Shown here: positions 1-64,000 of the stretch, piece after piece
Layout of the letters: each line of letters begins with the position of its first letter
How positions within the stretch are numbered: the stretch's first letter is position 1
Source of the DNA: Sedimentibacter saalensis
Lineage (GTDB): Bacteria; Bacillota; Clostridia; Tissierellales; Sedimentibacteraceae
Reading direction: 5' to 3'
Assembly (NCBI RefSeq): GCF_007830175.1
Contig: NZ_VLKH01000005.1
Span: 124,001 to 188,000, forward strand
DNA: 64,000 bases
The notes under the pieces: model-generated
What the model was told of the DNA's origin: nothing
What the model saw: only the letters and a program-made list of their open reading frames with translations
Databases searched by the model: none
Translations under genes and position numbers: made by a program

Positions 1-1
1 A

Positions 2-1615
2 TTTGAAGCCGTATCTCCATATTATTATTCAACCTATGATGAATATGATGAAGTTGTAACTTCAGACAAGAAAAAAATTCTTGTAATAGGTTCAGGACCT
101 ATAAGAATAGGACAGGGCGTTGAATTTGACTACTGTTCGGTGCACAGCATATTTGCACTTGAAAAATCTGGAATTGAAACAATAATAGTAAACAACAATC
201 CTGAAACCGTGAGCACGGATTTTGACATAGCAGATAAATTGTACTTCGAGCCATTGACTGAAGAAGATGTTTTAAATATTGTAGAAAAAGAAAATCCTGA
301 CGGAGTGGTGCTGCAGTTTGGAGGACAGACTGCCATAAAGCTTGCAAACTTCTTTAAGGAAAAAAACATACCCATACTGGGTACTGACCCTGAACAAATA
401 GATATGGCAGAAGACAGGGAAAAATTTGATGAAATACTGGAATCCTTGGGTATTAAAAGACCAAAGGGAAAAGCTGTAATGAATATAGAAGACGGCAAAA
501 AAGCAGCAGCAGCCGTGGGATATCCTGTACTAGTAAGACCTTCCTATGTCCTTGGAGGACAGGGTATGGAAATAACATACTCAGAAGAAGATCTTGTGAC
601 TTACCTGCAGGGAGCCTTTGACATGAGCACGAAAAATCCTGTCCTCATAGACAAATATCTTGTGGGAAGAGAAATTGAAGTTGATGCCATATGCGACGGA
701 GAAGACATTTTGATTCCGGGAATAATGGAGCACTTAGAAAGAGCCGGCATTCACTCAGGAGACAGCATATCCATTTATCCTCCTATAAATTTAAGCAATG
801 AAATAAAAGAAAAGCTTGCAGTCATAACAAAAAATATTGCAAGGGCACTTAAGACCGTGGGCATGGTTAACATTCAGTTCATTGAGTTTGAAAATGATCT
901 TTACATCATAGAAGTAAATCCTCGTTCGAGCAGGACTGTTCCTTACATCAGCAAGGTTACGAAAATTCCTATGATTGAAATTGCCACAAGGGTAATGCTT
1001 GGAGAAAAACTTAAAGACATGGAATACGGCACGGGTCTGTACAAGGAATCTGAGCTTGTTGCAGTGAAAGTTCCTGTTTTCTCAACTCAAAAGTTAGACG
1101 GCGTTGATGTGAGTCTCGGACCTGAAATGAAATCAACGGGAGAGGTGCTGGGTGTAGGAAAAGACTACAAAGAAGCCCTTTACAAAGGATTTATTGCTGC
1201 AGGAGTAAAGATGCCGGAGAAGGACAAAATGATATTGGCTACTATAAGAAACAGAGATAAAGAAAGCTTTAAGCCTATTGCGTTAAAATTGAATAAAATG
1301 GGATTTGATTTTGTAGCAACGGAAAACACAGCTAAATATCTAAATGATAACGGAATCCATGCTCAAACAGTCAAGAAGGTAAGAGAAACCAAACCAAACA
1401 TAATAGATTTAATAAGAAGCGGAAGCATTGGATTTGTTGTTGACATACCTACAAAAGCAAATGATGTTAACACAGACGGCTTCAGAATCAGAAGAACTTC
1501 TGTTGAGGCTTCAATCAATGTTTTCACTTCTCTAGATACGGTTTCTGCACTGACTGACATAATGGAAACAGGCATTTCAGGAGAGAACGTGGACGTTTAC
1601 AATATTTCAAGATAA
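2..1615 (+). CDS. carB: Carbamoyl-phosphate synthase large subunit, C-terminal part (5' truncated by window edge)
   Basis: CarB makes carbamoyl phosphate from glutamine-derived ammonia, bicarbonate and two ATP, feeding pyrimidine and arginine synthesis. The reading frame is open from base 2, so the gene begins outside the window and about half of the usual ~1,070 residues are present. Visible are the start of the second ATP-grasp half ([19 protein letters not shown]), the glycine-rich ATP-grasp stretch ([13 protein letters not shown]), the metal-binding [11 protein letters not shown] segment, and a C-terminal MGS-type allosteric domain from about [13 protein letters not shown] onward. The TAA stop at 1613-1615 is followed at once by a promoter and tRNA-Sec. 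Identification rests on conserved family motifs and is secure; only the N-terminal half is unseen. Confidence 0.97.
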
Positions 1616-1622
1616 AATAAGC

Positions 1623-1651
1623 TTGAAATTTTTTAGAAATTATGTTATCAT
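1623..1651 (+). promoter_or_regulatory. Sigma-A-type promoter for tRNA-Sec
   Basis: TTGAAA (1623-1628) and TATCAT (1646-1651) are separated by exactly 17 bp and lie about 11 bp before the tRNA 5' end. The same transcript probably continues into the downstream Usp-like gene, since no terminator lies between. Confidence 0.55.
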
Positions 1652-1661
1652 TATTTCCGAT

Positions 1662-1759
1662 GGGGATAGATAGGTGCTGGTGTGCCTCCTGGTCTTCAAA
1701 ATCAGTCGCGGGGCGTTAGTAGCGTCCTGGGTGGGTTCAATTCCCACATATTCCCGCCA
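1662..1759 (+). tRNA. selC: tRNA-Sec (UCA anticodon)
   Basis: A class II tRNA of 98 nt. The 5' strand GGGGATAG pairs with the 3' strand ATATTCCC as a long 8-bp-type acceptor stem (one G-A mismatch at the inner end), followed by discriminator G and an encoded CCA at 1757-1759. The anticodon stem CTGGT/ATCAG closes the loop CTTCAAA, giving anticodon TCA, which reads UGA. A long variable arm (GCGGGGCGTTAGTAGCGTC region) and a T arm GTGGG-TTCAATT-CCCAC complete the selenocysteine tRNA architecture. It implies that the organism makes selenoproteins; no selA, selB or selD is in the window. Confidence 0.93.
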
Positions 1760-1775
1760 TTTAAGGAGAATAGCG

Positions 1776-2144
1776 ATGCATAAAAATGTATTGGTATGTG
1801 TAACGCAGCAAAAGACATGTGAAAATCTCATAGAGCATGGCGTTGAGTTGTCCAGGGACGAAGGAAGCCAGCTTTATGTCATACATGTGGTCAATGAAAA
1901 TGATAAGCTTTTATACAATTTAAGCGATGGAGATGCATTAGAGTATTTGTTTGAAATTACAAAAGATGTTGGAGCTAATCTAGTAGTGAAAAGATCAAAA
2001 GATGTTGCAAAAGCAATAGTGGATTTCGCTGTGGAAAAAGATATTACCCACATTGTTTTAGGTAATTCTAAAACAATAGACACAGCCAACAATTTCTCCA
2101 TGAAGCTTCAGAAAAAATTGCCGGATGTAGTGTTTGTTTCATAG
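1776..2144 (+). CDS. Universal-stress-protein-like (UspA fold) protein
   Basis: A 122-residue protein beginning MHKNVLVCVTQQ, with the alternating strand/helix pattern of the UspA/nucleotide-binding fold: an N-terminal hydrophobic strand (NVLVCVT), a middle YVIHVV strand, and a late THIVLGNSKT strand. The last resembles the G-2X-G-9X-G nucleotide loop only weakly. It is closest in style to the short Usp domains found in KdpD-like proteins. The ATG at 1776 follows AAGGAGAA, whereas an upstream in-frame extension would run back through the tRNA and is not credible. The stop overlaps no base of the next gene, whose ATG follows directly, so the two are probably co-transcribed with tRNA-Sec. The ligand and role are unknown. 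Confidence 0.75.
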   Translation: MHKNVLVCVTQQKTCENLIEHGVELSRDEGSQLYVIHVVNENDKLLYNLSDGDALEYLFEITKDVGANLVVKRSKDVAKAIVDFAVEKDITHIVLGNSKTIDTANNFSMKLQKKLPDVVFVS

Positions 2145-2447
2145 ATGAACAGATTTTATATTATCATAAAATTCCTTTTAGACAAATCAATACCTTTAAA
2201 GGAAAAATGGTGGGTTATCATTCCTTTGATATATATAGTAAGTCCGGCGGATTTAATACCGGCTCCGGTCCTTGGTTTTTCAATTATTGATGATGCAGTG
2301 GTGCTTGCGTTTCTTTTAAGCATTGCATCGGGGAAAACCAAAAAATATTACAATGAACACGGTGCTGAGTATAAAGGCAAAGAAAAAGAAGACATTAAAA
2401 ATGTTGTTGAAGATGTAGAATATGAAATAAAAAAGGATGAGGATTGA
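2145..2447 (+). CDS. DUF1232 (YkvA-family) small membrane protein
   Basis: This 100-residue protein carries the DUF1232 hallmark: a hydrophobic segment with SPADLIPAP followed by an IDDAVVLAFLL stretch (residues about 33-58), which matches the family's SPxDLIPD...lDD pattern. Two hydrophobic segments suggest membrane association, and the C-terminus is a charged lysine/glutamate-rich tail. It starts on the base after the stop of the Usp-like gene, so translation is probably coupled. An intrinsic terminator overlaps its last codons. DUF1232 proteins have no established biochemical function. Confidence 0.8.
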   Translation: MNRFYIIIKFLLDKSIPLKEKWWVIIPLIYIVSPADLIPAPVLGFSIIDDAVVLAFLLSIASGKTKKYYNEHGAEYKGKEKEDIKNVVEDVEYEIKKDED

Positions 2448-2460
2448 GCCTCATCTTTTT
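2431..2460 (+). terminator. Intrinsic terminator of the tRNA-Sec/Usp/DUF1232 unit
   Basis: GATGAGG (2436-2442) pairs with CCTCATC (2449-2455) and is followed by a T run. The hairpin overlaps the stop codon of the DUF1232 gene. Confidence 0.8.
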
Positions 2461-2543
2461 AATTGCAAAAAATTACAAAAATGTCTTTATTTTTGTCGAA
2501 ATTATTGTTAATATAATATTAAGAAATATTCGGAGGTAGGCTT

Positions 2544-4037
2544 ATGAACAACAACTATAAGATTGTCCGCACTATTTTTGAAAATGTGTTCCAAAGAGTT
2601 TTGGAATGCAAGGACAATGATTCGGGCGAAATATTTTACAGCAATGTAATAACTAGCCAGAAGGTTATTAATCTTATTAATATAGAAGAATTAAGAGCGA
2701 TTCCATCCAACATATTGGAAAGCTATAATACCGAAGACCGCATATATATTTACACAAAGCCTTTGAAGACCGAATACACCGGATTAAGAGAATATTCGGC
2801 GAAAAACCTGACTCTCAAGCATCAGTTCAATCTGGCTGAAAAAGTTATTGAACTTGCTCAAAACATTTTCAACATGACAGATGTGGTGCAGCAAAAAATT
2901 CTTGACCTGGACAGGTTGTATGTGGATGAAAACGATAAAGTGGTTGTGGACTGCAATCTTGTTTTCGAACAGGAATATGACATAGCAGACAATGAAACTT
3001 TTAAAAGGCTTGGAAACATGATTCACTACATATTTTCCGGAACAGAAATTGTCGATTACAACATATCCGACACCATACCGCCGGATATATTAAAAATAAT
3101 TGTAAGATGTCTAACAAGAGAGTACATCTTTCCAAGAGATGTTCTTGCAGAACTTAAGGGTTCGCCCATATTTGCCATGATATTCGGCACTGAAACTATA
3201 GCTCCAAACAAGACTGCTTTAAAGGCAATTATACAGGATGAAGAGACAAAGCCTTCTGACAGCAGCACAGAGGCATTTGAACATGCCTCACAAGAACAGA
3301 CACCGGATGACAAATCAATCTTCGATATTTATGTAAATGACAATAATCCTAAATCAAGAAAAAAAATCAAGACGTCAGGAATTGTTCTTGGCAAGGAAAT
3401 AAAAAGGGCTGTTCTTTCCATAGCAATAGTTGTGTTGGTGTTGCTTCTGGGAAACATGATTATAAAAAAATTAAGCAATACACAGGAAGTTTCAGCCGGT
3501 GGAAATGGTGACACTGCCGGTGAACAAGGAAAAACCCCAGGTACAGAATCTCCCGAACAAAACAATACAGATGATTCAGCTTCTTCCATAGCTGATTCCA
3601 CTGAAATGTATTTTAACGACAAGCTCATTGAAAAAATAGGTTATACAGGAGAAAAAGTAAAAATTGACAGCGACATTTACGTCGAAGGAAAAAATTCACT
3701 TGTTGCAGAAAATACTGGAGACGGAAAACTTAAAAGCTTATTTGCAGTTGTTGATTTTACGGATGAGAAGTTCAGTTACATGCTTAAAAAACAAATTGGA
3801 ATTTCTGCGAAGACAAAATCAGAAAAGGATGTTGAGGCTCTCATAGTTCTTGAGGCTTACAAAGGCGGAGTTCTCACTTCAAATTTTCACACATCTGTCA
3901 AAGTGTATGACGACATGTGGTCTCAGGTGACAGTTCCAATAAATGTAACTGATGCAGACTCCCTAAACATATACATAGAATACCAGGGACAAAACAAGGT
4001 TTGGATAGATTCCGTATTCATAGATGTTATAAAGTAA
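2544..4037 (+). CDS. Membrane protein: degenerate kinase-like cytoplasmic domain, one TM helix, extracellular beta-sandwich
   Basis: This 497-residue protein is not a named family I recognise. Residues 1 to about 220 have a layout like a bacterial Ser/Thr kinase fold: a small N-lobe-like start (IVRTIFENVFQRVLEC), then a segment LDLDRLYVDENDKVVVDCNL placed where kinases carry the catalytic and DFG loops. However, no HRD-type Asp-Lys-Asn set is seen, so it would be a pseudokinase. One transmembrane helix (about residues 289-308, AVLSIAIVVLVLLLGNMI) is followed by a Gly/Ser/Asp/Glu-rich linker. A C-terminal domain of about 145 residues, with NSLVAEN and VWIDSVFIDVI at its ends, resembles carbohydrate-binding beta-sandwich modules (CBM4/9-like). 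The topology suggests an envelope receptor or scaffold. The ATG follows GGAGGTAG. Confidence 0.6.
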   Translation: MNNNYKIVRTIFENVFQRVLECKDNDSGEIFYSNVITSQKVINLINIEELRAIPSNILESYNTEDRIYIYTKPLKTEYTGLREYSAKNLTLKHQFNLAEKVIELAQNIFNMTDVVQQKILDLDRLYVDENDKVVVDCNLVFEQEYDIADNETFKRLGNMIHYIFSGTEIVDYNISDTIPPDILKIIVRCLTREYIFPRDVLAELKGSPIFAMIFGTETIAPNKTALKAIIQDEETKPSDSSTEAFEHASQEQTPDDKSIFDIYVNDNNPKSRKKIKTSGIVLGKEIKRAVLSIAIVVLVLLLGNMIIKKLSNTQEVSAGGNGDTAGEQGKTPGTESPEQNNTDDSASSIADSTEMYFNDKLIEKIGYTGEKVKIDSDIYVEGKNSLVAENTGDGKLKSLFAVVDFTDEKFSYMLKKQIGISAKTKSEKDVEALIVLEAYKGGVLTSNFHTSVKVYDDMWSQVTVPINVTDADSLNIYIEYQGQNKVWIDSVFIDVIK

Positions 4038-4049
4038 ATCTCAAGATTG

Positions 4050-4079
4050 CAAAAGATCGTATTCCGGTCTTTTGTTTTT
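4050..4079 (+). terminator. Intrinsic terminator
   Basis: CAAAAGATC (4050-4058) pairs with GGTCTTTTG (4066-4074), followed by a T-rich tail. It ends transcription of the pseudokinase-like gene. The 4080-4200 gap beyond it is very AT-rich; I see no confident promoter there. Confidence 0.8.
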
Positions 4080-4201
4080 GTAAATTACGAAATCTTTTTT
4101 AAAAATAACAACCAAAATTTTTAAAAATTACAAAATTATGCGAACTTTTTATATTCGTATACGTCTAAATATTAGTACCAACATGAGAAAAGAGGTGAAA
4201 T

Positions 4202-4903
4202 ATGGAAATCATTAAAATGGAGAATATCTCCAAGCTTTATAAATCAGGACAAATTCAAGTGGAAGCACTTAAGGACATTTCTTTTACAATACTTGAAAAA
4301 GAATTTGTTTCTATAATGGGGCCTTCAGGTTCCGGAAAATCTACACTGCTTAATTTAGTTGGGTGTCTTGATCATTCAACCAGCGGAACTTATGAACTAT
4401 CGGGAACAATGGTAGATAGACTGAGCGATTCTAAAATGTCAGATATCAGGAATATGTTCATAGGGTTTGTGTTTCAAAACTTTCATCTTCTGCCAAGGAT
4501 GAATGCCATAAAAAATGTGGAAATTCCTTTGATATACAGAGGCATGAACACAAAAATGAGAAAAGAGCTAGCTGAAAATGCTCTTGAATTGGTAGGCCTC
4601 AAGGAAAGGATGCATCATCTTCCAAGTCAGCTTTCAGGTGGTCAGCAGCAGCGTGTTGCAATAGCAAGAGCCATAGTCGGAAATCCTGCAATAATTCTTG
4701 CAGATGAGCCGACAGGAGCTCTGGATACAAAGACCGGTGACATGATTATGGAATTGTTTGTAGAGTTAAATGAAAAAAAATCAATGACAATTGTTCAAGT
4801 AACACATGAGGAAGAAATTGCAGAATACGGAAGCCGCATAATAAGGCTGGTGGACGGAGAAATAGTATCTGATGTAAGCAGTGGAGGGAAATCAAATGTA
4901 TAA
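4202..4903 (+). CDS. ABC transporter ATPase, MacB/LolD type
   Basis: A 233-residue nucleotide-binding subunit that powers the exporter formed with the two following genes. Visible are Walker A (GPSGSGKST), Q-loop (FVFQNFHLLPRM), signature (LSGGQQQRVAIARA), Walker B with catalytic Glu (IILADEPTGALD) and the H-loop histidine (VTHEEE). The arrangement and length match the LolD/MacB-ATPase/YknY family (FtsE-like, about 225-235 residues). Its end overlaps the start of the adaptor gene by 8 bp, showing tight coupling. The start follows AAGAGGTGAAAT. Substrate cannot be deduced; Gram-positive relatives export peptides or toxic compounds. Confidence 0.92.
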   Translation: MEIIKMENISKLYKSGQIQVEALKDISFTILEKEFVSIMGPSGSGKSTLLNLVGCLDHSTSGTYELSGTMVDRLSDSKMSDIRNMFIGFVFQNFHLLPRMNAIKNVEIPLIYRGMNTKMRKELAENALELVGLKERMHHLPSQLSGGQQQRVAIARAIVGNPAIILADEPTGALDTKTGDMIMELFVELNEKKSMTIVQVTHEEEIAEYGSRIIRLVDGEIVSDVSSGGKSNV

Positions 4904-6695
4904 AAAAATTATTTCTATAGCACTAATTTTAGCTATTGTATTTTTGGGAGGGTATATTACAGCAAAGCAGCTCATTCCTGATGCTTCTGAAGTGTCCACT
5001 GGCCCAAGATATGCTACAAAGCCAGTGGAAAGAGGAGACATAAAGCAGGGCGTGAACATAACAGGTCAGCTGAACGGAAACTGGGGAGGGTCCATAACAG
5101 CTCCAAAGCCTGAAGGAATAACAGATTCAAATGGATCCAGCGTGTCAGTTACATACACAATTGAAGAAGTCTTTGTAGAGCCTAACCAGATGATTAAAAA
5201 AGGCGATAATCTTATACGTCTGTCAGCAGCAAACCTTGGGGAAATAATAGAGGATTTAACTGACAGCATTCAAAAAAAGCAAGATGAAATAAGGGAAATA
5301 AATGAAACAATAGAAGGAAAAATTGATGATCTTGAAGATAAATTAAATCAGGACATTACAGACATCGGACAGATTAATCCATATGACGGAATAGTTATCA
5401 CTGCTCCCATTAAGGGTCGTCTTTCTGAGTTTACAGTGGAAGAAGGAGACAAGGTAGAAGATGCCCACATTGCCACTATAGTTGACGACAGCAAGCTTAA
5501 AATATCTTTCAAAGTAAATACATATGAATATTCAAGCCTTAAGGTAGGACAGAAAGTTCTTCTTCAGTACAGAAGAAAGCTTGAAAACGGCGGAACACAG
5601 ACAGCATTTGATGGTTTCTACACAGGAACAATCAAAAAACTTAACTCAAATGCTGTACCAGGCGAAAATTCAATGACATATGTGCATATGGGAGAAATAG
5701 AAGCAGACAATCCGGGCCTTGTTCAGCCGGGAATGGTAACAGCCATCTACACTGAAAACAACGGCATACCTGTTACAGGCCTTTCATACAACGGAACAGT
5801 TGTTTCATATGTAAACGAAAAGAAAGTTTATTCAACACTTTATTCAGACAGCGACAAAACAACAATCATAGCAACAGATGTTCCTGTAAATTCCAACGAG
5901 TTTGTGGAAAAGGGACAGATTCTTGTGAGAATTGCCGGAGCTGATGTTACAAAAATGATTCAAAGTGATGTTGAAAGCATTATGAATGAATATAAAAAAA
6001 TAAATGATATCAATGATGACATCGAAAATATTTACAAAAAAATTGACAAGGTTTCGCTTCTCACAACAAAGATGATGGTAACTGCACCTTCTGACGGAAT
6101 GGTATCCTATGTGAACTACAGAGTTGGAGACACCATAGTTGCATCTGAATCAAGCGATCAGTGGTCACTGCAGCTCATGGATATGTACAACACTGATGAA
6201 ATGTACATTTACACAACAGTAAGCGACCTTGATGTATTGTACATAAGCCAGGATGCTCCTGTTACGGTAACTGTTGATGCCCTTCCGGGAGAAAAATTTG
6301 AAGGAAGCGTTATGAGCCTCAACCAGTACACAGACAGAGACGGAAAGACTGTTTACAATGTTCAGATAAGAGTTATGGGAAGAGAAGGGCTAAGACCTGG
6401 AATGAATACAAACTGCTTTGTTAATTCAGGAGAAGCTTTTGATACGCTTTTAGTTCCAATTGAAGCTGTATTTGAAGAAAATGGAATTCAAAAAGTTGAA
6501 ATTATAAATGCACAGGGTCAGCCTGAAGTAGTTGAAATTGAAGCAGGCCTTATGAACGACATGTATGTTGAAGTTTTAAGCGGGCTTGAAGAGGGGCAGC
6601 AGGTTGTAACAGGAAGCACTAAAGACTTAATGCCAAGTGAGAGTGTTCCTGAGGACGATTCGTTTCTGCCGAGCAAAAATCAGGGAACTAATTAG
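4896..6695 (+). CDS. Efflux adaptor (MacA/YknX-like, HlyD family) with two lipoyl-like modules
   Basis: A 599-residue membrane-fusion-type protein that would bridge the ATPase/permease to the cell exterior. An N-terminal signal anchor (about residues 5-22, SIALILAIVFLGGYITA) precedes extracellular domains. Two barrel-sandwich hybrid regions can be recognised, one around ITAPIKGRLSEFTVEEGDKV and the other around VTAPSDGMVSYVNYRVGDTI, each close to a short coiled coil (IQKKQDEIREIN and YKKINDINDD). The end has a typical adaptor segment (RPGMNTNC...VLSGLEEGQQVVTG). At about 600 residues it is much longer than MacA (about 370), suggesting internal duplication. The ATG at 4896 follows GGAGGG; an upstream GTG at 4881 would place that site inside the gene. 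The ATPase gene overlaps its first codons. Confidence 0.85.
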   Translation: MYKKIISIALILAIVFLGGYITAKQLIPDASEVSTGPRYATKPVERGDIKQGVNITGQLNGNWGGSITAPKPEGITDSNGSSVSVTYTIEEVFVEPNQMIKKGDNLIRLSAANLGEIIEDLTDSIQKKQDEIREINETIEGKIDDLEDKLNQDITDIGQINPYDGIVITAPIKGRLSEFTVEEGDKVEDAHIATIVDDSKLKISFKVNTYEYSSLKVGQKVLLQYRRKLENGGTQTAFDGFYTGTIKKLNSNAVPGENSMTYVHMGEIEADNPGLVQPGMVTAIYTENNGIPVTGLSYNGTVVSYVNEKKVYSTLYSDSDKTTIIATDVPVNSNEFVEKGQILVRIAGADVTKMIQSDVESIMNEYKKINDINDDIENIYKKIDKVSLLTTKMMVTAPSDGMVSYVNYRVGDTIVASESSDQWSLQLMDMYNTDEMYIYTTVSDLDVLYISQDAPVTVTVDALPGEKFEGSVMSLNQYTDRDGKTVYNVQIRVMGREGLRPGMNTNCFVNSGEAFDTLLVPIEAVFEENGIQKVEIINAQGQPEVVEIEAGLMNDMYVEVLSGLEEGQQVVTGSTKDLMPSESVPEDDSFLPSKNQGTN

Positions 6696-6709
6696 TGAGG
6701 GGTGATGAA

Positions 6710-8053
6710 ATGCAGGAAAGAGGAAAAATTTCTTCCATTCTTGTAAGGCTGAAATTTTCTGCAGTGATGGCATTTGACGGCATAACATCAAATCTTCTGA
6801 GGACTTTCTTGACGGTTCTTGGCATTTCGATAGGTGTTGCAGCTGTAATAAGTCTCATGGGCATAGGAGAAGGTGCAAGAAGATCTATTGTTTCTCAGTT
6901 TGAAAGCCTTGGGGAAAATGTAATAGTCATTAAATCAAATGCGGAAAATGTGACATTTGAAGCTGATGAAGCTGAAGATCTTCCACTGAGAGTAACGGGC
7001 GTTGATTATGCCACACCTGTTGTTTACACGGAAGAAACACCCATAAGGTGGAGAAGAGATGAAAGTAAAATGAACATTGTGGGTGTGAATCAAAATTATC
7101 CTGAAATAAAAGATCACAGAGTTGTTTCAGGAAATTTCTTCACATCGCTCCATGTTAAGCAAAGAGCCCCTGTTGCTGTTCTTGGATACAATGTAGCACA
7201 GAATCTTTTAAACGGAAGAAGCCCTGTGGGACAGACTTTAAAAATTGATGGAATAAATTACCGTATAGTAGGAGTGCTTGCTGAAAAGGGAGAAGGAAAA
7301 GGTGACGGCATAGACGACAAAATAGTTATTCCGTACACTTCTGCCATGAAAATTTCAAAAACAAAAGATATTCTGGAAATTTGGGCGAAGTCACCAAGCG
7401 CTGAAGAGGCTGAACTGGCCATGGTTCAGCTTGGAAGAATTTATAAAAGAAAAGTAGGTGTAGGCAGTAACATAACACCAGGAACAGGAGAGGGAGAAGC
7501 TCCTGTTGAAGGGGGAGGGGACATATCAGTTCCTGTTGAACCTGTTCCAGAGCCTGTGCCTGAACCAGAGGTGCCGGGTGAAGATAAAAATGTTTTTGAA
7601 AAAGGCGAAGAACCTCTTACAATTACAAGTCTTAACAACCTGGTAAAAGAAGCCGATCAGGCAAACAGGGTTATGACTGTACTTCTTGGAGGCATAGCTG
7701 CTGTATCACTTCTTGTTGGTGGTATTGGAATAATGAACATAATGCTTGTGGCTGTAACGGAAAGAACAAGCGAAATCGGTGTTAGAAGAGCCCTTGGAGC
7801 AAAGCAGGAGGACCTGCTCATTCAGTTTCTCCTTGAAGCAGTGTATGTAAGCATCATAGGCTGCATAACAGGAATAGTAATCGGAGCATGGGCGGTAAGC
7901 CTTGTGGCAAGCTATGGGCTTTCAGCAGTTGTAAGCTTCGATTCCATTAGAATAGCAGTGTTTGTTGCTCTTACATCAGGACTTTTGTTTGGTGTTTACC
8001 CTGCAATCAACGCTTCAAATCTTCCGCCTGTTGAAGCATTAAAAAGACAATAA
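6710..8053 (+). CDS. MacB-like ABC transporter permease
   Basis: A 447-residue permease with the MacB architecture. The first TM helix (FLTVLGISIGVAAVISLMGIG) is followed by a large extracellular MacB_PCD domain, then three C-terminal TM helices in the FtsX-like domain, starting VLLGGIAAVSLLVGGIGIMNIMLV and including the family motif ERTSEIGVRRALGA. It completes the ATPase-adaptor-permease operon. An unusual Pro/Glu/Val-rich segment (about residues 270-295, with repeated PVEPVPEPVPEPE) sits just before the second TM helix. The ATG at 6710 follows GAGGGG with good spacing, so it is preferred to the GTG at 6695. A strong terminator follows. Confidence 0.9.
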   Translation: MQERGKISSILVRLKFSAVMAFDGITSNLLRTFLTVLGISIGVAAVISLMGIGEGARRSIVSQFESLGENVIVIKSNAENVTFEADEAEDLPLRVTGVDYATPVVYTEETPIRWRRDESKMNIVGVNQNYPEIKDHRVVSGNFFTSLHVKQRAPVAVLGYNVAQNLLNGRSPVGQTLKIDGINYRIVGVLAEKGEGKGDGIDDKIVIPYTSAMKISKTKDILEIWAKSPSAEEAELAMVQLGRIYKRKVGVGSNITPGTGEGEAPVEGGGDISVPVEPVPEPVPEPEVPGEDKNVFEKGEEPLTITSLNNLVKEADQANRVMTVLLGGIAAVSLLVGGIGIMNIMLVAVTERTSEIGVRRALGAKQEDLLIQFLLEAVYVSIIGCITGIVIGAWAVSLVASYGLSAVVSFDSIRIAVFVALTSGLLFGVYPAINASNLPPVEALKRQ

Positions 8054-8060
8054 CAAATTT

Positions 8061-8090
8061 GAGGTTTTGATTTATCAAAACCTCTTTTAA
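8061..8090 (+). terminator. Intrinsic terminator of the MacAB-type operon
   Basis: A perfect 10-bp stem GAGGTTTTGA/TCAAAACCTC with a TTTA loop is followed by TTTT. Confidence 0.88.
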
Positions 8091-8113
8091 ATTTACACAT
8101 TTTATTATATAAT
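8085..8113 (+). promoter_or_regulatory. Probable promoter of the mscS-like gene
   Basis: TATAAT at 8108-8113 has a weak -35 match (TTTTAA, 8085-8090) 17 bp upstream, overlapping the preceding terminator tail. The -10 is convincing, the -35 less so. Confidence 0.4.
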
Positions 8114-8145
8114 CTTAATAACAAGAAAATAAAGGAAGGAATATC

Positions 8146-9204
8146 ATGGTCTTTATCAGAGAAATAGATGCTGCTCAAGTAGCAAAATCAGTTATGATTT
8201 TGTTCGCGGTCTTAATGTTCAGAAATATCATAGCAAACATAATCATTAAAGCTTTAAAAAAATTATCAGGAAAATATAATTTAAAAAACATTGTACTGGT
8301 CCTTGATTCCATTGAAAAACCGCTGGTAAACTTCTTTACATACACCGGACTTTATTTTGCACTGATTATTCTACCGTTTAATGCAGACATAAACATATTC
8401 CTGAACAGGGTATACAGGACTTTTGTTATAATAACCATAACCCAGGGACTTTTAAAAATTATATCTGCTTATGCTGAAGAACTTAACAATCAGTATTTGA
8501 ACAAAGAAGAAAAAACAGAAAGAACTCAGATGTCAAAGACTGTTTTTCCTCTTCTTGCAAAGCTCATAAAAGCAATAATAATTATTATTGCAGTAGCTGC
8601 AATAGCAGTTGAATTCAACTTTGAACAGCTGTCGAGCATTCTTGCAGGACTTGGAATAGGAGGAGCTGCTCTTGCATTGGCTTCACAGGATCTCATAAAA
8701 AACTTCTTTGGAGGTTTTGTTATACTTGCAGATAAATCTTTCAGCGTCGGCGATTGGATCAAGGTTGACTCATTTGAAGGAACTGTTGAGGAACTGGGAC
8801 TTCGCAGCACAAAGATACGAACAATTGACAAGGAGCTGGTGACGGTTCCCAATTCAAGGTTTGCAGACAGGGAACTCATAAATTTCAGCGCCAGGGCAAA
8901 CAGAAGAGTTAATTTTACTGTGGGAGCCGTGTACGGCACAAGTTCTGAAAGCCTGAAGGCAGCAATTTCTAAAATAAAAGAAATGCTTGATCAAAATCCA
9001 ATGGTTAAGAACGATTCAGCTCTTGTAAAGCTTGACAAGTTCGGGGCAAGTTCACTTGACATTGTTGTTCAGTACCTTACAACAACTGATTACACGGAAT
9101 TCATGGCAATAAAAAATGATATAAACTTTAAAATAATAGACATATTCAATGAAGAAAAAATATCATTTGCATTCCCGAGCATGAGCGTGTACATGGAAAA
9201 ATAA
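8146..9204 (+). CDS. Small-conductance mechanosensitive channel, MscS family
   Basis: This 352-residue membrane channel would release solutes on hypo-osmotic shock. Several N-terminal hydrophobic helices precede the pore helix region (about residues 155-195, LSSILAGLGIGGAALALASQ, with its Gly/Ala packing pattern). The MscS beta domain follows (FFGGFVILADKSFSVGDWI, then VPNSRFADRELINFS). The C-terminal alpha/beta domain is intact. The ATG follows AAGGAAGGA. The next gene is 20 bp downstream and probably co-transcribed, although the functions look unrelated. Confidence 0.92.
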   Translation: MVFIREIDAAQVAKSVMILFAVLMFRNIIANIIIKALKKLSGKYNLKNIVLVLDSIEKPLVNFFTYTGLYFALIILPFNADINIFLNRVYRTFVIITITQGLLKIISAYAEELNNQYLNKEEKTERTQMSKTVFPLLAKLIKAIIIIIAVAAIAVEFNFEQLSSILAGLGIGGAALALASQDLIKNFFGGFVILADKSFSVGDWIKVDSFEGTVEELGLRSTKIRTIDKELVTVPNSRFADRELINFSARANRRVNFTVGAVYGTSSESLKAAISKIKEMLDQNPMVKNDSALVKLDKFGASSLDIVVQYLTTTDYTEFMAIKNDINFKIIDIFNEEKISFAFPSMSVYMEK

Positions 9205-9224
9205 ATCTAGCAATGGAGGAAATC

Positions 9225-9995
9225 ATGAAAAATCAAATAAAGCAGATGATTATTGATTTCGTAAGAGAATACAAAAACAATAACAACACTTTTACCCAGT
9301 GGCAGGAACCATTAGTTGGTTTTGCAGACAGTGAAAATGCCCTTTTTTATCTGTACAGGGAAATGATTGATGAAAATCACCTCATTCCCAAAGACATTCT
9401 GCCTGGAGCAAAGACTGTGGTATCTTATTTCATCCCATTTACTGAAAAATTGGTGCGAACAAATTATAAAGGGGATGCTCCTTCCAGAGAATGGGCTGTT
9501 GCATATTCAGAAACCAACAAACTATTAAAGAGTCTTGGTGAATATTTAATAGAGAAGTTAGATAAAATAGGAGCAGGAGCAAACATGGCTAGATTTGATG
9601 ATCCTGGCTTTGACACAAACAAGGTCATAAGCTATTGGTCACAGCGCCATATTGCATATGCAGCAGGACTTGGAACATTTGGACTGAACAACATGCTCAT
9701 AACCGACAAGGGATGCTGCGGCAGATTTGGAAGTATTGTTACAGACATTGTAATTGAACCTGATGCGGTTATTACGAAAGAAAGATGTCTTTATAAATAC
9801 AGCTCTACATGCAAAAAATGCGTTGAAGCGTGTCCTTCAAAGGCTCTTACTGTAAATGGATTTGACAGACACAAGTGCTATGAACTGCTGCTGGAATATG
9901 ATAAATTGTTCAGCGATTTGGAACTTACGGAAGTATGCGGAAAATGTGTGGCCATGATTCCATGTTCATTCATAAATCCGCTAAAAAATAAATAA
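9225..9995 (+). CDS. COG1600-like (QueG-related) iron-sulfur protein
   Basis: A 256-residue protein resembling epoxyqueuosine reductase QueG, but shorter and without its C-terminal HEAT-like repeats. The N-terminal part contains a DPGFDTNKVISYWSQRHIAYAAGLG segment in two pieces typical of the family, followed by GTFGLNNMLIT. A cysteine-rich region near the C-terminus (CCGRFGS, CLYKYSSTCKKCVEACPSKAL, and a last CGKCVAMIPC) could bind two [4Fe-4S] clusters. It may be a cobamide-type reductase relative; a queuosine role is not proven, since clostridia contain several paralogues. The ATG at 9225 sits 5 bp after GGAGG, so I prefer it to the ATG at 9213, which overlaps that site. Confidence 0.75.
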   Translation: MKNQIKQMIIDFVREYKNNNNTFTQWQEPLVGFADSENALFYLYREMIDENHLIPKDILPGAKTVVSYFIPFTEKLVRTNYKGDAPSREWAVAYSETNKLLKSLGEYLIEKLDKIGAGANMARFDDPGFDTNKVISYWSQRHIAYAAGLGTFGLNNMLITDKGCCGRFGSIVTDIVIEPDAVITKERCLYKYSSTCKKCVEACPSKALTVNGFDRHKCYELLLEYDKLFSDLELTEVCGKCVAMIPCSFINPLKNK

Positions 9996-10010
9996 TAATG
10001 AGGAGAAATT

Positions 10011-10394
10011 ATGGAATTCAATTTAAATACAGGATTAAAAAACAAGGAAGAAAAAACAGTAACCATGAATGACACAGCGAAGGTTTTTGGAAGCGGTGCA
10101 GCCGAAGTATTTGCAACCCCAATGATGATAGGACTTATGGAAGGGGCTGCCATGAATACCGTAAGAAATTATCTTCCGGAAGGATATTCAACAGTTGGAA
10201 CTATGATCAATGTAAAACACCTGAGCGCAACAGCAGTTGGCAAGAAAGTGTGGGCTGAGGCTGAACTTATAGAAGTTGACAGAAAAAGACTGTTTTTTAA
10301 AGTTGATGCATATGATGAAGATAAAAAAATCGGTGAAGGAACACACGAAAGATTCATAATTGAAGAAGCAAAATTCATGAGCAAATTGAAATAA
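10011..10394 (+). CDS. FlK-like hot-dog thioesterase
   Basis: A 127-residue protein of the fluoroacetyl-CoA-thioesterase-like (FlK) hot-dog family. The conserved helix ATPMMIGLMEGAAM carries the catalytic glutamate in its usual place, and the strand GEGTHERFII near the C-terminus supplies the family histidine. Such small enzymes hydrolyse acyl-CoA esters; the native substrate here is unknown, and fluoroacetate should not be assumed. It lies 15 bp after the Fe-S protein gene with its own AGGAGA site, so the two are likely in one transcript. Confidence 0.85.
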   Translation: MEFNLNTGLKNKEEKTVTMNDTAKVFGSGAAEVFATPMMIGLMEGAAMNTVRNYLPEGYSTVGTMINVKHLSATAVGKKVWAEAELIEVDRKRLFFKVDAYDEDKKIGEGTHERFIIEEAKFMSKLK

Positions 10395-10406
10395 ATTAAT
10401 AATTTC

Positions 10407-10435
10407 TTTACTTTGTGTTATATATTTAGTAAAAT
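10407..10435 (+). promoter_or_regulatory. Sigma-A-type promoter of nrdR
   Basis: TTTACT (10407-10412) and TAAAAT (10430-10435) have a 17-bp spacer, just upstream of the nrdR ribosome binding site AGAGGAG. Confidence 0.6.
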
Positions 10436-10453
10436 CAATTAGAGGAGATTAAT

Positions 10454-10915
10454 ATGAAATGTCCAAAATGTAGTTGTTCTGAAAGCAAAGTGGTGGATAC
10501 AAGACCCACGGATGATGGTTTTAAAATAAGGCGTCGCAGAGAATGCATTGAATGCGGACATCGATTTACAACCTACGAAAAAATTGAAGAAACTCAAATT
10601 GTGGTAATTAAAAGAGACGGAACAAGGCAGGGCTACAACCGTGATAAAATAATAAACGGAATAATAAGAGCCTGTGACAAGCGTTCTGTCAGTCTAGAGC
10701 AAATAGAAGGTATAGCAGACAAGGTTGAAAAGCAGCTTATGAACAATTTTCAAAATGAAGTGTCAACTGAGGTAATCGGAGAACTGGTCATGAATGAACT
10801 TCAAAGCGTGGACGATGTTGCATATGTAAGGTTTGCTTCTGTATACAGGAAGTTTAAAGATATTAATACTTTTATGGATGAGTTGAAAAAAATTCTCGAT
10901 GAAAGAAAAAAATAA
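10454..10915 (+). CDS. nrdR: Transcriptional repressor NrdR
   Basis: NrdR represses ribonucleotide reductase genes when bound to ATP/dATP. At 153 residues it has the family's usual length. A zinc ribbon (MKCPKC near the start, CIECGHRF at about 31-38) is followed by an ATP-cone (VVIKRDGTRQGYNRDKIINGI, in two pieces, and IIRACDKR). The C-terminal VRFASVYRKFKDI segment is typical of the ATP-cone end. No nrd genes are in the window, so its targets lie elsewhere. It is followed 15 bp downstream by the DUF4241 gene. Confidence 0.96.
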   Translation: MKCPKCSCSESKVVDTRPTDDGFKIRRRRECIECGHRFTTYEKIEETQIVVIKRDGTRQGYNRDKIINGIIRACDKRSVSLEQIEGIADKVEKQLMNNFQNEVSTEVIGELVMNELQSVDDVAYVRFASVYRKFKDINTFMDELKKILDERKK

Positions 10916-10930
10916 TCAAAGGAGCAATTT

Positions 10931-11563
10931 ATGTATATAAATTTAGATGTGCTTAATATAACAAACGGCAATACCAGCATGATTGATACCGAATTTGGAA
11001 GAATGAATATTGAAAAAATTGAAGCAGGCAAAATAAAGCTTGCAACAGGTAAAATCATTGCAACTGATCCAATTTTGATGTATGATGACGAAAGCTATTC
11101 TGTGCATGTAAAACCGGGAGAATATCCTGTATTCATATATGTTGGGAAAACAGAAAATAGAAAAAAACAGACTGTTGTTGCAGAAATAAGGTTCAGCGAC
11201 AACGATCCTGTAAAATGGGAAATGGCCTTGCTTGCCGGAGAATCTTCAAAAGGCTTCGGTCACGACGAATTCATGGGATATGAAGTTGAAAACGGTCTTG
11301 GATGTTTCATGGACGAATCTGTAATGGAAATTCTTGATGTAATGGATGAAGAAGAACTTGAAGAATATGAAAACAATATTAGAAATTCTGTAAGAAACAG
11401 CGAGTGTTCCTGTGCAAATGTAGTGATAGACAAGAAAAAGGGAAGCAACATAATTATATTTGCAAGCGGATGGAACGAAGGAACATTTCCTACATATTAC
11501 GGATTTGACTCAAACAACAAACTTTCAAGGCTGGTTACAGATTTTATGGTAATTGAAGCATAA
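10931..11563 (+). CDS. DUF4241 domain protein
   Basis: This 210-residue soluble protein matches the DUF4241 pattern: an early KIIATDPILMY segment, GEYPVFIYV, VAEIRFSD, a GYEVENGLGCFMDE stretch, and a C-terminal NIIIFASGWNEGTFPTYYGFD end. There is no signal peptide or TM segment. The function of the domain is unknown; relatives occur widely in bacteria, sometimes next to toxin or immunity genes, but nothing like that is seen here. It probably shares the nrdR transcript and ends at a bidirectional terminator shared with corA. Confidence 0.8.
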   Translation: MYINLDVLNITNGNTSMIDTEFGRMNIEKIEAGKIKLATGKIIATDPILMYDDESYSVHVKPGEYPVFIYVGKTENRKKQTVVAEIRFSDNDPVKWEMALLAGESSKGFGHDEFMGYEVENGLGCFMDESVMEILDVMDEEELEEYENNIRNSVRNSECSCANVVIDKKKGSNIIIFASGWNEGTFPTYYGFDSNNKLSRLVTDFMVIEA

Positions 11564-11564
11564 T

Positions 11565-11596
11565 AAAAAATTGCAATGTATATTGCAATTTTTTTA
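11565..11596. terminator. Bidirectional terminator between the DUF4241 gene and corA
   Basis: AAAAATTGCAA pairs with TTGCAATTTTT round a TGTATA loop. A-runs and T-runs on both sides allow it to end the + strand nrdR unit and the - strand corA gene. Confidence 0.85.
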
Positions 11597-11642
11597 TGAA
11601 ATTTATTATTAGATATCACTGTAACATAGACGGTTACCTAGA

Positions 11643-12575
11643 TTACATTAACTTCTTTTTCTTGAAAAACCATATGCAGATAATAAAAACTGAAATGCTG
11701 AGGGCTATTACAAATGCATAGCCGTATTCCCAGTGAAGTTCCGGCATGGTTGAAAAATTCATTCCATACCAGCCCACTATTAGCGTAAGCGGAAGAAAGA
11801 TTGCAGTTATTACTGTAAAAAGTTTCATTGTGTTGTTTAAATTAAGGTCCAGCTGAGCCTGGTAGGATTCTCTTATCTGAGTTACATAATCCCTTAAATT
11901 TCCTACTTTTCTGTTGAGACGCTCAATCCTGTTGAACAAAATAATAAAGTAAGTTGTAGATTTGTCGTCTAGAACATTGTTGCTGTTTTCTGTAATATCT
12001 TCTATAATGTCTAAAAGCGGCTCATAGTGTTTCTTTAAAAATAAGAGCTTTTTTTTTAGATTTACAATATCTGAAATATAGTCCTTTGTTTTGCCTTCAA
12101 TTACATCGACCTCTACATCCTGAATTTCCGCTTCAAGGTCTGAAAGCATCTGATAGTCTTTAGCTGACATTTTGTCAAACAATGTGTACAATATTCTGTC
12201 CAGGCTTAAAATCATGGACCCTTTTGAATTCACATCTTTTATTACATCACCAATGATGCTTAAGTCTGTTTTAGTCACAAGGAGCAGACAATTTTTTGTT
12301 AAGTAAAAATCAAGTTCGTCAAAGGAATATGTATCTTGTGATGCATCTATTATGTTAAGAATTCCAAAACTGTAATTCTCGTAAATTTCAACTTTTGGAG
12401 TGTCATCATTGTGTATGCAGTCGTTAATTGTTTCATAGTTGAAATGGAAATGACCGTTTATATCCATAAGCTCATTGGGATTAAGAATAAAAAGAAATAT
12501 ACTTTCTTCGTCTCGGACAAAGCTTTCATAATCTATTTCTGAAAGTTTATTCTGATTTATTTTGAAAATTAACAA
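11643..12575 (-). CDS. corA: CorA-family divalent cation (Mg2+/Co2+) channel
   Basis: A 310-residue CorA protein. The N-terminal cytoplasmic domain is followed by a long helix (residues about 130-235) and two C-terminal TM helices. The signature YGMNF (GMN at about 271-273) closes TM1 (FTVITAIFLPLTLIVGW), and the short C-terminal tail is lysine-rich (KKKKLM). The loop MPELHW is typical. The start is TTG, placed 7 nt after GAGGTG; this fits family length. The gene faces away from the NusG-II operon, with the promoters in the intervening AT-rich region. Confidence 0.94.
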   Translation of the reverse strand: MLIFKINQNKLSEIDYESFVRDEESIFLFILNPNELMDINGHFHFNYETINDCIHNDDTPKVEIYENYSFGILNIIDASQDTYSFDELDFYLTKNCLLLVTKTDLSIIGDVIKDVNSKGSMILSLDRILYTLFDKMSAKDYQMLSDLEAEIQDVEVDVIEGKTKDYISDIVNLKKKLLFLKKHYEPLLDIIEDITENSNNVLDDKSTTYFIILFNRIERLNRKVGNLRDYVTQIRESYQAQLDLNLNNTMKLFTVITAIFLPLTLIVGWYGMNFSTMPELHWEYGYAFVIALSISVFIICIWFFKKKKLM

Positions 12576-12683
12576 ATTATCACCTCAATTTAAGATTTTA
12601 TTATGGAAAATGAGTTATATTAGTTATTATCTTAGCAGTTTTATTGTTCGCTGTAAATTGGAATTTAATCATTAGTTAAATTT

Positions 12684-12712
12684 TTGTTCAGATACAAAAA
12701 TGTTTATAAAAT
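12684..12712 (+). promoter_or_regulatory. Promoter of the NusG-II/Gx transporter operon
   Basis: TTGTTC (12684-12689), 17 bp, TAAAAT (12707-12712). The rest of the 12576-12784 gap is AT-rich and must also contain the corA promoter on the other strand, which I could not place confidently. Confidence 0.5.
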
Positions 12713-12784
12713 ATATATACAATCTTGAAATAACTATTAATTGATGATAAAATGAATAATCTAAAAAATATTAAAGGGCGTAAA

Positions 12785-13180
12785 ATGAAAACTAAAATTA
12801 ACAGGTACGATATTGCACTGATTGCAGCAATAGTATTAATCAATGTGGTGATACTTTTTTCCGGAGGAAGAAAGGCTGTACATGCTGATGAAAAAATTGC
12901 CTACGTCTACTCCCACGAGGAACTTGTGGGGGAATATGTCATGTCTGATGACTATGAAACGGAATTTACTGTAGGCGACGAAAAATCAGGTTACAACACG
13001 GTTCACATTGAAAACGGAGAAGTATGGATACACGATGCTTCCTGTCCCGATAAAATATGTCTTTCACAAGGCAAGATTTCAAGAGACGGTGAAATAATAG
13101 TTTGTCTTCCAAATCAGTTTATGATTCAAATTGAAGATAAGTCCGAGGAAGAAAATGACGTTGATTTTATGGCACAATAA
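12785..13180 (+). CDS. NusG domain II-containing extracytoplasmic protein
   Basis: A 131-residue protein with an N-terminal signal anchor (about residues 9-25, IALIAAIVLINVVILFSGG) and an extracytoplasmic NusG-II domain ending in the characteristic DASCPDKICLSQGKIS segment. In clostridia this family is typically paired with a Gx transporter, ApbE (flavin transferase) or Rnf genes; here only the Gx partner follows, 14 bp downstream. A role in flavin or quinone-linked redox export is only inferred from that association. The ATG at 12785 is preferred to one at 12752, which would add a charged leader before the signal helix. Confidence 0.8.
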   Translation: MKTKINRYDIALIAAIVLINVVILFSGGRKAVHADEKIAYVYSHEELVGEYVMSDDYETEFTVGDEKSGYNTVHIENGEVWIHDASCPDKICLSQGKISRDGEIIVCLPNQFMIQIEDKSEEENDVDFMAQ

Positions 13181-13194
13181 GGAAAAGGAAAATT

Positions 13195-13713
13195 ATGAAT
13201 AAATTACAAAGATACATTTTTTTATCTCTGCTTACTGCAGCTGCTTTAATCTTGAGCATTTTAGAAGGAATGATTCCTTTGCCATACATAGCACCCGGTG
13301 CAAAGCTGGGACTTTCTAACATAGTTACAATGACAGTAATAGTTGTTTTTGGCTTTAAAGATGCAATGCTTGTGGTAATACTCAGATGCATTCTTTTGAT
13401 GCTGGTTGCAACAAACCCTGTTACATTTATTTACAGTCTGGCAAGCGGAATTATGAGCACAGTGGCAATGAGCCTGGGACTTAAATACTGCAAAAAATTA
13501 AGTTTCATAGGTGTGAGTGTTCTTGGAGCAATGACCCACAACGCAACACAGGTTACTGTTGCTGCCATAATATTCGGAACGTTCAACCTGTATTATTACA
13601 TGCCTGTTTTATCTCTTGTAAGCATTTTTACAGGCTGTTTTGTCGGGTATTCTTCAATTTTTGTTTCTGACAATTTAAACAGGACACTATTAAGATTGCG
13701 AAGAGAGGTATAG
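13195..13713 (+). CDS. Gx transporter family (heptaprenyl diphosphate synthase component I-like) membrane protein
   Basis: A 172-residue protein with about five hydrophobic helices. It carries the family pattern: ILEGMIPLPYIAPGAKLGLSN near the start, in which PG-KLGL resembles ECF-type substrate-binding proteins, followed by a Gly/Ser-rich middle (SLASGIMSTVAMSL) and MTHNATQ. Databases label the family 'heptaprenyl diphosphate synthase component I', but sequence style suggests an ECF-like S component. It lies between the NusG-II protein and a DUF4321 membrane protein, as often seen in clostridial redox clusters. The substrate is unknown. Confidence 0.8.
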   Translation: MNKLQRYIFLSLLTAAALILSILEGMIPLPYIAPGAKLGLSNIVTMTVIVVFGFKDAMLVVILRCILLMLVATNPVTFIYSLASGIMSTVAMSLGLKYCKKLSFIGVSVLGAMTHNATQVTVAAIIFGTFNLYYYMPVLSLVSIFTGCFVGYSSIFVSDNLNRTLLRLRREV

Positions 13714-13714
13714 C

Positions 13715-13957
13715 ATGAAGAAGGGAAATACCATTTACTTGGTTTTGTTGATTTTAACGTCAGTAATCATTGGCACAATTTTGGGTCAAGCCTTAGCCGG
13801 TACATTTCCTATTTTGAATTATGGAGAAGGAATTGGATTCGGTCCGGCAACTTTAGACTTGAACATATTCACTCTAACATTTGGTTTTAGTGCAAATCTA
13901 ACAGTTGCAGGAATAATTGGATTGTTAATTGCAATAATAGCTTATAGAAAACTTTAA
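13715..13957 (+). CDS. DUF4321 small membrane protein
   Basis: An 80-residue protein with two predicted TM helices (residues about 8-28 and 58-76), separated by a loop with GEGIGFGPATLDLN, typical of DUF4321. The start codon comes 1 bp after the stop of the upstream gene, pointing to coupling. In Bacillota DUF4321 genes often lie just before maf/radC/mreB, as they do here. No function is established. Confidence 0.78.
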   Translation: MKKGNTIYLVLLILTSVIIGTILGQALAGTFPILNYGEGIGFGPATLDLNIFTLTFGFSANLTVAGIIGLLIAIIAYRKL

Positions 13958-13966
13958 GGATGAACG

Positions 13967-14545
13967 ATGAAAAATATAATACTAGCTTCTAAATCACCGA
14001 GAAGGATTGAGATGCTATCAAAATATCTGGAAAACATAATTGTTTTTTCACCTGATACGAATGAACGGGTAAATGACCTGGATCTTCCGGAAACAACAGT
14101 CATGAAAATTGCTTTTGAAAAGGCATGGAAAGCCTCGTGCGACTTTGAGATAAAAGGAATCATAATTGCAGCTGACACAGTAGTATTTCTTCATAAGATT
14201 ATGGGAAAACCAAAGGATTATGAAGAAGCATTTTCAATGCTTAAATCACTGTCCGGAAAAACTCACAGCGTTTATACGGGAATATGCATCATAGACAGTG
14301 AAAATGGAACAAAGGTTGTTGATTATGAAAAAACATTTGTTGAGTTTAACCATCTTACTGATGACTTTATCAGACGTTATCTTGAAACAGGAGAACATTT
14401 AGATAAAGCAGGAGCATATGGAATTCAGGGCTTTGGAGAGCTAATGGTTAAAAAGATTGATGGCTGCTACAACAATGTGAAGGGTCTTCCGCTTACAAAA
14501 CTGAATACTATTCTTACAAAACATTTTTCTCTTAAGCTGCTTTAA
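13967..14545 (+). CDS. maf: Maf-like nucleoside triphosphate pyrophosphatase
   Basis: Maf proteins hydrolyse dTTP, UTP and modified nucleotides to monophosphates and are linked to septum control. This 192-residue copy has the usual N-terminal motif ASKSPRRIEML, the catalytic IIAADTVVFL with its Asp, KPKDYEEAFSML, and the GKTHSVYTG and GAYGIQGFG segments. The length is standard. It overlaps the upstream edge of the radC region, and maf-radC-mreB is a classic conserved order in Bacillota. Confidence 0.95.
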   Translation: MKNIILASKSPRRIEMLSKYLENIIVFSPDTNERVNDLDLPETTVMKIAFEKAWKASCDFEIKGIIIAADTVVFLHKIMGKPKDYEEAFSMLKSLSGKTHSVYTGICIIDSENGTKVVDYEKTFVEFNHLTDDFIRRYLETGEHLDKAGAYGIQGFGELMVKKIDGCYNNVKGLPLTKLNTILTKHFSLKLL

Positions 14546-14571
14546 TGCAAAATTGCATATTGGAGGATAAA

Positions 14572-15261
14572 ATGGACAATACTAACTACACCATAAAATC
14601 AATGCCCAGAGATGAAAGACCTCAGGAAAAATTGCTGAAATATGGAGCTAACTATTTGTCCGACTCAGAACTTATTGCAGTTATCATAAGGACAGGAAAC
14701 AAAGACGAAAATGCAGTTATGCTCGCCCAAAAAATTTTAAAGAAAGAAGGAAAAGGCTTAAGAAACATTGCCGAATCTACTCAAGAAATTTTGCGGTCCT
14801 ACAAGGGCATAAACGATGTAAAATCTGCACAGCTTCTTGCTGTGGCGGAATTAAGCAAAAGGATAAGCACTTTAAAAATTGATAAAATAAAAATATCTTC
14901 CCCCGGAGATGCAGCTGTTGTGATGATGGAGGAAATGAGATATTACAAAAAAGAATACTTTAAAATCATATTGCTAGACACTAAAAACAACATAAAAAAA
15001 GTGTCGCAGATTTCAGTTGGAAGTCTGAACAGTTCCATTGTACACCCTAGAGAGGTGTTTTATGAAGCTGTAGCAAATTCATGCTCTTCAATAATTCTTG
15101 TGCACAATCATCCAAGTGGAGAAACAGAACCAAGCCATGAGGATATAGTGCTTACAAACAGACTGGATGAATGTGGGAAAATATTGGGAATAAAGGTCTT
15201 AGACCACATTATCATAGGTGATGGAGTTTTTTACAGCTTCAAAGAAGAAGGTTTAATTTAA
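14572..15261 (+). CDS. radC: RadC family JAB/MPN-domain protein
   Basis: A 229-residue RadC (YsxA-like) protein. The N-terminal part starts SMPRDERPQEKLLKYG and contains helix-hairpin-helix-type segments; the C-terminal MPN domain carries the JAMM-type motif HNHPSGETEPSHED (His178, His180, Ser182 and the later Asp). It is named for DNA repair, but that role has been questioned. The ATG at 14572 follows GGAGG at the right distance; an earlier in-frame ATG at 14545 has no site and overlaps maf. Confidence 0.94.
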   Translation: MDNTNYTIKSMPRDERPQEKLLKYGANYLSDSELIAVIIRTGNKDENAVMLAQKILKKEGKGLRNIAESTQEILRSYKGINDVKSAQLLAVAELSKRISTLKIDKIKISSPGDAAVVMMEEMRYYKKEYFKIILLDTKNNIKKVSQISVGSLNSSIVHPREVFYEAVANSCSSIILVHNHPSGETEPSHEDIVLTNRLDECGKILGIKVLDHIIIGDGVFYSFKEEGLI

Positions 15262-15281
15262 AATAGCGAAAGGAAACAAAT

Positions 15282-16343
15282 ATGGGATTTTTCGATTTTT
15301 TTACTCAAAAAATAGGAATAGATTTAGGAACTTCAAACACTTTGGTGTATGTGAGCAACAAGGGAATAACAGTAAATGAACCATCAGTTGTTGCTATAAA
15401 CACTGGCTCCAACGAGGTGTGCGCTGTGGGGGAAAATGCCAAGGCAATGCTTGACAGAACTCCAAAGACAATAAATGCAGTAAGACCTCTTCAAAATGGC
15501 GTTATAGCTGATTTTGAAATTACAAGTGCAATGATAAAATATTTTATAAACAAGGCTTTGAACAAAAGAAGATTCATTAAAGCAAACATTGTTATTTGCT
15601 TGCCGGTGGGAGTTACTTCGATTGAAAGAAAAGCAGTAGAAGATGTGGCATATGATTCAGGTGCAAGAAAGGTTAAGCTTGTGGAAGAACCAATGGCTGC
15701 TGCCATAGGAGCAGGGCTTCCTGTTGAACAGGCTGTTGGAAACATGATAATTGACATAGGCGGCGGTACAACAGAAATTGCCATAATTTCCCTTGGAGGA
15801 ATAGTTGAAAGCGACTCATTAAGAATTGCCGGAGATGACATGGATGTGAACATAAAGGAATACATCAAATTGAAATACAAAATGGACATAGGCCTTGTTA
15901 CATCAGAAAAAATCAAGATGGTTCTTGGAAATGCAAGCAAGGATTATTATGACAAAAAACACAGGGCTAGAAACAAATCTAAAGACAATGAAGAAAATAC
16001 AGATGAAAGTACAGATAATTATACCCAGGACATGGATATAAGAGGAAGAGACATTGTTTCAGGACTTCCCCTTCACATAACCGTAACAAGTGATGAAGTG
16101 AGAGAAGCCATTATAGAAACAGTAAACAGCATTGTTAATGCCATTAAAAGAGTGCTGGAGAGAACACCTCCTGAACTTTCATCAGACATTTATGCAAACG
16201 GCATTTATTTGACCGGGGGAGGAGCACTTCTCAAAGGGCTTGACATTTATATAGAAAAAGAAACTGGACTAAAGGTTTATATAGCGGAAAACCCTCTTCA
16301 GTCTGTTGCTCTGGGGGCAGGCAAAATTTGTGAGGAAATGTAG
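15282..16343 (+). CDS. mreB: Rod-shape determining actin homologue MreB, with an acidic insertion
   Basis: MreB polymerises under the membrane and guides the elongasome. Actin-fold signatures are present: IGIDLGTSNTLVYV (phosphate 1), NMIIDIGGGTTEIAII (phosphate 2), and GIYLTGGGALLKGL near the C-terminus. The protein has 353 residues where 330-345 is usual. The excess lies at about residues 222-246, an Asp/Glu/Lys/Asn/Thr-rich stretch placed just before the conserved RGRDIVSGLP, where typical MreB proteins have only a short loop. The gene heads mreBCD-PBP2. Confidence 0.95.
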   Translation: MGFFDFFTQKIGIDLGTSNTLVYVSNKGITVNEPSVVAINTGSNEVCAVGENAKAMLDRTPKTINAVRPLQNGVIADFEITSAMIKYFINKALNKRRFIKANIVICLPVGVTSIERKAVEDVAYDSGARKVKLVEEPMAAAIGAGLPVEQAVGNMIIDIGGGTTEIAIISLGGIVESDSLRIAGDDMDVNIKEYIKLKYKMDIGLVTSEKIKMVLGNASKDYYDKKHRARNKSKDNEENTDESTDNYTQDMDIRGRDIVSGLPLHITVTSDEVREAIIETVNSIVNAIKRVLERTPPELSSDIYANGIYLTGGGALLKGLDIYIEKETGLKVYIAENPLQSVALGAGKICEEM

Positions 16344-16352
16344 CGGTGAGAA

Positions 16353-17192
16353 ATGAATTTTATTAGGAAATATATCAGAAGGATATTGTTTTTAATTACA
16401 ATATTTGTATTGATTATTATGATTGGTCTGTCTTCCATAGGAAGGGTTGATGACGTGAATTTAGGATTTCTGGGAAGTGTTGTGTCAGGATTGCAAAAAC
16501 TCACGTTCAACACAGGACAGACATTGACCAGTTCTTTTTATTCTGTTCAGGAAATTGTAAGAATGCGTGAAGAAAACATAATGCTCACGGACACTGTCCA
16601 TGAATTAAAGGAGCAGGTCAGACTGCTTGAAAACATAGTTAACAAGTCTGATGCTTTAAAAACAGAATATGAAATGAAGAAAAATCTTTCTTATGACTAT
16701 ACAGTTGGACAAGTAATCGCTTTGGATGATTCAAACTGGTTCAGCAGATTTACTATTGACAAGGGTACCGATGATGGGCTTAAGGTAAATGACATTGTCA
16801 TAAGTGCTGTTGAAACAGATAAGGGTGTGGTGCAGATAGGTCTGGTGGGAATAGTTGCAGAAACATCTTCCAATTGGTCAAAAGTAATCACTGTACTGGA
16901 CGAAAGCTGCAAAATAAGTTTCAGGGACATTGACAGCGATGAAAGCGGTATTGTTCAAGGCAGCATTGACGGCACCGTAACGGGGTATTTTTTCAACAGC
17001 AAGGCTGTAGCAAACAAGGATGAATTTCTTGTAACTTCAGGAATAGGGGAAGTGTATGTTCCTGATATTTATATTGGGAATGTTACAGAGGTTGTTCCAA
17101 CAACAGATGCATCCACTCAGAGGATAGTAGTGGAACCTGCTGTGGAATTTACAAAACTGAGCAGAGTTTATGTTCTCAAAGTAAACAGATAA
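16353..17192 (+). CDS. mreC: Rod-shape determining protein MreC
   Basis: MreC (279 residues) is the bitopic scaffold of the elongasome. An N-terminal TM helix (about residues 10-27, ILFLITIFVLIIMIGL) is followed by a coiled coil (residues about 70-100, EENIMLTDTVHELKEQVRLL) and the two beta-barrel domains, with the conserved WFSRFTIDKGTDDGLKVND and VITVLDES segments. It starts 9 bp after mreB and is followed by mreD. Confidence 0.95.
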   Translation: MNFIRKYIRRILFLITIFVLIIMIGLSSIGRVDDVNLGFLGSVVSGLQKLTFNTGQTLTSSFYSVQEIVRMREENIMLTDTVHELKEQVRLLENIVNKSDALKTEYEMKKNLSYDYTVGQVIALDDSNWFSRFTIDKGTDDGLKVNDIVISAVETDKGVVQIGLVGIVAETSSNWSKVITVLDESCKISFRDIDSDESGIVQGSIDGTVTGYFFNSKAVANKDEFLVTSGIGEVYVPDIYIGNVTEVVPTTDASTQRIVVEPAVEFTKLSRVYVLKVNR

Positions 17193-17220
17193 TGAAAATG
17201 CAAGATGAAAGGTAATTAAA

Positions 17221-17712
17221 ATGAAAAAATTCGGCATAATGGCTGCTATGGTTGCTGTAAGTTTTATTTTCCAAACATCCTTTTTCGGCTTTTTTAATAT
17301 TTTTGGTACAATTCCAAATGTTTCATTGATATTGGTTGTAATATTTGCAATGATGACTGACGGGATTACAGGAGGAATATTAGGCATCATAACAGGAGTT
17401 TTGTACGATGCAATGCTTTATGATGTTTTTGGAGTATACACACTGGTATATTTTTTAATAGGAGCCGTCATAGGAAACTACAGCGACAGCATGATGAGAG
17501 AAAATTATACTGCATATTGTGCTGTAACAGCAGTTTCAACCATTGCAATGCACTTGCTTTTGTACCTTGTTTTGTATTTTTTAAAATACAGCGTGGGAAA
17601 TGCAGCCTTTATTTTTAAAAGCATCTTTGTTGAAGCTGCGCTTAACACGGTGCTTGTAATTTTTGTATTGAAATTGACAGTCTTCATATTCAACAAACTG
17701 AATATGAAGTAA
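17221..17712 (+). CDS. mreD: Rod-shape determining protein MreD
   Basis: This 163-residue, very hydrophobic protein has about five TM helices and an FGFFNIFGTIPNVSLILVVIF-type opening, seen here with the characteristic PN-S segment, followed by GIITGVLYDAMLYDVFG, the MreD family's typical D-FG motif. Its position between mreC and the PBP2 gene confirms the assignment. MreD is poorly conserved, and identification rests on hydrophobicity, this motif and context. Confidence 0.9.
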   Translation: MKKFGIMAAMVAVSFIFQTSFFGFFNIFGTIPNVSLILVVIFAMMTDGITGGILGIITGVLYDAMLYDVFGVYTLVYFLIGAVIGNYSDSMMRENYTAYCAVTAVSTIAMHLLLYLVLYFLKYSVGNAAFIFKSIFVEAALNTVLVIFVLKLTVFIFNKLNMK

Positions 17713-17730
17713 GGAAAGTAGAGGTGCAAA

Positions 17731-20700
17731 TTGAATTTACAGAAGTTTTTTAAAAACAGATTCAATATTTTATACATGATAATTGTGTTGATGCTTTGTC
17801 TCCTTGGATTCAGAATGGCTGTTTTGACTGTTGTTGAAGGTGAGGAATACAGAAAGACTGCTGATATAAAAAAAATCAAGGATATTCCGGTTAAAGCGCC
17901 GCGAGGCAAGATATATGACAGAAACGGAAGTGTACTGGCTGACAATGTATCGAGCTTTACGGTGCAAATGTACACTGATGAGATAGATAGCAAAAACTTC
18001 ATTGAAGTTGCTCAAATATTGTCTTCAATTCTTGATAAAAACGGCGAAAAGCCAATAGATGAGTTTCCTATTGAACTGGACACCTTTGAGTATATTGACG
18101 AAAACCTTGAAAGAATGCAAATTGTTTCATCTAATTCTGAAAATCAGGATTTTGAAGATGAAAGTTTTCAAGCTGTTACATATACAACGGCTGAAGAAAG
18201 GGCAATAAAATCAGTTTCAGAAAATCTGAAGGACTGGCTTAATTTCAGCATCAATATTTATGGTGAAGATTTCAGTCCAAAGTCAGCTGTCTTAAATGCT
18301 GTGTTAAAGGACATCGAGGCTCCTGTTAAGCTTGTTGACGGTAATTTTGTTTTCGATGAAACAGTTTTAAATCCTGAATCGGGTACTATAGAAAATGTAA
18401 AACCGCCTCAAGCACAGGAACCCCTTAAGAATCAGGGAACACCAGAACAAAATCAAACGCAAATTGCAGATCCTTTAAAGGTGTGGAAGACTGAACAGGG
18501 TATGAATGAAAATCTTACTGCTGATGAAGTTGTAAAGGAACTGTTACTTAAAAACAGCAAGTATTTAAACACATTGTTTTCTAATTCCAAAATCAGACGT
18601 CTTTCCTATGAATTTCTCAAACAGAGAAACCTTGCAGCAAACATTAATCTTGTGGATTATTCATTTGTACAGGATGAGGAATTCAAGTATATAAAAAGAA
18701 ACCTTAATTTAAACCATGAAGAAATAACAATGGATACAACTGCAAAGGATGACTTTGTGCTCATGACCATGAAGTACTCCATAGACAACCTTCTTCAGGC
18801 TGTGTATCAGGCAGGAAACGAAAAAGTTATACCGGGGGCAATTCTTATCGAAAGGCTTAAGGAAATATACACTGATTTGCCCGTTCAGGCAGTTGAAAAT
18901 GAAGGGTTTGTATCATTTGAATTCACTGACGAAGAATTGAAGAACAAATATCTTAATCAACAGCATCTTGATCTTTCAACAACAGCTTATGACTTTATCA
19001 AGGAAACTGCATTTAAAAACTATGATGTTCTCTACAATTTAATCACAGATGAAGCGGTGAAATACTACGCTCAGGTGGAATTGTTAAAATATGAAAATCC
19101 GTACATTTCCATTGCTGAATGGGAATATACGCCTTTCAGGGACAAAAGAAACTGGATCAATAAAAATGTGAAGATTGAACACAACACAGATGATGTTAAA
19201 AATTATTCTGCTGAGGAAGTCTTTTCAATGCTTCGCGAATCCCTTAAAATAAGCAGTGATATCAATGATTATGAAATGCGAAACATTCTGGTCATAAGGG
19301 AGCGTTACAACAAAACAAGCTATCTTTCTTACCATCCAGTTGATGTATGCTACAGCATTTCGGAGAAGACTGTGGCTATGATTTCTGAAAGATCACATGA
19401 ACTCAATGGTATTAATGTTGAAATAGAACCTTTAAGATATTATCCTGGGTATGATACTGCAGCCCATGTGCTTGGATATCTGGGTAAAATCGCACAGGAT
19501 TATGAAGTTCAGGACTATGTGGTTAACAAAGGCTACAGTACTGACGATATAATAGGAAAAACAGGCCTTGAAGAAAAGTTTGAAGATTATTTAAGAGGAG
19601 AAAAGGGTAAGAAGACAGTTGAAGTAAATAATGTGGGAAAAACTATAAGATCAGTGTCCAGCCAGGCTCCTGTTCCCGGTGATGATTTGTACCTTACAAT
19701 CGATTCAAGATTGCAAAGAAGTGCAGAAGAATCACTTAAGAAGGGACTTGAACAAATTCAGGTTGGAGGGGTTTTTGAAAGTGAATGGGGTAACTTTGTA
19801 TTTAAAGATAAGTATAAAAATGCCCAATCAGGTGCATTGGTAGTTCTTGATGTGAAGACAGGAGAAGTTTTGGCTTTGGCCAATTATCCGTCCTACGACC
19901 TTAACATGTTTTCTACAGGAATTTCAAGTGAAGACTGGAACAGTCTCATGAATGATTCAAAGAATCCACTGGCTCCAAGACCTCTTTACAACATTGCCAT
20001 GCTCACTGCAATTCAACCCGGTTCTACATTTAAAATGGTAACTTCTCTTGCAGCACTGGAAAAAGGTGTGGATCCCAACAAGACTGTGTACTGCGCAGGA
20101 ACAATGGAAGTGGGCGACAGGCATTTCAGCTGCTGGATTTATAACATGTTTGGAGGAGCACACGGTTCTCAGACAATGTATGAAGCAATCATGAATTCAT
20201 GTAACTTTTATTTTTACACAACTGTCCTTGGAGAAAATCTGGCAACCGGACAGAAACATACAGTTAAGGTAGATGCGGAAGACATTATAGAAATGGCTGA
20301 TAAGCTTGGACTTGATGATAAAACAGGAATTGAAATCGACATACCTCAGGAAGCTTCGGGTGGAGCTCCCAGCATTGAAGGTAAGAAACTCAATATAAGA
20401 GTTTATTTAAGAATTTTCCTCGAGGCAAACATTGAAAAGTATCTGCAAGACGGATATTCAATTGATGCCGGTATGAAAAATGAAATAGTTGAAGAAATAG
20501 TGAGTTGGATTGACAGGGATGAGCCCATGACAAGGGGCGAAGTATACGACGGATTGATAAAACTTAAGCTTAACCCTGATAAAACAAATGACTACAATGT
20601 TCCTTTGGTTGACATTCTCAAGTATTCATATATCAATCAGGCTGTATGGAATGTCGGAGACAACTTAAACATAAGCATTGGCCAGGGCAACAATTCTTAT

Positions 20701-21159
20701 ACAACATTGCAGATGGCTAATTATGTGGCCACAATTGCAAACGGAGGCTACAGGAGAAATGTAAGCCTCATCAAGGAAATAAAAACTTACGATGGAAAAA
20801 ATTCAGATTATGTTCCTTTAAGAGAATCTGAAAGAATAGAACTTTCTGACTACAGCCACCTGGATGTGTTGAAGGAAGGAATGAGAATGGTTTCCGAAAA
20901 TGACAGTGCAAAGCCTTACAAAAATTTCCCTGTTCAGGTTGGAAGCAAGACAGGAACTGCTCAGAAGGAAGGAACAAATCCTGACACTGGCGAACCTTAT
21001 GCTGATTTTGCATGGTATGTTGCCTTTGCACCCTACGACGACCCGCAGATAGCAGTTGCCTGCGTTTTGTTTGAAGGAGGATCGGGACGTTATCCTACTC
21101 CCATAGTAAGAGAAGTGATTGGTGAATACCTTAAGATTAACGGTCTTACAGGAAATTAA
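17731..21159 (+). CDS. mrdA: Penicillin-binding protein 2 (elongation transpeptidase), unusually large
   Basis: A class B PBP that cross-links peptidoglycan during elongation. It begins with a single TM anchor (FNILYMIIVLMLCLLGFRMAV) and the pedestal motif RGKIYDRNG. The transpeptidase motifs are intact: STFK (Ser765-Lys768), SCN (823-825) and KTG (1073-1075). The length of 1,142 residues far exceeds the usual 600-950. Extra sequence lies between the pedestal start and the HPVDV segment (about residues 100-530), including a Pro/Gln-rich stretch near 220, and a further helical insert lies between SCN and KTG. The start is TTG after GAGGTG; no frameshift is evident. Confidence 0.94.
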   Translation: MNLQKFFKNRFNILYMIIVLMLCLLGFRMAVLTVVEGEEYRKTADIKKIKDIPVKAPRGKIYDRNGSVLADNVSSFTVQMYTDEIDSKNFIEVAQILSSILDKNGEKPIDEFPIELDTFEYIDENLERMQIVSSNSENQDFEDESFQAVTYTTAEERAIKSVSENLKDWLNFSINIYGEDFSPKSAVLNAVLKDIEAPVKLVDGNFVFDETVLNPESGTIENVKPPQAQEPLKNQGTPEQNQTQIADPLKVWKTEQGMNENLTADEVVKELLLKNSKYLNTLFSNSKIRRLSYEFLKQRNLAANINLVDYSFVQDEEFKYIKRNLNLNHEEITMDTTAKDDFVLMTMKYSIDNLLQAVYQAGNEKVIPGAILIERLKEIYTDLPVQAVENEGFVSFEFTDEELKNKYLNQQHLDLSTTAYDFIKETAFKNYDVLYNLITDEAVKYYAQVELLKYENPYISIAEWEYTPFRDKRNWINKNVKIEHNTDDVKNYSAEEVFSMLRESLKISSDINDYEMRNILVIRERYNKTSYLSYHPVDVCYSISEKTVAMISERSHELNGINVEIEPLRYYPGYDTAAHVLGYLGKIAQDYEVQDYVVNKGYSTDDIIGKTGLEEKFEDYLRGEKGKKTVEVNNVGKTIRSVSSQAPVPGDDLYLTIDSRLQRSAEESLKKGLEQIQVGGVFESEWGNFVFKDKYKNAQSGALVVLDVKTGEVLALANYPSYDLNMFSTGISSEDWNSLMNDSKNPLAPRPLYNIAMLTAIQPGSTFKMVTSLAALEKGVDPNKTVYCAGTMEVGDRHFSCWIYNMFGGAHGSQTMYEAIMNSCNFYFYTTVLGENLATGQKHTVKVDAEDIIEMADKLGLDDKTGIEIDIPQEASGGAPSIEGKKLNIRVYLRIFLEANIEKYLQDGYSIDAGMKNEIVEEIVSWIDRDEPMTRGEVYDGLIKLKLNPDKTNDYNVPLVDILKYSYINQAVWNVGDNLNISIGQGNNSYTTLQMANYVATIANGGYRRNVSLIKEIKTYDGKNSDYVPLRESERIELSDYSHLDVLKEGMRMVSENDSAKPYKNFPVQVGSKTGTAQKEGTNPDTGEPYADFAWYVAFAPYDDPQIAVACVLFEGGSGRYPTPIVREVIGEYLKINGLTGN

Positions 21160-21163
21160 ATAA

Positions 21164-21270
21164 TTAAATTAAGAATTAAGAGTGAAGAGTGAAGAATTAA
21201 ATGATGGATTTGCCTTGAGGGCAAATCCTTACAATAATTCTTAATTCTTAATTCTTCATTCTTCATTATT
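21164..21270. repeat. AT-rich imperfect palindrome, copy 1 (AATTAAGAATTAAGA family)
   Basis: The left arm consists of AATTAAGAATTAAGAG followed by GTGAAGA-type units; the right arm is the reverse complement (TTCTTAATTCTTAATTCTTC and so on). The centre holds a second hairpin, GGATTTGCC/GGCAAATCC. It lies between the PBP2 gene and the MinD-like gene and is related to the elements at 49191-49310 and 59101-59205. No ORF lies inside. Confidence 0.75.
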
Positions 21271-21287
21271 TTAGAAGGGGTGACAGA

Positions 21288-21986
21288 ATGGGCAGAGTTG
21301 TATTAGTCGGTTCGCAGAAAAGCGAAATTGGAAGCACTGTATTGAGTATAAAAATGGGAATTGAATTGTCTCAAGACAAAAAAAAGGTTCTTCTTGCAGA
21401 TTTGTCAGGGGGCAAGAAAAAAATGTCCGAATATTTAAAGGTAAACGAAGATATTATCTATGACATAAAGGATGTGCTTGACGACACATGTTCACTGGAG
21501 CAGTCTGTTATAGAAGTTGTTGAAAATTTAAATCTTGCTCCGTATCCAAGAATTCATGGGAAGTTGGACCATATTAAAAAGGAAAAATTATCAAAGATTA
21601 TAAATGCAGCAAAAACATCTTATGATTATGTAATTGTAGACATAGGAAAATTTTCTTCAAGCTTCATTGATTTTGACATTGCTGATATGGCAGTGGACAT
21701 AAACAACAACGACTTTTCTTGCGTCAGAGAAATTAATAATGACAAGATTATTGCAGAAATGTCAGGACTAAAAGAATTTACAGCTGTAATCAACAAATTC
21801 AACAAAAAAAATGCAGTGCGCGGAACAATGATGAAAATAAAAGACATACAAAAAATGACAATGATAACCCCCATAGTAATAGAAGAAAACACAAAATTCC
21901 TTGATATGGACAGCTACTTTCTTTTTGGTTCAGAAGATAACTCATTTCAAAGAGCTGCAAAAAATATAGTGTCAAAAATAAAATAA
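21288..21986 (+). CDS. MinD/ParA-like protein with degenerate P-loop
   Basis: A 232-residue protein with the order of strands seen in MinD/ParA. The deviant Walker A region reads GSQKSEIGST (residues 8-17): the signature lysine is kept (Lys11) but the P-loop lysine is replaced by Ser16, so normal ATP hydrolysis is unlikely. VLLADLSGG replaces the usual DxDxG Walker A', and YDYVIVDIGKF aligns with the switch II/Walker B strand. It occupies the place of minD after mreBCD in Bacillota, but minC is absent. No C-terminal amphipathic helix of the MinD kind is evident. It may be a catalytically inert MinD relative. The ATG follows AAGGGGTGA. Confidence 0.6.
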   Translation: MGRVVLVGSQKSEIGSTVLSIKMGIELSQDKKKVLLADLSGGKKKMSEYLKVNEDIIYDIKDVLDDTCSLEQSVIEVVENLNLAPYPRIHGKLDHIKKEKLSKIINAAKTSYDYVIVDIGKFSSSFIDFDIADMAVDINNNDFSCVREINNDKIIAEMSGLKEFTAVINKFNKKNAVRGTMMKIKDIQKMTMITPIVIEENTKFLDMDSYFLFGSEDNSFQRAAKNIVSKIK

Positions 21987-22015
21987 CTTTTGCTCATGCA
22001 AAAGTTTTTTATTTT
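21984..22015 (+). terminator. Intrinsic terminator
   Basis: AACTTTTGC (21985-21993) and GCAAAAGTT (21998-22006) form a 9-bp stem followed by a T run. It begins in the stop codon of the MinD-like gene. Confidence 0.85.
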
Positions 22016-22065
22016 GTAATAAAGCTTGTAACATTTTAATAATATGTAGTGAAGGGGTGGGTGAA

Positions 22066-22698
22066 ATGAATAAAATAACAAGAAAAAGAATCAACATTAA
22101 AAGGAAAGAAAACATAAATAAAAAATTGGCGCTTCAGGTAATTTTCAGTATTGTTTTGGTGGCCGCAGTCATAATTACAAAAAACATTGATTCAGAAGCA
22201 TCCAGAAAGTTTATTAATGCAGCTGACCAAAAAATAACACAAAGCTTAAATTTGAAGGAAGTTAAAAGCACCATAGGGGAAGCAGCTCTCGGCATAAAAA
22301 ACCGTCTGCCTTTTATTAACGGCAAAGCTTCTGACTTTGCAGCTCCTGTAAACGGTAAAATTTATAAAAATTACGGTATTAACAAAGGCACAGAGGCTAA
22401 TTATTACAATCATGGATTGGACATAATATCCAACACTCAATCTGTTAAGTCCATATCAAGCGGAACGGTTGTTCAGCTGGGGAACAACGAAAAGCTGTCA
22501 GATTACGTTGTTGTTGAAAGCAAGGGTAAGACAATTATATACGGACAAATAAAGGAAGCATTTGTAACTGAAGGAGAACATGTTGCTGCAGGAGACGTAA
22601 TAGCTGCTTTAAATGAAGAAAGCATGATGCTTCATCTTGAAGTGTGGGAGGACGGAGAATCAGTGAACCCTGCTAAGCTATTTAACATCGTTGACTAG
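22066..22698 (+). CDS. spoIVFA: SpoIVFA-like protein with degenerate LytM (M23) domain
   Basis: In Bacillus SpoIVFA holds the SpoIVFB protease in the mother-cell membrane that surrounds the forespore. This 210-residue protein has a basic N-terminus, one TM helix (about residues 22-39) and a C-terminal LytM/M23-like domain. The motif HGLD (His116-Asp119) is present, but the second zinc motif HxH reads Met188-Leu-His190, so the enzyme site is incomplete. This is consistent with a structural SpoIVFA role. The gene is followed directly by a SpoIVFB-like protease and comes after mreBCD/minD, as in B. subtilis. The ATG at 22066 lies 8 bp after AAGGGG and is preferred to a GTG at 22057 that overlaps the site. 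Confidence 0.72.
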   Translation: MNKITRKRINIKRKENINKKLALQVIFSIVLVAAVIITKNIDSEASRKFINAADQKITQSLNLKEVKSTIGEAALGIKNRLPFINGKASDFAAPVNGKIYKNYGINKGTEANYYNHGLDIISNTQSVKSISSGTVVQLGNNEKLSDYVVVESKGKTIIYGQIKEAFVTEGEHVAAGDVIAALNEESMMLHLEVWEDGESVNPAKLFNIVD

Positions 22699-22710
22699 CC
22701 CTAAGGGGAA

Positions 22711-23226
22711 ATGTTTATTATTATTGCATTGACAGCTCATGAGGCAGCCCATTTGTTTTGTGCAGTCTTGCTTAACATAAAATTTGACAAGGTGAAAATA
22801 ACGCTGTTCGGATTCACTTTTAATGCAGATTTGGAAAGGTCAAGTTTTTTAAAAAAGTTGATTTTATTCCTGTCAGGACCAGTGTGCAATGCATGCCTAT
22901 ATTTAGGATTTCGCAATACTAACTACAGCGATTTTGCAAATATTAACTTATTTCTGGCATGCATTAACATGATCCCAATTGTACCTCTGGACGGCGGAAA
23001 TGTATGCAAGTGTTTTTTTGAATTGTTTCTGGACATGAAGACACTGTGCAGATACATGATTATGACAAACACATTTTTTATTGTATGTTTTCTTTCCATA
23101 ATTTACACTTACAAAAACTATATTTATTTTTTATTGATTGTGATGGCTCTTAAAGGTATAATTGAAGAAAACAGGAACATGCTGGAAAAAAGCATACGAT
23201 TAAACTACAGAAATATGAAATATTAG
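22711..23226 (+). CDS. spoIVFB: SpoIVFB-like site-2 (M50) intramembrane metalloprotease
   Basis: SpoIVFB cleaves pro-sigma-K. The protein shows the zinc motif HEAAH (residues 10-14) inside the first hydrophobic helix and the second metal motif PLDGG (Asp94) in a later one. It has four to five hydrophobic segments. At 171 residues it is shorter than B. subtilis SpoIVFB (about 288): there is almost nothing before the zinc helix and no C-terminal CBS domain. An in-frame stop just upstream rules out a longer start. Being downstream of spoIVFA supports the call; another M50 protease is possible. BofA, the usual inhibitor, is encoded at 39.5 kb. Confidence 0.72.
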   Translation: MFIIIALTAHEAAHLFCAVLLNIKFDKVKITLFGFTFNADLERSSFLKKLILFLSGPVCNACLYLGFRNTNYSDFANINLFLACINMIPIVPLDGGNVCKCFFELFLDMKTLCRYMIMTNTFFIVCFLSIIYTYKNYIYFLLIVMALKGIIEENRNMLEKSIRLNYRNMKY

Positions 23227-23235
23227 GAGCCAAAA

Positions 23236-23772
23236 ATGATTTCTAAAAACATTGAATTGAGAAAAAGTACCTTTGAAGACTGCACAAATTTTTCTCGCTG
23301 GGAAGAACAGGATTACATCAAGGAATTTCTGACTATAAATGCAGAACGTTCCTATGAGGATGTTGTGCGCGAATTCATCACAAGAGAAAGTGATCCTTCA
23401 AAAGAGCAGTATACTATTGTTCATAATGTTACAGGCAATGCAATTGGGAGAGTATATTTGTCCAATATTTCATATTCTTCAAATTCCATGGACATCACAA
23501 GAATTTACATAGGAGAAAGAAATTACCTTAAAAAGGGTTTCGGAAGGGAAGTTATGATGATGCTTCTTGATTACTGCTTCAATTCTCTTAACATGGAGAG
23601 AGTGACACTTGACCATTACCCTGGCAACAAGGCCTCTTGTCTTTACCTTGATCTTGGTTTTAAATATGAAGGAATAATGAGAAATGCAGCAAAAAAAGAC
23701 AATAAATATTATGACTTACACCTTATGTCCATATTAAAGGAAGAATATAATCAAATTATTCAAAAAATATAA
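23236..23772 (+). CDS. GNAT family N-acetyltransferase (RimJ/RimL-like)
   Basis: This 178-residue protein has the GNAT layout. It opens with an IELRKSTFEDCTNFSRWE segment, continues with IGRVYLSNI (beta4) and ITRIYIGERNYLKKGFGREVM, where the R/Q-x-x-G-x-G/A acetyl-CoA loop is recognisable as KKGFGRE, and ends with ERVTLDHYPGNKASCLYLDLGFKYEG, shown here in outline. The target (protein N-terminus, polyamine or antibiotic) cannot be told. The ATG follows TAGGAGCC. Confidence 0.88.
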   Translation: MISKNIELRKSTFEDCTNFSRWEEQDYIKEFLTINAERSYEDVVREFITRESDPSKEQYTIVHNVTGNAIGRVYLSNISYSSNSMDITRIYIGERNYLKKGFGREVMMMLLDYCFNSLNMERVTLDHYPGNKASCLYLDLGFKYEGIMRNAAKKDNKYYDLHLMSILKEEYNQIIQKI

Positions 23773-23780
23773 AAAAATAT

Positions 23781-23808
23781 TTGAATTAATTGAAATATCG
23801 GTTATAAT
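23781..23808 (+). promoter_or_regulatory. Sigma-A-type promoter of a candidate small RNA
   Basis: TTGAAT (23781-23786), 16-bp spacer, TATAAT (23803-23808). Downstream there is no ribosome binding site or likely gene on this strand until 24 kb, only a terminator about 55-80 nt away. Confidence 0.55.
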
Positions 23809-23814
23809 ATAATT

Positions 23815-23894
23815 ACATTTGTAAATGAGAATTTATAAATGCCTCTTAAATTTTTTGCCTCAAGCCGTGGTTATCCACGGCTTGCCCTTTTTTT
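23815..23894 (+). ncRNA. Candidate small RNA (about 80 nt)
   Basis: The transcript predicted from the promoter at 23781-23808 would run from about 23815 to the T run at 23888-23894. It contains an AT-rich leader and ends in a strong intrinsic terminator. It reads against the 3' end of a 33-residue membrane protein on the other strand. No family is recognised; it may simply be the acetyltransferase terminator with a fortuitous promoter. Confidence 0.35.
23862..23894 (+). terminator. Intrinsic terminator
   Basis: AAGCCGTGG (23862-23870), TTAT loop, CCACGGCTT (23875-23883), then GCCC and seven T residues. The T run is on the + strand side, so it acts for + strand transcripts. Confidence 0.88.
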
Positions 23895-23895
23895 G

Positions 23896-23997
23896 TCATC
23901 TTACCATAGCAATAGACACCATTGCCACAAGAAAGCAAAATATGAATATTAAAGCTACAATATTTTCCTTAATATAATTGATTGTTTTTCGAATCAT
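23896..23997 (-). CDS. 33-residue single-span membrane protein
   Basis: This small gene on the minus strand encodes a basic N-terminus (MIRKTINYIKEN) and one hydrophobic helix (IVALIFIFCFLVAMVSIAMV), ending in Arg and TGA. A ribosome binding site GGGGGAG lies 4-5 bp before the ATG. The size, helix and site suggest a real small membrane protein (regulator, toxin-like or spore-related), but no family is recognised. Its 3' end meets the terminator of the opposing candidate small RNA. Confidence 0.55.
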   Translation of the reverse strand: MIRKTINYIKENIVALIFIFCFLVAMVSIAMVR

Positions 23998-24053
23998 ACA
24001 ACTCCCCCCATACATTATATGATGATTAATTAATAAATTACATAACTAAAGCT

Positions 24054-24082
24054 TTAACAGTATGGAAAAATCAGCATAAAAT
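24054..24082 (+). promoter_or_regulatory. Sigma-A-type promoter of the amidase gene
   Basis: TTAACA (24054-24059), 17 bp, TAAAAT (24077-24082). It supports the ATG at 24111 as the start, because the in-frame ATG at 24081 would overlap the -10 box. Confidence 0.6.
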
Positions 24083-24110
24083 GAAATATACAAAGAAATG
24101 GAGGGGTATT

Positions 24111-24848
24111 ATGCCTAGAATATATTTAAGTCCATCTACACAGGAATTCAATCCATATATAACAACCGGAAACGAAGAATATTGGATGAATTTGATTGCA
24201 GATGCCATGATTCCTTATCTTCAGCAATACGGCATAGATTACAGCAGAAACAGGCCTGATATGACTGCAGGATCATCCATAAGAGAGTCAAATGCAGGAA
24301 ACTATGATTTTCATGTGGCAATACATTCAAATGCTTCTGGTGCAGGCCAGGCAGGAAATCAAAGAGGAACGGTAATATTTTATTATCCTTCAAGTGCAAA
24401 CGGCTTAAGGATGGCAGAACTCATAAGCCAGCAGTTCAAGGAAATATATCCAAATCCCGAACGGGTGAGAATTACACCCACCACAAGTCTAGGAGAAGTT
24501 TCAAGAACAAGCGCACCATCTGTTCTAATTGAAGTTGCATTTCATGACAACGTGGAGGATGCCAACTGGATTACAAACAACATCGATCCAATAGCAAAAG
24601 CAATTGCAGATGCAATTAACCAATACTTTACTTCCTCGGCAGGTGCAGCATCCGGTCAAACCGGAAGAGTTAATCTTACCAGCGGTTATTTGAACATAAG
24701 AAGCGGCCCGTCATTGAATTCTCCTGTTACAGGAATGGCACCTAACGGTGCGACATTAAGAATACTCGGCAGGTCAGGAGATTGGTACAACATTGAGTAC
24801 AACGGTCAAAACGGATTTGTGAGCTCAAATTATGTGGTTTTGCAGTAA
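24111..24848 (+). CDS. N-acetylmuramoyl-L-alanine amidase (Amidase_3) with C-terminal SH3 domain
   Basis: A 245-residue cell-wall hydrolase-type protein. The N-terminal amidase region opens with MPRIYLSPSTQEFNPY and includes DFHVAIHSNAS (His68, His72) and SVLIEVAFHDN, whose Glu141 fits the catalytic glutamate of Amidase_3. The first zinc histidine of classical enzymes (in a DxGHGG motif) is not seen. A C-terminal bacterial SH3 domain (about residues 184-245, LNIRSGPSLNSPV to GFVSSNYVVLQ) would bind the wall. No signal peptide exists, so release by lysis, in the mother cell, or by a non-classical route is likely. The ATG follows GGAGGGG. Confidence 0.86.
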   Translation: MPRIYLSPSTQEFNPYITTGNEEYWMNLIADAMIPYLQQYGIDYSRNRPDMTAGSSIRESNAGNYDFHVAIHSNASGAGQAGNQRGTVIFYYPSSANGLRMAELISQQFKEIYPNPERVRITPTTSLGEVSRTSAPSVLIEVAFHDNVEDANWITNNIDPIAKAIADAINQYFTSSAGAASGQTGRVNLTSGYLNIRSGPSLNSPVTGMAPNGATLRILGRSGDWYNIEYNGQNGFVSSNYVVLQ

Positions 24849-24853
24849 AATAA

Positions 24854-24881
24854 AAAAACAAGAGAAATTTCTCTTGTTTTT
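24854..24881. terminator. Bidirectional terminator between the amidase gene and tRNA-Leu
   Basis: A perfect palindrome AAAAACAAGAGAAA/TTTCTCTTGTTTTT with T-rich flanks on both strands; it can end the amidase transcript and the minus-strand tRNA-Leu. Confidence 0.85.
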
Positions 24882-24892
24882 ATTTTTCATTA

Positions 24893-24978
24893 TGGTGCGG
24901 TCGGGGGGATTTGAACCCCCACGAATATACATTCGCTAGCCCCTCAAGCTAGTGCGTCTGCCGTTCCGCCACGACCGC
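24893..24978 (-). tRNA. tRNA-Leu (GAG anticodon)
   Basis: An 86-nt class II tRNA. Acceptor GCGGTCG/CGACCGC, discriminator A and an encoded CCA (complement of 24893-24895) are present. The anticodon stem CTAGC/GCTAG surrounds loop TTGAGGG with anticodon GAG. The variable arm CGAATGTATATTCG and T arm GGGGG-TTCAAAT-CCCCC are typical of tRNA-Leu. Confidence 0.95.
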
Positions 24979-24989
24979 ATTGCTTTATT

Positions 24990-25018
24990 ATTATAGCGGA
25001 TGTTTTATAATTTGTAAA
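24990..25018 (-). promoter_or_regulatory. Promoter of tRNA-Leu
   Basis: On the minus strand, TTTACA (25013-25018) and TATAAT (24990-24995) are exactly 17 bp apart, about 11 bp before the tRNA 5' end. Confidence 0.75.
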
Positions 25019-25039
25019 GAGGAATTTTAAAAAATATTC

Positions 25040-25078
25040 ATGGCATTTTATGGAATATATTTTTGATGAAAATGCCAT
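25040..25078. repeat. 10-bp perfect inverted repeat upstream of phzF
   Basis: ATGGCATTTT (25040-25049) and AAAATGCCAT (25069-25078), 19 bp apart, lie between the divergent tRNA-Leu and phzF promoters. It might be an operator; no T run follows, so a terminator is unlikely. Confidence 0.4.
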
Positions 25079-25102
25079 TAAAGTTGATAAGTTTAAATTT
25101 TC

Positions 25103-25131
25103 TTGTAATATGTTATTTTTTAGATTATAAT
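25103..25131 (+). promoter_or_regulatory. Promoter of phzF and probably the hydrogenase island
   Basis: TTGTAA (25103-25108), 17 bp, TATAAT (25126-25131), followed by GAGGTG and the ATG at 25160. Confidence 0.6.
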
Positions 25132-25159
25132 TATAATAATAATTATTGTGAGGTGCACC

Positions 25160-26035
25160 ATGTATGGAGCTGTTTTAAATTCCTTTACCTATGAAAATTC
25201 AGGTGGAAACGGAGCAGGAGTCATAATTCTAGAGCATGAAATCCCGGACAGTGAAAAGCGAAAAATAGCAGGAGAAATAGGTCTGTCTGAAACGGCATTT
25301 ATAAAACAAATTGATGAGACGCACTTTGATGTGAGCTTCTTCACTCCTTTGTGTGAGGTTGAGTTATGCGGACATGCCACAATTGCAGCTTTTTTTTATC
25401 TGGGACATGAGGGTATTATTAATGGATTAAATGAAACAAAAAAGGTTTATCAGAGAACAAAGGCTGGAATGCTTGAAATTGAAGTGAATTTTAAGGACAG
25501 TATTCCTCAGTACGTCTTGATGCAACAATCGCAGCCTAAAATTTATGAAGAGCTCGAAGGCGTAGATGTGACAAAAATAGCAAAATCTTTGAATATTGAA
25601 GAAAGACAGATTGGGCTTGAAGGACATGACATTAAATCTGCGATAGTTTCTACGGGGCTTAAGGACATTATAATACCTGTTAAATCAAGGGACGTTCTGA
25701 ACAATATTCAAGCAGATTTAAACTTAATTGAAGACTTTTCCATTGAAAAAGGTGTTGTGGGTTACCACGTTTATTCAATGGAAAGAAATCAGTTTTTTGC
25801 AAGAAATTTTGCTCCTGCTGTGGGCATAAACGAAGAATGTGCAACTGGTACATCAAACGGAGCTCTGGGAAGCCTTTTGTTTATGAAAAAAATTACTCAT
25901 GGAATCATGGAAGTAATCCAAGGGGAATCAATGAAACAAAAAAGTTTAATATTTGTGCAGGTTTCAGAAAATAACCACATAATGGACGTTCGTGTGGGAG
26001 GAAAAGCTTCGATTCTTAAAAATATATATTTTTAA
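25160..26035 (+). CDS. PhzF-family isomerase/epimerase
   Basis: A 291-residue protein with the two-fold diaminopimelate-epimerase-like PhzF architecture. Visible are GNGAGVIIL (N-terminal glycine motif), LSETAFI with the catalytic Glu, a FFTPLCEVELCGHATIA segment (the conserved CGHAT), and the second-lobe FAPAVGINEECATGTSNGALGS. PhzF-like enzymes isomerise small acids; no phenazine genes are present, so the substrate is unknown. The ATG at 25160 follows GAGGTG; a GTG at 25148 would overlap it. It lies 13 bp before the first DRTGG gene and may be co-transcribed with the hydrogenase island. Confidence 0.9.
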   Translation: MYGAVLNSFTYENSGGNGAGVIILEHEIPDSEKRKIAGEIGLSETAFIKQIDETHFDVSFFTPLCEVELCGHATIAAFFYLGHEGIINGLNETKKVYQRTKAGMLEIEVNFKDSIPQYVLMQQSQPKIYEELEGVDVTKIAKSLNIEERQIGLEGHDIKSAIVSTGLKDIIIPVKSRDVLNNIQADLNLIEDFSIEKGVVGYHVYSMERNQFFARNFAPAVGINEECATGTSNGALGSLLFMKKITHGIMEVIQGESMKQKSLIFVQVSENNHIMDVRVGGKASILKNIYF

Positions 26036-26048
26036 TATGGGGGTTTTT

Positions 26049-26402
26049 ATGAGAATTAATGAGATGGCGTCAATTTTAAATGCAGAAATCATTACAGACT
26101 TCAGCGATGAAAATACAGATATCAACTATGGATTTGCCAGTGACTTAATGAGTGATGTTTTGGCGTTTGCAACAAGTGAATCAATTCTTATTACAGGTCT
26201 TAACAACCAACAGGTTATAAGGACTGCTGAGATGATGGATATTACCACTGTTATATTTGTAAGGGGTAAGAAACCGTGTAAAGAAATAGTAGATTTGGCT
26301 GTAGAGAATAAATTGACAATTTTGGCGACAGACTATACCATGTTTAAAACCTGCGGTCTCTTGGTTATAAATGGAATGAAGGGAATTGAAGGTAATGACT
26401 GA
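26049..26402 (+). CDS. Stand-alone DRTGG-type domain protein (first of two)
   Basis: A 117-residue protein starting MRINEMASILNAEIIT, followed by GFASDLMSDVLAF (the usual 'G-x-GDLLS' segment of DRTGG/HPr-kinase N-terminal-like domains), LITGLNNQQVIRTAEMMD and VIFVRGKKP. The fold is found next to CBS and kinase domains and may bind a nucleotide or protein partner. The start is chosen at 26049 after GGGGG. It heads the island and overlaps the ATPase gene by 8 bp. This type of gene recurs next to sensory [FeFe]-hydrogenases in clostridia. Confidence 0.75.
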   Translation: MRINEMASILNAEIITDFSDENTDINYGFASDLMSDVLAFATSESILITGLNNQQVIRTAEMMDITTVIFVRGKKPCKEIVDLAVENKLTILATDYTMFKTCGLLVINGMKGIEGND

Positions 26403-26820
26403 AAACTTTTTAAAAAGGTACAGTTTCAACATTGCTGCAAATGATTTCATAAATGCAGGTAAAGCTTCCAGTGCTATAAAGGGCAATTTAAAATCAATGG
26501 GAATTAATGCGCATATTGTAAGAAGAATTGCTATAATATCATATGAGGCAGAAATAAATATTGTAATCCATTCACTTGGGGGACAGCTTCACTGCGACCT
26601 ATACCATGATAGAATAGTGATCACTTCAAATGACGTGGGACCCGGAATAAATGATATTGAAATGGCAATGACGGAAGGATTTTCAACTGCTCCGGAATCC
26701 GTAAGGGAACTAGGTTTTGGAGCCGGCATGGGTTTGCCTAACATGAAAAAATATTCTGATGATTTTAAAATAACCTCAGGCAGCAATGGCACAGAAATTG
26801 TAATAACTATATTCCTATAG
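26395..26820 (+). CDS. Anti-sigma-factor-like (RsbT/RsbW type) ATP-binding protein
   Basis: This 141-residue GHKL ATPase domain stands alone. The N box lies in RRIAIISYEAEINIVIHS, the G1 box is DVGPGI, and the G2 box GFGAGMGLPNMKK is intact, so ATP binding is expected. The arrangement resembles RsbT or SpoIIAB kinases, not sensor histidine kinases; there is no DHp domain. It may phosphorylate a partner such as the DRTGG proteins, but no STAS or sigma partner is encoded nearby. It overlaps the first DRTGG gene and precedes the hydrogenase gene by 9 bp. Confidence 0.82.
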   Translation: MTENFLKRYSFNIAANDFINAGKASSAIKGNLKSMGINAHIVRRIAIISYEAEINIVIHSLGGQLHCDLYHDRIVITSNDVGPGINDIEMAMTEGFSTAPESVRELGFGAGMGLPNMKKYSDDFKITSGSNGTEIVITIFL

Positions 26821-26829
26821 GAGGCTAAA

Positions 26830-28077
26830 ATGAATTTTTCTATTATGTTCGATAAGGAAAAATGCAAGGGTTGCACCAATTGTATGAAAAGGTGTCCTAC
26901 CCAGGCTATAAGGCTCATCGACGGCAAGGCATTCATAAACAGCACTAAATGCATACATTGCGGGGAATGCATAAAAATATGTCCATACAGTGCATATACT
27001 CCTGAACCTATAGAATGGTATGAAGAAATGCATTATTCTTCTTATAAATACAAAATTGCAATTCCGGGTACTCCGCTGTATGGTCAGTTTCCAAAAAAAA
27101 TAGACATATGCAGAGTTCAAAATGCCATATTGAAACTTGGTTTCGATTATGTATACGATGCAAGCTGGGCAGCAGAAATAGTTGCAAAAGCCATAGCAAA
27201 AAAAATCGGCAAGGAAAAAATGATAAGACCTTTGATTTCTGCAAACTGTCCGGCAGCAGTCAGGCTAATTAAAAACAGATACCCATCTCTTATGGACAAT
27301 TTAATACTACTTAAGGAACCTATGGAAATAGGAGCAATGATGGCAAGGGAAAGGGCAAAGAAACTATATAACCTCAAGGATGATGAAATAGGAGTTTTTT
27401 ATATATCACCATGTCCTGCAAAACTTTTAGCTGTAACAGACCCCATAGGAAATTACAAGCCTTCTGTTGACTGGGTAATTCCATTGAACACTATTTATGG
27501 TGATTTGTACAGAGAAGTTCTCTCTCAGGATAACAAGACGTGTTCATATCCTTCTACAAGCGGAATTAAATGGGCTGTGTCCGGAGGTCAATCGGAATCG
27601 GCAGGTCTTAACAATTACATTGCCGTGAATGGAATGGAAAATATAATTCAAATACTGGATGAAATAGAAAACGGAAGATTAAACGATGTTGATTATGTGG
27701 AAGCTTTAGCCTGTGTACAGGGGTGTGTCGGCGGAACATTCAACGTTGTAAATCCTTTTGTTGCAAGCAGCAACATTAAAAATATAATAAGCTGTGCCGA
27801 TTACGAATGCATAAATCCTGATCTTGACAGATTTGAAGAACTGTATGAATCGGGAGTGCTAAAGTACAGGCTCATGGAAGAAAACAATCCAAACAATTTC
27901 AACATGAAAGAAGCAATTGAAAGAAGTGAAAAAATAAAGGAAATAACAGATTTGCTTCCCGGACTTGACTGTGGTTCCTGCGGAGCGCCCACCTGCAGCG
28001 CTCATGCTGAGGATGTTTATAACAACCAGTCAAAATTGTATGACTGCGTTGTATTAAGAGCTAACGAAAAGAGGTAG
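26830..28077 (+). CDS. Sensory-type [FeFe]-hydrogenase (HydS-like, putative group D)
   Basis: A 415-residue iron-sulfur protein. The N-terminus has two [4Fe-4S] motifs (CKGCTNCMKRCP and CIHCGECIKICP), followed by the H-cluster domain and a C-terminal extra Fe-S motif (DCGSCGAPTC). The four H-cluster cysteine ligands are present: Cys140 in ANCPA (motif 1), Cys195 in SPCPAK (motif 2) and Cys295/Cys299 in ACVQGC (motif 3). However, motif 1 lacks the proton-transfer Cys of TSCCP (Asn139 instead), and motif 2 lacks the glutamate of MPCxxKxxE. These changes are known in sensory, slow or non-turnover hydrogenases. With kinase-like and PHP neighbours, a redox/H2 sensor role is inferred. H-cluster maturation genes are not in the window. 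Confidence 0.85.
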   Translation: MNFSIMFDKEKCKGCTNCMKRCPTQAIRLIDGKAFINSTKCIHCGECIKICPYSAYTPEPIEWYEEMHYSSYKYKIAIPGTPLYGQFPKKIDICRVQNAILKLGFDYVYDASWAAEIVAKAIAKKIGKEKMIRPLISANCPAAVRLIKNRYPSLMDNLILLKEPMEIGAMMARERAKKLYNLKDDEIGVFYISPCPAKLLAVTDPIGNYKPSVDWVIPLNTIYGDLYREVLSQDNKTCSYPSTSGIKWAVSGGQSESAGLNNYIAVNGMENIIQILDEIENGRLNDVDYVEALACVQGCVGGTFNVVNPFVASSNIKNIISCADYECINPDLDRFEELYESGVLKYRLMEENNPNNFNMKEAIERSEKIKEITDLLPGLDCGSCGAPTCSAHAEDVYNNQSKLYDCVVLRANEKR

Positions 28078-28081
28078 AACT

Positions 28082-28414
28082 ATGAAGACAATGGAATTTG
28101 CTCAAAGTTTAAATTTGCAACCTTTGTTCAGTACAGACAAGGACATGAATGTTGAAGGTGTTTATGTAGGGGATTTATTAAGCATAGTAATGGCAAAGGC
28201 AAAACAAAATTATGCCTGGATTACCATACAAACTCACATAAACATTGTTGCTGTTGCCGATCTTTTGGATTTGTCATGCATAATTGTAGTGGAAAATATG
28301 GAAGTGGAGGAAGAAACGCTTGAAAAGGCCAGGGAGCTTGACATACCTATTTTTAAAACAAAGGAAAGCGCCTACAGTGTTGCATGTAATCTTTTTAAAA
28401 TGGGAATAAAATGA
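28082..28414 (+). CDS. Stand-alone DRTGG-type domain protein (second of two)
   Basis: This 110-residue protein has the same plan as the gene at 26049: GVYVGDLLSIVMAKA near residue 25-40 (the 'GDLLS' segment), WITIQTHINIVAVADLLD, and LDIPIFKTKESAY. It differs enough in sequence to be an ancient paralogue. It starts 4 bp after the hydrogenase stop and overlaps the PHP gene by 4 bp (ATGA), showing tight coupling in the island. Confidence 0.78.
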   Translation: MKTMEFAQSLNLQPLFSTDKDMNVEGVYVGDLLSIVMAKAKQNYAWITIQTHINIVAVADLLDLSCIIVVENMEVEEETLEKARELDIPIFKTKESAYSVACNLFKMGIK

Positions 28415-29100
28415 AATTTTATTACGACCTTCACATTCATTCTGATTTGTCGCCCTGCGGCAGCAGCGATATGACACCAAACAATATTGTAAACATGTCA
28501 TATATAAAAGGACTTAATATCATATCAGTAACAGACCACAACACTGCAAGAAATTTACCTCCGGTAGTCATGCTTGGAGAAAGAGCAGGCATAAAGGTGG
28601 TGCCGGGAATTGAAGTAACAACAAAGGAAGAAGTCCACGTTCTTTGTTATTTCAGAAATCTTATTGATGCTCTTCAATTCGGTGATATTATTTATTCTTC
28701 GTTACCCGACATGGTGAACAATCCAATTATTTTCGGAGAACAGAACATTTATAATGAGTTGGACGAAAAAACAGGGAGTCTTGGAAAGCTTTTGTTAAAT
28801 GCTGTATCATTGTCAATTGGGGAAGTGCACAGCATGGCTGTTTCTCATAACGGCATCATGGTGCCTGCCCACATAAATAAAAAATCAAACAGCATATTAG
28901 GAGTTCTTGGATTTATTCCAAAAAATTTATGCATTGATCTTGTGGAGATTTATGATAAAACAGCAATTGATGAAAAGTATGTTGAAGGATTAAGAATCTT
29001 AAGAAATTCTGATGCTCATCAGCTTGTGGACATATCTGAAGCAAAGAATTTTTTTGAGCTTGATGACATTGAAAATATTTACGATTACATGAACATATAA
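28411..29100 (+). CDS. PHP-domain metal-dependent phosphoesterase-like protein
   Basis: A 229-residue PHP domain. The metal-ligand motifs are visible in order: DLHIHSDLSPCG (residues 5-16), SVTDHNTARN, GIEVTTKEE, a later PAHINKKSNS, and NSDAHQL near the end. Such proteins hydrolyse phosphoester bonds, for example histidinol phosphate or nucleotides, but the substrate is unknown here. Its position after hydS and DRTGG, with an overlapping start, suggests it produces or destroys a phosphorylated signal in the same pathway. A small hairpin follows its stop. Confidence 0.88.
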   Translation: MKFYYDLHIHSDLSPCGSSDMTPNNIVNMSYIKGLNIISVTDHNTARNLPPVVMLGERAGIKVVPGIEVTTKEEVHVLCYFRNLIDALQFGDIIYSSLPDMVNNPIIFGEQNIYNELDEKTGSLGKLLLNAVSLSIGEVHSMAVSHNGIMVPAHINKKSNSILGVLGFIPKNLCIDLVEIYDKTAIDEKYVEGLRILRNSDAHQLVDISEAKNFFELDDIENIYDYMNI

Positions 29101-29120
29101 AGTCGCAGATGCGACTTTTT
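29099..29120 (+). terminator. Attenuator-like terminator inside the hydrogenase island
   Basis: AAAGTCGCA (29099-29107) pairs with TGCGACTTT (29110-29118), followed by TT. It lies between the PHP gene and the last ATPase gene, so it may set the ratio of the proteins or end the island early. Confidence 0.65.
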
Positions 29121-29137
29121 ATGTTAACGGAGGAATT

Positions 29138-29683
29138 ATGAAAGAAATTTCAATGCATATATTGGATATTGTAATGAACAGCGTTAAAGCCAAATCAACG
29201 CTTATTGAAATAGAAGTTGAAGACAGCGTGAAAAAAAACTGCCTGAATATTATAATCAAGGACAATGGTATAGGAATGAGCGAAGAAATGCTTAAAAAAG
29301 TCACAGACCCTTTTTTTACTACACGTACAACCAGAAAGGTCGGTCTGGGTCTTCCCATGCTCAAAGAATCATGTGAAAGATGCAACGGAAAATTGACCAT
29401 TGATTCACAATTAGGAGCAGGAACCGTGCTGAAATGTTTCTTTGAAAGAAATAATATTGACCGTGCCCCCATGGGAAACATGGGTGAAACTATTATGACA
29501 ATAATTAATTCTTTGCATGATTGTGAATTAATTTACACTCATTACACAGACTGCGGAATGTTTTCTCTTAGCACTGAAGAAATAAAGAATATACTGGATG
29601 GAGGAGATATTTTAGACAGCTCTGTCCTCCTTTGGATCAAGGATTACATCAATGAAAACATTAGAGAATTATCTATAAATTAA
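29138..29683 (+). CDS. Histidine-kinase-type ATPase domain protein without DHp domain
   Basis: A 181-residue GHKL protein. It shows the N box (ISMHILDIVMNSVKA), G1 (DNGIGM), F box (DPFFTT) and G2 (KVGLGLPMLKES) of sensor kinases, but no dimerisation/phospho-acceptor domain or TM segment. A C-terminal extension of about 70 residues (from APMGNMGETIMTIINS) is not part of the ATPase fold and is not recognised. It would need a partner to deliver a phosphate, perhaps the DRTGG protein. It lies last in the island, 37 bp after the PHP gene and about 185 bp before the rnf operon. Confidence 0.82.
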   Translation: MKEISMHILDIVMNSVKAKSTLIEIEVEDSVKKNCLNIIIKDNGIGMSEEMLKKVTDPFFTTRTTRKVGLGLPMLKESCERCNGKLTIDSQLGAGTVLKCFFERNNIDRAPMGNMGETIMTIINSLHDCELIYTHYTDCGMFSLSTEEIKNILDGGDILDSSVLLWIKDYINENIRELSIN

Positions 29684-29717
29684 CAAGCAAATTCATGGAA
29701 TTTACATCCATTGCTTG
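29684..29717 (+). repeat. Interrupted hairpin after the last island gene
   Basis: CAAGCA pairs with TGCTTG and, inside, ATGGA with TCCAT, with an asymmetric bulge. It starts right after the stop codon. There is no T run, so it is at best a weak terminator or processing site. Confidence 0.4.
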
Positions 29718-29728
29718 CAAATTAACAA
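29711..29728 (+). promoter_or_regulatory. Possible Rex-type redox operator upstream of rnfC
   Basis: TTGCTTGCAAATTAACAA is 18 bp, like the Rex consensus TTGTTAA-N4-TTAACAA; the right half is a perfect match and the left half matches 4 of 7. It lies about 40 bp before the -35 box. The call is tentative. Confidence 0.25.
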
Positions 29729-29767
29729 AAATGATGATAGAATTTTTAAGAATAACAAAAAAAGATG

Positions 29768-29796
29768 TTTAAAAGTTAAATATAATCTGTTATAAT
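29768..29796 (+). promoter_or_regulatory. Promoter of the rnf operon
   Basis: TTTAAA (29768-29773), 17 bp, TATAAT (29791-29796), leaving a leader of roughly 65 nt before rnfC. A second TATAAT at 29781 is also present. Confidence 0.6.
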
Positions 29797-29869
29797 CGTT
29801 ATGTTTGATTACTAAATATTCTTTTATATAATTCTTTTATATAAACAATTAAAACAAGAGGTGGTAAAT

Positions 29870-31201
29870 ATGAGCACAAAGTTGTTTACTTTTAAAGGTG
29901 GAGTACATCCCCCTCAAAACAAGACATTTACGCAAAATGTGCCGATTGAAGATGCAGTTGATCCTAAAATTGTTGTTATCCCATTATCACAGCACATAGG
30001 AGCACCGTGCGATCCATTGGTAGCTGTAGGCGATACAGTTAAAGTTGGTCAAAAAATAGGCGAATCAAAAGCCTTTGTTTCAGTACCGGTTCATTCAAGC
30101 GTATCTGGAACAGTTAAAAAAATTGAACAGCATCAAGTTCCCGGAGGTTCGAAAGTTAATTGTATAATTATAGAATCTGATGGAAAGTTTGAAGTTCATG
30201 AATCTGTTCAGCCAAAAGGCAGTTTAGAAAGTCTTTCAAAAGATGAAATTTTATCAATCATCAAAGAAGCTGGTATGGCAGGTATGGGCGGAGCAGCATT
30301 CCCTACTCATGTTAAACTTGCTCCTCCAAAGGACAAGGTTATAGACGTGCTGTTGGTAAACGGAGCTGAATGTGAACCTTATCTCACAGCAGACCACAGA
30401 ATTATGCTTGAAAAGCCTGAACTTGTAATGCTTGGCATAAAAGCCATAAAAAAGGCTCTTAGTGTTGAGAAATGCTATATTGCTATTGAAAAAAATAAAC
30501 CGGATGCAATTGAAACATTGCAAAAATTAGCCCAAGGCGAAGACGGCATTGAAGTATGCCCTATGGAAGTAAAATATCCTCAAGGGGATGAAAAGAGAAT
30601 TATCAATGCAATTACGGGAAGAATAGTTCCTTCAGGCGGACTTCCTATGGAAGTTGGCTGTGTTGTAGAAAATGTTGGAACAGTTGCTACAATTGGAAAT
30701 GTATTTTTGACAGGCATGCCTGCAGTACAAAGAGTTGTTACTGTATCAGGAAGCGCTGTAAAAAATCCTAAGAATATTTACGTAAGAATAGGTACATTAT
30801 TTAAAGATGTTATTGAACAGTGCGGCGGTTACTCTGAAGAACCTGGAAAAATATTAAATGGCGGACCTATGATGGGTATTGCGCAATTTACAGATGAAGT
30901 TCCGGTTGTTAAGGGGACATCAGGTATATTGGTATTCAACAAAAAGGATGCACAGATTCCTGAGCCTTCAAATTGTATTTTGTGCGGCAGATGCGTTGAA
31001 GCATGCCCTGTTTATCTGCAGCCATACAAGATCAGCAGATTTTCAATGTTGAAAAAATTCGACGAAGCTGATGAACTGCATGGAGCAGATTGCATCGAAT
31101 GCGGCGGTTGTTCTTATGTATGTCCTGCAAAGAGACCTTTAAAAGAGACAATCAGCATCGCTAAAAAAGAAATATTAACAAGACGCAAAAAGGCAAAATA
31201 G
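29870..31201 (+). CDS. rnfC: Rnf complex subunit RnfC (NADH/NAD+-facing)
   Basis: RnfC is the peripheral subunit that exchanges electrons with NAD(H). Its 443 residues include the start FKGGVHPPQNK, a lipoyl-like N-terminal domain, the NADH/FMN-binding Rossmann-like part (GGAAFPTHVKL, NGAECEPYLTADHR, with its conserved NGAECEPY), and two C-terminal [4Fe-4S] motifs (CILCGRCVEACP and CIECGGCSYVCP). It is the first gene of rnfCDGEAB, the order known from Acetobacterium and clostridia. The ATG at 29870 is preceded by GAGGTGG; the GTG at 29861 overlaps it. Confidence 0.97.
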   Translation: MSTKLFTFKGGVHPPQNKTFTQNVPIEDAVDPKIVVIPLSQHIGAPCDPLVAVGDTVKVGQKIGESKAFVSVPVHSSVSGTVKKIEQHQVPGGSKVNCIIIESDGKFEVHESVQPKGSLESLSKDEILSIIKEAGMAGMGGAAFPTHVKLAPPKDKVIDVLLVNGAECEPYLTADHRIMLEKPELVMLGIKAIKKALSVEKCYIAIEKNKPDAIETLQKLAQGEDGIEVCPMEVKYPQGDEKRIINAITGRIVPSGGLPMEVGCVVENVGTVATIGNVFLTGMPAVQRVVTVSGSAVKNPKNIYVRIGTLFKDVIEQCGGYSEEPGKILNGGPMMGIAQFTDEVPVVKGTSGILVFNKKDAQIPEPSNCILCGRCVEACPVYLQPYKISRFSMLKKFDEADELHGADCIECGGCSYVCPAKRPLKETISIAKKEILTRRKKAK

Positions 31202-31213
31202 GAGGAAATACAG

Positions 31214-32164
31214 ATGGAAAATAAATTGATTGGTTCATCGTCACCTCATATTAGATCCGATGAAACAACTCAAAAATTAATGCTGGACGTTATTATTGGA
31301 TTAACACCGGCATTGGCAGCAAGTATATTTTATTTTGGATTTAATTCAATTGTATTATTGGTGGCTTCTGTTGTAGCAGCTGTAGTAACAGAGTATTTGT
31401 GCGAAAGAGCCATGGGCAGAGCTATAACAGTTACAGATTTGAGTGCTGTTGTAACAGGTATATTGTTGGCTTTTAACTTGCCGGCATCAGCACCATGGTG
31501 GGTTGCTGTGGTTGGTGCTGCATTTGCAATAGCAGTAGTAAAGCAGGTTTTTGGTGGACTTGGTTTTAACTTTTTGAACCCGGCATTAGCTGGAAGAGCA
31601 TTTTTAATGGCATCATGGTCAACACATATGACATCAGGATTTATAAATCCGGTTACGGATGTTGTTGCTTCTGCAACACCATTAGCAATATTAAAAGGTA
31701 CAGCAACAGGCACACTTCCATCAGTTATGGACATGCTGCTTGGTAATATACCTGGAGTTATCGGAGAAACTTCAGCAATACTTCTTTTAATAGGTGGTAT
31801 TTATTTAATATACAGAGGAACCATAAAGTGGATTATTCCTGTAGTGTATATTGGCACAGTAGCTGTAATAGCACTAGTTGTTGACGGAGGAGGCATGCTT
31901 TTATATCATATATTAGGCGGCGGACTCATGCTTGGAGCATTTTTTATGGCAACTGACTATTCAACAAGCCCAGTTACTGACAAGGGTAAAGTTATTTTTG
32001 CTGTGGGAGCAGGTGTGCTGACAATGCTTATCAGAAAAGTTGGCGGATATCCTGAAGGAGTAAGCTATTCTATACTTCTTATGAACATTTTAACTCCTAT
32101 GATAGATAAGTATGTTACACCGAAAGTTTTTGGAGTAGCAGGAGGTGTAAAGAATGAAAAATAG
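31214..32164 (+). CDS. rnfD: Rnf complex subunit RnfD
   Basis: A 316-residue integral membrane subunit, with about nine hydrophobic helices and covalent FMN. The FMN-attachment threonine lies in ASATPLAILKG (S-x-T/AT motif, NqrB-like). SSPHIRSDETTQKLM at the N-terminus and NPALAGRAFLMASW are family hallmarks. The end overlaps rnfG by 11 bp. Confidence 0.97.
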   Translation: MENKLIGSSSPHIRSDETTQKLMLDVIIGLTPALAASIFYFGFNSIVLLVASVVAAVVTEYLCERAMGRAITVTDLSAVVTGILLAFNLPASAPWWVAVVGAAFAIAVVKQVFGGLGFNFLNPALAGRAFLMASWSTHMTSGFINPVTDVVASATPLAILKGTATGTLPSVMDMLLGNIPGVIGETSAILLLIGGIYLIYRGTIKWIIPVVYIGTVAVIALVVDGGGMLLYHILGGGLMLGAFFMATDYSTSPVTDKGKVIFAVGAGVLTMLIRKVGGYPEGVSYSILLMNILTPMIDKYVTPKVFGVAGGVKNEK

Positions 32165-32720
32165 TTATGTACGTTTAGGCGGTATTTTATTTTTAATTGC
32201 TGCAATATCAGCAGGTGTGCTTGCATTTTTGAATGATTCTACAAAGGATTTAATTGCTAAAAACGAAGCCATGGCTGCCACAAGCCCTGAAGTTTTGGAA
32301 TCAGTAATGCCTGGTTCAGTAATGTTCAATGACTATGCAGATGCAGCTTTAGTTGAAACTATAAAATCAGAAAACGGAAAATTCGTAAATCTTCAAACAG
32401 CTGTAGATGCTTCTAACAATGAACTTGGTTATGTTGTAAGAACATTCAGTACAGTTGCTGGTTATGGCGGAGATATGGAATTGTTTGTGGGTATTTCTCC
32501 AGAAGGCAAAATTACAGGCGTAAATGTAGTTTCACATTCTGAGACTTCAGGTCTTGGTTCAAGAACTACAGAGCCATCATTCACATCACAGTTTGCCGGC
32601 AAGGATGCAACTGCAGAAATTACTGATTTTGATGCTATAACAGGAGCTACTAAGTCTTCTAAATCATTCCTGAGCGCAGTTAACAACGCAATAAGCATCT
32701 ATGATCAATATTTAAAATAG
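32154..32720 (+). CDS. rnfG: Rnf complex subunit RnfG (covalent FMN)
   Basis: A 188-residue protein with an N-terminal signal anchor (YVRLGGILFLIAAISAGVLAF) and an extracytoplasmic FMN-binding domain. The flavin-attachment motif is TGATKS in DAITGATKSSKSFL, preceded by HSETSGLGSR, the typical FMN_bind stretch. The FMN is normally added by ApbE; no apbE gene is in the window. It overlaps rnfD. Confidence 0.97.
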   Translation: MKNSYVRLGGILFLIAAISAGVLAFLNDSTKDLIAKNEAMAATSPEVLESVMPGSVMFNDYADAALVETIKSENGKFVNLQTAVDASNNELGYVVRTFSTVAGYGGDMELFVGISPEGKITGVNVVSHSETSGLGSRTTEPSFTSQFAGKDATAEITDFDAITGATKSSKSFLSAVNNAISIYDQYLK

Positions 32721-32729
32721 GAGGAAGAC

Positions 32730-33326
32730 ATGAACAAATTAGATATATTTAAGAATGGTATTACCAAAGAGAATCCTATTTTAGTTCAACAGGTTGGTAT
32801 GTGTGCAACACTTGCTGTTACAACTTCTCTTTTAAACGGAATAGGAATGGGAATCGCAGTTATAGCTGTTTTGACAGGATCAAACATAGTTATTTCTCTT
32901 TTAAGAAAATTTATACCCGATGAGGTACGTATACCTGCATTCGTTATAATAATAGCAGCATTTACAACTATAGTTGACTTATTGATGCATGCATATACTT
33001 TTGCATTATATCAGGCACTGGGTGTATTTATACCTTTGATAGTTGTAAACTGTTTAATTCTTGCCAGAGCAGAAGCATTTGCATTTAAAAACGGTGTAGT
33101 TGATTCTATTATTGACGGTCTTGGAATGGGAGCAGGCTACCTGGTTGCAATGATCTTATTAAGTTCAGTAAGAGAATTTTTAGGTAATGGAACACTTTTT
33201 GGAATAAATGTCCTTCCGGCATCTTATGAGCCGATGATGATTGCAATTCAACCACCGGGAGCTTTCATTATACTTGGATTACTGATAGGTCTTGTAAATT
33301 ACCTTTCAAGAAGAAAGAAAGCATAG
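32730..33326 (+). CDS. rnfE: Rnf complex subunit RnfE
   Basis: This 198-residue membrane subunit has six hydrophobic helices and the family start FKNGITKENPILVQQVGMCATLA in outline, with CATLAVT placed at the [2Fe-2S]-type site of the NqrD/RnfE family and NCLILARAEAFA in the second half. RnfA and RnfE form the membrane core that carries electrons between the two faces. GGAGGAAG precedes the ATG. Confidence 0.97.
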   Translation: MNKLDIFKNGITKENPILVQQVGMCATLAVTTSLLNGIGMGIAVIAVLTGSNIVISLLRKFIPDEVRIPAFVIIIAAFTTIVDLLMHAYTFALYQALGVFIPLIVVNCLILARAEAFAFKNGVVDSIIDGLGMGAGYLVAMILLSSVREFLGNGTLFGINVLPASYEPMMIAIQPPGAFIILGLLIGLVNYLSRRKKA

Positions 33327-33338
33327 GGGGTACGATAG

Positions 33339-33914
33339 ATGAATTTGATTAGTTTATTTATAACATCTGCGATTGTTAACAACATAATATTTTCGCAGTT
33401 TTTAGGAGCATGTCCTTTCCTTGGAGTTTCTAAAAAAATAGATACAGCAGCAGGTATGGGTGTTGCCGTAATATTCGTTATTACATTGGCTTCCGTTATA
33501 ACTTACATTGTTCAGAAAGCAATTTTGGATACATTGGGATTACAGTATCTGCAGACAATTATGTTTATATTGATTATTGCAGCATTGGTTCAGTTTGTTG
33601 AAATGTTCCTGAAGAAATCAGCTCCTGGTCTGTATCAGGCACTTGGTATTTATTTGCCGCTGATTACTACAAACTGTGCAGTTCTAGGTGTTGCCATCAT
33701 AAACATTACAAAAGAATATAACTTCATAGAAGCTATGGTAAACTCTGTTGGAACTTCATTGGGATTTTTCATTGCAATTGTGTTGTTTGCAGGAGTGAGA
33801 GATAAAGTTGATAATGCAGATTTGCCGGAATCATTGAAGGGTTCAGCTATTTCTTTGGTTGCAGCGGGTCTTATGTCTATTGCATTCCTAGGTTTCTCCG
33901 GATTGCAATTATAG
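33339..33914 (+). CDS. rnfA: Rnf complex subunit RnfA
   Basis: A 191-residue membrane subunit related to RnfE. It shows NNIIFSQFLGACPFLGVS near the start, carrying one of the two intramembrane Fe-S cysteines, and LITTNCAVLG in the second half, carrying the other. Six TM helices are expected. Its C-terminus, FSGLQL, is close to the RnfA consensus. It lies 12 bp behind rnfE. Confidence 0.97.
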   Translation: MNLISLFITSAIVNNIIFSQFLGACPFLGVSKKIDTAAGMGVAVIFVITLASVITYIVQKAILDTLGLQYLQTIMFILIIAALVQFVEMFLKKSAPGLYQALGIYLPLITTNCAVLGVAIINITKEYNFIEAMVNSVGTSLGFFIAIVLFAGVRDKVDNADLPESLKGSAISLVAAGLMSIAFLGFSGLQL

Positions 33915-33926
33915 GAGGGTAAAAAA

Positions 33927-34898
33927 ATGGTTATAGTTAGTGCAGCAGCGGTAACTGGCGGAATAGGTGTTGTATGCGGTGTCTTGTTGGCAGTTGCAGC
34001 AAAGCTATTTGCAGTTGAAGTTGATCAAAAAGTAATAGAAGTAAGAAATGCATTACCTGGAGCAAACTGCGGCGGATGTGGATTTGCAGGATGTGATGCA
34101 TTGGCAAATGCCATTGCAGCCGGAAAAGCTCCTGTTAACGGATGTCCTGTTGCAAACAAGCAGGCTCATGAAAAAATTGCTTCCATCATGGGAGTAACTG
34201 CAGATGAATCAGAAAAGAAAGTTGCACATGTAATGTGCCAGGGCTGCGATACAGTAGCAAAACAAAAATATGAGTATAACGGAGTTCCTGACTGCAAGGC
34301 AGCAGCAGCAGTTATGGGCGGAAACAAATCATGCGACAAAGGCTGTCTGGGATTTGGAAACTGTAAAGTAGTATGTGCTTTTGATGCTATTGAAATAGTT
34401 GACGGGCTGGCAGTAATAGATAAAGATAAATGTACTTCTTGCGGAAAATGTATTGAAGAATGTCCAAAGGCTGTTATTGAATTTGTACCTTACAAAAACA
34501 ATGTAATAGTTGGATGTCACAACAAGGATTTCGGTAAAGCAGTAAAGGATGTTTGCTCAGTAGGCTGCATCGGATGTAAAATCTGTGAAAAAAACTGTGC
34601 ATTTGATGCAATTCACGTAACAGACAACCTGGCAAAAGTTGATTATGATAAGTGTACACACTGCATGGTTTGCGTTGAAAAGTGCCCTACAAAGGCAATT
34701 CAAGGAGATTTGCTTTCCAGAAAGAAAGCTAATATAATTGAAGAAGGCTGTATAGGATGTACAATATGCGCAAAGAATTGTCCTGTAAGTGCAATCGAAG
34801 GCGAACTGAAAAAGACACACAAGGTTGACCCGGAAAAGTGCATTGGCTGCGGTGTATGTGCTACAAAATGTCCTAAGAAAACAATTGAAATGAAATAG
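33927..34898 (+). CDS. rnfB: Rnf complex subunit RnfB (ferredoxin-facing)
   Basis: RnfB takes electrons from reduced ferredoxin. This 323-residue protein has an N-terminal TM helix (VVCGVLLAVAAKLF) and the GANCGGCGFAGC Fe-S domain. Five further four-cysteine motifs follow, including CTSCGKCIEECP, CIGCKICEKNC, CTHCMVCVEKCP, CIGCTICAKNCP and CIGCGVCATKCP, so six clusters are likely, as in Acetobacterium RnfB. It is last in the operon and is followed by a strong terminator and then a structured repeat element. Confidence 0.97.
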   Translation: MVIVSAAAVTGGIGVVCGVLLAVAAKLFAVEVDQKVIEVRNALPGANCGGCGFAGCDALANAIAAGKAPVNGCPVANKQAHEKIASIMGVTADESEKKVAHVMCQGCDTVAKQKYEYNGVPDCKAAAAVMGGNKSCDKGCLGFGNCKVVCAFDAIEIVDGLAVIDKDKCTSCGKCIEECPKAVIEFVPYKNNVIVGCHNKDFGKAVKDVCSVGCIGCKICEKNCAFDAIHVTDNLAKVDYDKCTHCMVCVEKCPTKAIQGDLLSRKKANIIEEGCIGCTICAKNCPVSAIEGELKKTHKVDPEKCIGCGVCATKCPKKTIEMK

Positions 34899-34900
34899 TA

Positions 34901-34933
34901 AAAAAACTGTGTCTTAATGGACACAGTTTTTTT
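34901..34933 (+). terminator. Terminator of the rnf operon
   Basis: AAAAAACTGTGTC and GACACAGTTTTTTT form a stem of about 13 bp with a TTAATG loop. Its T run is also the left arm start of the repeat element at 34928-35093. Confidence 0.92.
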
Positions 34934-35093
34934 ATAGAATAGGAAAGTATTTTCCTATTCTATAAAAAACGAGGATTGCAAAGGGCGGGACGCCCTTGCC
35001 GTCAAGGGGGGTGCGGAGTCTAAAACGCGTATGCGTTTTAACGCCGAAGGGGGACATAGGTCCCCATAGCGGGAGTTGCGTAGCAACTCTTTT
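34928..35093 (+). repeat. Structured intergenic repeat, copy A
   Basis: A GC-rich, multi-hairpin element in an AT-rich genome. It opens with a perfect 19-bp palindrome (34928-34946 with 34951-34969), then a conserved block with hairpin AAGGGCGGGACGCCCTT, a variable hairpin TAAAACGC/GCGTTTTA, the hairpin GGGGACATAGGTCCCC, and finally AGTTGCGTAGCAACT with T residues, like a terminator. Related copies lie at 50911-51062 and 57172-57338. No convincing gene is inside, and no target duplication was recognised. Confidence 0.85.
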
Positions 35094-35108
35094 ACTTGCA
35101 ATTATTTT

Positions 35109-35137
35109 TTGACAAATGAAGAAATTGAAATTATAAT
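35109..35137 (+). promoter_or_regulatory. Consensus promoter of the nicotinamide salvage genes
   Basis: TTGACA (35109-35114), 17 bp, TATAAT (35132-35137): a perfect sigma-A match, about 34 bp before the ATG at 35171. Confidence 0.85.
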
Positions 35138-35170
35138 GTAGTAAATTATAATTAACCGAAGGAATGAATT

Positions 35171-35809
35171 ATGGAAGCTTTGAAAAATATAGAAAACGAT
35201 TTAAAAGGAAAAACTATTGAACTTTCAGAATTTGAAAAAGACAAAACTGTATTGATTGTCATTGACATGGTCAATGGTTTTGTTTATTCAGGACCTTTGT
35301 CTTCGCCAAGAGTAGCAGGAATTGTAAAAAATATTACTGGATTAAATGAAAAAACCAAAGGCTTTAAAAAGGTTTTTTTCATGGACAGTCATGAAGAAAA
35401 TTCAAAGGAATTCGGAAGTTTTCCGCTGCACTGCATAAAGGGAAGCCATGAAGCAGAGCTTATACCGGAACTGAAAACTGAATTTTCAGAAGGACCGGAT
35501 ACATTATATATTGAAAAAAACAGCACCAATGGTTTTTATACCGATGAATTTCAGCAGTGGCTTGAGAAAAATATAGATGAAGTTGATAATTATATTATAA
35601 CGGGCTGTGTAACAGACATATGCGTGCTTCAGTTTGCCTTAAGCCTTAAGGCATATTTCAACGAAATGAACAAATGTAAAAGAATAGTAGTGCCCAAAGA
35701 TTGTGTTGAAACATATGACGGCGGTTCACATGATGGACACCTAATGAATTTATTTGCTCTTTACAACATGCACACAAGCGGCATAGAAATAGCAGATAAA
35801 ATAAACTAA
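35171..35809 (+). CDS. pncA: Nicotinamidase-like isochorismatase-family hydrolase
   Basis: A 212-residue cysteine hydrolase. The catalytic triad can be placed: Asp32 in VIDMVNGF, Lys116 in YIEKNS, and Cys151 in GCVTDICV, with the cis-peptide region before it. The metal-site histidine region is represented by DSHEENSKEFGSFPLHC. The downstream neighbour, nicotinate phosphoribosyltransferase, makes nicotinamide deamidation (nicotinamide to nicotinate) the likely reaction; another isochorismatase-type substrate is possible. The two genes are 10 bp apart. Confidence 0.85.
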   Translation: MEALKNIENDLKGKTIELSEFEKDKTVLIVIDMVNGFVYSGPLSSPRVAGIVKNITGLNEKTKGFKKVFFMDSHEENSKEFGSFPLHCIKGSHEAELIPELKTEFSEGPDTLYIEKNSTNGFYTDEFQQWLEKNIDEVDNYIITGCVTDICVLQFALSLKAYFNEMNKCKRIVVPKDCVETYDGGSHDGHLMNLFALYNMHTSGIEIADKIN

Positions 35810-35819
35810 GGAGAATAAT

Positions 35820-37277
35820 ATGTATTATAATAATTTTGGCGACAGAAAATTACCCATGCTGATGGATTTTTACGAGCTCACCATGGCAAACGGATATTTT
35901 GCTAACGGTATGAAAGAAGACATCGTATATTTTGACATGTTCTTCAGAAAAAACCCAGACGGAGCAGGTTTTTCCATTGTTGCGGGATTAGAACAGGTTA
36001 TTCAGTACATAAAAGAATTGAAATTTAACGATCACGACATAGAATATTTAAGAAGCAAAAATATGTTCAAGGAAGAATTTTTACAGTATCTGAAAAACTT
36101 CAAATTTTCAGGAGATATTTACGCTATTCCTGAAGGTACTCCTGTTTTTCCAAACGAACCTCTCATAACAGTAAGAGCAAAGTCCATCGATGCTCAGCTC
36201 ATTGAAACAATGCTTCTTTTGACCATTAACCATCAAAGTCTCATAGCCACAAAGGCAAACCGTGTTGTGAGGGCTGCCAAAGGTAGACCAATCATGGAGT
36301 TTGGAGCAAGAAGAAGCCAGGGCTACGACGGTGCCATTTATGGAGCAAGAGCTGCCTACATAGGAGGAGTTGTGGGAACTGCCACAACGTTGGCTGATGA
36401 AGCATTTGGCGTTCCTGCCTTAGGCACAATGGCTCATTCGTGGGTTCAGATGTACGAAAGTGAATATGAAGCCTTTAAAGTGTATGCAGAGAACTACCCT
36501 GACAGCTGCACACTTTTAATAGATACATACAATGTAATAAAAAGCGGAATTCCTAATGCCATAAGAATTTCTAAGGAAATCCTTGAACCGATGGGAAAGA
36601 GGCTTAAGGGAGTACGAATTGACTCAGGAGACATAGCATATTTAAGCAAAAAGTGCAGGAAGATGTTAAATGAAGCAAATCTTCACGACTGCGCCATTGT
36701 AGCTTCAAACAGCCTTGATGAGTTCATCATAACGGATCTTTTAGACCAGGGAGCAAAAATTGATTCTTTTGGAGTTGGTGAAAGACTTATAACAGCGAAG
36801 TCAGAGCCTGTTTTCGGCTGTGTATACAAGCTTGCAGCCATTGAAAAAAACGGTGAAATCATACCAAAAATTAAAATATCTGAAAATGAAGAAAAAATTA
36901 CCAACCCCGGCTATAAAAAAGTATGGAGATTGTATGACAAAAAAGCTGACAATCCAATTGCAGATGTTGTTGCTCTGCATAATGAAGTCATTGACGATAC
37001 AAAACCATACACCATATTTGATGAAATTCATGTTTGGAAAAAGAAAAAAGTTACAAGGTTTTATGCCAAAAATCTACAGGTACCTGTCTTCATAGGGGGC
37101 GAATGTGTTTATGAAAGCCCGAGTTTAAATGAAATAAGAGATTACTGTAAAAAGGAAGTTGACAATTTGTGGAATGAAGTAAAGAGGTTTACAAATCCTC
37201 ACACATATTATGTTGACCTTTCATCTGATTTGTGGATTTGCAAACAGGATTTAATAGGGCAATACAGCTTTAAATAA
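35820..37277 (+). CDS. pncB: Nicotinate phosphoribosyltransferase
   Basis: PncB joins nicotinate and PRPP to nicotinate mononucleotide, feeding NAD synthesis. The 485-residue protein has the family's N-terminal LMDFYELTMANGYF, the catalytic FGARRSQG region (about residue 162), GTMAHSWVQMYESE and VRIDSGDIAYLSK, and a C-terminal extension as in the longer clostridial/Gram-positive type. It follows the nicotinamidase gene, forming a two-gene salvage operon that ends at a GC-rich terminator. Confidence 0.95.
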   Translation: MYYNNFGDRKLPMLMDFYELTMANGYFANGMKEDIVYFDMFFRKNPDGAGFSIVAGLEQVIQYIKELKFNDHDIEYLRSKNMFKEEFLQYLKNFKFSGDIYAIPEGTPVFPNEPLITVRAKSIDAQLIETMLLLTINHQSLIATKANRVVRAAKGRPIMEFGARRSQGYDGAIYGARAAYIGGVVGTATTLADEAFGVPALGTMAHSWVQMYESEYEAFKVYAENYPDSCTLLIDTYNVIKSGIPNAIRISKEILEPMGKRLKGVRIDSGDIAYLSKKCRKMLNEANLHDCAIVASNSLDEFIITDLLDQGAKIDSFGVGERLITAKSEPVFGCVYKLAAIEKNGEIIPKIKISENEEKITNPGYKKVWRLYDKKADNPIADVVALHNEVIDDTKPYTIFDEIHVWKKKKVTRFYAKNLQVPVFIGGECVYESPSLNEIRDYCKKEVDNLWNEVKRFTNPHTYYVDLSSDLWICKQDLIGQYSFK

Positions 37278-37278
37278 A

Positions 37279-37306
37279 ATATCCCCCACAACGGGGGATA
37301 TTTTTA
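37279..37306. terminator. Bidirectional terminator between pncB and the CofE-like gene
   Basis: ATATCCCCC (37279-37287) with GGGGGATAT (37293-37301) and T/A runs on both flanks, serving the convergent genes. Confidence 0.9.
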
Positions 37307-37349
37307 ATTAAGAAATGAATAATACTGCGTATTAATGTTATAGCCGTTG

Positions 37350-38540
37350 TTATTTTGAGTAGCTGTCAAAATATCCCTGTATGTATATGATGGGTGTTCC
37401 TTTGTCTCCGCTTCCTGAAGTCAGGTCGCACAATGAACCTATGAGGTCTGTGAGTCTTCTTGGAGTTGTTCCCTGAGATTCCATGCTGTCTTTAAGATCA
37501 CTTTTTTTATTTTCAATGTATTTTGATATTTCGTTTCTAAGCTCTTCGCCTTTAAGGTGTGAAAATTGATTGTCTGCCAGATATTTAAGCTTCAGTTCGT
37601 TTGGTGTTCCTATTAATCCATCAGTATACCCCGGTGATACTACAGGGTCAGCAAGTTCCCATATTTTTCCCACAGGGTCCTTAAATGCTCCGTCCCCATA
37701 AACCATAACTTCGATTTTTTTGCCTGACATTTCAAAAAGTTTGTCTTGTATGTCAATAACAAGTTCCCTGCAGTTTCTCGGAAAAAGTTTCACTGTATCT
37801 TCCTTGGCCTTGTTTGATCCTAAAAGTCCGTAGCTTTCGTTATAGCCGCTTCCGTTAACGGATGAAGTGAGAATGTCGTCAAGACCATACACTTTCTTAG
37901 CTCCTGCAGCCCTTAACAATCTCTTGCTCCTGTTTCTTGTGTGAATGTCACATGTTATGACGCTGTCCGTATATTTAAGAATGCTTGCGGGATTGTTGGA
38001 AAATATTACTTCAACTTCTGCACCGCTTTCACGTATCAGTTCTGAATAATATTCAATATAATCAATGCCAGTAAAAACGTGGCGTGTATTTTCAAAGTTT
38101 TTTCTGAACTGTTCTTCTGTCAGAACATCTGCCCATGGATTAATGCCCTTTTCATCCAACATATCAATGTCAACCAGAGCATTGCCCACCTCATCAGAAG
38201 GATAACTGAACATAAGGTATATTTTTTTAAATGATTTTGCAATTCCTTTTAAGCAAATAGCAAATCTGTTCCTGCTAAGTATTGGAAAAATTAATCCTAC
38301 AGTATCTTCTTCAAACTTTTGCCTTACATCATGTGCAATGTGTTCAATGCTTGCATAGTTGCCCTGAGCTCTGGCAACCACAGCTTCTGTTACAGCTACA
38401 ATGTCTCTGTCTCTCAAAGAAAAACCTTCTGCCGAAGATGCCCTAAGAACCGAATCAACAGTAATTTGAACTATATCATCACCGCTTGATATTATTGGAG
38501 CTCTCAATCCCCTTACAACTGTTCCGACTGTTCTATCCAT
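37350..38540 (-). CDS. CofE-like (coenzyme F420-0:L-glutamate ligase family) protein
   Basis: This 396-residue protein resembles the F420_ligase (CofE) domain: GTVVRGLRAPIISSGDDI at the start, DRDIVAVTEAVVARAQG in the conserved region, and VYGDGAFKDPVGKIWELADP (in outline) in the second half. F420 is absent from typical clostridia, and no other F420 gene (cofC, cofD, cofG/H) is in the window, so it may ligate glutamate or another amino acid to a different acceptor such as a folate or cell-wall/cofactor intermediate. It has its own strong promoter on the minus strand and faces away from the aromatic-acid-exporter-like gene. Confidence 0.72.
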   Translation of the reverse strand: MDRTVGTVVRGLRAPIISSGDDIVQITVDSVLRASSAEGFSLRDRDIVAVTEAVVARAQGNYASIEHIAHDVRQKFEEDTVGLIFPILSRNRFAICLKGIAKSFKKIYLMFSYPSDEVGNALVDIDMLDEKGINPWADVLTEEQFRKNFENTRHVFTGIDYIEYYSELIRESGAEVEVIFSNNPASILKYTDSVITCDIHTRNRSKRLLRAAGAKKVYGLDDILTSSVNGSGYNESYGLLGSNKAKEDTVKLFPRNCRELVIDIQDKLFEMSGKKIEVMVYGDGAFKDPVGKIWELADPVVSPGYTDGLIGTPNELKLKYLADNQFSHLKGEELRNEISKYIENKKSDLKDSMESQGTTPRRLTDLIGSLCDLTSGSGDKGTPIIYIQGYFDSYSK

Positions 38541-38582
38541 TTTTTCTCCTTAAAAAATTTATTTAATAATTTATCTTTTTAT

Positions 38583-38611
38583 ATTATAATACAAATCAAG
38601 AAAGCTGTAAA
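38583..38611 (-). promoter_or_regulatory. Promoter of the CofE-like gene
   Basis: On the minus strand, TTTACA (38606-38611) and TATAAT (38583-38588) with a 17-bp spacer, followed by AAGGAG and the ATG of the gene. Confidence 0.75.
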
Positions 38612-38665
38612 CCATGCTTAAGTAATAGAAAATATGTAGTATTTCGAAAAAGAATTGGAGGATAT

Positions 38666-39319
38666 ATGATTTTACCCAAAATTGGAATGCGAAATATTAA
38701 AACAACTTTATCGGTTTTTTTATGTCTTTTGCTGTTTGATTTAATAAGCAGGGAGAATTCAATTTATGCCTGTGTAGCTGCTGTAATATGCATGCAGAAT
38801 ACAATTGTGGATTCCTTGGAAAAAGGTGTTTCGAGAGTTCTTGGCACAATTGTTGGAGGACTTGTTGGAATATTTGTGCTGTTTGTTGTAAGTGAAGTCT
38901 TTGTTGTCAGTGAAGAAATGATGATTTTTATAATTCCTTTGGGAATAATACTTCTTATTGAAATTTGCGTTATGATTGACCAAAAGCAAGCTGTCGTAAT
39001 AAGTTGTGTTGTATACTTGAGTATTTTAATTTCAAAAAACCGTGACGGAGGATATGTTCTTTATACTGTAAACAGAGTGCTTGACACTTCTGTTGGCATT
39101 ATAATAGCACTCTTGGTGAACAAGTATGTGGTAATGCCTGAAAGATTGAGGAATTTTATTAATTCTTCAAAAAATAATCAAGATGAAATAATTATTGATG
39201 TTATTGAAGGTGAAAATCATATAAAAACAGAAGATATGGATTTAAATGAACCGATCAAACAAACAGATGAGACTGATTTAAATGAAAAGCTGAATAATCA
39301 AAAAAATGAAAAAAATTAA
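38666..39319 (+). CDS. Aromatic acid exporter family (FUSC/DUF939-like) membrane protein
   Basis: A 217-residue protein starting ILPKIGMRNIKTTLSVF, the typical opening of the YgaE/DUF939-like family (here with the RN-KT pattern), followed by about four TM helices, the ENSIYACVAAVICMQNTI stretch and GVSRVLGTIVGGLVG, which form the family's core. The last 60 residues are cytoplasmic, acidic and low in complexity. FUSC-like proteins export aromatic or other organic acids; the substrate here is unknown. No link to the divergent CofE-like gene is proven. Confidence 0.82.
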   Translation: MILPKIGMRNIKTTLSVFLCLLLFDLISRENSIYACVAAVICMQNTIVDSLEKGVSRVLGTIVGGLVGIFVLFVVSEVFVVSEEMMIFIIPLGIILLIEICVMIDQKQAVVISCVVYLSILISKNRDGGYVLYTVNRVLDTSVGIIIALLVNKYVVMPERLRNFINSSKNNQDEIIIDVIEGENHIKTEDMDLNEPIKQTDETDLNEKLNNQKNEKN

Positions 39320-39361
39320 ATAGTTAATTTAAATGATAAATGATAAATGATAAATTTATTA

Positions 39362-39390
39362 TTGACAACAGCCTCTCATTAATGTAATGT
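39362..39390 (+). promoter_or_regulatory. Promoter of bofA
   Basis: TTGACA (39362-39367), 17 bp, TAATGT (39385-39390). The 39320-39361 stretch before it holds three ATGATAA-type direct repeats of no clear role; 39391-39478 contains only the leader and ribosome binding site. Confidence 0.5.
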
Positions 39391-39478
39391 ATGTTATTGT
39401 CATAATGGAATAAAAACGAGGACAACTTCATAAGATTAACTAACCGGAATACCGGAAAGTCAATGAGGAGGAGTCTTT

Positions 39479-39745
39479 GTGGGTGCTGATATAGGAATAG
39501 TAATGGCATATTCGGCTGGAATTATGTTAATATTCATGATATCCTGGCTATTTGTAAAACCACTGAAGTTTTTAGGCAAATTGATATTAAATTCTTTACT
39601 GGGTGCATTGTTTTTGATTGTATTTAATTATTTCGGGCAGTTTACAGGCGTTTACATCGGAGTGAACGAACTGACGTCATTGATTATAGGACTGCTTGGC
39701 ATACCTGGATTTGTCGCTATACTTGTCGTTAATTTGCTTGTATAG
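39479..39745 (+). CDS. bofA: Pro-sigma-K processing inhibitor BofA family protein
   Basis: An 88-residue membrane protein with GVYIGVNELTSLIIGLLGIPG, whose NxxT...GLLGIPG motif is the BofA signature, and with two hydrophobic segments. In Bacillus BofA holds back SpoIVFB until the forespore signals. A spoIVFA/spoIVFB-like pair occurs at 22-23 kb in this window, so the checkpoint seems complete. The start is GTG, after GAGGAGGAG. The gene order bofA ... decarboxylase-tmk-darA-holB-ricT is like that of Bacillus. Confidence 0.9.
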   Translation: MGADIGIVMAYSAGIMLIFMISWLFVKPLKFLGKLILNSLLGALFLIVFNYFGQFTGVYIGVNELTSLIIGLLGIPGFVAILVVNLLV

Positions 39746-39778
39746 AAGAACATCAAATTTTAATTCTTAAAATTTTTG

Positions 39779-39808
39779 TTGGACAACGAAATGCTGCTGT
39801 TATATAAT
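39779..39808 (+). promoter_or_regulatory. Putative promoter of a 42-residue gene and perhaps the decarboxylase operon
   Basis: TTGGAC (39779-39784), 18 bp, TATAAT (39803-39808). Confidence 0.45.
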
Positions 39809-39864
39809 AGATTATCATTAGCCTTTTGGCTGTGTATATTATTAATATGCGGAAGGTACAAATC

Positions 39865-39993
39865 ATGTGGATAGAATACATTGTTCTTTTTTCTATTGCA
39901 ATAATGGTTTTTTCAATTATGGTTGTTTTAACCGTTGAAACTGTGCATACTACTAAGAGAATTTCAAAGAAACGAAGCAGCAACACCAAGTAA
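39865..39993 (+). CDS. Small membrane protein (42 residues)
   Basis: A short gene between bofA and the decarboxylase. It encodes a hydrophobic N-terminal helix (WIEYIVLFSIAIMVFSIMVV) and a basic tail (TKRISKKRSSNTK). The ATG at 39865 follows GGAAGG; an in-frame ATG at 39847 would add six residues. The single-span design and basic tail fit a small membrane-bound protein of unknown role. No family is recognised, and it could be a non-conserved ORF. Confidence 0.45.
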   Translation: MWIEYIVLFSIAIMVFSIMVVLTVETVHTTKRISKKRSSNTK

Positions 39994-40117
39994 ACTGCAT
40001 AGCAGTTAAATTATAAAAAGAGGAGATGAGCACTAATCCCAATATACAAGGCATAATATAACTTATGTGAGTATAAATTATTTTATTCAAAAAAGTAATT
40101 TTAACGGGAGATTAACA

Positions 40118-41548
40118 ATGAAAAAACTGAACATTATTTCGGGGATAAAGCAGTATCGAAGTGAAGTAGATACAAATTTTCACATGCCTGGTCATAAAGG
40201 TAAAAATGGTATTTTAGATGAAATAGGAAACAATCTAAATTTTTATGACATTACAGAAACATTAGGTACAGACAATTTACATTACCCGACAGGATTTTTA
40301 AAAGATGCCATGGAATACATTGCAGAATCATATGGCTCTAAAAAATCTTATATGGTTGTAAACGGGACATCCTGTGGAATCATATCGGCAATAATGGCAT
40401 GTACTAACCCTGGAGATAAAATTCTTGTGCAAAGAGATTGTCACAAGTCTGTTTATAACGCTTGTATATTAGGAGATTTAAAATTATTTTATTTATATCC
40501 TGAATTCAATAAAAAACATGGTTTGAATTTCAGTATCAGCCTTGAAAAGCTGGAGCAGATGCTCATTGACAACCCTGATATAAAAATGGTTGTATTGACT
40601 TATCCTACATTCTACGGAATTTGCTTTGATGTTAAGAAAGCAGCTGAAATAGTTCACAAGTATGGTAAAATACTCATGATAGATGAAGCCCACGGCTCAC
40701 ACCTGCATTTTTGCAAGGATTTGCTGCCTCCATCAGCTGAAAGTTCAGGTGCTGACATAGTTACACAAAGCACTCACAAAACATTGCCATGCATGACTCA
40801 AGGTTCTATTATGCATATATTGTCAGACAGAGTTGACTTGAACAATGTTGAAACTATGCTTAGAATGCTTCAGACAACTTCGCCTTCATACATTTTGATG
40901 GCATCTATAGAAAATGCAGTACATTGGATGAATGAAAACGGAGAAGAAAGACTGAAAAGAAATATTGAAGTTTTCAAGAGAAGAACTTTGGAACTTAGAA
41001 ACATGGGTATAAATGTATTAGAAGATGACTTCCTTATTGGTGAAGGATGCTTTGACTTTGATGCAACACGTGCAGTAATCAGCATGAGCGAGCTTGGAAT
41101 AACAGGAACCGAGCTGCAGGAAATTTTAAGATATGAATATAAAATTCAAATGGAATTTGCTGATTTAATGTACACTGTAGGTTATATCACAGCTACCGAT
41201 GAACCAGAAGATATTGATAGATTATTTGATGCTGTAAAGGAAATTTACCTTGACAGAAGCCAAAGTAACGAAAAAAGAGAAATTGTACAAATAGAAGCAT
41301 TTCCTCAGCTTCAGCATGAAAGAAAAATGCGTAAGGCATTTTATTCAGAAAACATGCTGGTAGATATGGATGATTCAATAGGAAAAACAGCAGCTGAATT
41401 CATTATTCCGTATCCACCGGGAATACCTCTGGTTTGCCCGGGTGAAATAATAGTGCCTGAAACAATTGAGTATGTTAAGGTTATGCTTGAAAACGGAATT
41501 AACGTAAACGGCGTTGATAAAAATAATCAGTTGAGAGTTGTAAAATGA
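40118..41548 (+). CDS. Orn/Lys/Arg decarboxylase family PLP enzyme (YaaO/SpeA-like)
   Basis: This 476-residue PLP-dependent enzyme has the Bacillus YaaO/SpeA-type short form of the fold-I Orn/Lys/Arg decarboxylases. It shows FHMPGHKGKNG near the start, DITETLGTDNLHYPTG, MVVNGTSCG, LMIDEAHGSHLHF and the PLP lysine in TQSTHKTLPCMTQGS. The C-terminal PYPPGIPLVCPGE is a family hallmark. The substrate (arginine, lysine or ornithine) cannot be fixed from the sequence. The ATG at 40118 follows GGGAG; an upstream GTG at 40067 lacks a site. It overlaps tmk by 4 bp. Confidence 0.92.
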   Translation: MKKLNIISGIKQYRSEVDTNFHMPGHKGKNGILDEIGNNLNFYDITETLGTDNLHYPTGFLKDAMEYIAESYGSKKSYMVVNGTSCGIISAIMACTNPGDKILVQRDCHKSVYNACILGDLKLFYLYPEFNKKHGLNFSISLEKLEQMLIDNPDIKMVVLTYPTFYGICFDVKKAAEIVHKYGKILMIDEAHGSHLHFCKDLLPPSAESSGADIVTQSTHKTLPCMTQGSIMHILSDRVDLNNVETMLRMLQTTSPSYILMASIENAVHWMNENGEERLKRNIEVFKRRTLELRNMGINVLEDDFLIGEGCFDFDATRAVISMSELGITGTELQEILRYEYKIQMEFADLMYTVGYITATDEPEDIDRLFDAVKEIYLDRSQSNEKREIVQIEAFPQLQHERKMRKAFYSENMLVDMDDSIGKTAAEFIIPYPPGIPLVCPGEIIVPETIEYVKVMLENGINVNGVDKNNQLRVVK

Positions 41549-42156
41549 TTGGAAAATTTATAGTATTAGAAGGTCCGGATGGTTCAGGAAAAAGCACTAT
41601 GGCTCAAAAAATAGGCCAGCATTTTCGTGAACAAGGAAAACAAATTGAATTTACAAGAGAACCTGGGGGAACTGACATAAGTGAAAAGATCAGGGAACTT
41701 ATCCTGGACAGAAATAATACTGAAATGGATTACAGAACAGAAGCTTTGCTCTATGCTGCGGCTAGAGCACAGCTTGTTCATGAAAAAATAATTCCGTGGC
41801 TTCAGGAAGGTAAAGTTGTAATAAGTGAAAGATTTGTTTATTCTTCACTTGTATATCAAGGCCTCGGAAGAAAACTGGGAATTGAAGAAATAGAAAAAAT
41901 CAATGATTTCGGAACAAATGCTCTTAAGCCTGACATGGTTTTGCTTTTAGACGTAAACCCAGAAAAAGGTTTAAAAAGAAAGCTCTCCATTGACGGAGGA
42001 GACAGACTTGAAAATGAAAACATTTCCTTTCACCAGAAAGTCTATGAAGGATATAAGAATCTGGCAGAGTTTTGTCCTGAAATCAGAACAATAAATGCCG
42101 AAAGAACAATTGATGAAATTTTTAATGAAATTAAAGACATTATAAATTCATTATAG
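41545..42156 (+). CDS. tmk: Thymidylate kinase
   Basis: Tmk phosphorylates dTMP to dTDP. The 203-residue protein has the P-loop EGPDGSGKST, the DR-type nucleoside motif FTREPGGTDISEKIRELIL, and the LID region PEKGLKRK together with ISERFVYSSLVYQG. The length is normal. It overlaps the decarboxylase gene by 4 bp and is followed by darA-holB-ricT, as in Bacillus. Confidence 0.96.
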   Translation: MIGKFIVLEGPDGSGKSTMAQKIGQHFREQGKQIEFTREPGGTDISEKIRELILDRNNTEMDYRTEALLYAAARAQLVHEKIIPWLQEGKVVISERFVYSSLVYQGLGRKLGIEEIEKINDFGTNALKPDMVLLLDVNPEKGLKRKLSIDGGDRLENENISFHQKVYEGYKNLAEFCPEIRTINAERTIDEIFNEIKDIINSL

Positions 42157-42166
42157 GAGGAACAAA

Positions 42167-42499
42167 ATGAAATTAATAACTGCCATAGTGCAAAATGATG
42201 ATGCAAACAAATTGATAGCAGCTTTGAGAGAAAGTGGGTTTTCTTCTACGAAGATGTCATCCACCGGAGGATTTTTAAGCTCCGGCAACACTACAATAAT
42301 TTCAGTGGTGGAAGATGGAAAGGTTGATGAAGAAATCGAAATCATCAAGAAAATATGCAAAGTTAAAAAGAAGATTACGGCAGCTATTCCTCCAAGTTCA
42401 TTCAGCACAGTGGGAGGATATTTACCTCAGACAATAGAGGTAACTGTAGGCGGGGCTGTAGTGTTTGTAACCCCTATAGAGAGATTTGAAAAGATTTAG
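42167..42499 (+). CDS. darA: Cyclic-di-AMP receptor DarA/PstA (PII-like)
   Basis: A 110-residue PII-like protein that binds c-di-AMP as a trimer. Its family pattern is visible: MKLITAIVQNDDANKLI at the start, STKMSSTGGFLSSGNTT (c-di-AMP-binding loop) and the C-terminal EVTVGGAVVFVTPIERFEKI, shown in outline. Its target is unknown; c-di-AMP cyclase genes are not in the window. It sits between tmk and holB, the same place as yaaQ/darA in Bacillus. Confidence 0.94.
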   Translation: MKLITAIVQNDDANKLIAALRESGFSSTKMSSTGGFLSSGNTTIISVVEDGKVDEEIEIIKKICKVKKKITAAIPPSSFSTVGGYLPQTIEVTVGGAVVFVTPIERFEKI

Positions 42500-42513
42500 A
42501 AAGAGGTGTCAAA

Positions 42514-43494
42514 ATGCTTTACAGCCAGGTAGCAGGACAGGAAGAAATAAAGACATCATTAATTAAATCAATAAGATCAAAACAAATATCCCACTGCTAT
42601 ATATTTGAAGGGCCAAAAGGCATGGGTAAGTATGAGCTTGCTTTAATATTTGCCCAGTCTTTGTTTTGCAGCGATTTTCATGAAGAACCATGCAACAGCT
42701 GCCAGGACTGTATTAAAATGAATTCATTGAATCATCCTGATTTACACATAGTGAATCAGGATGAAATTACAATTAAAAGAGAAGATATTGATGAACTTGT
42801 AGAGTCGGTTTATAAAAAACCCTACGAATCAGACAAAAAAATTTACATTATCAAGGATGCCTACAAAATGACAACTCAGGCAGCCAACACATTTTTAAAA
42901 ACTCTGGAAGAACCACCGGGAGATGCGGTAATGATACTTTTGACAACAAATGTCAATTTGCTTCTTCCAACAATAGTTTCAAGGTGTCAGACAATTAAAT
43001 TCAGAAACATCAGCAAAAAAACAATTAAGACGTACTTGATTGACAAGTATGATCAAACAGATGTCATGGCAGATTTAGCTGCAAATTATTCAGGAGGAAT
43101 CCTTAATAAAGCAGTTAACATAATCAATGGAAAAGATGACGTGCTGGAAAAAAGAAAAGAAATAATAAATCTGTTTGACAAAATAATCAAGACAGATTCA
43201 GAAATAATATATGAAGTAGAAAATTACTTTGAAGATAATAAAGATGATATAGATACAATTATTGAAATAATAATGATGTGGATTCGCGATGTTATTTTTG
43301 CAAAAAATAACATGACTAATCTCATTATAAACAAGGATTTTACAAACTTGGCTGTCTCACAAAGCGAAACAATGAAAGAAAGTTCAGATATAATCGAATA
43401 TCTTCAGGCAGCAAGTGACAATATAAAGAGCAATGTTAACTATAAACTTGCTATAGATAATATGCTTTTAAAGATTCAGGAGGTCTTTAAATGA
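42514..43494 (+). CDS. holB: DNA polymerase III delta prime subunit
   Basis: The delta prime subunit of the sliding-clamp loader. It has 326 residues with an AAA+ domain: VAGQEEIKTSL (N-terminal), a P-loop EGPKGMGKYELA (delta prime P-loops are often non-hydrolysing), CNSCQDCIKM (zinc site), and a sensor-1/arginine-finger stretch TTNVNLLLPTIVSRCQTIKF. It overlaps ricT by 4 bp. No dnaX or holA is in the window. Confidence 0.93.
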   Translation: MLYSQVAGQEEIKTSLIKSIRSKQISHCYIFEGPKGMGKYELALIFAQSLFCSDFHEEPCNSCQDCIKMNSLNHPDLHIVNQDEITIKREDIDELVESVYKKPYESDKKIYIIKDAYKMTTQAANTFLKTLEEPPGDAVMILLTTNVNLLLPTIVSRCQTIKFRNISKKTIKTYLIDKYDQTDVMADLAANYSGGILNKAVNIINGKDDVLEKRKEIINLFDKIIKTDSEIIYEVENYFEDNKDDIDTIIEIIMMWIRDVIFAKNNMTNLIINKDFTNLAVSQSETMKESSDIIEYLQAASDNIKSNVNYKLAIDNMLLKIQEVFK

Positions 43495-44372
43495 TAAAGG
43501 TAGTTGGTGTCAGATTCAAGAAGGCTGGTAAGATCTACTATTTTGATCCGGATAAAAAATGGATCAATGACGGTGATTTTGTAATAGTGGAAACAATCAG
43601 AGGAATTGAATTCGGGCAGGTGGTTGTAGGACCTAAAATGGTGAAGGAAGAAGACATAGTCCAGCCTCTCAAAAAAGTTTTAAGACTTGCAACAGAAGAA
43701 GATATAAAATGTAATCAGGAAAACAAGGAAAAAGAGCAGCAGGCTTTTGATTTGTGCTTGAAAAAAATCGAAGAGCACCAGCTTGAAATGAAGCTTGTTG
43801 ACATAGAATACACATTTGACAACAACAAAGTCATTTTTTATTTCACGGCAGACGGCCGTATTGATTTCAGGGAACTTGTTAAAGACCTGGCATCAATTTT
43901 CAGAACAAGAATTGAACTCCGTCAGATAGGTGTTAGAGATGAAGCTAAAATGATAGGAGGACTCGGACCTTGCGGAAGGCCAATGTGTTGTTCATCATTC
44001 TTAGGGGAATTTTATCCTGTTTCAATAAAAATGGCAAAGGAACAAAAGTTATCATTGAATCCATCAAAGATATCCGGAATTTGTTCACGCCTCATGTGCT
44101 GTCTTAATTATGAGCACCAGGTTTACGAAGAAAATATCAAGCTTCTTCCAGATGTTGGGGACAGAGTTTCCATAGCAGGAACAAAGAAGACAGGAATTGT
44201 TCTTGATATTAATCCGTTGTTCAAGACAGCGAGAGTAAATGTTACAAAAACGGACGGAACCGTTGAAATAGAAGAAATAAGCGGTGAAGACCTCAAGGTT
44301 GTTGAAGAAGGTGTCTTGAAACAAAAACACGAAGATATTAACATGGCAGAGTTAAGAGAATTAGAAGATTAA
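43491..44372 (+). CDS. ricT: RicT (YaaT, PSP1 family) iron-sulfur/RNA-maturation factor
   Basis: RicT works with RicA/RicF in RNase Y-dependent RNA maturation and in sporulation in Bacillus. The 293-residue PSP1-type protein has VVGVRFKKAGKIYYFDP and GIEFGQVVVGPKMV at the start, then two cysteine-rich stretches, GPCGRPMCCSSFLGEF and GICSRLMCCLNYEHQVYEE (in outline), that can bind Fe-S. A C-terminal acidic tail is usual. It is the last gene of the tmk-darA-holB operon and ends at an intrinsic terminator. Confidence 0.95.
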   Translation: MIKVVGVRFKKAGKIYYFDPDKKWINDGDFVIVETIRGIEFGQVVVGPKMVKEEDIVQPLKKVLRLATEEDIKCNQENKEKEQQAFDLCLKKIEEHQLEMKLVDIEYTFDNNKVIFYFTADGRIDFRELVKDLASIFRTRIELRQIGVRDEAKMIGGLGPCGRPMCCSSFLGEFYPVSIKMAKEQKLSLNPSKISGICSRLMCCLNYEHQVYEENIKLLPDVGDRVSIAGTKKTGIVLDINPLFKTARVNVTKTDGTVEIEEISGEDLKVVEEGVLKQKHEDINMAELRELED

Positions 44373-44383
44373 TTATTATGAAA

Positions 44384-44414
44384 GACTCCTTATTTCCATA
44401 AGGAGTTTTTTTTC
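44384..44414 (+). terminator. Terminator of the tmk-ricT operon
   Basis: ACTCCTTAT (44385-44393) and ATAAGGAGT (44398-44406) followed by seven or more T residues. The 44415-44524 stretch beyond holds nothing recognisable. Confidence 0.9.
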
Positions 44415-44491
44415 GCATTTTATTACTGTTCGTCCAGCTTTTTTTGCTTTATTTAAAAATTATCAATTTATTACATAAAAATAAGGACTAA

Positions 44492-44755
<264 letters not shown>

Positions 44756-44776
44756 TAAAATAACACTAAGACATAG

Positions 44777-44812
44777 ACAAACAGGACGGTTCTTTAGAAC
44801 CGTCCTGTTTGT
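44777..44812 (+). terminator. Long hairpin after the ferredoxin gene
   Basis: ACAAACAGGACGGTTC (44777-44792) pairs perfectly with GAACCGTCCTGTTTGT (44797-44812). No T run follows, so it may be an mRNA-stabilising hairpin and not a classical terminator. Confidence 0.6.
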
Positions 44813-44845
44813 GCAATAAATTCAAAATGGTATTATAAAATTACA

Positions 44846-44875
44846 TTGCAGTGGACGAAACAGTTATGTTATAAT
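44846..44875 (+). promoter_or_regulatory. Promoter of the DUF512 gene
   Basis: TTGCAG (44846-44851), 18 bp, TATAAT (44870-44875), 30 bp before the ATG. Confidence 0.55.
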
Positions 44876-44905
44876 GTGCGTGAAGTATAGATAAAGGACA
44901 ACGAA

Positions 44906-46201
44906 ATGAAAAATATAATTGTAAAGGTATTGAAAAACAGCATAGCTGAAGAAATGGAACTTGAGCCGGGCGATGAGCTTGTGTCTGTTAACAATTGCAG
45001 TGTAAAAGATTACATAGATTATAAATATCAAATTTCTGATGACGAGATAGTGCTTGAAGTAAAGAAAAAGGACGGAGAAATCTGGGAATTGGAAATTGAA
45101 AAAGACTATGACGAAGACATCGGCATAGTGTTTGAAAACCCCCTCATGGACAACATAAAGGTATGTTCAAACAAGTGCATATTCTGTTTTATTGACCAGA
45201 TGCCTAAGGGAATGAGAAAGTCTCTTTACTTGAAGGATGATGATACGAGACTGTCGTTTCTTTATGGCAACTTTATAACGCTTACAAATCTTTCTGACGA
45301 TGAAATTAATAGAATTGTAAAGTACAAAATAAGTCCTATTAAAGTTTCTGTACACACAACGGATTCTGAACTGAGAAAATACATGATGGGAAACAACAAG
45401 GACATTGATATACTTGTTTATCTTAAAAAGTTAATCGATGCAGGCATAACCGTTGACTGCCAGATAGTTCTGGTAAGAGATGTGAATGATGGAACGCAGC
45501 TTGAAAAAACAATAAGAGATTTGTCTTCTCTTCATCCGGGTCTAAGAAGCGTAGCAGTTGTTCCTGTGGGTCTTACAAATTACAGGGAAAAACTTGCAGA
45601 TTTGAAACCTTTTGACGAAGAAAGCGCAATGAAAGTTGTAGAGCAGGTTACAAAGCTTCAACATGAACTTTATAAAAAGCTTAAAACCCGCTTCATATTC
45701 ATTGCCGATGAATTTTACATTCAAAGCAAGATTGATTTTCCATCTTACGATGAGTATGAGGAATTTGATCAGCTTGAAAATGGAATAGGAATGTGCAGGC
45801 TTTTTAAACAGCAGATTATAGACAATTTGGATGATTATGAAAATCATAAGCCAAAATATGATGAAATAACATTTGTGACCGGAGCTGCTGCTTATGATTT
45901 GATGATTGAACTTTCAGAAAAAATAATGAGTAAAATTCCGGTTAAAATAAACACTGTAAAAATAATCAACAAATTTTTCGGAGAAAAAATCACGGTTTCC
46001 GGACTGACTACCGGAAAAGACATACTAGAACAGCTTAAGGGTAAAAATTACAAAAACATAATATTGCCTATAAACATGATAAATGACAACAATGTAATGC
46101 TTGACGACATGACGGTGGAAGATTTAAAGAGAGAATTAAATACGGAAGTTCAGGTATGTGACGTGGATGGTGAAACGTTACTTAATCTGATAACAAAATA
46201 A
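44906..46201 (+). CDS. DUF512 protein with PDZ and radical-SAM-like domains
   Basis: A 431-residue protein of the DUF512/YdcK-like (PDZ plus Fe-S) family. The N-terminal PDZ domain (about residues 1-75, with ELEPGDELVSVNN) is followed by a radical-SAM-type cysteine cluster (Cys87, Cys91, Cys94 in CSNKCIFC) and a long C-terminal DUF512 domain (AVVPVGLTNYREKL, then FVTGAAAYDLM and VSGLTTGKDI). Usually it is encoded just before der, as here (11 bp). The reaction is unknown; in cyanobacteria and clostridia it is thought to act in an unspecified Fe-S modification. Confidence 0.9.
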   Translation: MKNIIVKVLKNSIAEEMELEPGDELVSVNNCSVKDYIDYKYQISDDEIVLEVKKKDGEIWELEIEKDYDEDIGIVFENPLMDNIKVCSNKCIFCFIDQMPKGMRKSLYLKDDDTRLSFLYGNFITLTNLSDDEINRIVKYKISPIKVSVHTTDSELRKYMMGNNKDIDILVYLKKLIDAGITVDCQIVLVRDVNDGTQLEKTIRDLSSLHPGLRSVAVVPVGLTNYREKLADLKPFDEESAMKVVEQVTKLQHELYKKLKTRFIFIADEFYIQSKIDFPSYDEYEEFDQLENGIGMCRLFKQQIIDNLDDYENHKPKYDEITFVTGAAAYDLMIELSEKIMSKIPVKINTVKIINKFFGEKITVSGLTTGKDILEQLKGKNYKNIILPINMINDNNVMLDDMTVEDLKRELNTEVQVCDVDGETLLNLITK

Positions 46202-46212
46202 CGGAGGAAAAA

Positions 46213-47538
46213 ATGGCAAGACCAATAGTAACAATAGTGGGCAGACCTAATGTAGGAAAGTCTACGCTTTTCAATAGAATGGCCGGCAAAAGAATATCAA
46301 TTACAGAAGATACACCGGGAGTGACAAGGGACAGAATTTACGCTGAATGCGAATGGCTGGACAATCACTTCACTTTAATTGACACAGGCGGTATAGAGCC
46401 AAACACAACAGACACAATTTTTGCTCAGATGAGACTTCAGGCTGAAATAGCCATTGACATGGCTGATGTGGTTTTGTTTATGGTTGACGGAAAAGAAGGT
46501 GTCACTGCTGCGGATGCGGAAGTTGCACAGATGCTGAGAAAGGCAAAAAAAGAAATCATACTGGTTGTTAACAAAATGGATAAGTTTGTAAACAACAACA
46601 ACATCTATGAATTTTATAATCTTGGGCTTGGAGAGCCTGTAAGCATATCTTCTTCTGAAGCATTGGGCATCGGGGACCTTCTTGACATCATAATTGAAAA
46701 GTTTGATGACACAATGGACACAGCTGATGATGATGACAGCATTAAAATTGCTGTAATCGGTAAACCTAATGCAGGAAAGTCATCCATAATCAACAGAATC
46801 ATAGGTGAAGACAGAGTAATAGTAAGCGACATTCCCGGAACAACCAGGGATGCCATAGACACAAAGTTTGAAAGAAACGAACAAAAATATACAATAATAG
46901 ATACAGCAGGAATAAGAAAAAAAAGCAAAGTGAGCGAGACTGTGGAAAAATACAGTGTCTTGAGGGCATTTGCAGCTGTTGAAAGAGCAGATATTTGCAT
47001 TCTTGTAATAGATGCAGACAAGGGAGTTACAGACCAGGACATAAGAATTGCAGGCTATTCTCACGACAACAACAAGGGAATGATAATTGTTGTGAACAAA
47101 TGGGATTTAATCGAGAAGGACAACAGCACTTTCAATGAATTCCAGGATGAAATAAGAAAAAGTCTTGCATATGCAACGTATGCACCTATAATGACAGTTT
47201 CAGCCCTCACCGGTCAGAGAGTCAACAAAATTTTAGATGCGGTGGATGAAGTTTACAGCTTCAGAAACTTAAGAGTTTCAACAGGCGTCTTAAATGACAT
47301 CATAACAGAAGCAGTTCTAATGAATCAGCCTAGAATGGTTCGAGGAAAAAGGCTGAAAATATTTTATGGAACACAGGTTGCAGTTAATCCACCAAAGTTT
47401 TTGATATTCGTTAATGACAGTGAAATAGTGCATTTCTCATATCAAAGATATATTGAAAACAAAATAAGAGACTCTTTTGAATATAAGGGAACACCAATAA
47501 TAATTGAATTCAGAAGCAGAGGCGAAAAGGGCAACTAA
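46213..47538 (+). CDS. der: Ribosome biogenesis GTPase Der (EngA)
   Basis: Der has two tandem GTPase domains and helps to assemble the 50S subunit. The 441-residue protein has G1 motifs GRPNVGKST (about residue 8) and GKPNAGKSS (about 182), a DTGG and a DTAG switch motif, NKMD and NKWD, and a C-terminal KH-like domain (KIFYGTQVAVNPPKFLIFV). Length and order are standard. It lies after the DUF512 gene and before plsY-gpsA. Confidence 0.97.
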   Translation: MARPIVTIVGRPNVGKSTLFNRMAGKRISITEDTPGVTRDRIYAECEWLDNHFTLIDTGGIEPNTTDTIFAQMRLQAEIAIDMADVVLFMVDGKEGVTAADAEVAQMLRKAKKEIILVVNKMDKFVNNNNIYEFYNLGLGEPVSISSSEALGIGDLLDIIIEKFDDTMDTADDDDSIKIAVIGKPNAGKSSIINRIIGEDRVIVSDIPGTTRDAIDTKFERNEQKYTIIDTAGIRKKSKVSETVEKYSVLRAFAAVERADICILVIDADKGVTDQDIRIAGYSHDNNKGMIIVVNKWDLIEKDNSTFNEFQDEIRKSLAYATYAPIMTVSALTGQRVNKILDAVDEVYSFRNLRVSTGVLNDIITEAVLMNQPRMVRGKRLKIFYGTQVAVNPPKFLIFVNDSEIVHFSYQRYIENKIRDSFEYKGTPIIIEFRSRGEKGN

Positions 47539-47550
47539 ATTAATATAGAG

Positions 47551-47584
47551 CAGCAAAAGTTTATCTTTTGCTGCAGAATTTTTA
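47551..47584 (+). terminator. Probable weak terminator between der and plsY
   Basis: CAGCAAAAG (47551-47559) and CTTTTGCTG (47565-47573), followed by AGAATTTTTA. The T run is imperfect, so readthrough into plsY is possible. Confidence 0.5.
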
Positions 47585-47600
47585 TAGCGAGAGGTGTTTT

Positions 47601-48179
47601 ATGAATTACTTTTTTATAGCAATCATATCTTATTTATTGGGAAACATTTCATTTGCTTACATTCTTGGCAAGATTTTTACAAAAAAGGACGTCCGTGACT
47701 ACGGAAGCGGCAATGCTGGAGCCACAAATGCAATAAGAGCTTTCGGTAAGAAAATCGGAGCAATGGTTTTTATTGGTGACGTTTTAAAAGGTGTAATAGC
47801 AGTATTGATTGGAAAAACTTTAGGAGTTACCGGAATGTACCTGGCTGGAGCCATGGTAATAATAGGACACAACTGGCCGGTATTTTTGAATTTCAAGGGA
47901 GGAAAAGGAGTTGCCACAACTATAGGCGTAATGATAATCGCCAGTCCTTTTGTAACCATGATATGTTTTGTTTTGGGGCTTGTGGTTATAATAGCTACAA
48001 GGACTGTGTCACTAGGATCTATAATCGGAATGGCAATGGCGCCTCTGGCAGCGGGTATTTTTGTAAGACCGTTTGATATGTCATTGTTCATTTTTTGCTT
48101 GTTTATAGGAACCATGGCTATTTACAGACATAAGGAAAACATAAAAAGAATTTTAAATGGCAAAGAAAACAAATTGTAG
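47601..48179 (+). CDS. plsY: Acyl-phosphate:glycerol-3-phosphate acyltransferase PlsY
   Basis: PlsY starts phospholipid synthesis by acylating glycerol-3-phosphate. The 192-residue membrane protein shows SYLLGNISFAYILG, the conserved DYGSGNAGATNAIRAFGK, a GHNWPVFLNFKGGKGVAT motif and a later GTMAIYRHKENIKR. Five TM helices are expected. The start at 47601 follows GAGAGGTG; a TTG further upstream would begin inside the hairpin. It precedes gpsA, the enzyme that makes its substrate. Confidence 0.96.
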   Translation: MNYFFIAIISYLLGNISFAYILGKIFTKKDVRDYGSGNAGATNAIRAFGKKIGAMVFIGDVLKGVIAVLIGKTLGVTGMYLAGAMVIIGHNWPVFLNFKGGKGVATTIGVMIIASPFVTMICFVLGLVVIIATRTVSLGSIIGMAMAPLAAGIFVRPFDMSLFIFCLFIGTMAIYRHKENIKRILNGKENKL

Positions 48180-48190
48180 GAGATGATGAC

Positions 48191-49189
48191 TTGAAGAAAA
48201 GAATAACTCTGCTTGGGGGAGGAAGCTGGGGAACAGCCCTTGCCAAACTTCTTTCTGAAAACGGACACATGGTTACTGTATGGCTTCGTGATGAAGAACA
48301 ATGCAGGGAATTAACAACAGAAAGAGAAAACAAGAAATATCTTCCGGGTGTAATAATTCCGGACAACATAGTGTTTACATCCCAAATAAACGAATCATTA
48401 AAAGACGCTGAATATATTTTAATTGTTACGCCAACACAAAAAATAAGAAGCGTTCTTAAACAAATTAACAGCGAATACAAAAAAAATAAAATTATAATTA
48501 ATGCTTCAAAAGGAATAGAAATGGGAACTATGTGCCTTGTTTCAGACATAGTCAGGGAAGAAACGGAAGACTGCATTTTTGCAGATCTTACAGGTCCATC
48601 CATAGCAAAGGAAGTTGTGGCTAAAATGCCTACAGCAATTACAGTTGCCTGTGAAGATAAAAAAGCCGCATCTGAAATTCAGGATATGTTCATGTCATCT
48701 TATTTCAGGGTTTATACAAATGATGATGTGGTAGGGGCAGAACTTGGAGGAGCGCTTAAAAATATCATTGCTTTGGGAGCCGGAATTTCTGACGGAATAG
48801 GATACGGAGACAATGCAAAAGCTGCTCTCATGAACAGGGGAATTGTGGAGATAGCCAGACTTGGAATTGCAATGGGAGCTGATGTTGAAACATTCTTTGG
48901 ATTGTCCGGAATAGGCGATTTGATGGTAACGTGCATGAGCAAGTTTTCAAGAAACTGGAATGCAGGATACCTAATCGGACAGGGTTATTCAAAGGAAGAA
49001 GCTGCAAAAAAGGTGGGCATGGTGGTTGAAGGAATTTCAACAACTTATGCTGCATATGAGCTTTCAAAAAAACTTAATGTTGAAATGCCCATTGTAAATG
49101 CAATGTATGACTTGCTCCAAAACAATGCAGACGTCAAGGAAACGGTCAACAAGCTAATGCTCAGAGACAAAAAAGAAGAAAAGCTTTAA
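48191..49189 (+). CDS. gpsA: Glycerol-3-phosphate dehydrogenase [NAD(P)+]
   Basis: GpsA makes sn-glycerol-3-phosphate from dihydroxyacetone phosphate. The 332-residue protein has the Rossmann GGGSWGTALAKLL motif, NASKGIE, GPSIAKEVV, the catalytic KNIIALGAGISDG lysine region and a C-terminal FSRNWNAGYLIGQG segment. The start is TTG with AGGAG 8 bp upstream. It forms a pair with plsY. Confidence 0.96.
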   Translation: MKKRITLLGGGSWGTALAKLLSENGHMVTVWLRDEEQCRELTTERENKKYLPGVIIPDNIVFTSQINESLKDAEYILIVTPTQKIRSVLKQINSEYKKNKIIINASKGIEMGTMCLVSDIVREETEDCIFADLTGPSIAKEVVAKMPTAITVACEDKKAASEIQDMFMSSYFRVYTNDDVVGAELGGALKNIIALGAGISDGIGYGDNAKAALMNRGIVEIARLGIAMGADVETFFGLSGIGDLMVTCMSKFSRNWNAGYLIGQGYSKEEAAKKVGMVVEGISTTYAAYELSKKLNVEMPIVNAMYDLLQNNADVKETVNKLMLRDKKEEKL

Positions 49190-49190
49190 T

Positions 49191-49310
49191 CAATTAAGAA
49201 TTAAGAATGAAGAATGAAAAATTATTGTGAGGATTTGCCCCAAAGGGCAAATCCTTTCTTTTAATTCTTAATTCTTAATTCTTAACTCTTAACTCTTAAT
49301 TCTTAATTTT
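49191..49310. repeat. AT-rich imperfect palindrome, copy 2 (AATTAAGAATTAAGA family)
   Basis: The left arm AATTAAGAATTAAGAATGAAGA and the right arm of TTAATTCTTAATTC-type units are complementary. In the centre, GGATTTGCC/GGCAAATCC forms the same hairpin as in the copy at 21164-21270. It lies between gpsA and spoIVA, before the latter's promoter. Confidence 0.75.
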
Positions 49311-49346
49311 ACTAAATTTTTTATAAAATAATTTGTACATTTTTTG

Positions 49347-49375
49347 GAATAAACAGATTATGGGGGGCATATAAA
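49347..49375 (+). promoter_or_regulatory. Sigma-E-type promoter of spoIVA
   Basis: GAATAAA (49347-49353), 14 bp, CATATAAA (49368-49375) resemble the sigma-E consensus (KMATATT-N14/15-CATACAMT). The expected transcript start at about 49382 lies beyond the TTG at 49380. Confidence 0.6.
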
Positions 49376-49415
49376 TTAATTGTATACGAAAGTGCATAAC
49401 GGAGGAGGGATTATT

Positions 49416-50894
49416 ATTACGAATTTAGATATATATGAGGATATAGCTAAAAGAACCAAGGGCGAAATATATTTGGGAATAGTGGGACCGGTAAGAACCG
49501 GAAAGTCTACATTTATCAGAAAATTTTCTGAGAATGTAATGCTGCCGAATATAGAAGATGAATATATCAGAGAAAGAGCAAAGGATGAAATGCCTCAAAG
49601 CGGTACAGGCAAGACTGTTACAACAACTGAACCAAAATTTGTTCCTGGAAATGCTGTAAAAGTTACTTTCAAGGACAACATTCATGCAAGTTTAAGACTC
49701 ATAGACTGCGTAGGATATATGATACCCGGTGCAATAGGAAACATGGAAGGTGAAGTTCCAAGATTGGTAAGCACTCCTTGGAACGAGGACCCGATTCCTT
49801 TTGCCGAAGCAGCAGAAATTGGAACTAGAAAAGTAATAAAGGATCACTCAACAATAGGCGTATTGGTAACAACAGATGGAAGCATTACCGACATTTCAAG
49901 AGACAACTACATCATGGCGGAAGAAAGAGTTGTGAAAGAGCTTAAAGAAATAAACAAACCATTTGTAATTATTTTAAATTCTATGCATCCTTTGAATGAA
50001 AACACTCAGGCTCTTTCTGTCCAGCTCAAGGAAAAATATGATGCTCCAGTAATGGTTTTAGACTGCATGAACCTTAAAACAGAAGACATTGACAATGTAC
50101 TTGAAAATGTTTTGTATGAATTCCCTATAAAAGAAATCAATGTTGATCTTCCAAGGTGGTTTGACGGACTTACATATGATTATTCTTTAAAACGAGATTT
50201 AATCAATACATTGAAGGAAGATTTCAGCGACTACTACAAATTGAGCGACTTCAATGCAGACAACATTTTTTCTGCAGAAAATGACTATGTTGAAGATTAT
50301 TTTGTAAAAGACATAGAGCTTGGAACAGGATGCATAAACTTGAAAATCGATCTTGACAATTCATATTACTACAAAGTTATAAGTGAACTGTCCGGTGAAG
50401 AAATTACTGGAGAGCATCAGATTTTGAAGCTCATAGGCGATTTATCAAAATCAAAAGATTCCTACAGCAGGGTTGAAGCTGCAATTAATGACGCCAAAAC
50501 AAAGGGTTATGGATACGTGTCTCCGGGCATTGCAGACATGATAATCGACAAGCCGGAAGTTTTCAAGGAAGGCAGCAGGTATGGAATCAAAATAAAAGCT
50601 CAGGCACCTTCGCTTCATATTTTCAACGCAGGCATAAATACTGAGGTTTCGCCTGTCATAGGAAGCAAAGCACAAAGTGAAGACCTTATGAATCATTTAA
50701 TGGAACAAATGAAAGACAATCCACAGTGCATATGGGATGCTGAAATATTCGGGAAGACACTGTACAGCCTTGTGGATGAGCAGCTTGAATCAAAACTTAC
50801 TGCAATGCCTGAGAATGCAAGGAAGAAACTTAAAAAGACAATTGAAAAGATTGTGAATGACGGTTCCGGAAGTATAATATTTTTAATAATTTAA
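49416..50894 (+). CDS. spoIVA: Spore coat/cortex morphogenesis ATPase SpoIVA, probable ATT start
   Basis: SpoIVA polymerises on the forespore surface as the basement of the coat. The P-loop GPVRTGKSTF (near residue 20) and the conserved opening TNLDIYEDIAKRTKGEIYLG identify it. The start is unusual: GGAGGAGGG lies at 49401-49409, and the only plausible codon after it is ATT at 49416 (ATT ATT ATT ACG). This gives 492 residues, the length of B. subtilis SpoIVA, and aligns the N-terminus. The upstream TTG at 49380 has no ribosome binding site and lies at or before the sigma-E start. The gene ends at a short terminator. Confidence 0.93.
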   Translation: MTNLDIYEDIAKRTKGEIYLGIVGPVRTGKSTFIRKFSENVMLPNIEDEYIRERAKDEMPQSGTGKTVTTTEPKFVPGNAVKVTFKDNIHASLRLIDCVGYMIPGAIGNMEGEVPRLVSTPWNEDPIPFAEAAEIGTRKVIKDHSTIGVLVTTDGSITDISRDNYIMAEERVVKELKEINKPFVIILNSMHPLNENTQALSVQLKEKYDAPVMVLDCMNLKTEDIDNVLENVLYEFPIKEINVDLPRWFDGLTYDYSLKRDLINTLKEDFSDYYKLSDFNADNIFSAENDYVEDYFVKDIELGTGCINLKIDLDNSYYYKVISELSGEEITGEHQILKLIGDLSKSKDSYSRVEAAINDAKTKGYGYVSPGIADMIIDKPEVFKEGSRYGIKIKAQAPSLHIFNAGINTEVSPVIGSKAQSEDLMNHLMEQMKDNPQCIWDAEIFGKTLYSLVDEQLESKLTAMPENARKKLKKTIEKIVNDGSGSIIFLII

Positions 50895-50917
50895 ATGGGG
50901 GAAACCCCATTTTTTTA
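50895..50917 (+). terminator. Terminator of spoIVA
   Basis: ATGGGG and CCCCAT pair right after the stop codon, followed by seven T residues. The T run merges into the left arm of the repeat element. Confidence 0.85.
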
Positions 50918-51062
50918 TATACTTTAGTATATAAAACGGGGATTGCAAAGGGCGGGACGCCCTTGCCGTCAAGGGGGGTGTTCAGCAAAAAATACGTTAG
51001 TATTTTTTGCGCGGTCGGGGGACATAGGTCCCCCTAGCGGAGTTGCGGAGCAACTTTTTTTT
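50911..51062 (+). repeat. Structured intergenic repeat, copy B
   Basis: The left palindrome is shortened (TTTTATATACT/AGTATATAAAA, 50913-50936). Then come the same conserved blocks as in copies A and C: AAGGGCGGGACGCCCTT, a variable hairpin AAAAAATAC/GTATTTTTT, GGGGGACATAGGTCCCCC, and AGTTGCGGAGCAACT with a T run. The element lies between spoIVA and an HlyD-like gene and has the same orientation as the others. Confidence 0.85.
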
Positions 51063-51160
51063 ATATATTTAATTTTGTAGCAAAATATATAAAAATGTCA
51101 TATATATTGAAATTTGTCAATAAATATTGTAATATTAATTGTTAAACATGCATATATAAC

Positions 51161-51190
51161 TTGCAAAAACAATGAAATTCGTGCTATAAT
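51161..51190 (+). promoter_or_regulatory. Promoter of the HlyD-like/yggS/sepF group
   Basis: TTGCAA (51161-51166), 18 bp, TATAAT (51185-51190). The leader of about 115 nt before the HlyD-like start has no recognised structure. The 51063-51160 stretch is AT-rich with nothing else seen. Confidence 0.6.
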
Positions 51191-51311
51191 GTATTTATGG
51201 CATATAAAGGCTTTTTTATGATGCAGCACATAAATGCAGCAACAATAAAATCAGTAATTAAAAGTCAGGCTGATTGTTATGATCAGTACATAAAAAATTT
51301 GGGGCTTGAAA

Positions 51312-52571
51312 ATGGCAAGAAAAAACTTTGGGTTGAAAAATTTCTTCTTTTCTTTCGCAACAGTTTGCCTGGTTATATATATATTTAAAAATATTAACGG
51401 TTCAGTTGACATAATGGTTGCGGAAGACGGCAATCTGGAAGACGTAATCGAATCTTCCGGAATAGTGGTAAAAGATGAAGAAGTGTATACTGCATCACTT
51501 GATGGCAGTGTCACATATTATTTTGATGACGGAACAAAAATAAAAGAAGGACAGCTTGTGGCAGATCTTAACACGGACACAAACTCTGCCCAGATAAATA
51601 AGCAAATCGAAGAAGTACAAACTGCCATTGACTTGAAAAAAAGCAAAGATAACAGTGCTTCATCTGAAAAAGCATTGTCAATTGAAGCTCTTTCTTCATA
51701 TGAAACAGAAATTCAAGCAAGTATCTTAAACAATGATCTGGATGCAATGTATAATATTGTTGGACAAGTAGATAATAACAGCATAGAAACTTATTCCGGC
51801 GGAGAATATGAACAATATGATGTAAAGCAGCTTGAAGACATGAAAAAAAGCCTTATGAGCAGCGTATCCACAAACAAGGTTCCTTACTATTCCGGCATGG
51901 CCGGAATAATCACATACAAAATAGACGGTTTGGAAGACGTGTATAAATTTCAGGATGTTTTAAACATCACTCCAAGCGGTACAAAAGAACAGGAGTATAC
52001 TATTTCAGACAAAAAACAGAGCGAAACTGTTGCAAGGGATGAAAAGATTTATAAAATAATTAGAAATTTCGAGTACTACATAGCAGTTACCGTTGATAAC
52101 GAAAAAGCAAAAATGTTTGAAGAAAACAAGTACGTAAAGATAAGGGTTCTTTCAGATGGTTCTGACCATGAATTATGGGGTTATATTAAAAAAATTAATT
52201 ACGGAAGCGAAAGTTCAGTGCTTATTTTGTATTTTGACGATTATTTTTATAAAATATATGATAAGCGGTATGTAAATCTGCAAATTATAACCGATATACA
52301 TGATGGGCTTAAAATTAGTTCAGCTGCCATAACAAAGAAGGATGGTCTGGACGGAGTTTACGTGGAAGATGCCAGCAACATAATTAAATTTTTCCCGGTT
52401 GAAATACTTGGTCAAAACGGTGACGTCACAATAGTTTCTAGCGGAGAATATTCAGGGGAAAATGAGAGAAGAATAATAAACATAAATGATAAAAGTTACT
52501 CCACAATTAAGACTTTCGACAAGGTGATACTTGAACCTGACAAGGTTTATGAAGGTCAGATTGCAGAATAG
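51312..52571 (+). CDS. HlyD/adaptor-like membrane protein
   Basis: A 419-residue protein with one N-terminal TM helix (about residues 11-28, FFFSFATVCLVIYIF) and an extracellular barrel-sandwich domain: ESSGIVVKDEEVYTA, YYFDDGTKIKEGQLVADLNTD and QAEIT-type helices, followed by a domain ending in a second lipoyl-like part (KIRVLSDGSDHELWGYIKKI). There is no transporter gene beside it. In clostridia this type of gene often precedes the yggS-sepF cell-division group, as here, and may act in envelope assembly; this is an inference. The ATG at 51312 is chosen after the weak site GGGG. Confidence 0.72.
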   Translation: MARKNFGLKNFFFSFATVCLVIYIFKNINGSVDIMVAEDGNLEDVIESSGIVVKDEEVYTASLDGSVTYYFDDGTKIKEGQLVADLNTDTNSAQINKQIEEVQTAIDLKKSKDNSASSEKALSIEALSSYETEIQASILNNDLDAMYNIVGQVDNNSIETYSGGEYEQYDVKQLEDMKKSLMSSVSTNKVPYYSGMAGIITYKIDGLEDVYKFQDVLNITPSGTKEQEYTISDKKQSETVARDEKIYKIIRNFEYYIAVTVDNEKAKMFEENKYVKIRVLSDGSDHELWGYIKKINYGSESSVLILYFDDYFYKIYDKRYVNLQIITDIHDGLKISSAAITKKDGLDGVYVEDASNIIKFFPVEILGQNGDVTIVSSGEYSGENERRIININDKSYSTIKTFDKVILEPDKVYEGQIAE

Positions 52572-52580
52572 GAGGATAAA

Positions 52581-53285
52581 GTGAGCATAAAGGAAAATAT
52601 TGACGAAATATTAAAAAGAAAAAATGAAGCAGCCTTAAGATGCGGGAGAAGTCCTGAAGACATAACAATAATAGCGGTATCTAAGACTGTTGACGGTTCA
52701 AGAGCAAGGGAAGCTGTTATGGGGGGGCTTGAAAACCTCGGGGAAAACAGAGTTCAGGAAATCATGAACAAGTATGATGAACTTCAGGACCTTCAGGTGA
52801 AATGGCACATGATAGGACATCTGCAAAAAAACAAAGTTAAGTACATAATTGACAAGGTAGAGCTCATTCATTCAGTCGAGAGTATTGAACTGGCTGCTGA
52901 AATCAACAAAAGAGCTTCCCAGCACAACATAATTTCAAACATACTTATTGAGCTTAACATAGGTGAAGAAGAAAGCAAGTTTGGAATAAATGAAATCTCA
53001 GTATACGATTTTGTCAGCTCCATGGAGCAATTTGAAAATATAAAGGTTATGGGACTCATGACGGTGGCACCTTACTGCGAGAATCCCGAAGATGTAAGGT
53101 GGGTTTTCAAGAAGATGAAGGATATATTTGATAAGATTTCTTCTATGAACCTCAAGAACACCCAAATGAAGTATCTTTCCATGGGCATGACAAATGATTT
53201 TGAAATAGCAATAGAAGAAGGATCAAATATAGTCAGAATTGGTACGGCTGTATTTGGCAAACGAATATACAAGGAGGATAAGTAA
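52581..53285 (+). CDS. ylmE: PLP homeostasis protein (YggS/YlmE)
   Basis: A 234-residue alanine-racemase-like barrel that binds PLP and balances vitamin B6 pools. The Lys36-containing IAVSKTVDGSRAREAV motif, LGENRVQE, WHMIGHLQKNKVKYI, HSVES and MGMTNDFEIAI...IRIGTAVFG, given in outline, all match. The start is GTG after AGGAGG. It ends 0 bp before the sepF ATG, as in other ylm clusters. Confidence 0.95.
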   Translation: MSIKENIDEILKRKNEAALRCGRSPEDITIIAVSKTVDGSRAREAVMGGLENLGENRVQEIMNKYDELQDLQVKWHMIGHLQKNKVKYIIDKVELIHSVESIELAAEINKRASQHNIISNILIELNIGEEESKFGINEISVYDFVSSMEQFENIKVMGLMTVAPYCENPEDVRWVFKKMKDIFDKISSMNLKNTQMKYLSMGMTNDFEIAIEEGSNIVRIGTAVFGKRIYKEDK

Positions 53286-53723
53286 ATGGGAGTAATGGAC
53301 AAAGTAAAGGATTTTATCGGCATCAATGATTTGGAAGATGATTATGAAGAGGAGGAAATTGTTGCTGAAGGTAAATTCGAGAGCAGCAAAAATGACAGAA
53401 TGGAAACTTATACAAAGAAAAACAATGTAATTAAGGTTCATTCTAACACTGACATGAAAGTCTTCATTTGTGAGCCTCAAAAGTACGAAGATTGCACTAA
53501 GGCTGTTGACGAACTGAAAAACAGAAAAGTTGTAGTCTTGAACATCGAAGGAATGGAACTGGAAAATCAGAAACAAGTATTTGAATTCATCAAAGGTGCT
53601 GTATATGCACTTGAAGCAAGCATTCAAAAAATATCAAACGGAATTTTCGTTATAGCTCCTAACAATGTTCAAATTGACGGAAGACTTAGCGACAGATTTG
53701 AAAGGAATTTTAATTACAAATAA
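53286..53723 (+). CDS. sepF: Cell-division protein SepF
   Basis: SepF links FtsZ to the membrane and aids septum formation. The 145-residue protein has an N-terminal amphipathic segment (MGVMDKVKDFIGI), a disordered acidic linker, and the conserved SepF domain with VHSNTDMKVFICEPQKY, VDELKNRKVVVLNIEGM and FIKGAVYALEASIQKI. It is translated from an ATG directly following the yggS stop codon. Confidence 0.95.
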   Translation: MGVMDKVKDFIGINDLEDDYEEEEIVAEGKFESSKNDRMETYTKKNNVIKVHSNTDMKVFICEPQKYEDCTKAVDELKNRKVVVLNIEGMELENQKQVFEFIKGAVYALEASIQKISNGIFVIAPNNVQIDGRLSDRFERNFNYK

Positions 53724-53736
53724 TTAAGGAGCGCTT

Positions 53737-53997
53737 ATGTACACTATTAAATTGGCTCTTGGCATACTATTGAGAATTATAGATTCTTTAATACTAGTCA
53801 GAGTACTGCTTTCATTTTTCCCAACCCTACAATACTCAAAGGTTTCCAACTTTATCTATCAAATGACAGAGCCCATAATGGCTCCTTGCAGAGCAATTTT
53901 AGATAAACTTGGATTAGGCATGGGAATGATTGATTTTTCTCCTATACTGGCATTTTTATTAATAAATTTGTTGCAGAATTTGGTTTATGCCTTATAA
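53737..53997 (+). CDS. ylmG: YggT/YlmG family membrane protein
   Basis: An 86-residue protein with two hydrophobic helices and the YggT signature: RVLLSFFPTLQ in the first half, FIYQMTEPIMAPCRAIL in the middle, and MIDFSPILAFLLINLLQ at the end. It lies between sepF and ylmH, its usual place. It may influence nucleoid distribution or division; the exact role is unknown. Confidence 0.93.
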   Translation: MYTIKLALGILLRIIDSLILVRVLLSFFPTLQYSKVSNFIYQMTEPIMAPCRAILDKLGLGMGMIDFSPILAFLLINLLQNLVYAL

Positions 53998-54005
53998 GGT
54001 GCGAG

Positions 54006-54791
54006 ATGAAAGATTTTGAAAAATATTATGATTTTATAAAAGATGATGAAACAAAAAACACTGTGAAAAAAATAGCTGACAAAGCTTTGCAGGTGAGCAA
54101 AAATTATGTTCCTGTTGTTACGGAATTTACAAATCCTTATGTTGCAGAGCTTTGCAGTCCGATTATAAGAAATTTTGACGTTAAATTTGAACTTTTCCCC
54201 TCATCTGAACTCTGTGAGAGGAAAGTTTTCATTTTATACCCTGATTATCTTGAGGAAATAAATGAGGATGATTACATAACAACCATTCGCATCAGGAACA
54301 AGTCAAAGTTCAAGAAATTAAATCACAAAGATTATCTGGGTTCCATAATGTCACTGGGTATAGACAGAAACAAAACAGGCGATATTTTTGTTTATGAGGA
54401 TTTTGCTGATGTTGTTGTTAATAGTGACATTGCCGACTACATTATTTATAACATGGATTTAATCGGGCACAATAAAATAGAAACAGAAAAAGTAAAACTT
54501 GAAAACACGTTGTTTAAAGAACAGGAACATGTGATTTTAAACATCACAAGCTCATCCATGCGCCTTGACAGCATTGTGAAGCACGTTGCCAATAAATCCA
54601 GGGAAGAGGCAGCAAACATGGTAAGAGGAGGAGCGGTAAAGGTCAACTTCAGAGAAGAAGACAAAATCTCTCAGGAAGTAAAAGACGGTGATATGATTTC
54701 CATAAGCAAGTTTGGCCGCTTTAAAATTTCCAGACTGTCCGGTGTCACCAAAAGCGGCAAATATAAAATAGAAGTTAAGCATTATGTTTAA
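54006..54791 (+). CDS. ylmH: YlmH/S4-domain RNA-binding protein
   Basis: A 261-residue protein: an N-terminal YlmH domain (AELCSPIIRNFDVKFELFP), the YRG-like HKDYLGSIMSLGIDRNKTGDI segment, and a C-terminal S4 RNA-binding domain (SSMRLDSIVKHVANKSREEA then RGGAVKVNF). In B. subtilis, YlmH contributes to ribosome rescue with RqcH, whose gene lies at 57-59 kb in this window. No divIVA or ileS follows, unlike in Bacillus. Confidence 0.93.
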   Translation: MKDFEKYYDFIKDDETKNTVKKIADKALQVSKNYVPVVTEFTNPYVAELCSPIIRNFDVKFELFPSSELCERKVFILYPDYLEEINEDDYITTIRIRNKSKFKKLNHKDYLGSIMSLGIDRNKTGDIFVYEDFADVVVNSDIADYIIYNMDLIGHNKIETEKVKLENTLFKEQEHVILNITSSSMRLDSIVKHVANKSREEAANMVRGGAVKVNFREEDKISQEVKDGDMISISKFGRFKISRLSGVTKSGKYKIEVKHYV

Positions 54792-54803
54792 GAAGAGGTA
54801 CAT

Positions 54804-55272
54804 ATGAATATTTTAGCAGGAATTATATTTTTGTTTTCCATAGTTTCAGATCAGCTTACAAAGCTTTGGGCTGTAAATCAGCTTAAAGACGGAGAATCCA
54901 TCAAATTAATAGGAAATTTTCTAAGATTTACATACGCGGAAAACAAAGGAGCAGCTTTCAGCATACTGCAAAACCAGCTGTGGTTTTTTATTATAGCAAC
55001 TGTTGTGATGCTGATTATTTTAGGTTACATGTTTTTTATGGCAAAGAATTTGACACCTGTGTCAAGGCTTTCAATTTCCATGATTGCCGGAGGAGCAATA
55101 GGAAATTTCATCGACAGGCTGAGGCTTGGACACGTGGTTGATTTTATAGATGTGAGATTCGGAAGTTTTTACAATTTTCCAATATTCAACATTGCTGACA
55201 GCTTTGTTGTGTGCGGAACTATTTTAATGATTATATTGATTCTTTTTAACAAATTTGAAAAGAGTGATATTA

Positions 55273-55280
<8 letters not shown>
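54804..55280 (+). CDS. lspA: Lipoprotein signal peptidase
   Basis: LspA removes signal peptides from diacylated prolipoproteins. The 158-residue protein has four TM helices, the DQLTKLWAV motif in the first, and catalytic aspartates in GGAIGNFIDRLRLGHVVDFIDV (in outline) and FNIADSF. The length and motif order are normal. It overlaps the start of rluD by 8 bp. Confidence 0.95.
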
Positions 55281-56779
<1,499 letters not shown>

Positions 56780-56806
56780 TTTTAATGATATAATCATGGA
56801 GAGAAT

Positions 56807-57133
56807 ATGTACAAATATTTTTATATAGTCAGAATGTGGGTGAACGTCCTGCTAATAGGAACCTTAAACTTTTTCATTTTTTTTGACGATGTAGACTATG
56901 CCGTATATTCACTTGCTGCAATTGTAGTAACGCAAATTTTGTTTGCACTTACAAAAAAATATAAGTTTCCTCAGGAACACGAAGAAAAAAACAACAAAGT
57001 GCTTCAGATTCTCATGATATTGTTATTGTGGGCAGGATTGTATGTAAACAGACTGTTTTTACTGGGAGCCTGGATTATTTATGTTGTTATAGAAGCAATA
57101 ATGTATGTTGCTGTAAAAGAATATTTTTATTGA
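56807..57133 (+). CDS. Hypothetical membrane protein with four predicted TM helices
   Basis: A 108-residue protein with hydrophobic segments at about residues 10-27 (WVNVLLIGTLNFFIFF), 33-50, 66-84 (ILMILLLWAGLYV) and 88-103 (LGAWIIYVVIEAIMYV), and a short charged loop (KYKFPQEHEEKNNK). I recognise no family. It follows pyrR by 27 bp, with a weak GGAGAG site, and is probably the last gene of the operon because a terminator lies 7 bp further on. Confidence 0.6.
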   Translation: MYKYFYIVRMWVNVLLIGTLNFFIFFDDVDYAVYSLAAIVVTQILFALTKKYKFPQEHEEKNNKVLQILMILLLWAGLYVNRLFLLGAWIIYVVIEAIMYVAVKEYFY

Positions 57134-57140
57134 AAGAGTA

Positions 57141-57178
57141 AACTGCCAAGGAAAATATAAATCCTTGGCAGTTTTTTA
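57141..57178 (+). terminator. Intrinsic terminator after the 56.8-kb gene
   Basis: AACTGCCAAGG (57141-57151) and CCTTGGCAGTT (57163-57173), followed by six T residues that form the left arm of repeat copy C. Confidence 0.9.
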
Positions 57179-57338
57179 TATACTAGGAAAGTTCTCTTTC
57201 CTAGTATATAAAAAACGGGGATTGCAAAGGGCGGGACGCCCTTGCCGTCAAGGGGGGTGCTCAGCCAAAATACGTTAGTATTTTTGGCGCCGAAGGGGGA
57301 CATAGGTCCCCCTAGCGGAGTTGCGGAGCAACTTTTTT
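57172..57338 (+). repeat. Structured intergenic repeat, copy C
   Basis: This copy has the longest left palindrome, a perfect 20 bp (57172-57191 with 57196-57215). Downstream are AAGGGCGGGACGCCCTT, the variable hairpin CCAAAATAC/GTATTTTTGG, GGGGGACATAGGTCCCCC, and AGTTGCGGAGCAACT with a T run. Its last T residues touch the stop codon of rqcH on the minus strand. Compared with copy B, the extra AGGAAAG/CTTTCCT segment lies only in the tip of the first palindrome. Confidence 0.85.
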
Positions 57339-59088
57339 ATTGTTTTAAATTTATCGCTGAAATATCAGGCTCCACAAGCATGGAGTAGTTTGTGTCATAT
57401 ATTACAAAGCCCGGTTTTGCACCGGCAGGTTTTTTGACGTTTGACTTTTTTGTGTAGTCAACTTCTACAAAACCGGAATTTTTTCCTTTGCTGTAAAATG
57501 CAGCAACTTTTGCAGCTTCCACATATTCATCATCTTCAAGTTCATCACCGTTTGTTCTTATTATTACGTGTGAACCGGGCATGTCTTTGGCATGGAACCA
57601 ATAATCTTCCTTTTTGGCTATTTTAAATGTGAGCATGTCGTTTTGAATGTTGTTTTTTCCTACAATTATTTCATGTCCTTTTGACGAAACATATGTTGCA
57701 AATTCTTTTTTGTATTCCTTGGATTTTTTTATTTTTCCCTTTTTCTTCATGAATCCTTCATCAATAAGTTCGGTGTATATGTCATCTAAATCCTCTGTTG
57801 TTTCGCATGTTTCAATTGAATACAATATGTTTTCAAGGTAATTGATTTCTGACAGCGCAGTTTCAATAAATTTTTGAAGCTCTTCTTCGGCATTTTTAAG
57901 CTTGTTGTACCGTTTGAAAAATTTCTGGCTGTTTTGGTTAAGATTAAGCTTTGGATCCAGGGGAATTGTGATTTCCTTCATTTCAGGGTCGTAGTAATTT
58001 ACAACTTTAAGCTTGTGATTTTCAGGTGTAACGTGAAGGTTTGCTATTATAAGCTCTCCGTAAATCCTGTATTTGTCACGGTCTTCAGCATTTAACAGCT
58101 CGTTTCTTTGCTTTTCAACCTTTTTTTTGTCTCTGTCTATTTTTGTATTTATACTTTTTAAAAGACTTGAAACTTTCTGATTAATTTTATTCTTGTTATC
58201 CTGTTCGAAATAATAATCATCAAGCATGCTGCCTGGCGAAGGGTAGTTTTTTTTGTCCATGGATTTAAGATACTCCACATCAAGGCAGTAAAAGTCAAAC
58301 AATCCTTTTTTTTCATCTAAATATACATTAAAAGAATAATGGCCGCTTATAGTTTTTTGGATTATGCTGTTAAATGCAAACCATAATTTTTCTGTTTGAA
58401 GCTCAGTGATTTCTCCCATATAAGTGCTTTCATTTATTTCTGCCAAAAAGCAAATTTCCTTGCTTATGAAAGGACTCATTCCTATGAAATTTTTATACAA
58501 AAAATCATAGACATACATACCTTTAAAAGAGAGTCTAACTGCTTCATAAAACTTTTCTCTGCTTGTTTCAAGCGGATTTCTTTTGTCAGCAGGGGGAGTG
58601 ACGTAAACAAGGCCTGGATAAACCTGTCTTACGCTGCTTACATTTTCTGCCACTCTTTTAATGGAGTCAATTATAATCCTTGAGTTTTTATTTATGAATA
58701 TTATGTTGCTGTGTTTTCCCATTATTTCAATAATCAATGATTTATGCACAGTTGTGTCAAGCTCATCCTTGCACTCAAAAGAAATTTCAAGTATCCTGTC
58801 CATATTGAGCTGATTTATTTCTGTTATGTGAGCACCCGTCAGATGTTTTCTAAGAAGCATGCAAAACATGGGAGGCTGCTCTGGATTTTTTCTTGTAACG
58901 TCAGTGAGGTGAATACGAGGACTGCTGCTTGCGGCAGTTAAAAGCAGCTTATAGTTTTCTCCGCCGTTTCTTATAGAAATTACAATTTCATTTTTATCAG
59001 GCTGGTAAATTTTATCAACCCTTGCACCTATTAATTTATTGTTAAGTTCATCATTTATACTATGTAAAAAAATACCGTCTAAAGACAT
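57337..59088 (-). CDS. rqcH: Rqc2 homologue RqcH (NFACT family)
   Basis: RqcH binds stalled 50S subunits and adds alanine tails to nascent chains. The 583-residue protein has the NFACT-N domain with the functional Asp97-Arg98 pair in NMDRIL, a central coiled coil (about residues 300-430), and the C-terminal NFACT-R domain (DYWFHAKDMPGSHVIIRTNG, in outline). The start follows TAGGAGGA. It is alone on this strand between a structured repeat and an AT-rich palindrome. The older name, fibronectin-binding protein, reflects a secondary property. Confidence 0.95.
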   Translation of the reverse strand: MSLDGIFLHSINDELNNKLIGARVDKIYQPDKNEIVISIRNGGENYKLLLTAASSSPRIHLTDVTRKNPEQPPMFCMLLRKHLTGAHITEINQLNMDRILEISFECKDELDTTVHKSLIIEIMGKHSNIIFINKNSRIIIDSIKRVAENVSSVRQVYPGLVYVTPPADKRNPLETSREKFYEAVRLSFKGMYVYDFLYKNFIGMSPFISKEICFLAEINESTYMGEITELQTEKLWFAFNSIIQKTISGHYSFNVYLDEKKGLFDFYCLDVEYLKSMDKKNYPSPGSMLDDYYFEQDNKNKINQKVSSLLKSINTKIDRDKKKVEKQRNELLNAEDRDKYRIYGELIIANLHVTPENHKLKVVNYYDPEMKEITIPLDPKLNLNQNSQKFFKRYNKLKNAEEELQKFIETALSEINYLENILYSIETCETTEDLDDIYTELIDEGFMKKKGKIKKSKEYKKEFATYVSSKGHEIIVGKNNIQNDMLTFKIAKKEDYWFHAKDMPGSHVIIRTNGDELEDDEYVEAAKVAAFYSKGKNSGFVEVDYTKKSNVKKPAGAKPGFVIYDTNYSMLVEPDISAINLKQ

Positions 59089-59100
59089 ATTATCCTCCTA

Positions 59101-59205
59101 TCAATTAATAATTAAGAATGAATAATTAATAATTATGGTTAGTTGAATTTTTAAATGTTGAATTTAATTCTTAATTCTTAACTCTTAATTCTTAATTAAT
59201 AATAG
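59101..59205. repeat. AT-rich imperfect palindrome, copy 3 (AATTAAGAATTAAGA family)
   Basis: The left arm AATTAATAATTAAGAATGAATA and the right arm TTAATTCTTAATTCTTAACTCTTAATTC are complementary over most of their length, with no GGATTTGCC hairpin in the middle. It is a diverged relative of the copies at 21.2 and 49.2 kb. It lies between rqcH and the yicC promoter. Confidence 0.65.
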
Positions 59206-59254
59206 TATTGTACAGCAAAAAGCTTATTATGTCATGGAAATTATTTATTTTTTG

Positions 59255-59282
59255 TTTACTATTTGCATTTTGATGTTATAAT
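59255..59282 (+). promoter_or_regulatory. Promoter of the yicC-remA-gmk-rpoZ operon
   Basis: TTTACT (59255-59260), 16 bp, TATAAT (59277-59282), with a transcript start near 59289. Confidence 0.5.
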
Positions 59283-59295
59283 AAGAATAAATAAG

Positions 59296-59315
59296 AAAGT
59301 CGCTCTGCGGCTTTT
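59296..59315 (+). terminator. Attenuator-like hairpin in the yicC leader
   Basis: AAAGTCGC (59296-59303) pairs with GCGGCTTT (59307-59314, one G-T pair), right behind the predicted start, followed by a short T run. A second TATAAT at 59315 may bypass it. A related sequence (AAAGTCGC...) forms the hairpin at 29099-29118. Confidence 0.4.
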
Positions 59316-59357
59316 ATAATGAATATGCACTTATAAATAAAAATATTGGAGATTAAA

Positions 59358-60245
59358 ATGGCTAATATAATAAGTATGACCGGTTACGGCAAAGGCGAAC
59401 ACAATGACGGCAAAAGAAGCATTACTGCAGAAATAAAGACAATCAACAACAGATATTGCGATATAAACATTAAAACACCAAGACATTTGCGCTTTTTTGA
59501 AGATAACATCAGAAAAATCTTGAAAAATGGAGTGCAAAGGGGTAGAATAGACGTATATATCAATATTGACTACATAAGTGAATCAGATACTGTCATAGTT
59601 CCGAATATGTGCCTGGCAAAACAGTATAAAGACGCCATTGATGAAATCAGAAATGAACTGAATATTACAAGCAGTGCATCCCTTGATACAATAATAAAAT
59701 TCCAGGATGTACTCGTGGCTAAGGAAGACACTCAAGACGAAGAAGAGCTTCGCATATGTGTTGAAGCTGCCATGAACAATGCGGTTAAGAATCTTATTGC
59801 AATGAGGCTTATTGAAGGTGAACAGCTGGAGAGCGATATTAGGTCAAGCATGGCAAAAATTCTTGAGCTCATGGATGAAATAGCCAAGAATTCGGGAACA
59901 ATTGTACAGGATTACAAAACAAAGTTTGAAGCAAGAATAAAGGAACTTCTGGGAAGCACCTATGAATTGGATGAAAACAGATTATACAACGAAATAGTCA
60001 TATATGCGGATAAAAGCGATATAAACGAAGAAATAGTAAGATTTAAATCCCACATGTCTCAGCTTGATGCAGCTCTTAGAACAGGTGGGTCTGTAGGAAG
60101 AAAGCTTGATTTTATTATTCAGGAAGCAAACAGGGAAATAAACACAATAGGTTCTAAGATCGGGAACCTGGATATTATTCAAATGGTTATTGAAATAAAA
60201 AACCTTCTGGAAAAAGTCAGAGAACAAATACAAAACATAGAATAG
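59358..60245 (+). CDS. yicC: YicC family endoribonuclease-like protein
   Basis: YicC proteins cleave RNA and influence sRNA decay in E. coli; the Bacillus homologue YloC is similar. The 295-residue protein has the start [31 protein letters not shown] in outline, [12 protein letters not shown], and the C-terminal [19 protein letters not shown], all well-conserved. The ATG at 59358 follows GGAG; a TTG at 59346 overlaps that site. It begins the yicC-remA-gmk-rpoZ-priA run, an order conserved in Bacillota. Confidence 0.94.
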
Positions 60246-60253
60246 GAGATAAT

Positions 60254-60511
60254 ATGTCAAATAATACTATTAACATAGGATTTGGTAATATAGCATTGTC
60301 AAATAGAATTATTGCAATTGTTAGTCCCGAGTCAGCACCTATAAAGCGTGTTATACAGGAAACAAGGGAAAAAGGAAAACTAATTGATGCAACATATGGA
60401 AGAAAAACAAGGGCTGTAATAATAACAGACTGCGAATATGTTATTTTGTCAGCTATTCAGCCTGACACAATGGCTCAGAGGTTTGATAACAACAACCACA
60501 ATATAAAGTAA
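60254..60511 (+). CDS. remA: Extracellular matrix regulator RemA (DUF370)
   Basis: An 85-residue DUF370 protein with the family's [18 protein letters not shown] start and [20 protein letters not shown] segment. In B. subtilis RemA is a DNA-binding regulator of matrix genes; in clostridia its targets are unknown. It is located between yicC and gmk, its normal context. Confidence 0.93.
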
Positions 60512-60523
60512 CAGAGGTGTACA

Positions 60524-61129
60524 ATGGACGACGGATTATTAGTGGTGATATCAGGACCTTCAGGTGCAGGAAAGGGAACTATCTGCTCAAGGCTTAAGGA
60601 AGAGTTCAAGGATTTAAAAGTCTCGGTGTCGGCTACTACTAGAAAACCAAGAGAAGGTGAAGAAGAAGGAATAAGCTATTTTTTTATAAATGAAGAAGAT
60701 TTTATAAAAAGAATAAATAATGATGAATTTCTCGAATATGCTAAAGTGTACGGGAATTATTACGGAACTCCCAAGAGCGAAGTATTCAGACAGCTTGAGG
60801 AAGGAAATGATATAATTCTTGAAATAGATATTCAAGGAGCATTGCAGGTGAAGAAAAACTATCCAAAGGGCGTCTTCATTTTCATCCTGCCGCCTTCTTT
60901 GTCAGAACTCAACAAGAGAATAGAAAACAGAGGAACTGACTCAAAGGAAGTTATAATGAAAAGAATGCAGTGCGCTTACGATGAGCTAAACTATGCTTTC
61001 GAATATGACTATGTGGTTGTAAACGATGAGGTTGAGACTGCAGTTGATAAAATAAAACACATCATATTTGCGGAAAAAAACCGCGCTGTAAGAAAGAAAG
61101 CAATAATAAACAAAATAAGAGAGGTATAA
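60524..61129 (+). CDS. gmk: Guanylate kinase
   Basis: Gmk converts GMP to GDP. The 201-residue protein has the P-loop SGPSGAGKGT, the GMP-binding SVSATTRKPREGEEEGISYFF (in outline), and the GNYYGTPKSEV and ILEIDIQGALQVK motifs. The C-terminus is usual. The ATG follows AGAGGTG, and rpoZ starts 1 bp after the stop codon. Confidence 0.97.
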   Translation: MDDGLLVVISGPSGAGKGTICSRLKEEFKDLKVSVSATTRKPREGEEEGISYFFINEEDFIKRINNDEFLEYAKVYGNYYGTPKSEVFRQLEEGNDIILEIDIQGALQVKKNYPKGVFIFILPPSLSELNKRIENRGTDSKEVIMKRMQCAYDELNYAFEYDYVVVNDEVETAVDKIKHIIFAEKNRAVRKKAIINKIREV

Positions 61130-61130
61130 T

Positions 61131-61430
61131 ATGAAAAAAATTTCCATAGATAAACTAAATGACATGGTTGACAGCAGCTATTCACTTGTAACAATTATTT
61201 CAAAAAGAGCAAGGCAGATAATTGACGGTTCTGACATACTCATTAAAACTCCTACAAATAAACCTGTGGGAATTGCCATAGAAGAGTTCTATGACCATCA
61301 GTTTGATGCAATTTACAATTATGACCAGTTCAAAAAAGAACAGGAAGAAAAGGAAGCTTTAGACTTAGAAAATTCAGAATCTGAAGATTCAAATGAAGAA
61401 TTAGATATGCAAGAGGAAGATGAACAATAA
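61131..61430 (+). CDS. rpoZ: RNA polymerase omega subunit
   Basis: Omega stabilises the beta prime subunit. The first 65 residues match: SYSLVTIISKRARQI and NKPVGIAIEEFY. The protein is 99 residues, longer than the typical 67-91, owing to an acidic C-terminal tail rich in Glu, Asp and Ser (about residues 70-99). It starts immediately after gmk and is followed by a terminator. Confidence 0.95.
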   Translation: MKKISIDKLNDMVDSSYSLVTIISKRARQIIDGSDILIKTPTNKPVGIAIEEFYDHQFDAIYNYDQFKKEQEEKEALDLENSESEDSNEELDMQEEDEQ

Positions 61431-61434
61431 ATAT

Positions 61435-61459
61435 AATCAGTCTGTTGACTGATTTTTTT
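61435..61459 (+). terminator. Terminator after rpoZ
   Basis: AATCAGTC (61435-61442) and GACTGATT (61447-61454) with a T run. The next gene, priA, is only 26 bp away, so it may attenuate rather than stop transcription. Confidence 0.8.
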
Positions 61460-61484
61460 CTGTATGTCTGATATCGGGGGTAAC

Positions 61485-63905
61485 ATGTATAATATTTGTG
61501 TGCAGCTAATTTTAAACAACAATTCAAAAAGCACGGACCAGCTATACACCTACGGTGTTCCGGCTGAACTTGAAGAAAAAGTCCAGGCAGGAAAAAGAGT
61601 TACTGTCAATTTCGGAAGAAACAGGCATATTATTGACGGTCTAATAGTTTCAGTGTCATCATCATGGGACATTCCGGACAATAAAATCAAAAGCATTATT
61701 GATGTAATAGATGATATGCCGGTGGTGTCTTTAGAGATGATAAAGCTCATATCATGGATAAGAGAAAGATATGTGTGCAAGTATTCCGATGCCGTAAAAC
61801 TCATGATACCTTCCATGATTAAGTACGAGCACAGCATTTTAATCAGTGCAAAAGAAGAATTGTTCGCTGAAATATCATTGAGCGAAAAAGAACAGTCTCT
61901 CTTTGAAATAATTAAAAATGGATCTATTGAACTTGAAAAACTGAAAAAAATCTATGCAGGAAAAGACATTTACGCACTTCTTGACAGCCTGAAGGATAAA
62001 AACATAATAGACATGACAAGCAGTGAGCAGCAAAGTGGGAAAAGATCCTATGAAAAGCTGTTAAGCCTCAGGGAATATAAAACAATAGATGAATATGACA
62101 TAAACAAAACACCCAGCCAGATTAAAATAATAAATTATCTGAAACAAAACAAAAAAGTCAATATCAAAAAAATAGTCAATGACTTGGATGTATCTCAGGC
62201 AGTAATAAACAACCTCCTTAAAAAAGAAATTTTAACTCAAGACCTTGTTTTGTACGAAGAGGAAGAAGAAACAAAAAAGGAAGAAGCTCTCATGCTTAAC
62301 GAAGAACAAACATATGCATGTGAAGACATATTGAATTCCAAAAATAATGTTTTTCTTCTCCATGGAGTAACAGGAAGCGGAAAAACCGAAGTGTACATGA
62401 ATGTCATAGAGCATTACAGAAAACAAAACAAACAATCAATTGTGCTTGTACCTGAAATTTCTCTCACAGTACAGACAATCAAACGATTTAAAAAAAGATT
62501 CGGCAATAAGATTGCGGTTTTTCACAGCAAACTTGGTAAAAAAGAAAAATTTATTCAGTGGAACAAGGTATACAACAAGGAAGTTGATGTTATAATAGGT
62601 GCAAGATCTGCAATATTTGCTCCCGTTAAAGATTTAGGGGTTATAATAATAGATGAGGAACATGAAGACAGCTATGTGTCAAGCACAACTCCAAAATATG
62701 ATACAATAGAAGTTGCCATAAGGATGTCTGTTATTTTAAACGCTAAAGTAGTGCTTGGCTCTGCTACTCCTTCTCTAAACACATATTCAATGGTACTAAA
62801 AAATCAAGTTGAACTTCTTGAGCTTAATCAAAGAGCCAAGAACAGTGAAATGCCTGATGTTGAAATAATTGACATGTCAAAGGAACTTGACAAAGGAAAC
62901 AACACTATTATAAGTGAAAAACTTTATGAAAGCATAAGGTTATCCTTAGGAAAAAAGGAACAGGTTATTTTATTCCTGAACAAAAGAGGATACTCGGGAT
63001 TTGTTTCCTGTAAAAAATGCGGATACGTGGCAAAATGTGACCATTGCGATGTTTCCATGACATACCATATTAAGGGAAATGTTCTTAAATGCCATTACTG
63101 CGGCAGGACAAGAATAATGACATATACATGTCCCAAGTGCGGCAGCGATAAAATAGAGCAGTTCAGCGCCGGAACTCAGCAGGTTGAAAACCTTGTGAAA
63201 AAGTTGTTTCCAAAAGCCAATACAGCCAGGATGGACGTGGATTCCATGTCAGGAAAGTCTAGCTACGAAAACATATACAATGATTTCAAGGATGGAAAAA
63301 TTGATATACTGATTGGAACCCAAATGCTTGCAAAGGGATTCGATTTTCCGGAAGTTACAACAGTTGGAGTTTTGTCGGCAGATGCTCTTTTAAACCTTCC
63401 CTTTTACAATTCAAGCGAAAAAACATTTCAGCTCATAACTCAGGTCAGCGGAAGGGCCGGCAGAGGAAACAAAAAGGGAAAGGTGTTCATTCAGACATAT
63501 GAGCCGGAAAATTATATAATCAATGCTGCAAAAAACAACGATTATGAAATGTTTATGAAGGAAGAATTGCGCTTAAGAAAAGAATTTGCTTTTCCTCCGT
63601 TTATAAATATAATAAATATATGTGTAATTTCAAAAAATGAAAAACTTGCAGTTGATACTGCCAATGAAAAATATAATGAGCTGCAAATAAAAGTTAAAGA
63701 CATGGTAAAGGAAAGGATGGTATTGTTGTACAGACCAATACCACATTCTATTTACAAAGTAAATGATGAGTACAGGATAAACTTGTTCCTGAAGGTTTCA
63801 AGACGCAGTCTGCAGTATGTAAAAGACATCATGCGAACTGTTTACTTGGACAAAGACATTGAAAATATAAAAATAAGCATCAACATCAACACTGATACAG
63901 TATAG
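61485..63905 (+). CDS. priA: Primosomal protein N' (replication restart helicase PriA)
   Basis: PriA reloads the replisome at stalled forks. The 806-residue protein has the N-terminal DNA-binding domain (LIVSVSSSWDIPDNKI), Walker A GSGKTEV (Gly297-Thr301), DEEH box (390-393), eight zinc-binding cysteines (CKKCGYVAKCDHC, CHYCGR, CPKCGSDK), and motifs V-VI (ILIGTQMLAKGFDFP, QVSGRAGRG). The start at 61485 follows GGGGG; the upstream ATG at 61464 overlaps the terminator tail. It is followed by def. Confidence 0.97.
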   Translation: MYNICVQLILNNNSKSTDQLYTYGVPAELEEKVQAGKRVTVNFGRNRHIIDGLIVSVSSSWDIPDNKIKSIIDVIDDMPVVSLEMIKLISWIRERYVCKYSDAVKLMIPSMIKYEHSILISAKEELFAEISLSEKEQSLFEIIKNGSIELEKLKKIYAGKDIYALLDSLKDKNIIDMTSSEQQSGKRSYEKLLSLREYKTIDEYDINKTPSQIKIINYLKQNKKVNIKKIVNDLDVSQAVINNLLKKEILTQDLVLYEEEEETKKEEALMLNEEQTYACEDILNSKNNVFLLHGVTGSGKTEVYMNVIEHYRKQNKQSIVLVPEISLTVQTIKRFKKRFGNKIAVFHSKLGKKEKFIQWNKVYNKEVDVIIGARSAIFAPVKDLGVIIIDEEHEDSYVSSTTPKYDTIEVAIRMSVILNAKVVLGSATPSLNTYSMVLKNQVELLELNQRAKNSEMPDVEIIDMSKELDKGNNTIISEKLYESIRLSLGKKEQVILFLNKRGYSGFVSCKKCGYVAKCDHCDVSMTYHIKGNVLKCHYCGRTRIMTYTCPKCGSDKIEQFSAGTQQVENLVKKLFPKANTARMDVDSMSGKSSYENIYNDFKDGKIDILIGTQMLAKGFDFPEVTTVGVLSADALLNLPFYNSSEKTFQLITQVSGRAGRGNKKGKVFIQTYEPENYIINAAKNNDYEMFMKEELRLRKEFAFPPFINIINICVISKNEKLAVDTANEKYNELQIKVKDMVKERMVLLYRPIPHSIYKVNDEYRINLFLKVSRRSLQYVKDIMRTVYLDKDIENIKISININTDTV

Positions 63906-63913
63906 GAGGAAAT

Positions 63914-64000
63914 ATGGCTTTAAGAAATTTAAGATTTAACGGAGACGAAATATTAAGAAAAAGAAGCAGAGAAGTAAGTGTCATTGACAATAAAATAAAG
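63914..64000 (+). CDS. def: Peptide deformylase, N-terminal fragment (cut by window end)
   Basis: The frame begins with ATG after AGGAGG and encodes MALRNLRFNGDEILRKRS, the typical peptide-deformylase opening (usually followed later by GVGLAAPQ and QEHDH motifs, outside the window). Twenty-nine codons are present. The priA-def order is conserved in Bacillota and supports the call. Confidence 0.85.
   Translation, partial: MALRNLRFNGDEILRKRSREVSVIDNKIK

Follow-up and report, generated by a model that had tools for sequence, protein, structure and literature searches.

A conserved six-gene cassette with a group D [FeFe]-hydrogenase upstream of rnf in Sedimentibacter saalensis, consistent with a hydrogen/redox signalling device

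The window analysed here is a stretch of 64,000 nucleotides of the Sedimentibacter saalensis contig NZ_VLKH01000005.1. It contains a block of six genes, designated D1, K2, HydS, D4, P5 and K6, which is followed on the same strand by rnfCDGEAB (Table 1). The original prediction had placed here two DRTGG proteins, two histidine-kinase-type ATPases, a PHP-like protein and a HydS-like hydrogenase directly upstream of rnf, and all six ORFs were recovered with Pfam support. The tight packing described there was also confirmed by the ORF coordinates. D1 and K2 overlap by 8 nt and D4 and P5 by 4 nt, gaps of 9 nt and 4 nt separate K2 from HydS and HydS from D4, and only the 37-nt gap between P5 and K6 is longer. 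Since a terminator-like hairpin falls in this gap, the six genes may not form one uniform transcript. Hairpins with other sequences were found at the equivalent site in loci L074, L075, L079, L080, L083, L084 and L085. A search for Rex sites (TTGTTAANNNNTTAACAA, up to three mismatches) gave 24 matches against 16 expected, and none was convincing at the cassette.

Table 1. Features of the cassette and its downstream neighbour (window coordinates).
Feature	Position	Strand	Support
D1 (DRTGG-domain protein, 117 aa)	26049..26402	+	Pfam DRTGG 1.3e-8
K2 (SpoIIAB/RsbW-like HATPase, 141 aa)	26395..26820	+	Pfam HATPase_c 1.2e-6, HATPase_c_2 2.5e-6
HydS (group D [FeFe]-hydrogenase, 415 aa)	26830..28077	+	Pfam Fe_hyd_lg_C 8.7e-27, Fer4, C-terminal FeS PF04060 9.4e-11
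D4 (second DRTGG protein, 110 aa)	28082..28414	+	Pfam DRTGG 6.7e-6
P5 (PHP phosphoesterase, 229 aa)	28411..29100	+	Pfam PHP 3.5e-7
Terminator/attenuator-like hairpin with T-run, directly 3' of P5	29099..29118	+	
K6 (stand-alone GHKL ATPase, 181 aa)	29138..29683	+	Pfam HATPase_c 1.4e-16
Promoter-like site before rnfC	29768-29796		
rnfCDGEAB (ferredoxin:NAD+ oxidoreductase; neighbour and possible target, outside the cassette)	29870..34898	+	ORFs (list: rnfC start ATG 29870, rnfB at 34898); RnfC TIGR01945 4.8e-164

HydS consists of two N-terminal [4Fe-4S] clusters, the H-domain and a C-terminal Cx2Cx4Cx16C cluster (Pfam), which the alignment spacing assigns to C381, C384, C389 and C406. The H-cluster cysteines C140, C195, C295 and C299 are 100% conserved in the cassette alignment. 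The motifs A-N-C-P, I-S-P-C-P-A-K and E-A-L-A-C-V-Q-G-C were compared with the residues given in PMC8163306; the H-cluster cysteines are kept, CpI C299 is replaced, M353 is changed to Ser/Thr and M497 to Leu. In a tree from which TamHydS of Thermoanaerobacter mathranii was itself left out, HydS fell into a 34-row group D clade with support of 100/99, and the PAS-type hydrogenases formed another clade, apart from it. No PAS domain follows the C-terminal FeS domain (Pfam), which does not agree with group C (M2f). Judged by its active-site residues and the tree, HydS is a group D (M2e) [FeFe]-hydrogenase, and it probably serves as a hydrogen/redox gauge. The characterised group D enzyme, TamHydS, is described as slow, with a retuned active site, and was reported active when produced in E. 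coli apart from the other five genes and given a synthetic cofactor (PMC8163306). Neither of the maturases HydG and HydF was detected in the S. saalensis assembly.

In the case of K2, an E51...N55 box, D80-x-G-P-G and G107-F-G-A-G-M-G-L-P-N were identified. The protein matched the spIIAB model at 4.7e-11 with 42.7 bits (cut-off 135) and the RsbW model with 21.3 bits (cut-off 145), so that it appears related to these equivalog families and not a member of them. A phmmer search of K2 against the PDB gave no match at E 0.01. K6 carries N14, D42-x-G-x-G and GLGLP, as well as a C-terminal extension in which D108, P111 and G113 are 100% conserved; the ATP-binding residues are conserved in the cassette alignments. 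Among the best 50 structure matches listed for the K6 model, the top ones were MutL/GyrB-type ATPases and none was a kinase-type CA domain. With such a modelled fold, K6 need not be a kinase. K2 and K6 consist of HATPase domains only, with no DHp domain, and no receiver was detected in the cassette (Pfam), a composition that does not correspond to a two-component system.

Both DRTGG proteins score above the Pfam cut-off, and each has one invariant serine in the cassette alignments: S35 of D1 (100%), in the motif D32-L-M-S35-D36, and S34 of D4, in D31-L-L-S34. The AlphaFold model of D4, built from 5-6 close sequences, superimposed on the DRTGG structure 2ioj with a TM score of 0.76. Its S34 loop has pLDDT < 50, and the claims on the S34 site are independent of the model. 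The original prediction saw no phospho-acceptor domain and no DNA-binding output here. By family this held, as Pfam recognised no acceptor, STAS or output domain among the six genes; the invariant serines nevertheless make D1 and D4 candidate phospho-acceptors. P5 scored 31.1 bits against the Pfam PHP cut-off of 26.4 and is a predicted phosphoesterase with a complete metal site (H8, H10, D42, H43, E68, H76, H154, D201 and H203), the His/Asp/Glu ligands being 100% conserved in the alignment. Its profile matches were Endonuclease Q, an RNase AM-type exoribonuclease and 2yb1, and its nearest NCBIfam models were TrlF and 3',5'-nucleoside bisphosphate phosphatase.

Co-conservation of the six families, the check proposed with the original prediction, turned out to be very strong. 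All six genes were present in 96 of 120 HydS loci (57 families), in identical order in every one of the 96; K2 was found in 116 and D4 in 115 of the 120. Certain HydS loci, such as L145, L164 and L171, retain K2 and D4 and lack P5. Across 397 genomes of the phylum, HydS and P5 occurred together in 146, singly in 10 and 8, and neither in 233. The phi values were 0.905 for HydS/P5, 0.907 for HydS/K6 and 0.928 for P5/K6. The cassette is inherited as a unit across the phylum. Chance clustering is ruled out by the phi of about 0.9 together with the single gene order.

Several neighbouring genes of the cassette are fused in other genomes. D1-K2 fusions were found at 9 loci in 3 families, K2-HydS fusions in two genera, HydS-D4 fusions in two genera of one family and P5-K6 fusions in three genera of one family. 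They partly mirror gene order, because only adjacent genes are joined. Even so, they point to K2 as probably the ATP-binding partner of HydS, and the K2-HydS and HydS-D4 fusions offer two concrete candidates for HydS partners. HydS is dispensable to the cassette: loci L199, L200, L202, L208 and L209 have the arrangement D1-[CBS2-K2]-D4-P5-K6, where K2 and a CBS pair form one protein. This suggests that K2 is the point of entry for the input, for which HydS and the CBS (Bateman) pair seem to be interchangeable alternatives. Both inputs occur together in L185 and L186. One family splits the cassette into K2-HydS at one locus and D1-D4-P5-K6 at another, the latter adjacent to Rex in three of four loci.

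The position directly upstream of rnf was borne out in the window's own taxonomic order, where Rnf comes next in nearly all loci, and in a few other families; it is not general, as the bifurcating hydrogenase HydABC is usually next elsewhere. In total, Rnf lies downstream of the cassette in 40 loci (16 families), HydABC in 49 (32 families) and both in 16 (6 families). In most HydABC-type loci, K6 stands between a NuoE-type gene and the next [2Fe-2S] gene. Rex is nearby in 19 loci, and the cassette also occurs beside Rex alone or with no redox operon nearby.

Strong co-conservation combined with a group D hydrogenase gives good support to a dedicated H2/redox signalling device. This part of the original prediction stands, and the proposed conversion of the H2 or ferredoxin state into a phosphoryl or nucleotide signal is the inferential part. 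We lean, with some reserve, towards a signalling cassette whose input can be exchanged and where HydS gates K2 and thereby tunes enzymes of ferredoxin, NAD and H2 metabolism. HydS would come to equilibrium with H2, with the ferredoxin pool or with both, and hand its state to K2, a kinase or ATPase, through direct contact. K2 would act with D1 and D4 as adaptors or phospho-acceptors, the D-L-x-S serine being the candidate site, and P5 would reset the signal. K6, paired with P5, may relay it to the redox machine, which would be Rnf here and HydABC in most other families. In some lineages the CBS pair on K2 may read adenine nucleotides instead of HydS or beside it. The output would more likely be regulation at the post-translational level, or a link to the NADH regulator Rex, than a dedicated DNA-binding protein, since none is part of the cassette. 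Gene content and order, joint inheritance, the fusions, the conserved active-site residues and the exchange of inputs are seen in the sequences; we infer H2/redox sensing by HydS, phosphotransfer with kinase activity and an acceptor, what P5 does, and which target and output are served. Counted against this mechanism are the action of P5's nearest solved relatives on nucleic acids or nucleotides and not on phosphoproteins, the lack of a family-recognisable acceptor, STAS or output domain, the restriction of fusions to adjacent genes, the MutL/GyrB-like fold of K6, the low pLDDT of the D4 serine loop and the maturases missing from the assembly, as well as the TamHydS EPR data, which argue against redox signalling via the C-terminal cluster (PMC13104023). 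A bolder version, which we regard as doubtful, is a new type of signalling in which a kinase-DRTGG-PHP core with plug-in sensors (hydrogenase or CBS) targets DRTGG serines for phosphorylation and adjusts the activity of Rnf and of bifurcating hydrogenases directly to H2 or energy charge.

The place of K6 inside HydABC operons, its MutL/GyrB-like model and the lack of an acceptor or DNA-binding domain would also suit an allosteric accessory complex, in which the cassette proteins attach to HydABC or Rnf, or form a complex with them, and control electron flow directly, K6 and K2 working as ATP-driven clamps with no covalent signalling. We consider this unlikely, as the cassette is also found beside Rnf, beside Rex alone or beside no redox operon, and a pure clamp offers no obvious role for a PHP phosphoesterase whose metal site is complete. 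Somewhat less credit is given to a nucleotide-signal device, where P5 would make or destroy a small nucleotide or phosphorylated metabolite, DRTGG or CBS modules would read its level, and HydS with the ATPases would control the step. The action of P5's closest solved relatives on nucleic acids or nucleotides, its nearest NCBIfam models, the fact that DRTGG plus CBS regulates a clostridial pyrophosphatase (3l31, 3l2b) and the existence of CBS-K2 forms speak for it; no cyclase or synthetase is present, however, and P5 is absent from the HydS loci named above that keep K2 and D4.

It is improbable that HydS does minor catalytic work as a hydrogenase, with the other proteins aiding its maturation or repair. 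Maturation-type genes (radical SAM, HydF-like clusters) do lie near some loci (L112, L113 and L120), but the cassette has no HydE/F/G-type gene, its other five genes persist without HydS, and the slowness and retuned active site of the characterised enzyme (PMC8163306) do not fit. That the genes are operon neighbours without joint function agrees with the adjacent-only fusions and is scarcely credible; it is already contradicted by phi of about 0.9 in 397 genomes, one order in 96 of 96 loci and persistence beside differing downstream operons.

If the preferred reading, a cassette in which HydS gates K2, is true, a widespread device of anaerobes sets the ferredoxin/NADH/H2 balance, with consequences for H2 yield and for hydrogen metabolism in syntrophy and in the gut. 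The idea is amenable to study with the natural single-chain proteins. A 2026 TamHydS paper calls identifying hydrogenase interaction partners critical to the group D signalling mechanism (PMC13104023).

In the literature searched, DRTGG and hydrogenase occurred together only in a Desulfovibrio mutant-library paper, each word once. The openly searchable literature seems to contain no description of the full cassette, of its linkage to Rnf, of the fusions or of the CBS swap. Parts of the gene order may be shown in the 2010 survey of clostridial hydrogenases by Calusinska and others. The statement in the original prediction that similar neighbours are known near group D hydrogenases proved correct, as a kinase gene and HydABC are described there (PMC3561251, PMC8163306). 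In the accessible part of PMC3561251 (Table 6), M2e/M2f genes lie upstream of trimeric HydABC, often with a histidine/serine kinase gene between; a six-gene unit is not defined in that part, nor is a form linked to Rnf or lacking HydS. TamHydS (PMC8163306, PMC13104023) resembles the window HydS in its two [4Fe-4S] clusters, H-domain, C-terminal Cx2Cx4Cx16C and lack of PAS, in the loss of the proton-transfer cysteine, in M353 to S and M497 to L, and in a flanking HATPase gene; it differs in having HydABC downstream, where Rnf stands here. The text consulted leaves DRTGG, PHP, K6, the fusions and the CBS swap undescribed and names the flanking genes as HATPase and an AraC-type regulator, whereas the gene after HydS in the surveyed loci is nearly always D4; the AraC label may stem from misannotation.

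Group C enzymes (M2f, TmHydS type, PAS-bearing) share the H-domain family and the C-terminal FeS domain with the window HydS, which lacks PAS and belongs to a separate clade. The host genome also encodes a group C-clade hydrogenase, with a SpoIIE-type phosphatase gene right after it. The CBS-DRTGG region of the Clostridium perfringens pyrophosphatase has the same DRTGG fold, and the HydS-less cassettes likewise pair CBS with DRTGG; the cassette differs in having no pyrophosphatase and in the fusion of its CBS pair to the HATPase. In sigma-factor partner switching, a SpoIIAB/RsbW kinase works with a STAS antagonist and a PP2C phosphatase. Neither of the latter two was detected among the six genes (Pfam), the locus maps show no further gene recurring within the cassette, and there is no sigma factor; DRTGG and PHP proteins stand in their place. 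The likeness lies in K2, whose closest kin are kinases of the SpoIIAB/RsbW type and in which the E...N box is retained, and in the grouping of a phosphoesterase and a candidate acceptor serine with a kinase-like protein.

The six genes of the cassette encode two DRTGG proteins (D1 and D4), a SpoIIAB-like HATPase (K2), a group D [FeFe]-hydrogenase (HydS), a PHP phosphoesterase (P5) and a GHKL-type HATPase (K6). The ORFs were checked in the window, and their coordinates, spacing and family assignments agreed with the original prediction; the Pfam order was DRTGG, HATPase, [FeFe]-hydrogenase, DRTGG, PHP, HATPase. RnfCDGEAB comes next, as had also been claimed. The closest records to the window are Sedimentibacter-type metagenome-assembled genomes, with HydS identity of 98-99% for the nearest.

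Of 150 genomes in the order, 56 have a HydS-type match, as do 157 of 398 in the phylum. The co-conservation check that the original prediction had called for was borne out: all six genes occur in 96 of 120 fetched loci (57 families), in identical order in 96/96. Some incomplete loci end at a contig edge, and some lack P5, K6 or D1. Across 397 genomes (156 HydS-positive, own genome left out), phi was 0.905 for HydS/P5, 0.907 for HydS/K6 and 0.928 for P5/K6. Since same-family genomes are not independent, the p-value was set aside as evidence, and the 57-family count is the better guide. Eight genomes had P5 only; in two of these, HydS is present as two overlapping pieces.

HydS keeps 4/4 H-cluster cysteines, with the proton-transfer cysteine replaced by Asn, M353 by Ser and M497 by Leu. 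Its C-terminus carries a Cx2Cx4Cx16C site without PAS. Such residue and domain features are given for group D (M2e) enzymes in PMC8163306. In a 50-row tree that did not include TamHydS, the characterised group D enzyme, HydS fell in a 34-row clade (support 100/99), distinct from bifurcating HydA, other own-genome hydrogenases and PAS/histidine-kinase hydrogenases.

The own genome has six [FeFe]-hydrogenase genes. In its assembly HydG gave no match and HydF none above the cut-off; HydG is present in several members of the genus, and the absence is likely an assembly gap. At another own-genome locus (L196), a group C-clade hydrogenase gene overlaps a SpoIIE-type PP2C phosphatase gene. Counting the SpoIIAB-like K2 next to group D HydS, this one genome has both partner-switching halves adjoining sensory-type hydrogenases, PP2C with group C and K2 with HydS.

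Features located in the window and at L196
Feature	Sequence	Position
Selenocysteine tRNA	window	1662-1759
tRNA-Leu(gag)	window	24893-24978
Terminator-like hairpin and T-run immediately 3' of P5	window	29099-29118
Isochorismatase-family (nicotinamidase-like) and nicotinate phosphoribosyltransferase genes, after rnf	window	35171-37277
Clostridiales-2 sRNA	window	57210-57300
Group C-clade [FeFe]-hydrogenase	contig C3	L196:9493-11211
SpoIIE-type PP2C phosphatase	contig C3	L196:11198-12370

In alignments, the E-x3-N box and ATP-binding motifs of K2, the His/Asp/Glu metal ligands of P5 and the Bergerat motifs of K6 were kept, and D1 S35 and D4 S34 were invariant. The D4 model has a DRTGG fold (2ioj, TM 0.76), also matching HPr kinase and a CBS-DRTGG pyrophosphatase; the prediction is poor over the serine loop. 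The K6 model best matched MutL/GyrB-type ATPases (Z 12.2, 2.7 A over 127 residues), a likeness that would suit a kinase or a non-kinase. The nearest solved structures to P5 are Endonuclease Q, RNase AM-type and 2yb1 PHP enzymes.

Four gene pairs occur fused in one ORF: D1-K2 in 9 loci of 3 families, HydS-D4 in 2 genera, P5-K6 in 3, and K2-HydS in two, with lengths of 601 aa (L177) and 626 aa (L212); the last three fusions are each kept in at least two genera. Every fusion joins neighbouring genes, which makes this argument somewhat weaker. There is a good chance, in our judgement, that K2 and HydS are in contact.

Five cassettes (L199, L200, L202, L208, L209) lack HydS and read D1-K2-D4-P5-K6. 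Their K2 bears an N-terminal CBS pair (Pfam 1.5e-28 in L208; assigned by the same sequence pattern in the other four). CBS-K2 and HydS are both present in L185 and L186. Another family is split, with K2-HydS at one locus and D1-D4-P5-K6 at a second, which Rex adjoins in three of four loci. The simplest reading is that input enters at K2 and D1, D4, P5 and K6 form the core. One genome, G534, has both D1-K2-HydS (L115) and a separate Rex-D1-CBS-K2-D4-P5-K6 (L208). Two second HydS copies (L137, L167) are followed by D4, a [2Fe-2S] gene, NuoE, NuoF and HydA; without K2, P5 and K6, they are a reduced variant.

Among the 120 loci, Rnf lies downstream in 40 (16 families), HydABC in 49 (32 families), both in 16 (6 families) and neither in 15; Rex is near the cassette in 19. 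At most HydABC-type loci, K6 has the NuoE-type gene on one side and the next [2Fe-2S] gene on the other, and it is absent from the own genome's HydABC-type operon (contig C1). The cassette therefore moves among ferredoxin/NAD enzymes and is not the property of any one. In 33/36 loci more than 100 nt separate K6 from rnfC, so the cassette and rnf may be transcribed apart. The gene pair after rnf is likely an NAD salvage pair, and an isochorismatase-type cluster likewise lies downstream of rnf in several same-genus loci. The post-P5 hairpin, also seen in L074, L075, L079, L080, L083, L084 and L085, is kept in position and not in sequence by a sister family as well as the window's own; elsewhere in the order, many families have overlapping or near-touching genes instead. 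It suggests attenuation before K6.

In the mechanism we propose, HydS would gate K2, D1 and D4 would act as acceptors or adaptors, P5 would reset the signal, and K6 would relay it to Rnf or HydABC. The cassette as a whole probably serves in redox/H2-responsive signalling; phosphorylation of the DRTGG serines is rather unlikely.

The proximity of group D hydrogenases to kinases and HydABC is already known (PMC8163306, PMC3561251). Relative to the open-access literature, the six-gene unit and the figures for its co-inheritance, the form linked to Rnf, the partner-naming fusions and the HydS-less CBS form are apparently new.

Follow-up and report, generated by a model that had tools for sequence, protein, structure and literature searches.

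The window, by which we mean the whole stretch of 64,000 nucleotides analysed (positions 124001-188000 of contig 5 of a Sedimentibacter genome), contains three copies of a GC-rich, folded intergenic unit. What is this unit, and how did it come to stand three times behind the end of a gene? We propose, with a probability of roughly 0.85, that it is a non-autonomous, structure-dependent mobile element which targets transcription terminators; its length is ~167 nt, or ~240 nt in genera with a long 5' domain.

Copies in the window and anatomy of the unit

The three copies that the sequence-only reading had placed at 34928, 50911 and 57172 were all verified on the + strand. As described there, each lies directly behind a hairpin and T-run which follow a + strand ORF (stops at 34898, 50894 and 57133), and each ends in a stem and T-run of its own. 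The high GC content noted on that occasion is broadly right: it is ~0.50 over copy 1 (averaged over 150 bases) against 0.25-0.33 just downstream, and 0.53-0.56 in the 127-nt core.

Read from the 5' side, the terminator hairpin of the host gene and a run of 5-7 T's are followed by a closing hairpin, hairpin H1, a conserved single-stranded stretch (GGGGTGCTCAG), the variable hairpin H2, CCG...CGG pairs around hairpin H3, hairpin H4 and T's. The outer 5' arm of the closing hairpin begins within the target T-run; its 3' arm ends in A4-A7 and sits ~40 nt inside the element, and the inner part is a conserved GGAAAG/CTTTCC. H4 and the T's behind it form the terminator-like 3' end. The parts lie in the window as follows:

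34907..34926, + strand: hairpin of the intrinsic terminator behind the upstream gene, target of copy 1 (CTGTGTC-TTAATG-GACACAG, then T7)
34927..34969, + strand: target T-tract and 5' closing hairpin of copy 1 (TTTTTTTATAGAATAGGAAAG...TTTTCCTATTCTATAAAAAA), the 3' arm being the A-rich arm
34970..35093, + strand: core of copy 1, structure from covariation
34978-34999, 35021-35040 and 35050-35065, + strand: H1, H2 and H3 of copy 1
35044-35046 with 35070-35072, + strand: CCG/CGG closing pairs of copy 1
35073-35089, + strand: H4 of copy 1, terminator-like, with T-run 35090-35093
50896..50909, + strand: terminator hairpin, target of copy 2 (TGGGGGAAACCCCA and T7)
50910..51062, + strand: copy 2, with a shortened 5' hairpin (50910-50937, most of the hairpin lost)
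50945-50966, 50985-51010, 51017-51034 and 51041-51055, + strand: H1, H2, H3 and H4 of copy 2
57143..57171, + strand: terminator hairpin, target of copy 3 (CTGCCAAGG...CCTTGGCAG and T6)
57172..57338, + strand: copy 3, complete, with 5' hairpin 57172-57215 and T-run to 57338
57224-57245, 57264-57288, 57295-57312 and 57319-57333, + strand: H1, H2, H3 and H4 of copy 3

The 5' hairpin takes ~40 nt in the Sedimentibacter type and ~100 nt in other genera. A closing hairpin with a long loop, found in Anaeromonas, Thermohalobacter, the genome G035 and part of Anaerosolibacter, extends the 5' domain to ~80-110 nt, and near-complete copies fall into two classes in this respect, short (28-46 nt) or long (81-112 nt).

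Several copies are built differently. Four from Clostridiales GWB2_37_7 (L278, L281, L293, L295) carry ~90 extra bases (CCTGTCGTGAAATGGG...GATACGATG) in place of the 5' part of H1; similar across several copies of that genome, they represent either a subtype of their own or the result of a nested insertion. In a Sinanaerobacter copy (L280) a further hairpin set is nested within H3. In an Anaerosolibacter MAG (L202), a group II intron reaches with its 3' end (GAGCCGTATGAGG...CACGTACGG...ACTCTAC, recognized by eye) right up to the 5' hairpin of the element, which gives the impression of an intron insertion into the element. Apart from the element, the window holds a selenocysteine tRNA at 1662-1755 (RF01852, 63 bits).

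Selection for the folded structure

The sequence-only reading had observed, on three copies, that the two arms of the variable hairpin change together. This holds on a much broader basis: among 103 distinct core sequences from many genera, both partners vary in 34 of 35 pairs. Pairing cells amount to 95.1% in this set as opposed to 72.3% in shuffles. The covariation score of 0.483, which none of 500 shuffles reached, compares with 0.155 after shuffling and with 0.06-0.09 when the register is slid; fitting the alignment to the structure introduces a bias in favour of the latter, but the margin is very large nonetheless. Covariation, missed at first outside H2, is present also in the first hairpin and, once distant relatives are included, in H1, H3 and H4. 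Together with the site statistics given below, it strongly supports a structured family under selection for pairing, placed behind terminators in one orientation.

Among cells that are not Watson-Crick pairs, G.T outnumbers A.C by 101 to 42, which would favour an RNA form of the + strand. We consider this moderate evidence, because H1 supplies much of the excess, and in H2 taken alone the two kinds are balanced (11 versus 13).

A known family with a wider extent

No named family had seemed to fit the unit, which proved wrong: Rfam RF02937 "Clostridiales-2", an sRNA entry with no function given, covers its core. The gathering threshold of that model (58.6 bits) is reached by copy 3 (64.9 bits over 57210-57300) and by distant relatives from several genera (60-83 bits); copy 1 gives the same alignment below the threshold (46.9 bits over 34964-35054). 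The core sequence and the structure of H1 and H2 are the same in both, but the model comprises the middle 82 positions, without the 5' hairpin, H3 and H4, and the Rfam output is silent on mobility and terminator target. In the literature that we found, mobility, target rule, duplication and full extent of RF02937 are apparently undescribed, the sequence family itself being known. An unexplained Rfam family hereby gains concrete biology, namely mobility and a sharp target rule, and its extent grows from 82 to ~167-240 nt.

Both the genome-wide count and the covariance model suggested earlier were carried out. The own Sedimentibacter genome (3.83 Mb; assembly with 6.5% contamination, most of the genomes compared being drafts) harbors 32 near-complete copies besides several fragments. 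The copies stand in unrelated flanking sequence, can be aligned over their whole length and differ from each other by 0-20%. A search of 249 genomes of the order with the core model (R1) detected relatives in 18, belonging to 7 genera. When named genomes were scanned with a pattern, matches came from Sedimentibacter, Geosporobacter, Anaerosolibacter, Anaeromonas, Thermohalobacter, Sinanaerobacter, Lutispora, Family XIII and others. The element was also seen in two contigs (L206, L241) labelled Calditrichales bacterium MX18-03, a non-Firmicute label; either horizontal transfer or a mislabelled genome would account for this.

Intrinsic terminators as targets

To our knowledge, few elements target transcription terminators. 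Here, the 45 nt preceding the T-run have an MFE below -6 kcal/mol at 54 of 61 sites, and the stem abuts the T-run in nearly all of them. Both hairpin tests are passed by 88% of sites, compared with 23% of the remaining T5 runs of that DNA. In a second, independent set from several genera, parsed automatically, a strong abutting hairpin precedes 66 of 100 sites versus 17% of other T5 runs, the former being a lower bound because some rows are mis-parsed. Some copies in both sets have no recognizable hairpin directly before them. Element and upstream gene share the strand in 114 of 130 cases.

Copies also follow leader terminators of T-box (L035, L053), SAM (L068), TPP (L136/L245) and cobalamin (L075) type, and tRNA terminators (L179 and L181, read by eye). 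The target is therefore the terminator and not the gene end.

Some of these leaders belong to important genes, on whose expression terminator-like insertions are predicted to have effects. At L035 a T-box, the element and 38 nt precede an ORF read by eye as tryptophanyl-tRNA synthetase (trpS); at L053 the element stands between a T-box and a threonine dehydratase-like ORF (ilvA), and at L229 it leads into a seryl-tRNA synthetase-like ORF (serS), both named by eye. With the degenerate L061, these sites are cases in which a terminator-ended element separates a T-box or attenuator-like leader from aminoacyl-tRNA synthetase genes or amino-acid genes. Expression past the element might there depend on a leaky H4, on antitermination or on removal of the element from the RNA.

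Does the internal arm choose the target?

The A-rich 3' arm of the closing hairpin could pair with the target T-tract in the manner of the EBS-IBS pairing of group II introns, and the element would then be guide-directed. Nine sites have targets which depart from T..AT on both flanks, and in seven of them (L002, L022, L043, L015, L212, L234, L304) unusual bases of the arm face complementary unusual bases of the target, whereas L029 and L064 are clear mismatches. Either the arm selects fitting targets or pairing is restored by compensatory change after insertion; the latter would produce the same complementarity without any guiding. Pairing stops at the T-run: its extension into the terminator stem, striking in L270, L210 and L246 taken singly, was rejected, as pairing beyond the T-run is not significant over 123 sites. 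Moreover, the GWB2_37_7/Lutispora type has GGGGGA in place of the A's and would be able to pair by G.T only. Because of these last two observations we regard guiding as possible but, on balance, doubtful. A contribution of arm and T-tract pairing to target choice may nevertheless form part of the mobile-element model.

Mobility and target duplication

Two relatives with ~92% (G003) and ~90% (G022) nucleotide identity to the own genome allow comparison of orthologous sites. The site of copy 1 is empty in G022, that of copy 2 in G003, and that of copy 3 in both; further sites empty in relatives are L021, L007 and L004, and the copy L006 is common to all three genomes. Distribution within the genus is patchy, with the element in 11 of 25 genomes, own included. 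The complete genome G014 has identical copies at at least five sites, and copies on a complete Geosporobacter chromosome have a median identity of 97.5%.

The clearest pair is L022. The empty site in G003 reads GGGGCCG TTTTTAA CTTAAATT; the filled one reads GGGGCCG TTTTTAA, then the element (TATACTAGG ... GCAAC), then TTTTTAA CTTAAATT. The target-site duplication in this one empty/filled pair is thus 7 bp, TTTTTAA, where the duplicated T's are indistinguishable from the element's own 3' T's and proof of duplication comes solely from the nucleotides beyond the T-run. At 101 sites, the nucleotides that follow the two T-runs, left and right, agree above permuted pairs (p < 2e-4 in each group): 2.34 versus 1.78 +/- 0.10 in the Sedimentibacter type, 2.65 versus 1.64 +/- 0.18 in other types. 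At L029 and L064, the odd base of the target is found on both flanks and is absent from the internal arm, which supports real duplication.

Against its structured family, the sequence-only reading would have counted a parent insertion sequence together with identical copies flanked by target-site duplications. Near-identical copies and a duplication are indeed there, but a parent insertion sequence was not found. The unit is thus a mobile element and structurally constrained at the same time. The Clostridiales-2 unit moves, it enters one kind of target in one orientation, and it duplicates that target.

We suggest the following course of events. A folded form of the element, RNA or single-stranded DNA, is maintained by selection, probably because the mobilising enzyme recognises the fold; the latter would thus be the recognition signal. 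This separate enzyme would act in trans. The element goes into the T-tract directly 3' of an intrinsic terminator hairpin, in the orientation of the terminator, and a duplicated T-tract of T5-6 and ~2 nt, 7-8 bp in total, is left behind. As the last hairpin and T's mimic a terminator, downstream genes would largely be spared, and tandem insertion would be possible.

Which enzyme moves the element?

An autonomous parent copy was sought first of all among the copies themselves. No form with an ORF occurs among the roughly 180 copies inspected; every near-complete 5' domain belongs to the short or the long class, with no ORF-sized insert, and a parent insertion sequence was rejected. Compared with DDE-type MITEs, the element shares target-site duplication but not terminal inverted repeats (6 of 28 positions agree). 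A duplication that is not accompanied by inverted repeats agrees neither with typical MITEs derived from IS nor with Y1 elements. In lifestyle, the element resembles pneumococcal BOX, RUP and SPRITE, which are non-coding, shorter than ~200 bp, strongly folded and probably moved in trans, and which can make composite leaders with T boxes (PMC3049150). BOX and RUP, however, carry terminal inverted repeats, and all three differ from the element in unrelated sequence and in lacking its target rule.

A retroelement similar to SINEs would be another solution. The 3' U-run of a terminator-ended RNA would anneal to a nicked A-run and be extended by a reverse transcriptase supplied in trans (target-primed reverse transcription). 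The terminator-like 3' end, the T-tract target and its duplication, the fixed orientation and the lack of inverted repeats would all follow from this single step. Group IIC (class C) introns, whose insertion sites are intrinsic terminator motifs used in a single orientation (PMC4424553), offer a precedent for insertion behind terminators, and several hosts do carry reverse transcriptases. In contrast to these introns, the element encodes no maturase, has about one tenth of their size and shows target duplication. In cmscan, copies gave no match to Intron_gpII or D1D4, while real introns in these genomes do match.

Several hosts, on the other hand, are without reverse transcriptase or maturase. 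Searches with RVT_1 (PF00078) and group II RT (TIGR04416) gave no match in the own genome, G022, G219, G035, G187 and G191, and no reverse transcriptase was matched in the complete Geosporobacter chromosome with its near-identical copies. These missing enzymes count against target-primed reverse transcription despite its fit. Truncation of 5' ends was rejected as its sign, as copies are truncated at both ends alike and some truncations are explained by T-run microhomology. A group II intron as helper was rejected too, given the hosts without reverse transcriptase and the introns examined, which are not located behind terminators. We therefore consider the SINE-like mechanism rather improbable. 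The broader notion that bacteria possess a system specialised on intrinsic terminators, SINE-like or guide-directed, in which a ~170-nt folded, terminator-ended RNA with a pairing arm would be served by an undescribed class of enzyme, seems unlikely to us as well. Terminator targeting with duplication, in several hosts without reverse transcriptase, makes the enzyme of the proposed mobile element searchable now.

Transposition of folded single-stranded DNA by an enzyme of the HUH/Y1 kind, as in REP/RAYT or IS200/605-derived elements, would agree with hairpins near both ends, strand-specific insertion and lack of inverted repeats, and Y1 proteins occur in most of these genomes. Like REPs and BIMEs, the element is intergenic, lies 3' of genes and forms hairpins; it differs in being a longer unit with many hairpins, in duplicating its T-tract and in not being found at RAYT-like genes. 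The link to a Y1-type REP enzyme, which the sequence-only reading had proposed to look for, found no support: Y1 proteins are widespread, their presence does not follow the element, no copy lies near the Y1 genes at 15 loci, and the three loci inspected for shared ends have none. A Y1/RAYT helper was rejected for want of linkage. We know of no HUH/Y1 system that leaves a target duplication, and such a duplication is seen here. This mechanism is accordingly very improbable in our opinion.

We give equally little credence to an ordinary sRNA or 3'-UTR regulatory RNA, repeated through its usefulness and mobile only secondarily. The sRNA label of RF02937 in Rfam speaks for it, and the paired changes with their G.T excess would suggest RNA; against it stand the patchy occurrence in one genus, empty orthologous sites, target duplication and lack of a common gene context. 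Viral carriage was dismissed, as the exact pattern has no match in viral contigs.

Another family of palindromic repeats, dispersed within this genus, was noticed in the own genome (contig 1, L086:17519-17658 and L086:5194-5345; GTCATTCTGAG...GAAGAATCTC / GAAGGATCTCATCTT), with relatives in G003 and G022. These repeats may be the REP-type counterpart of the RAYT-like Y1 genes.
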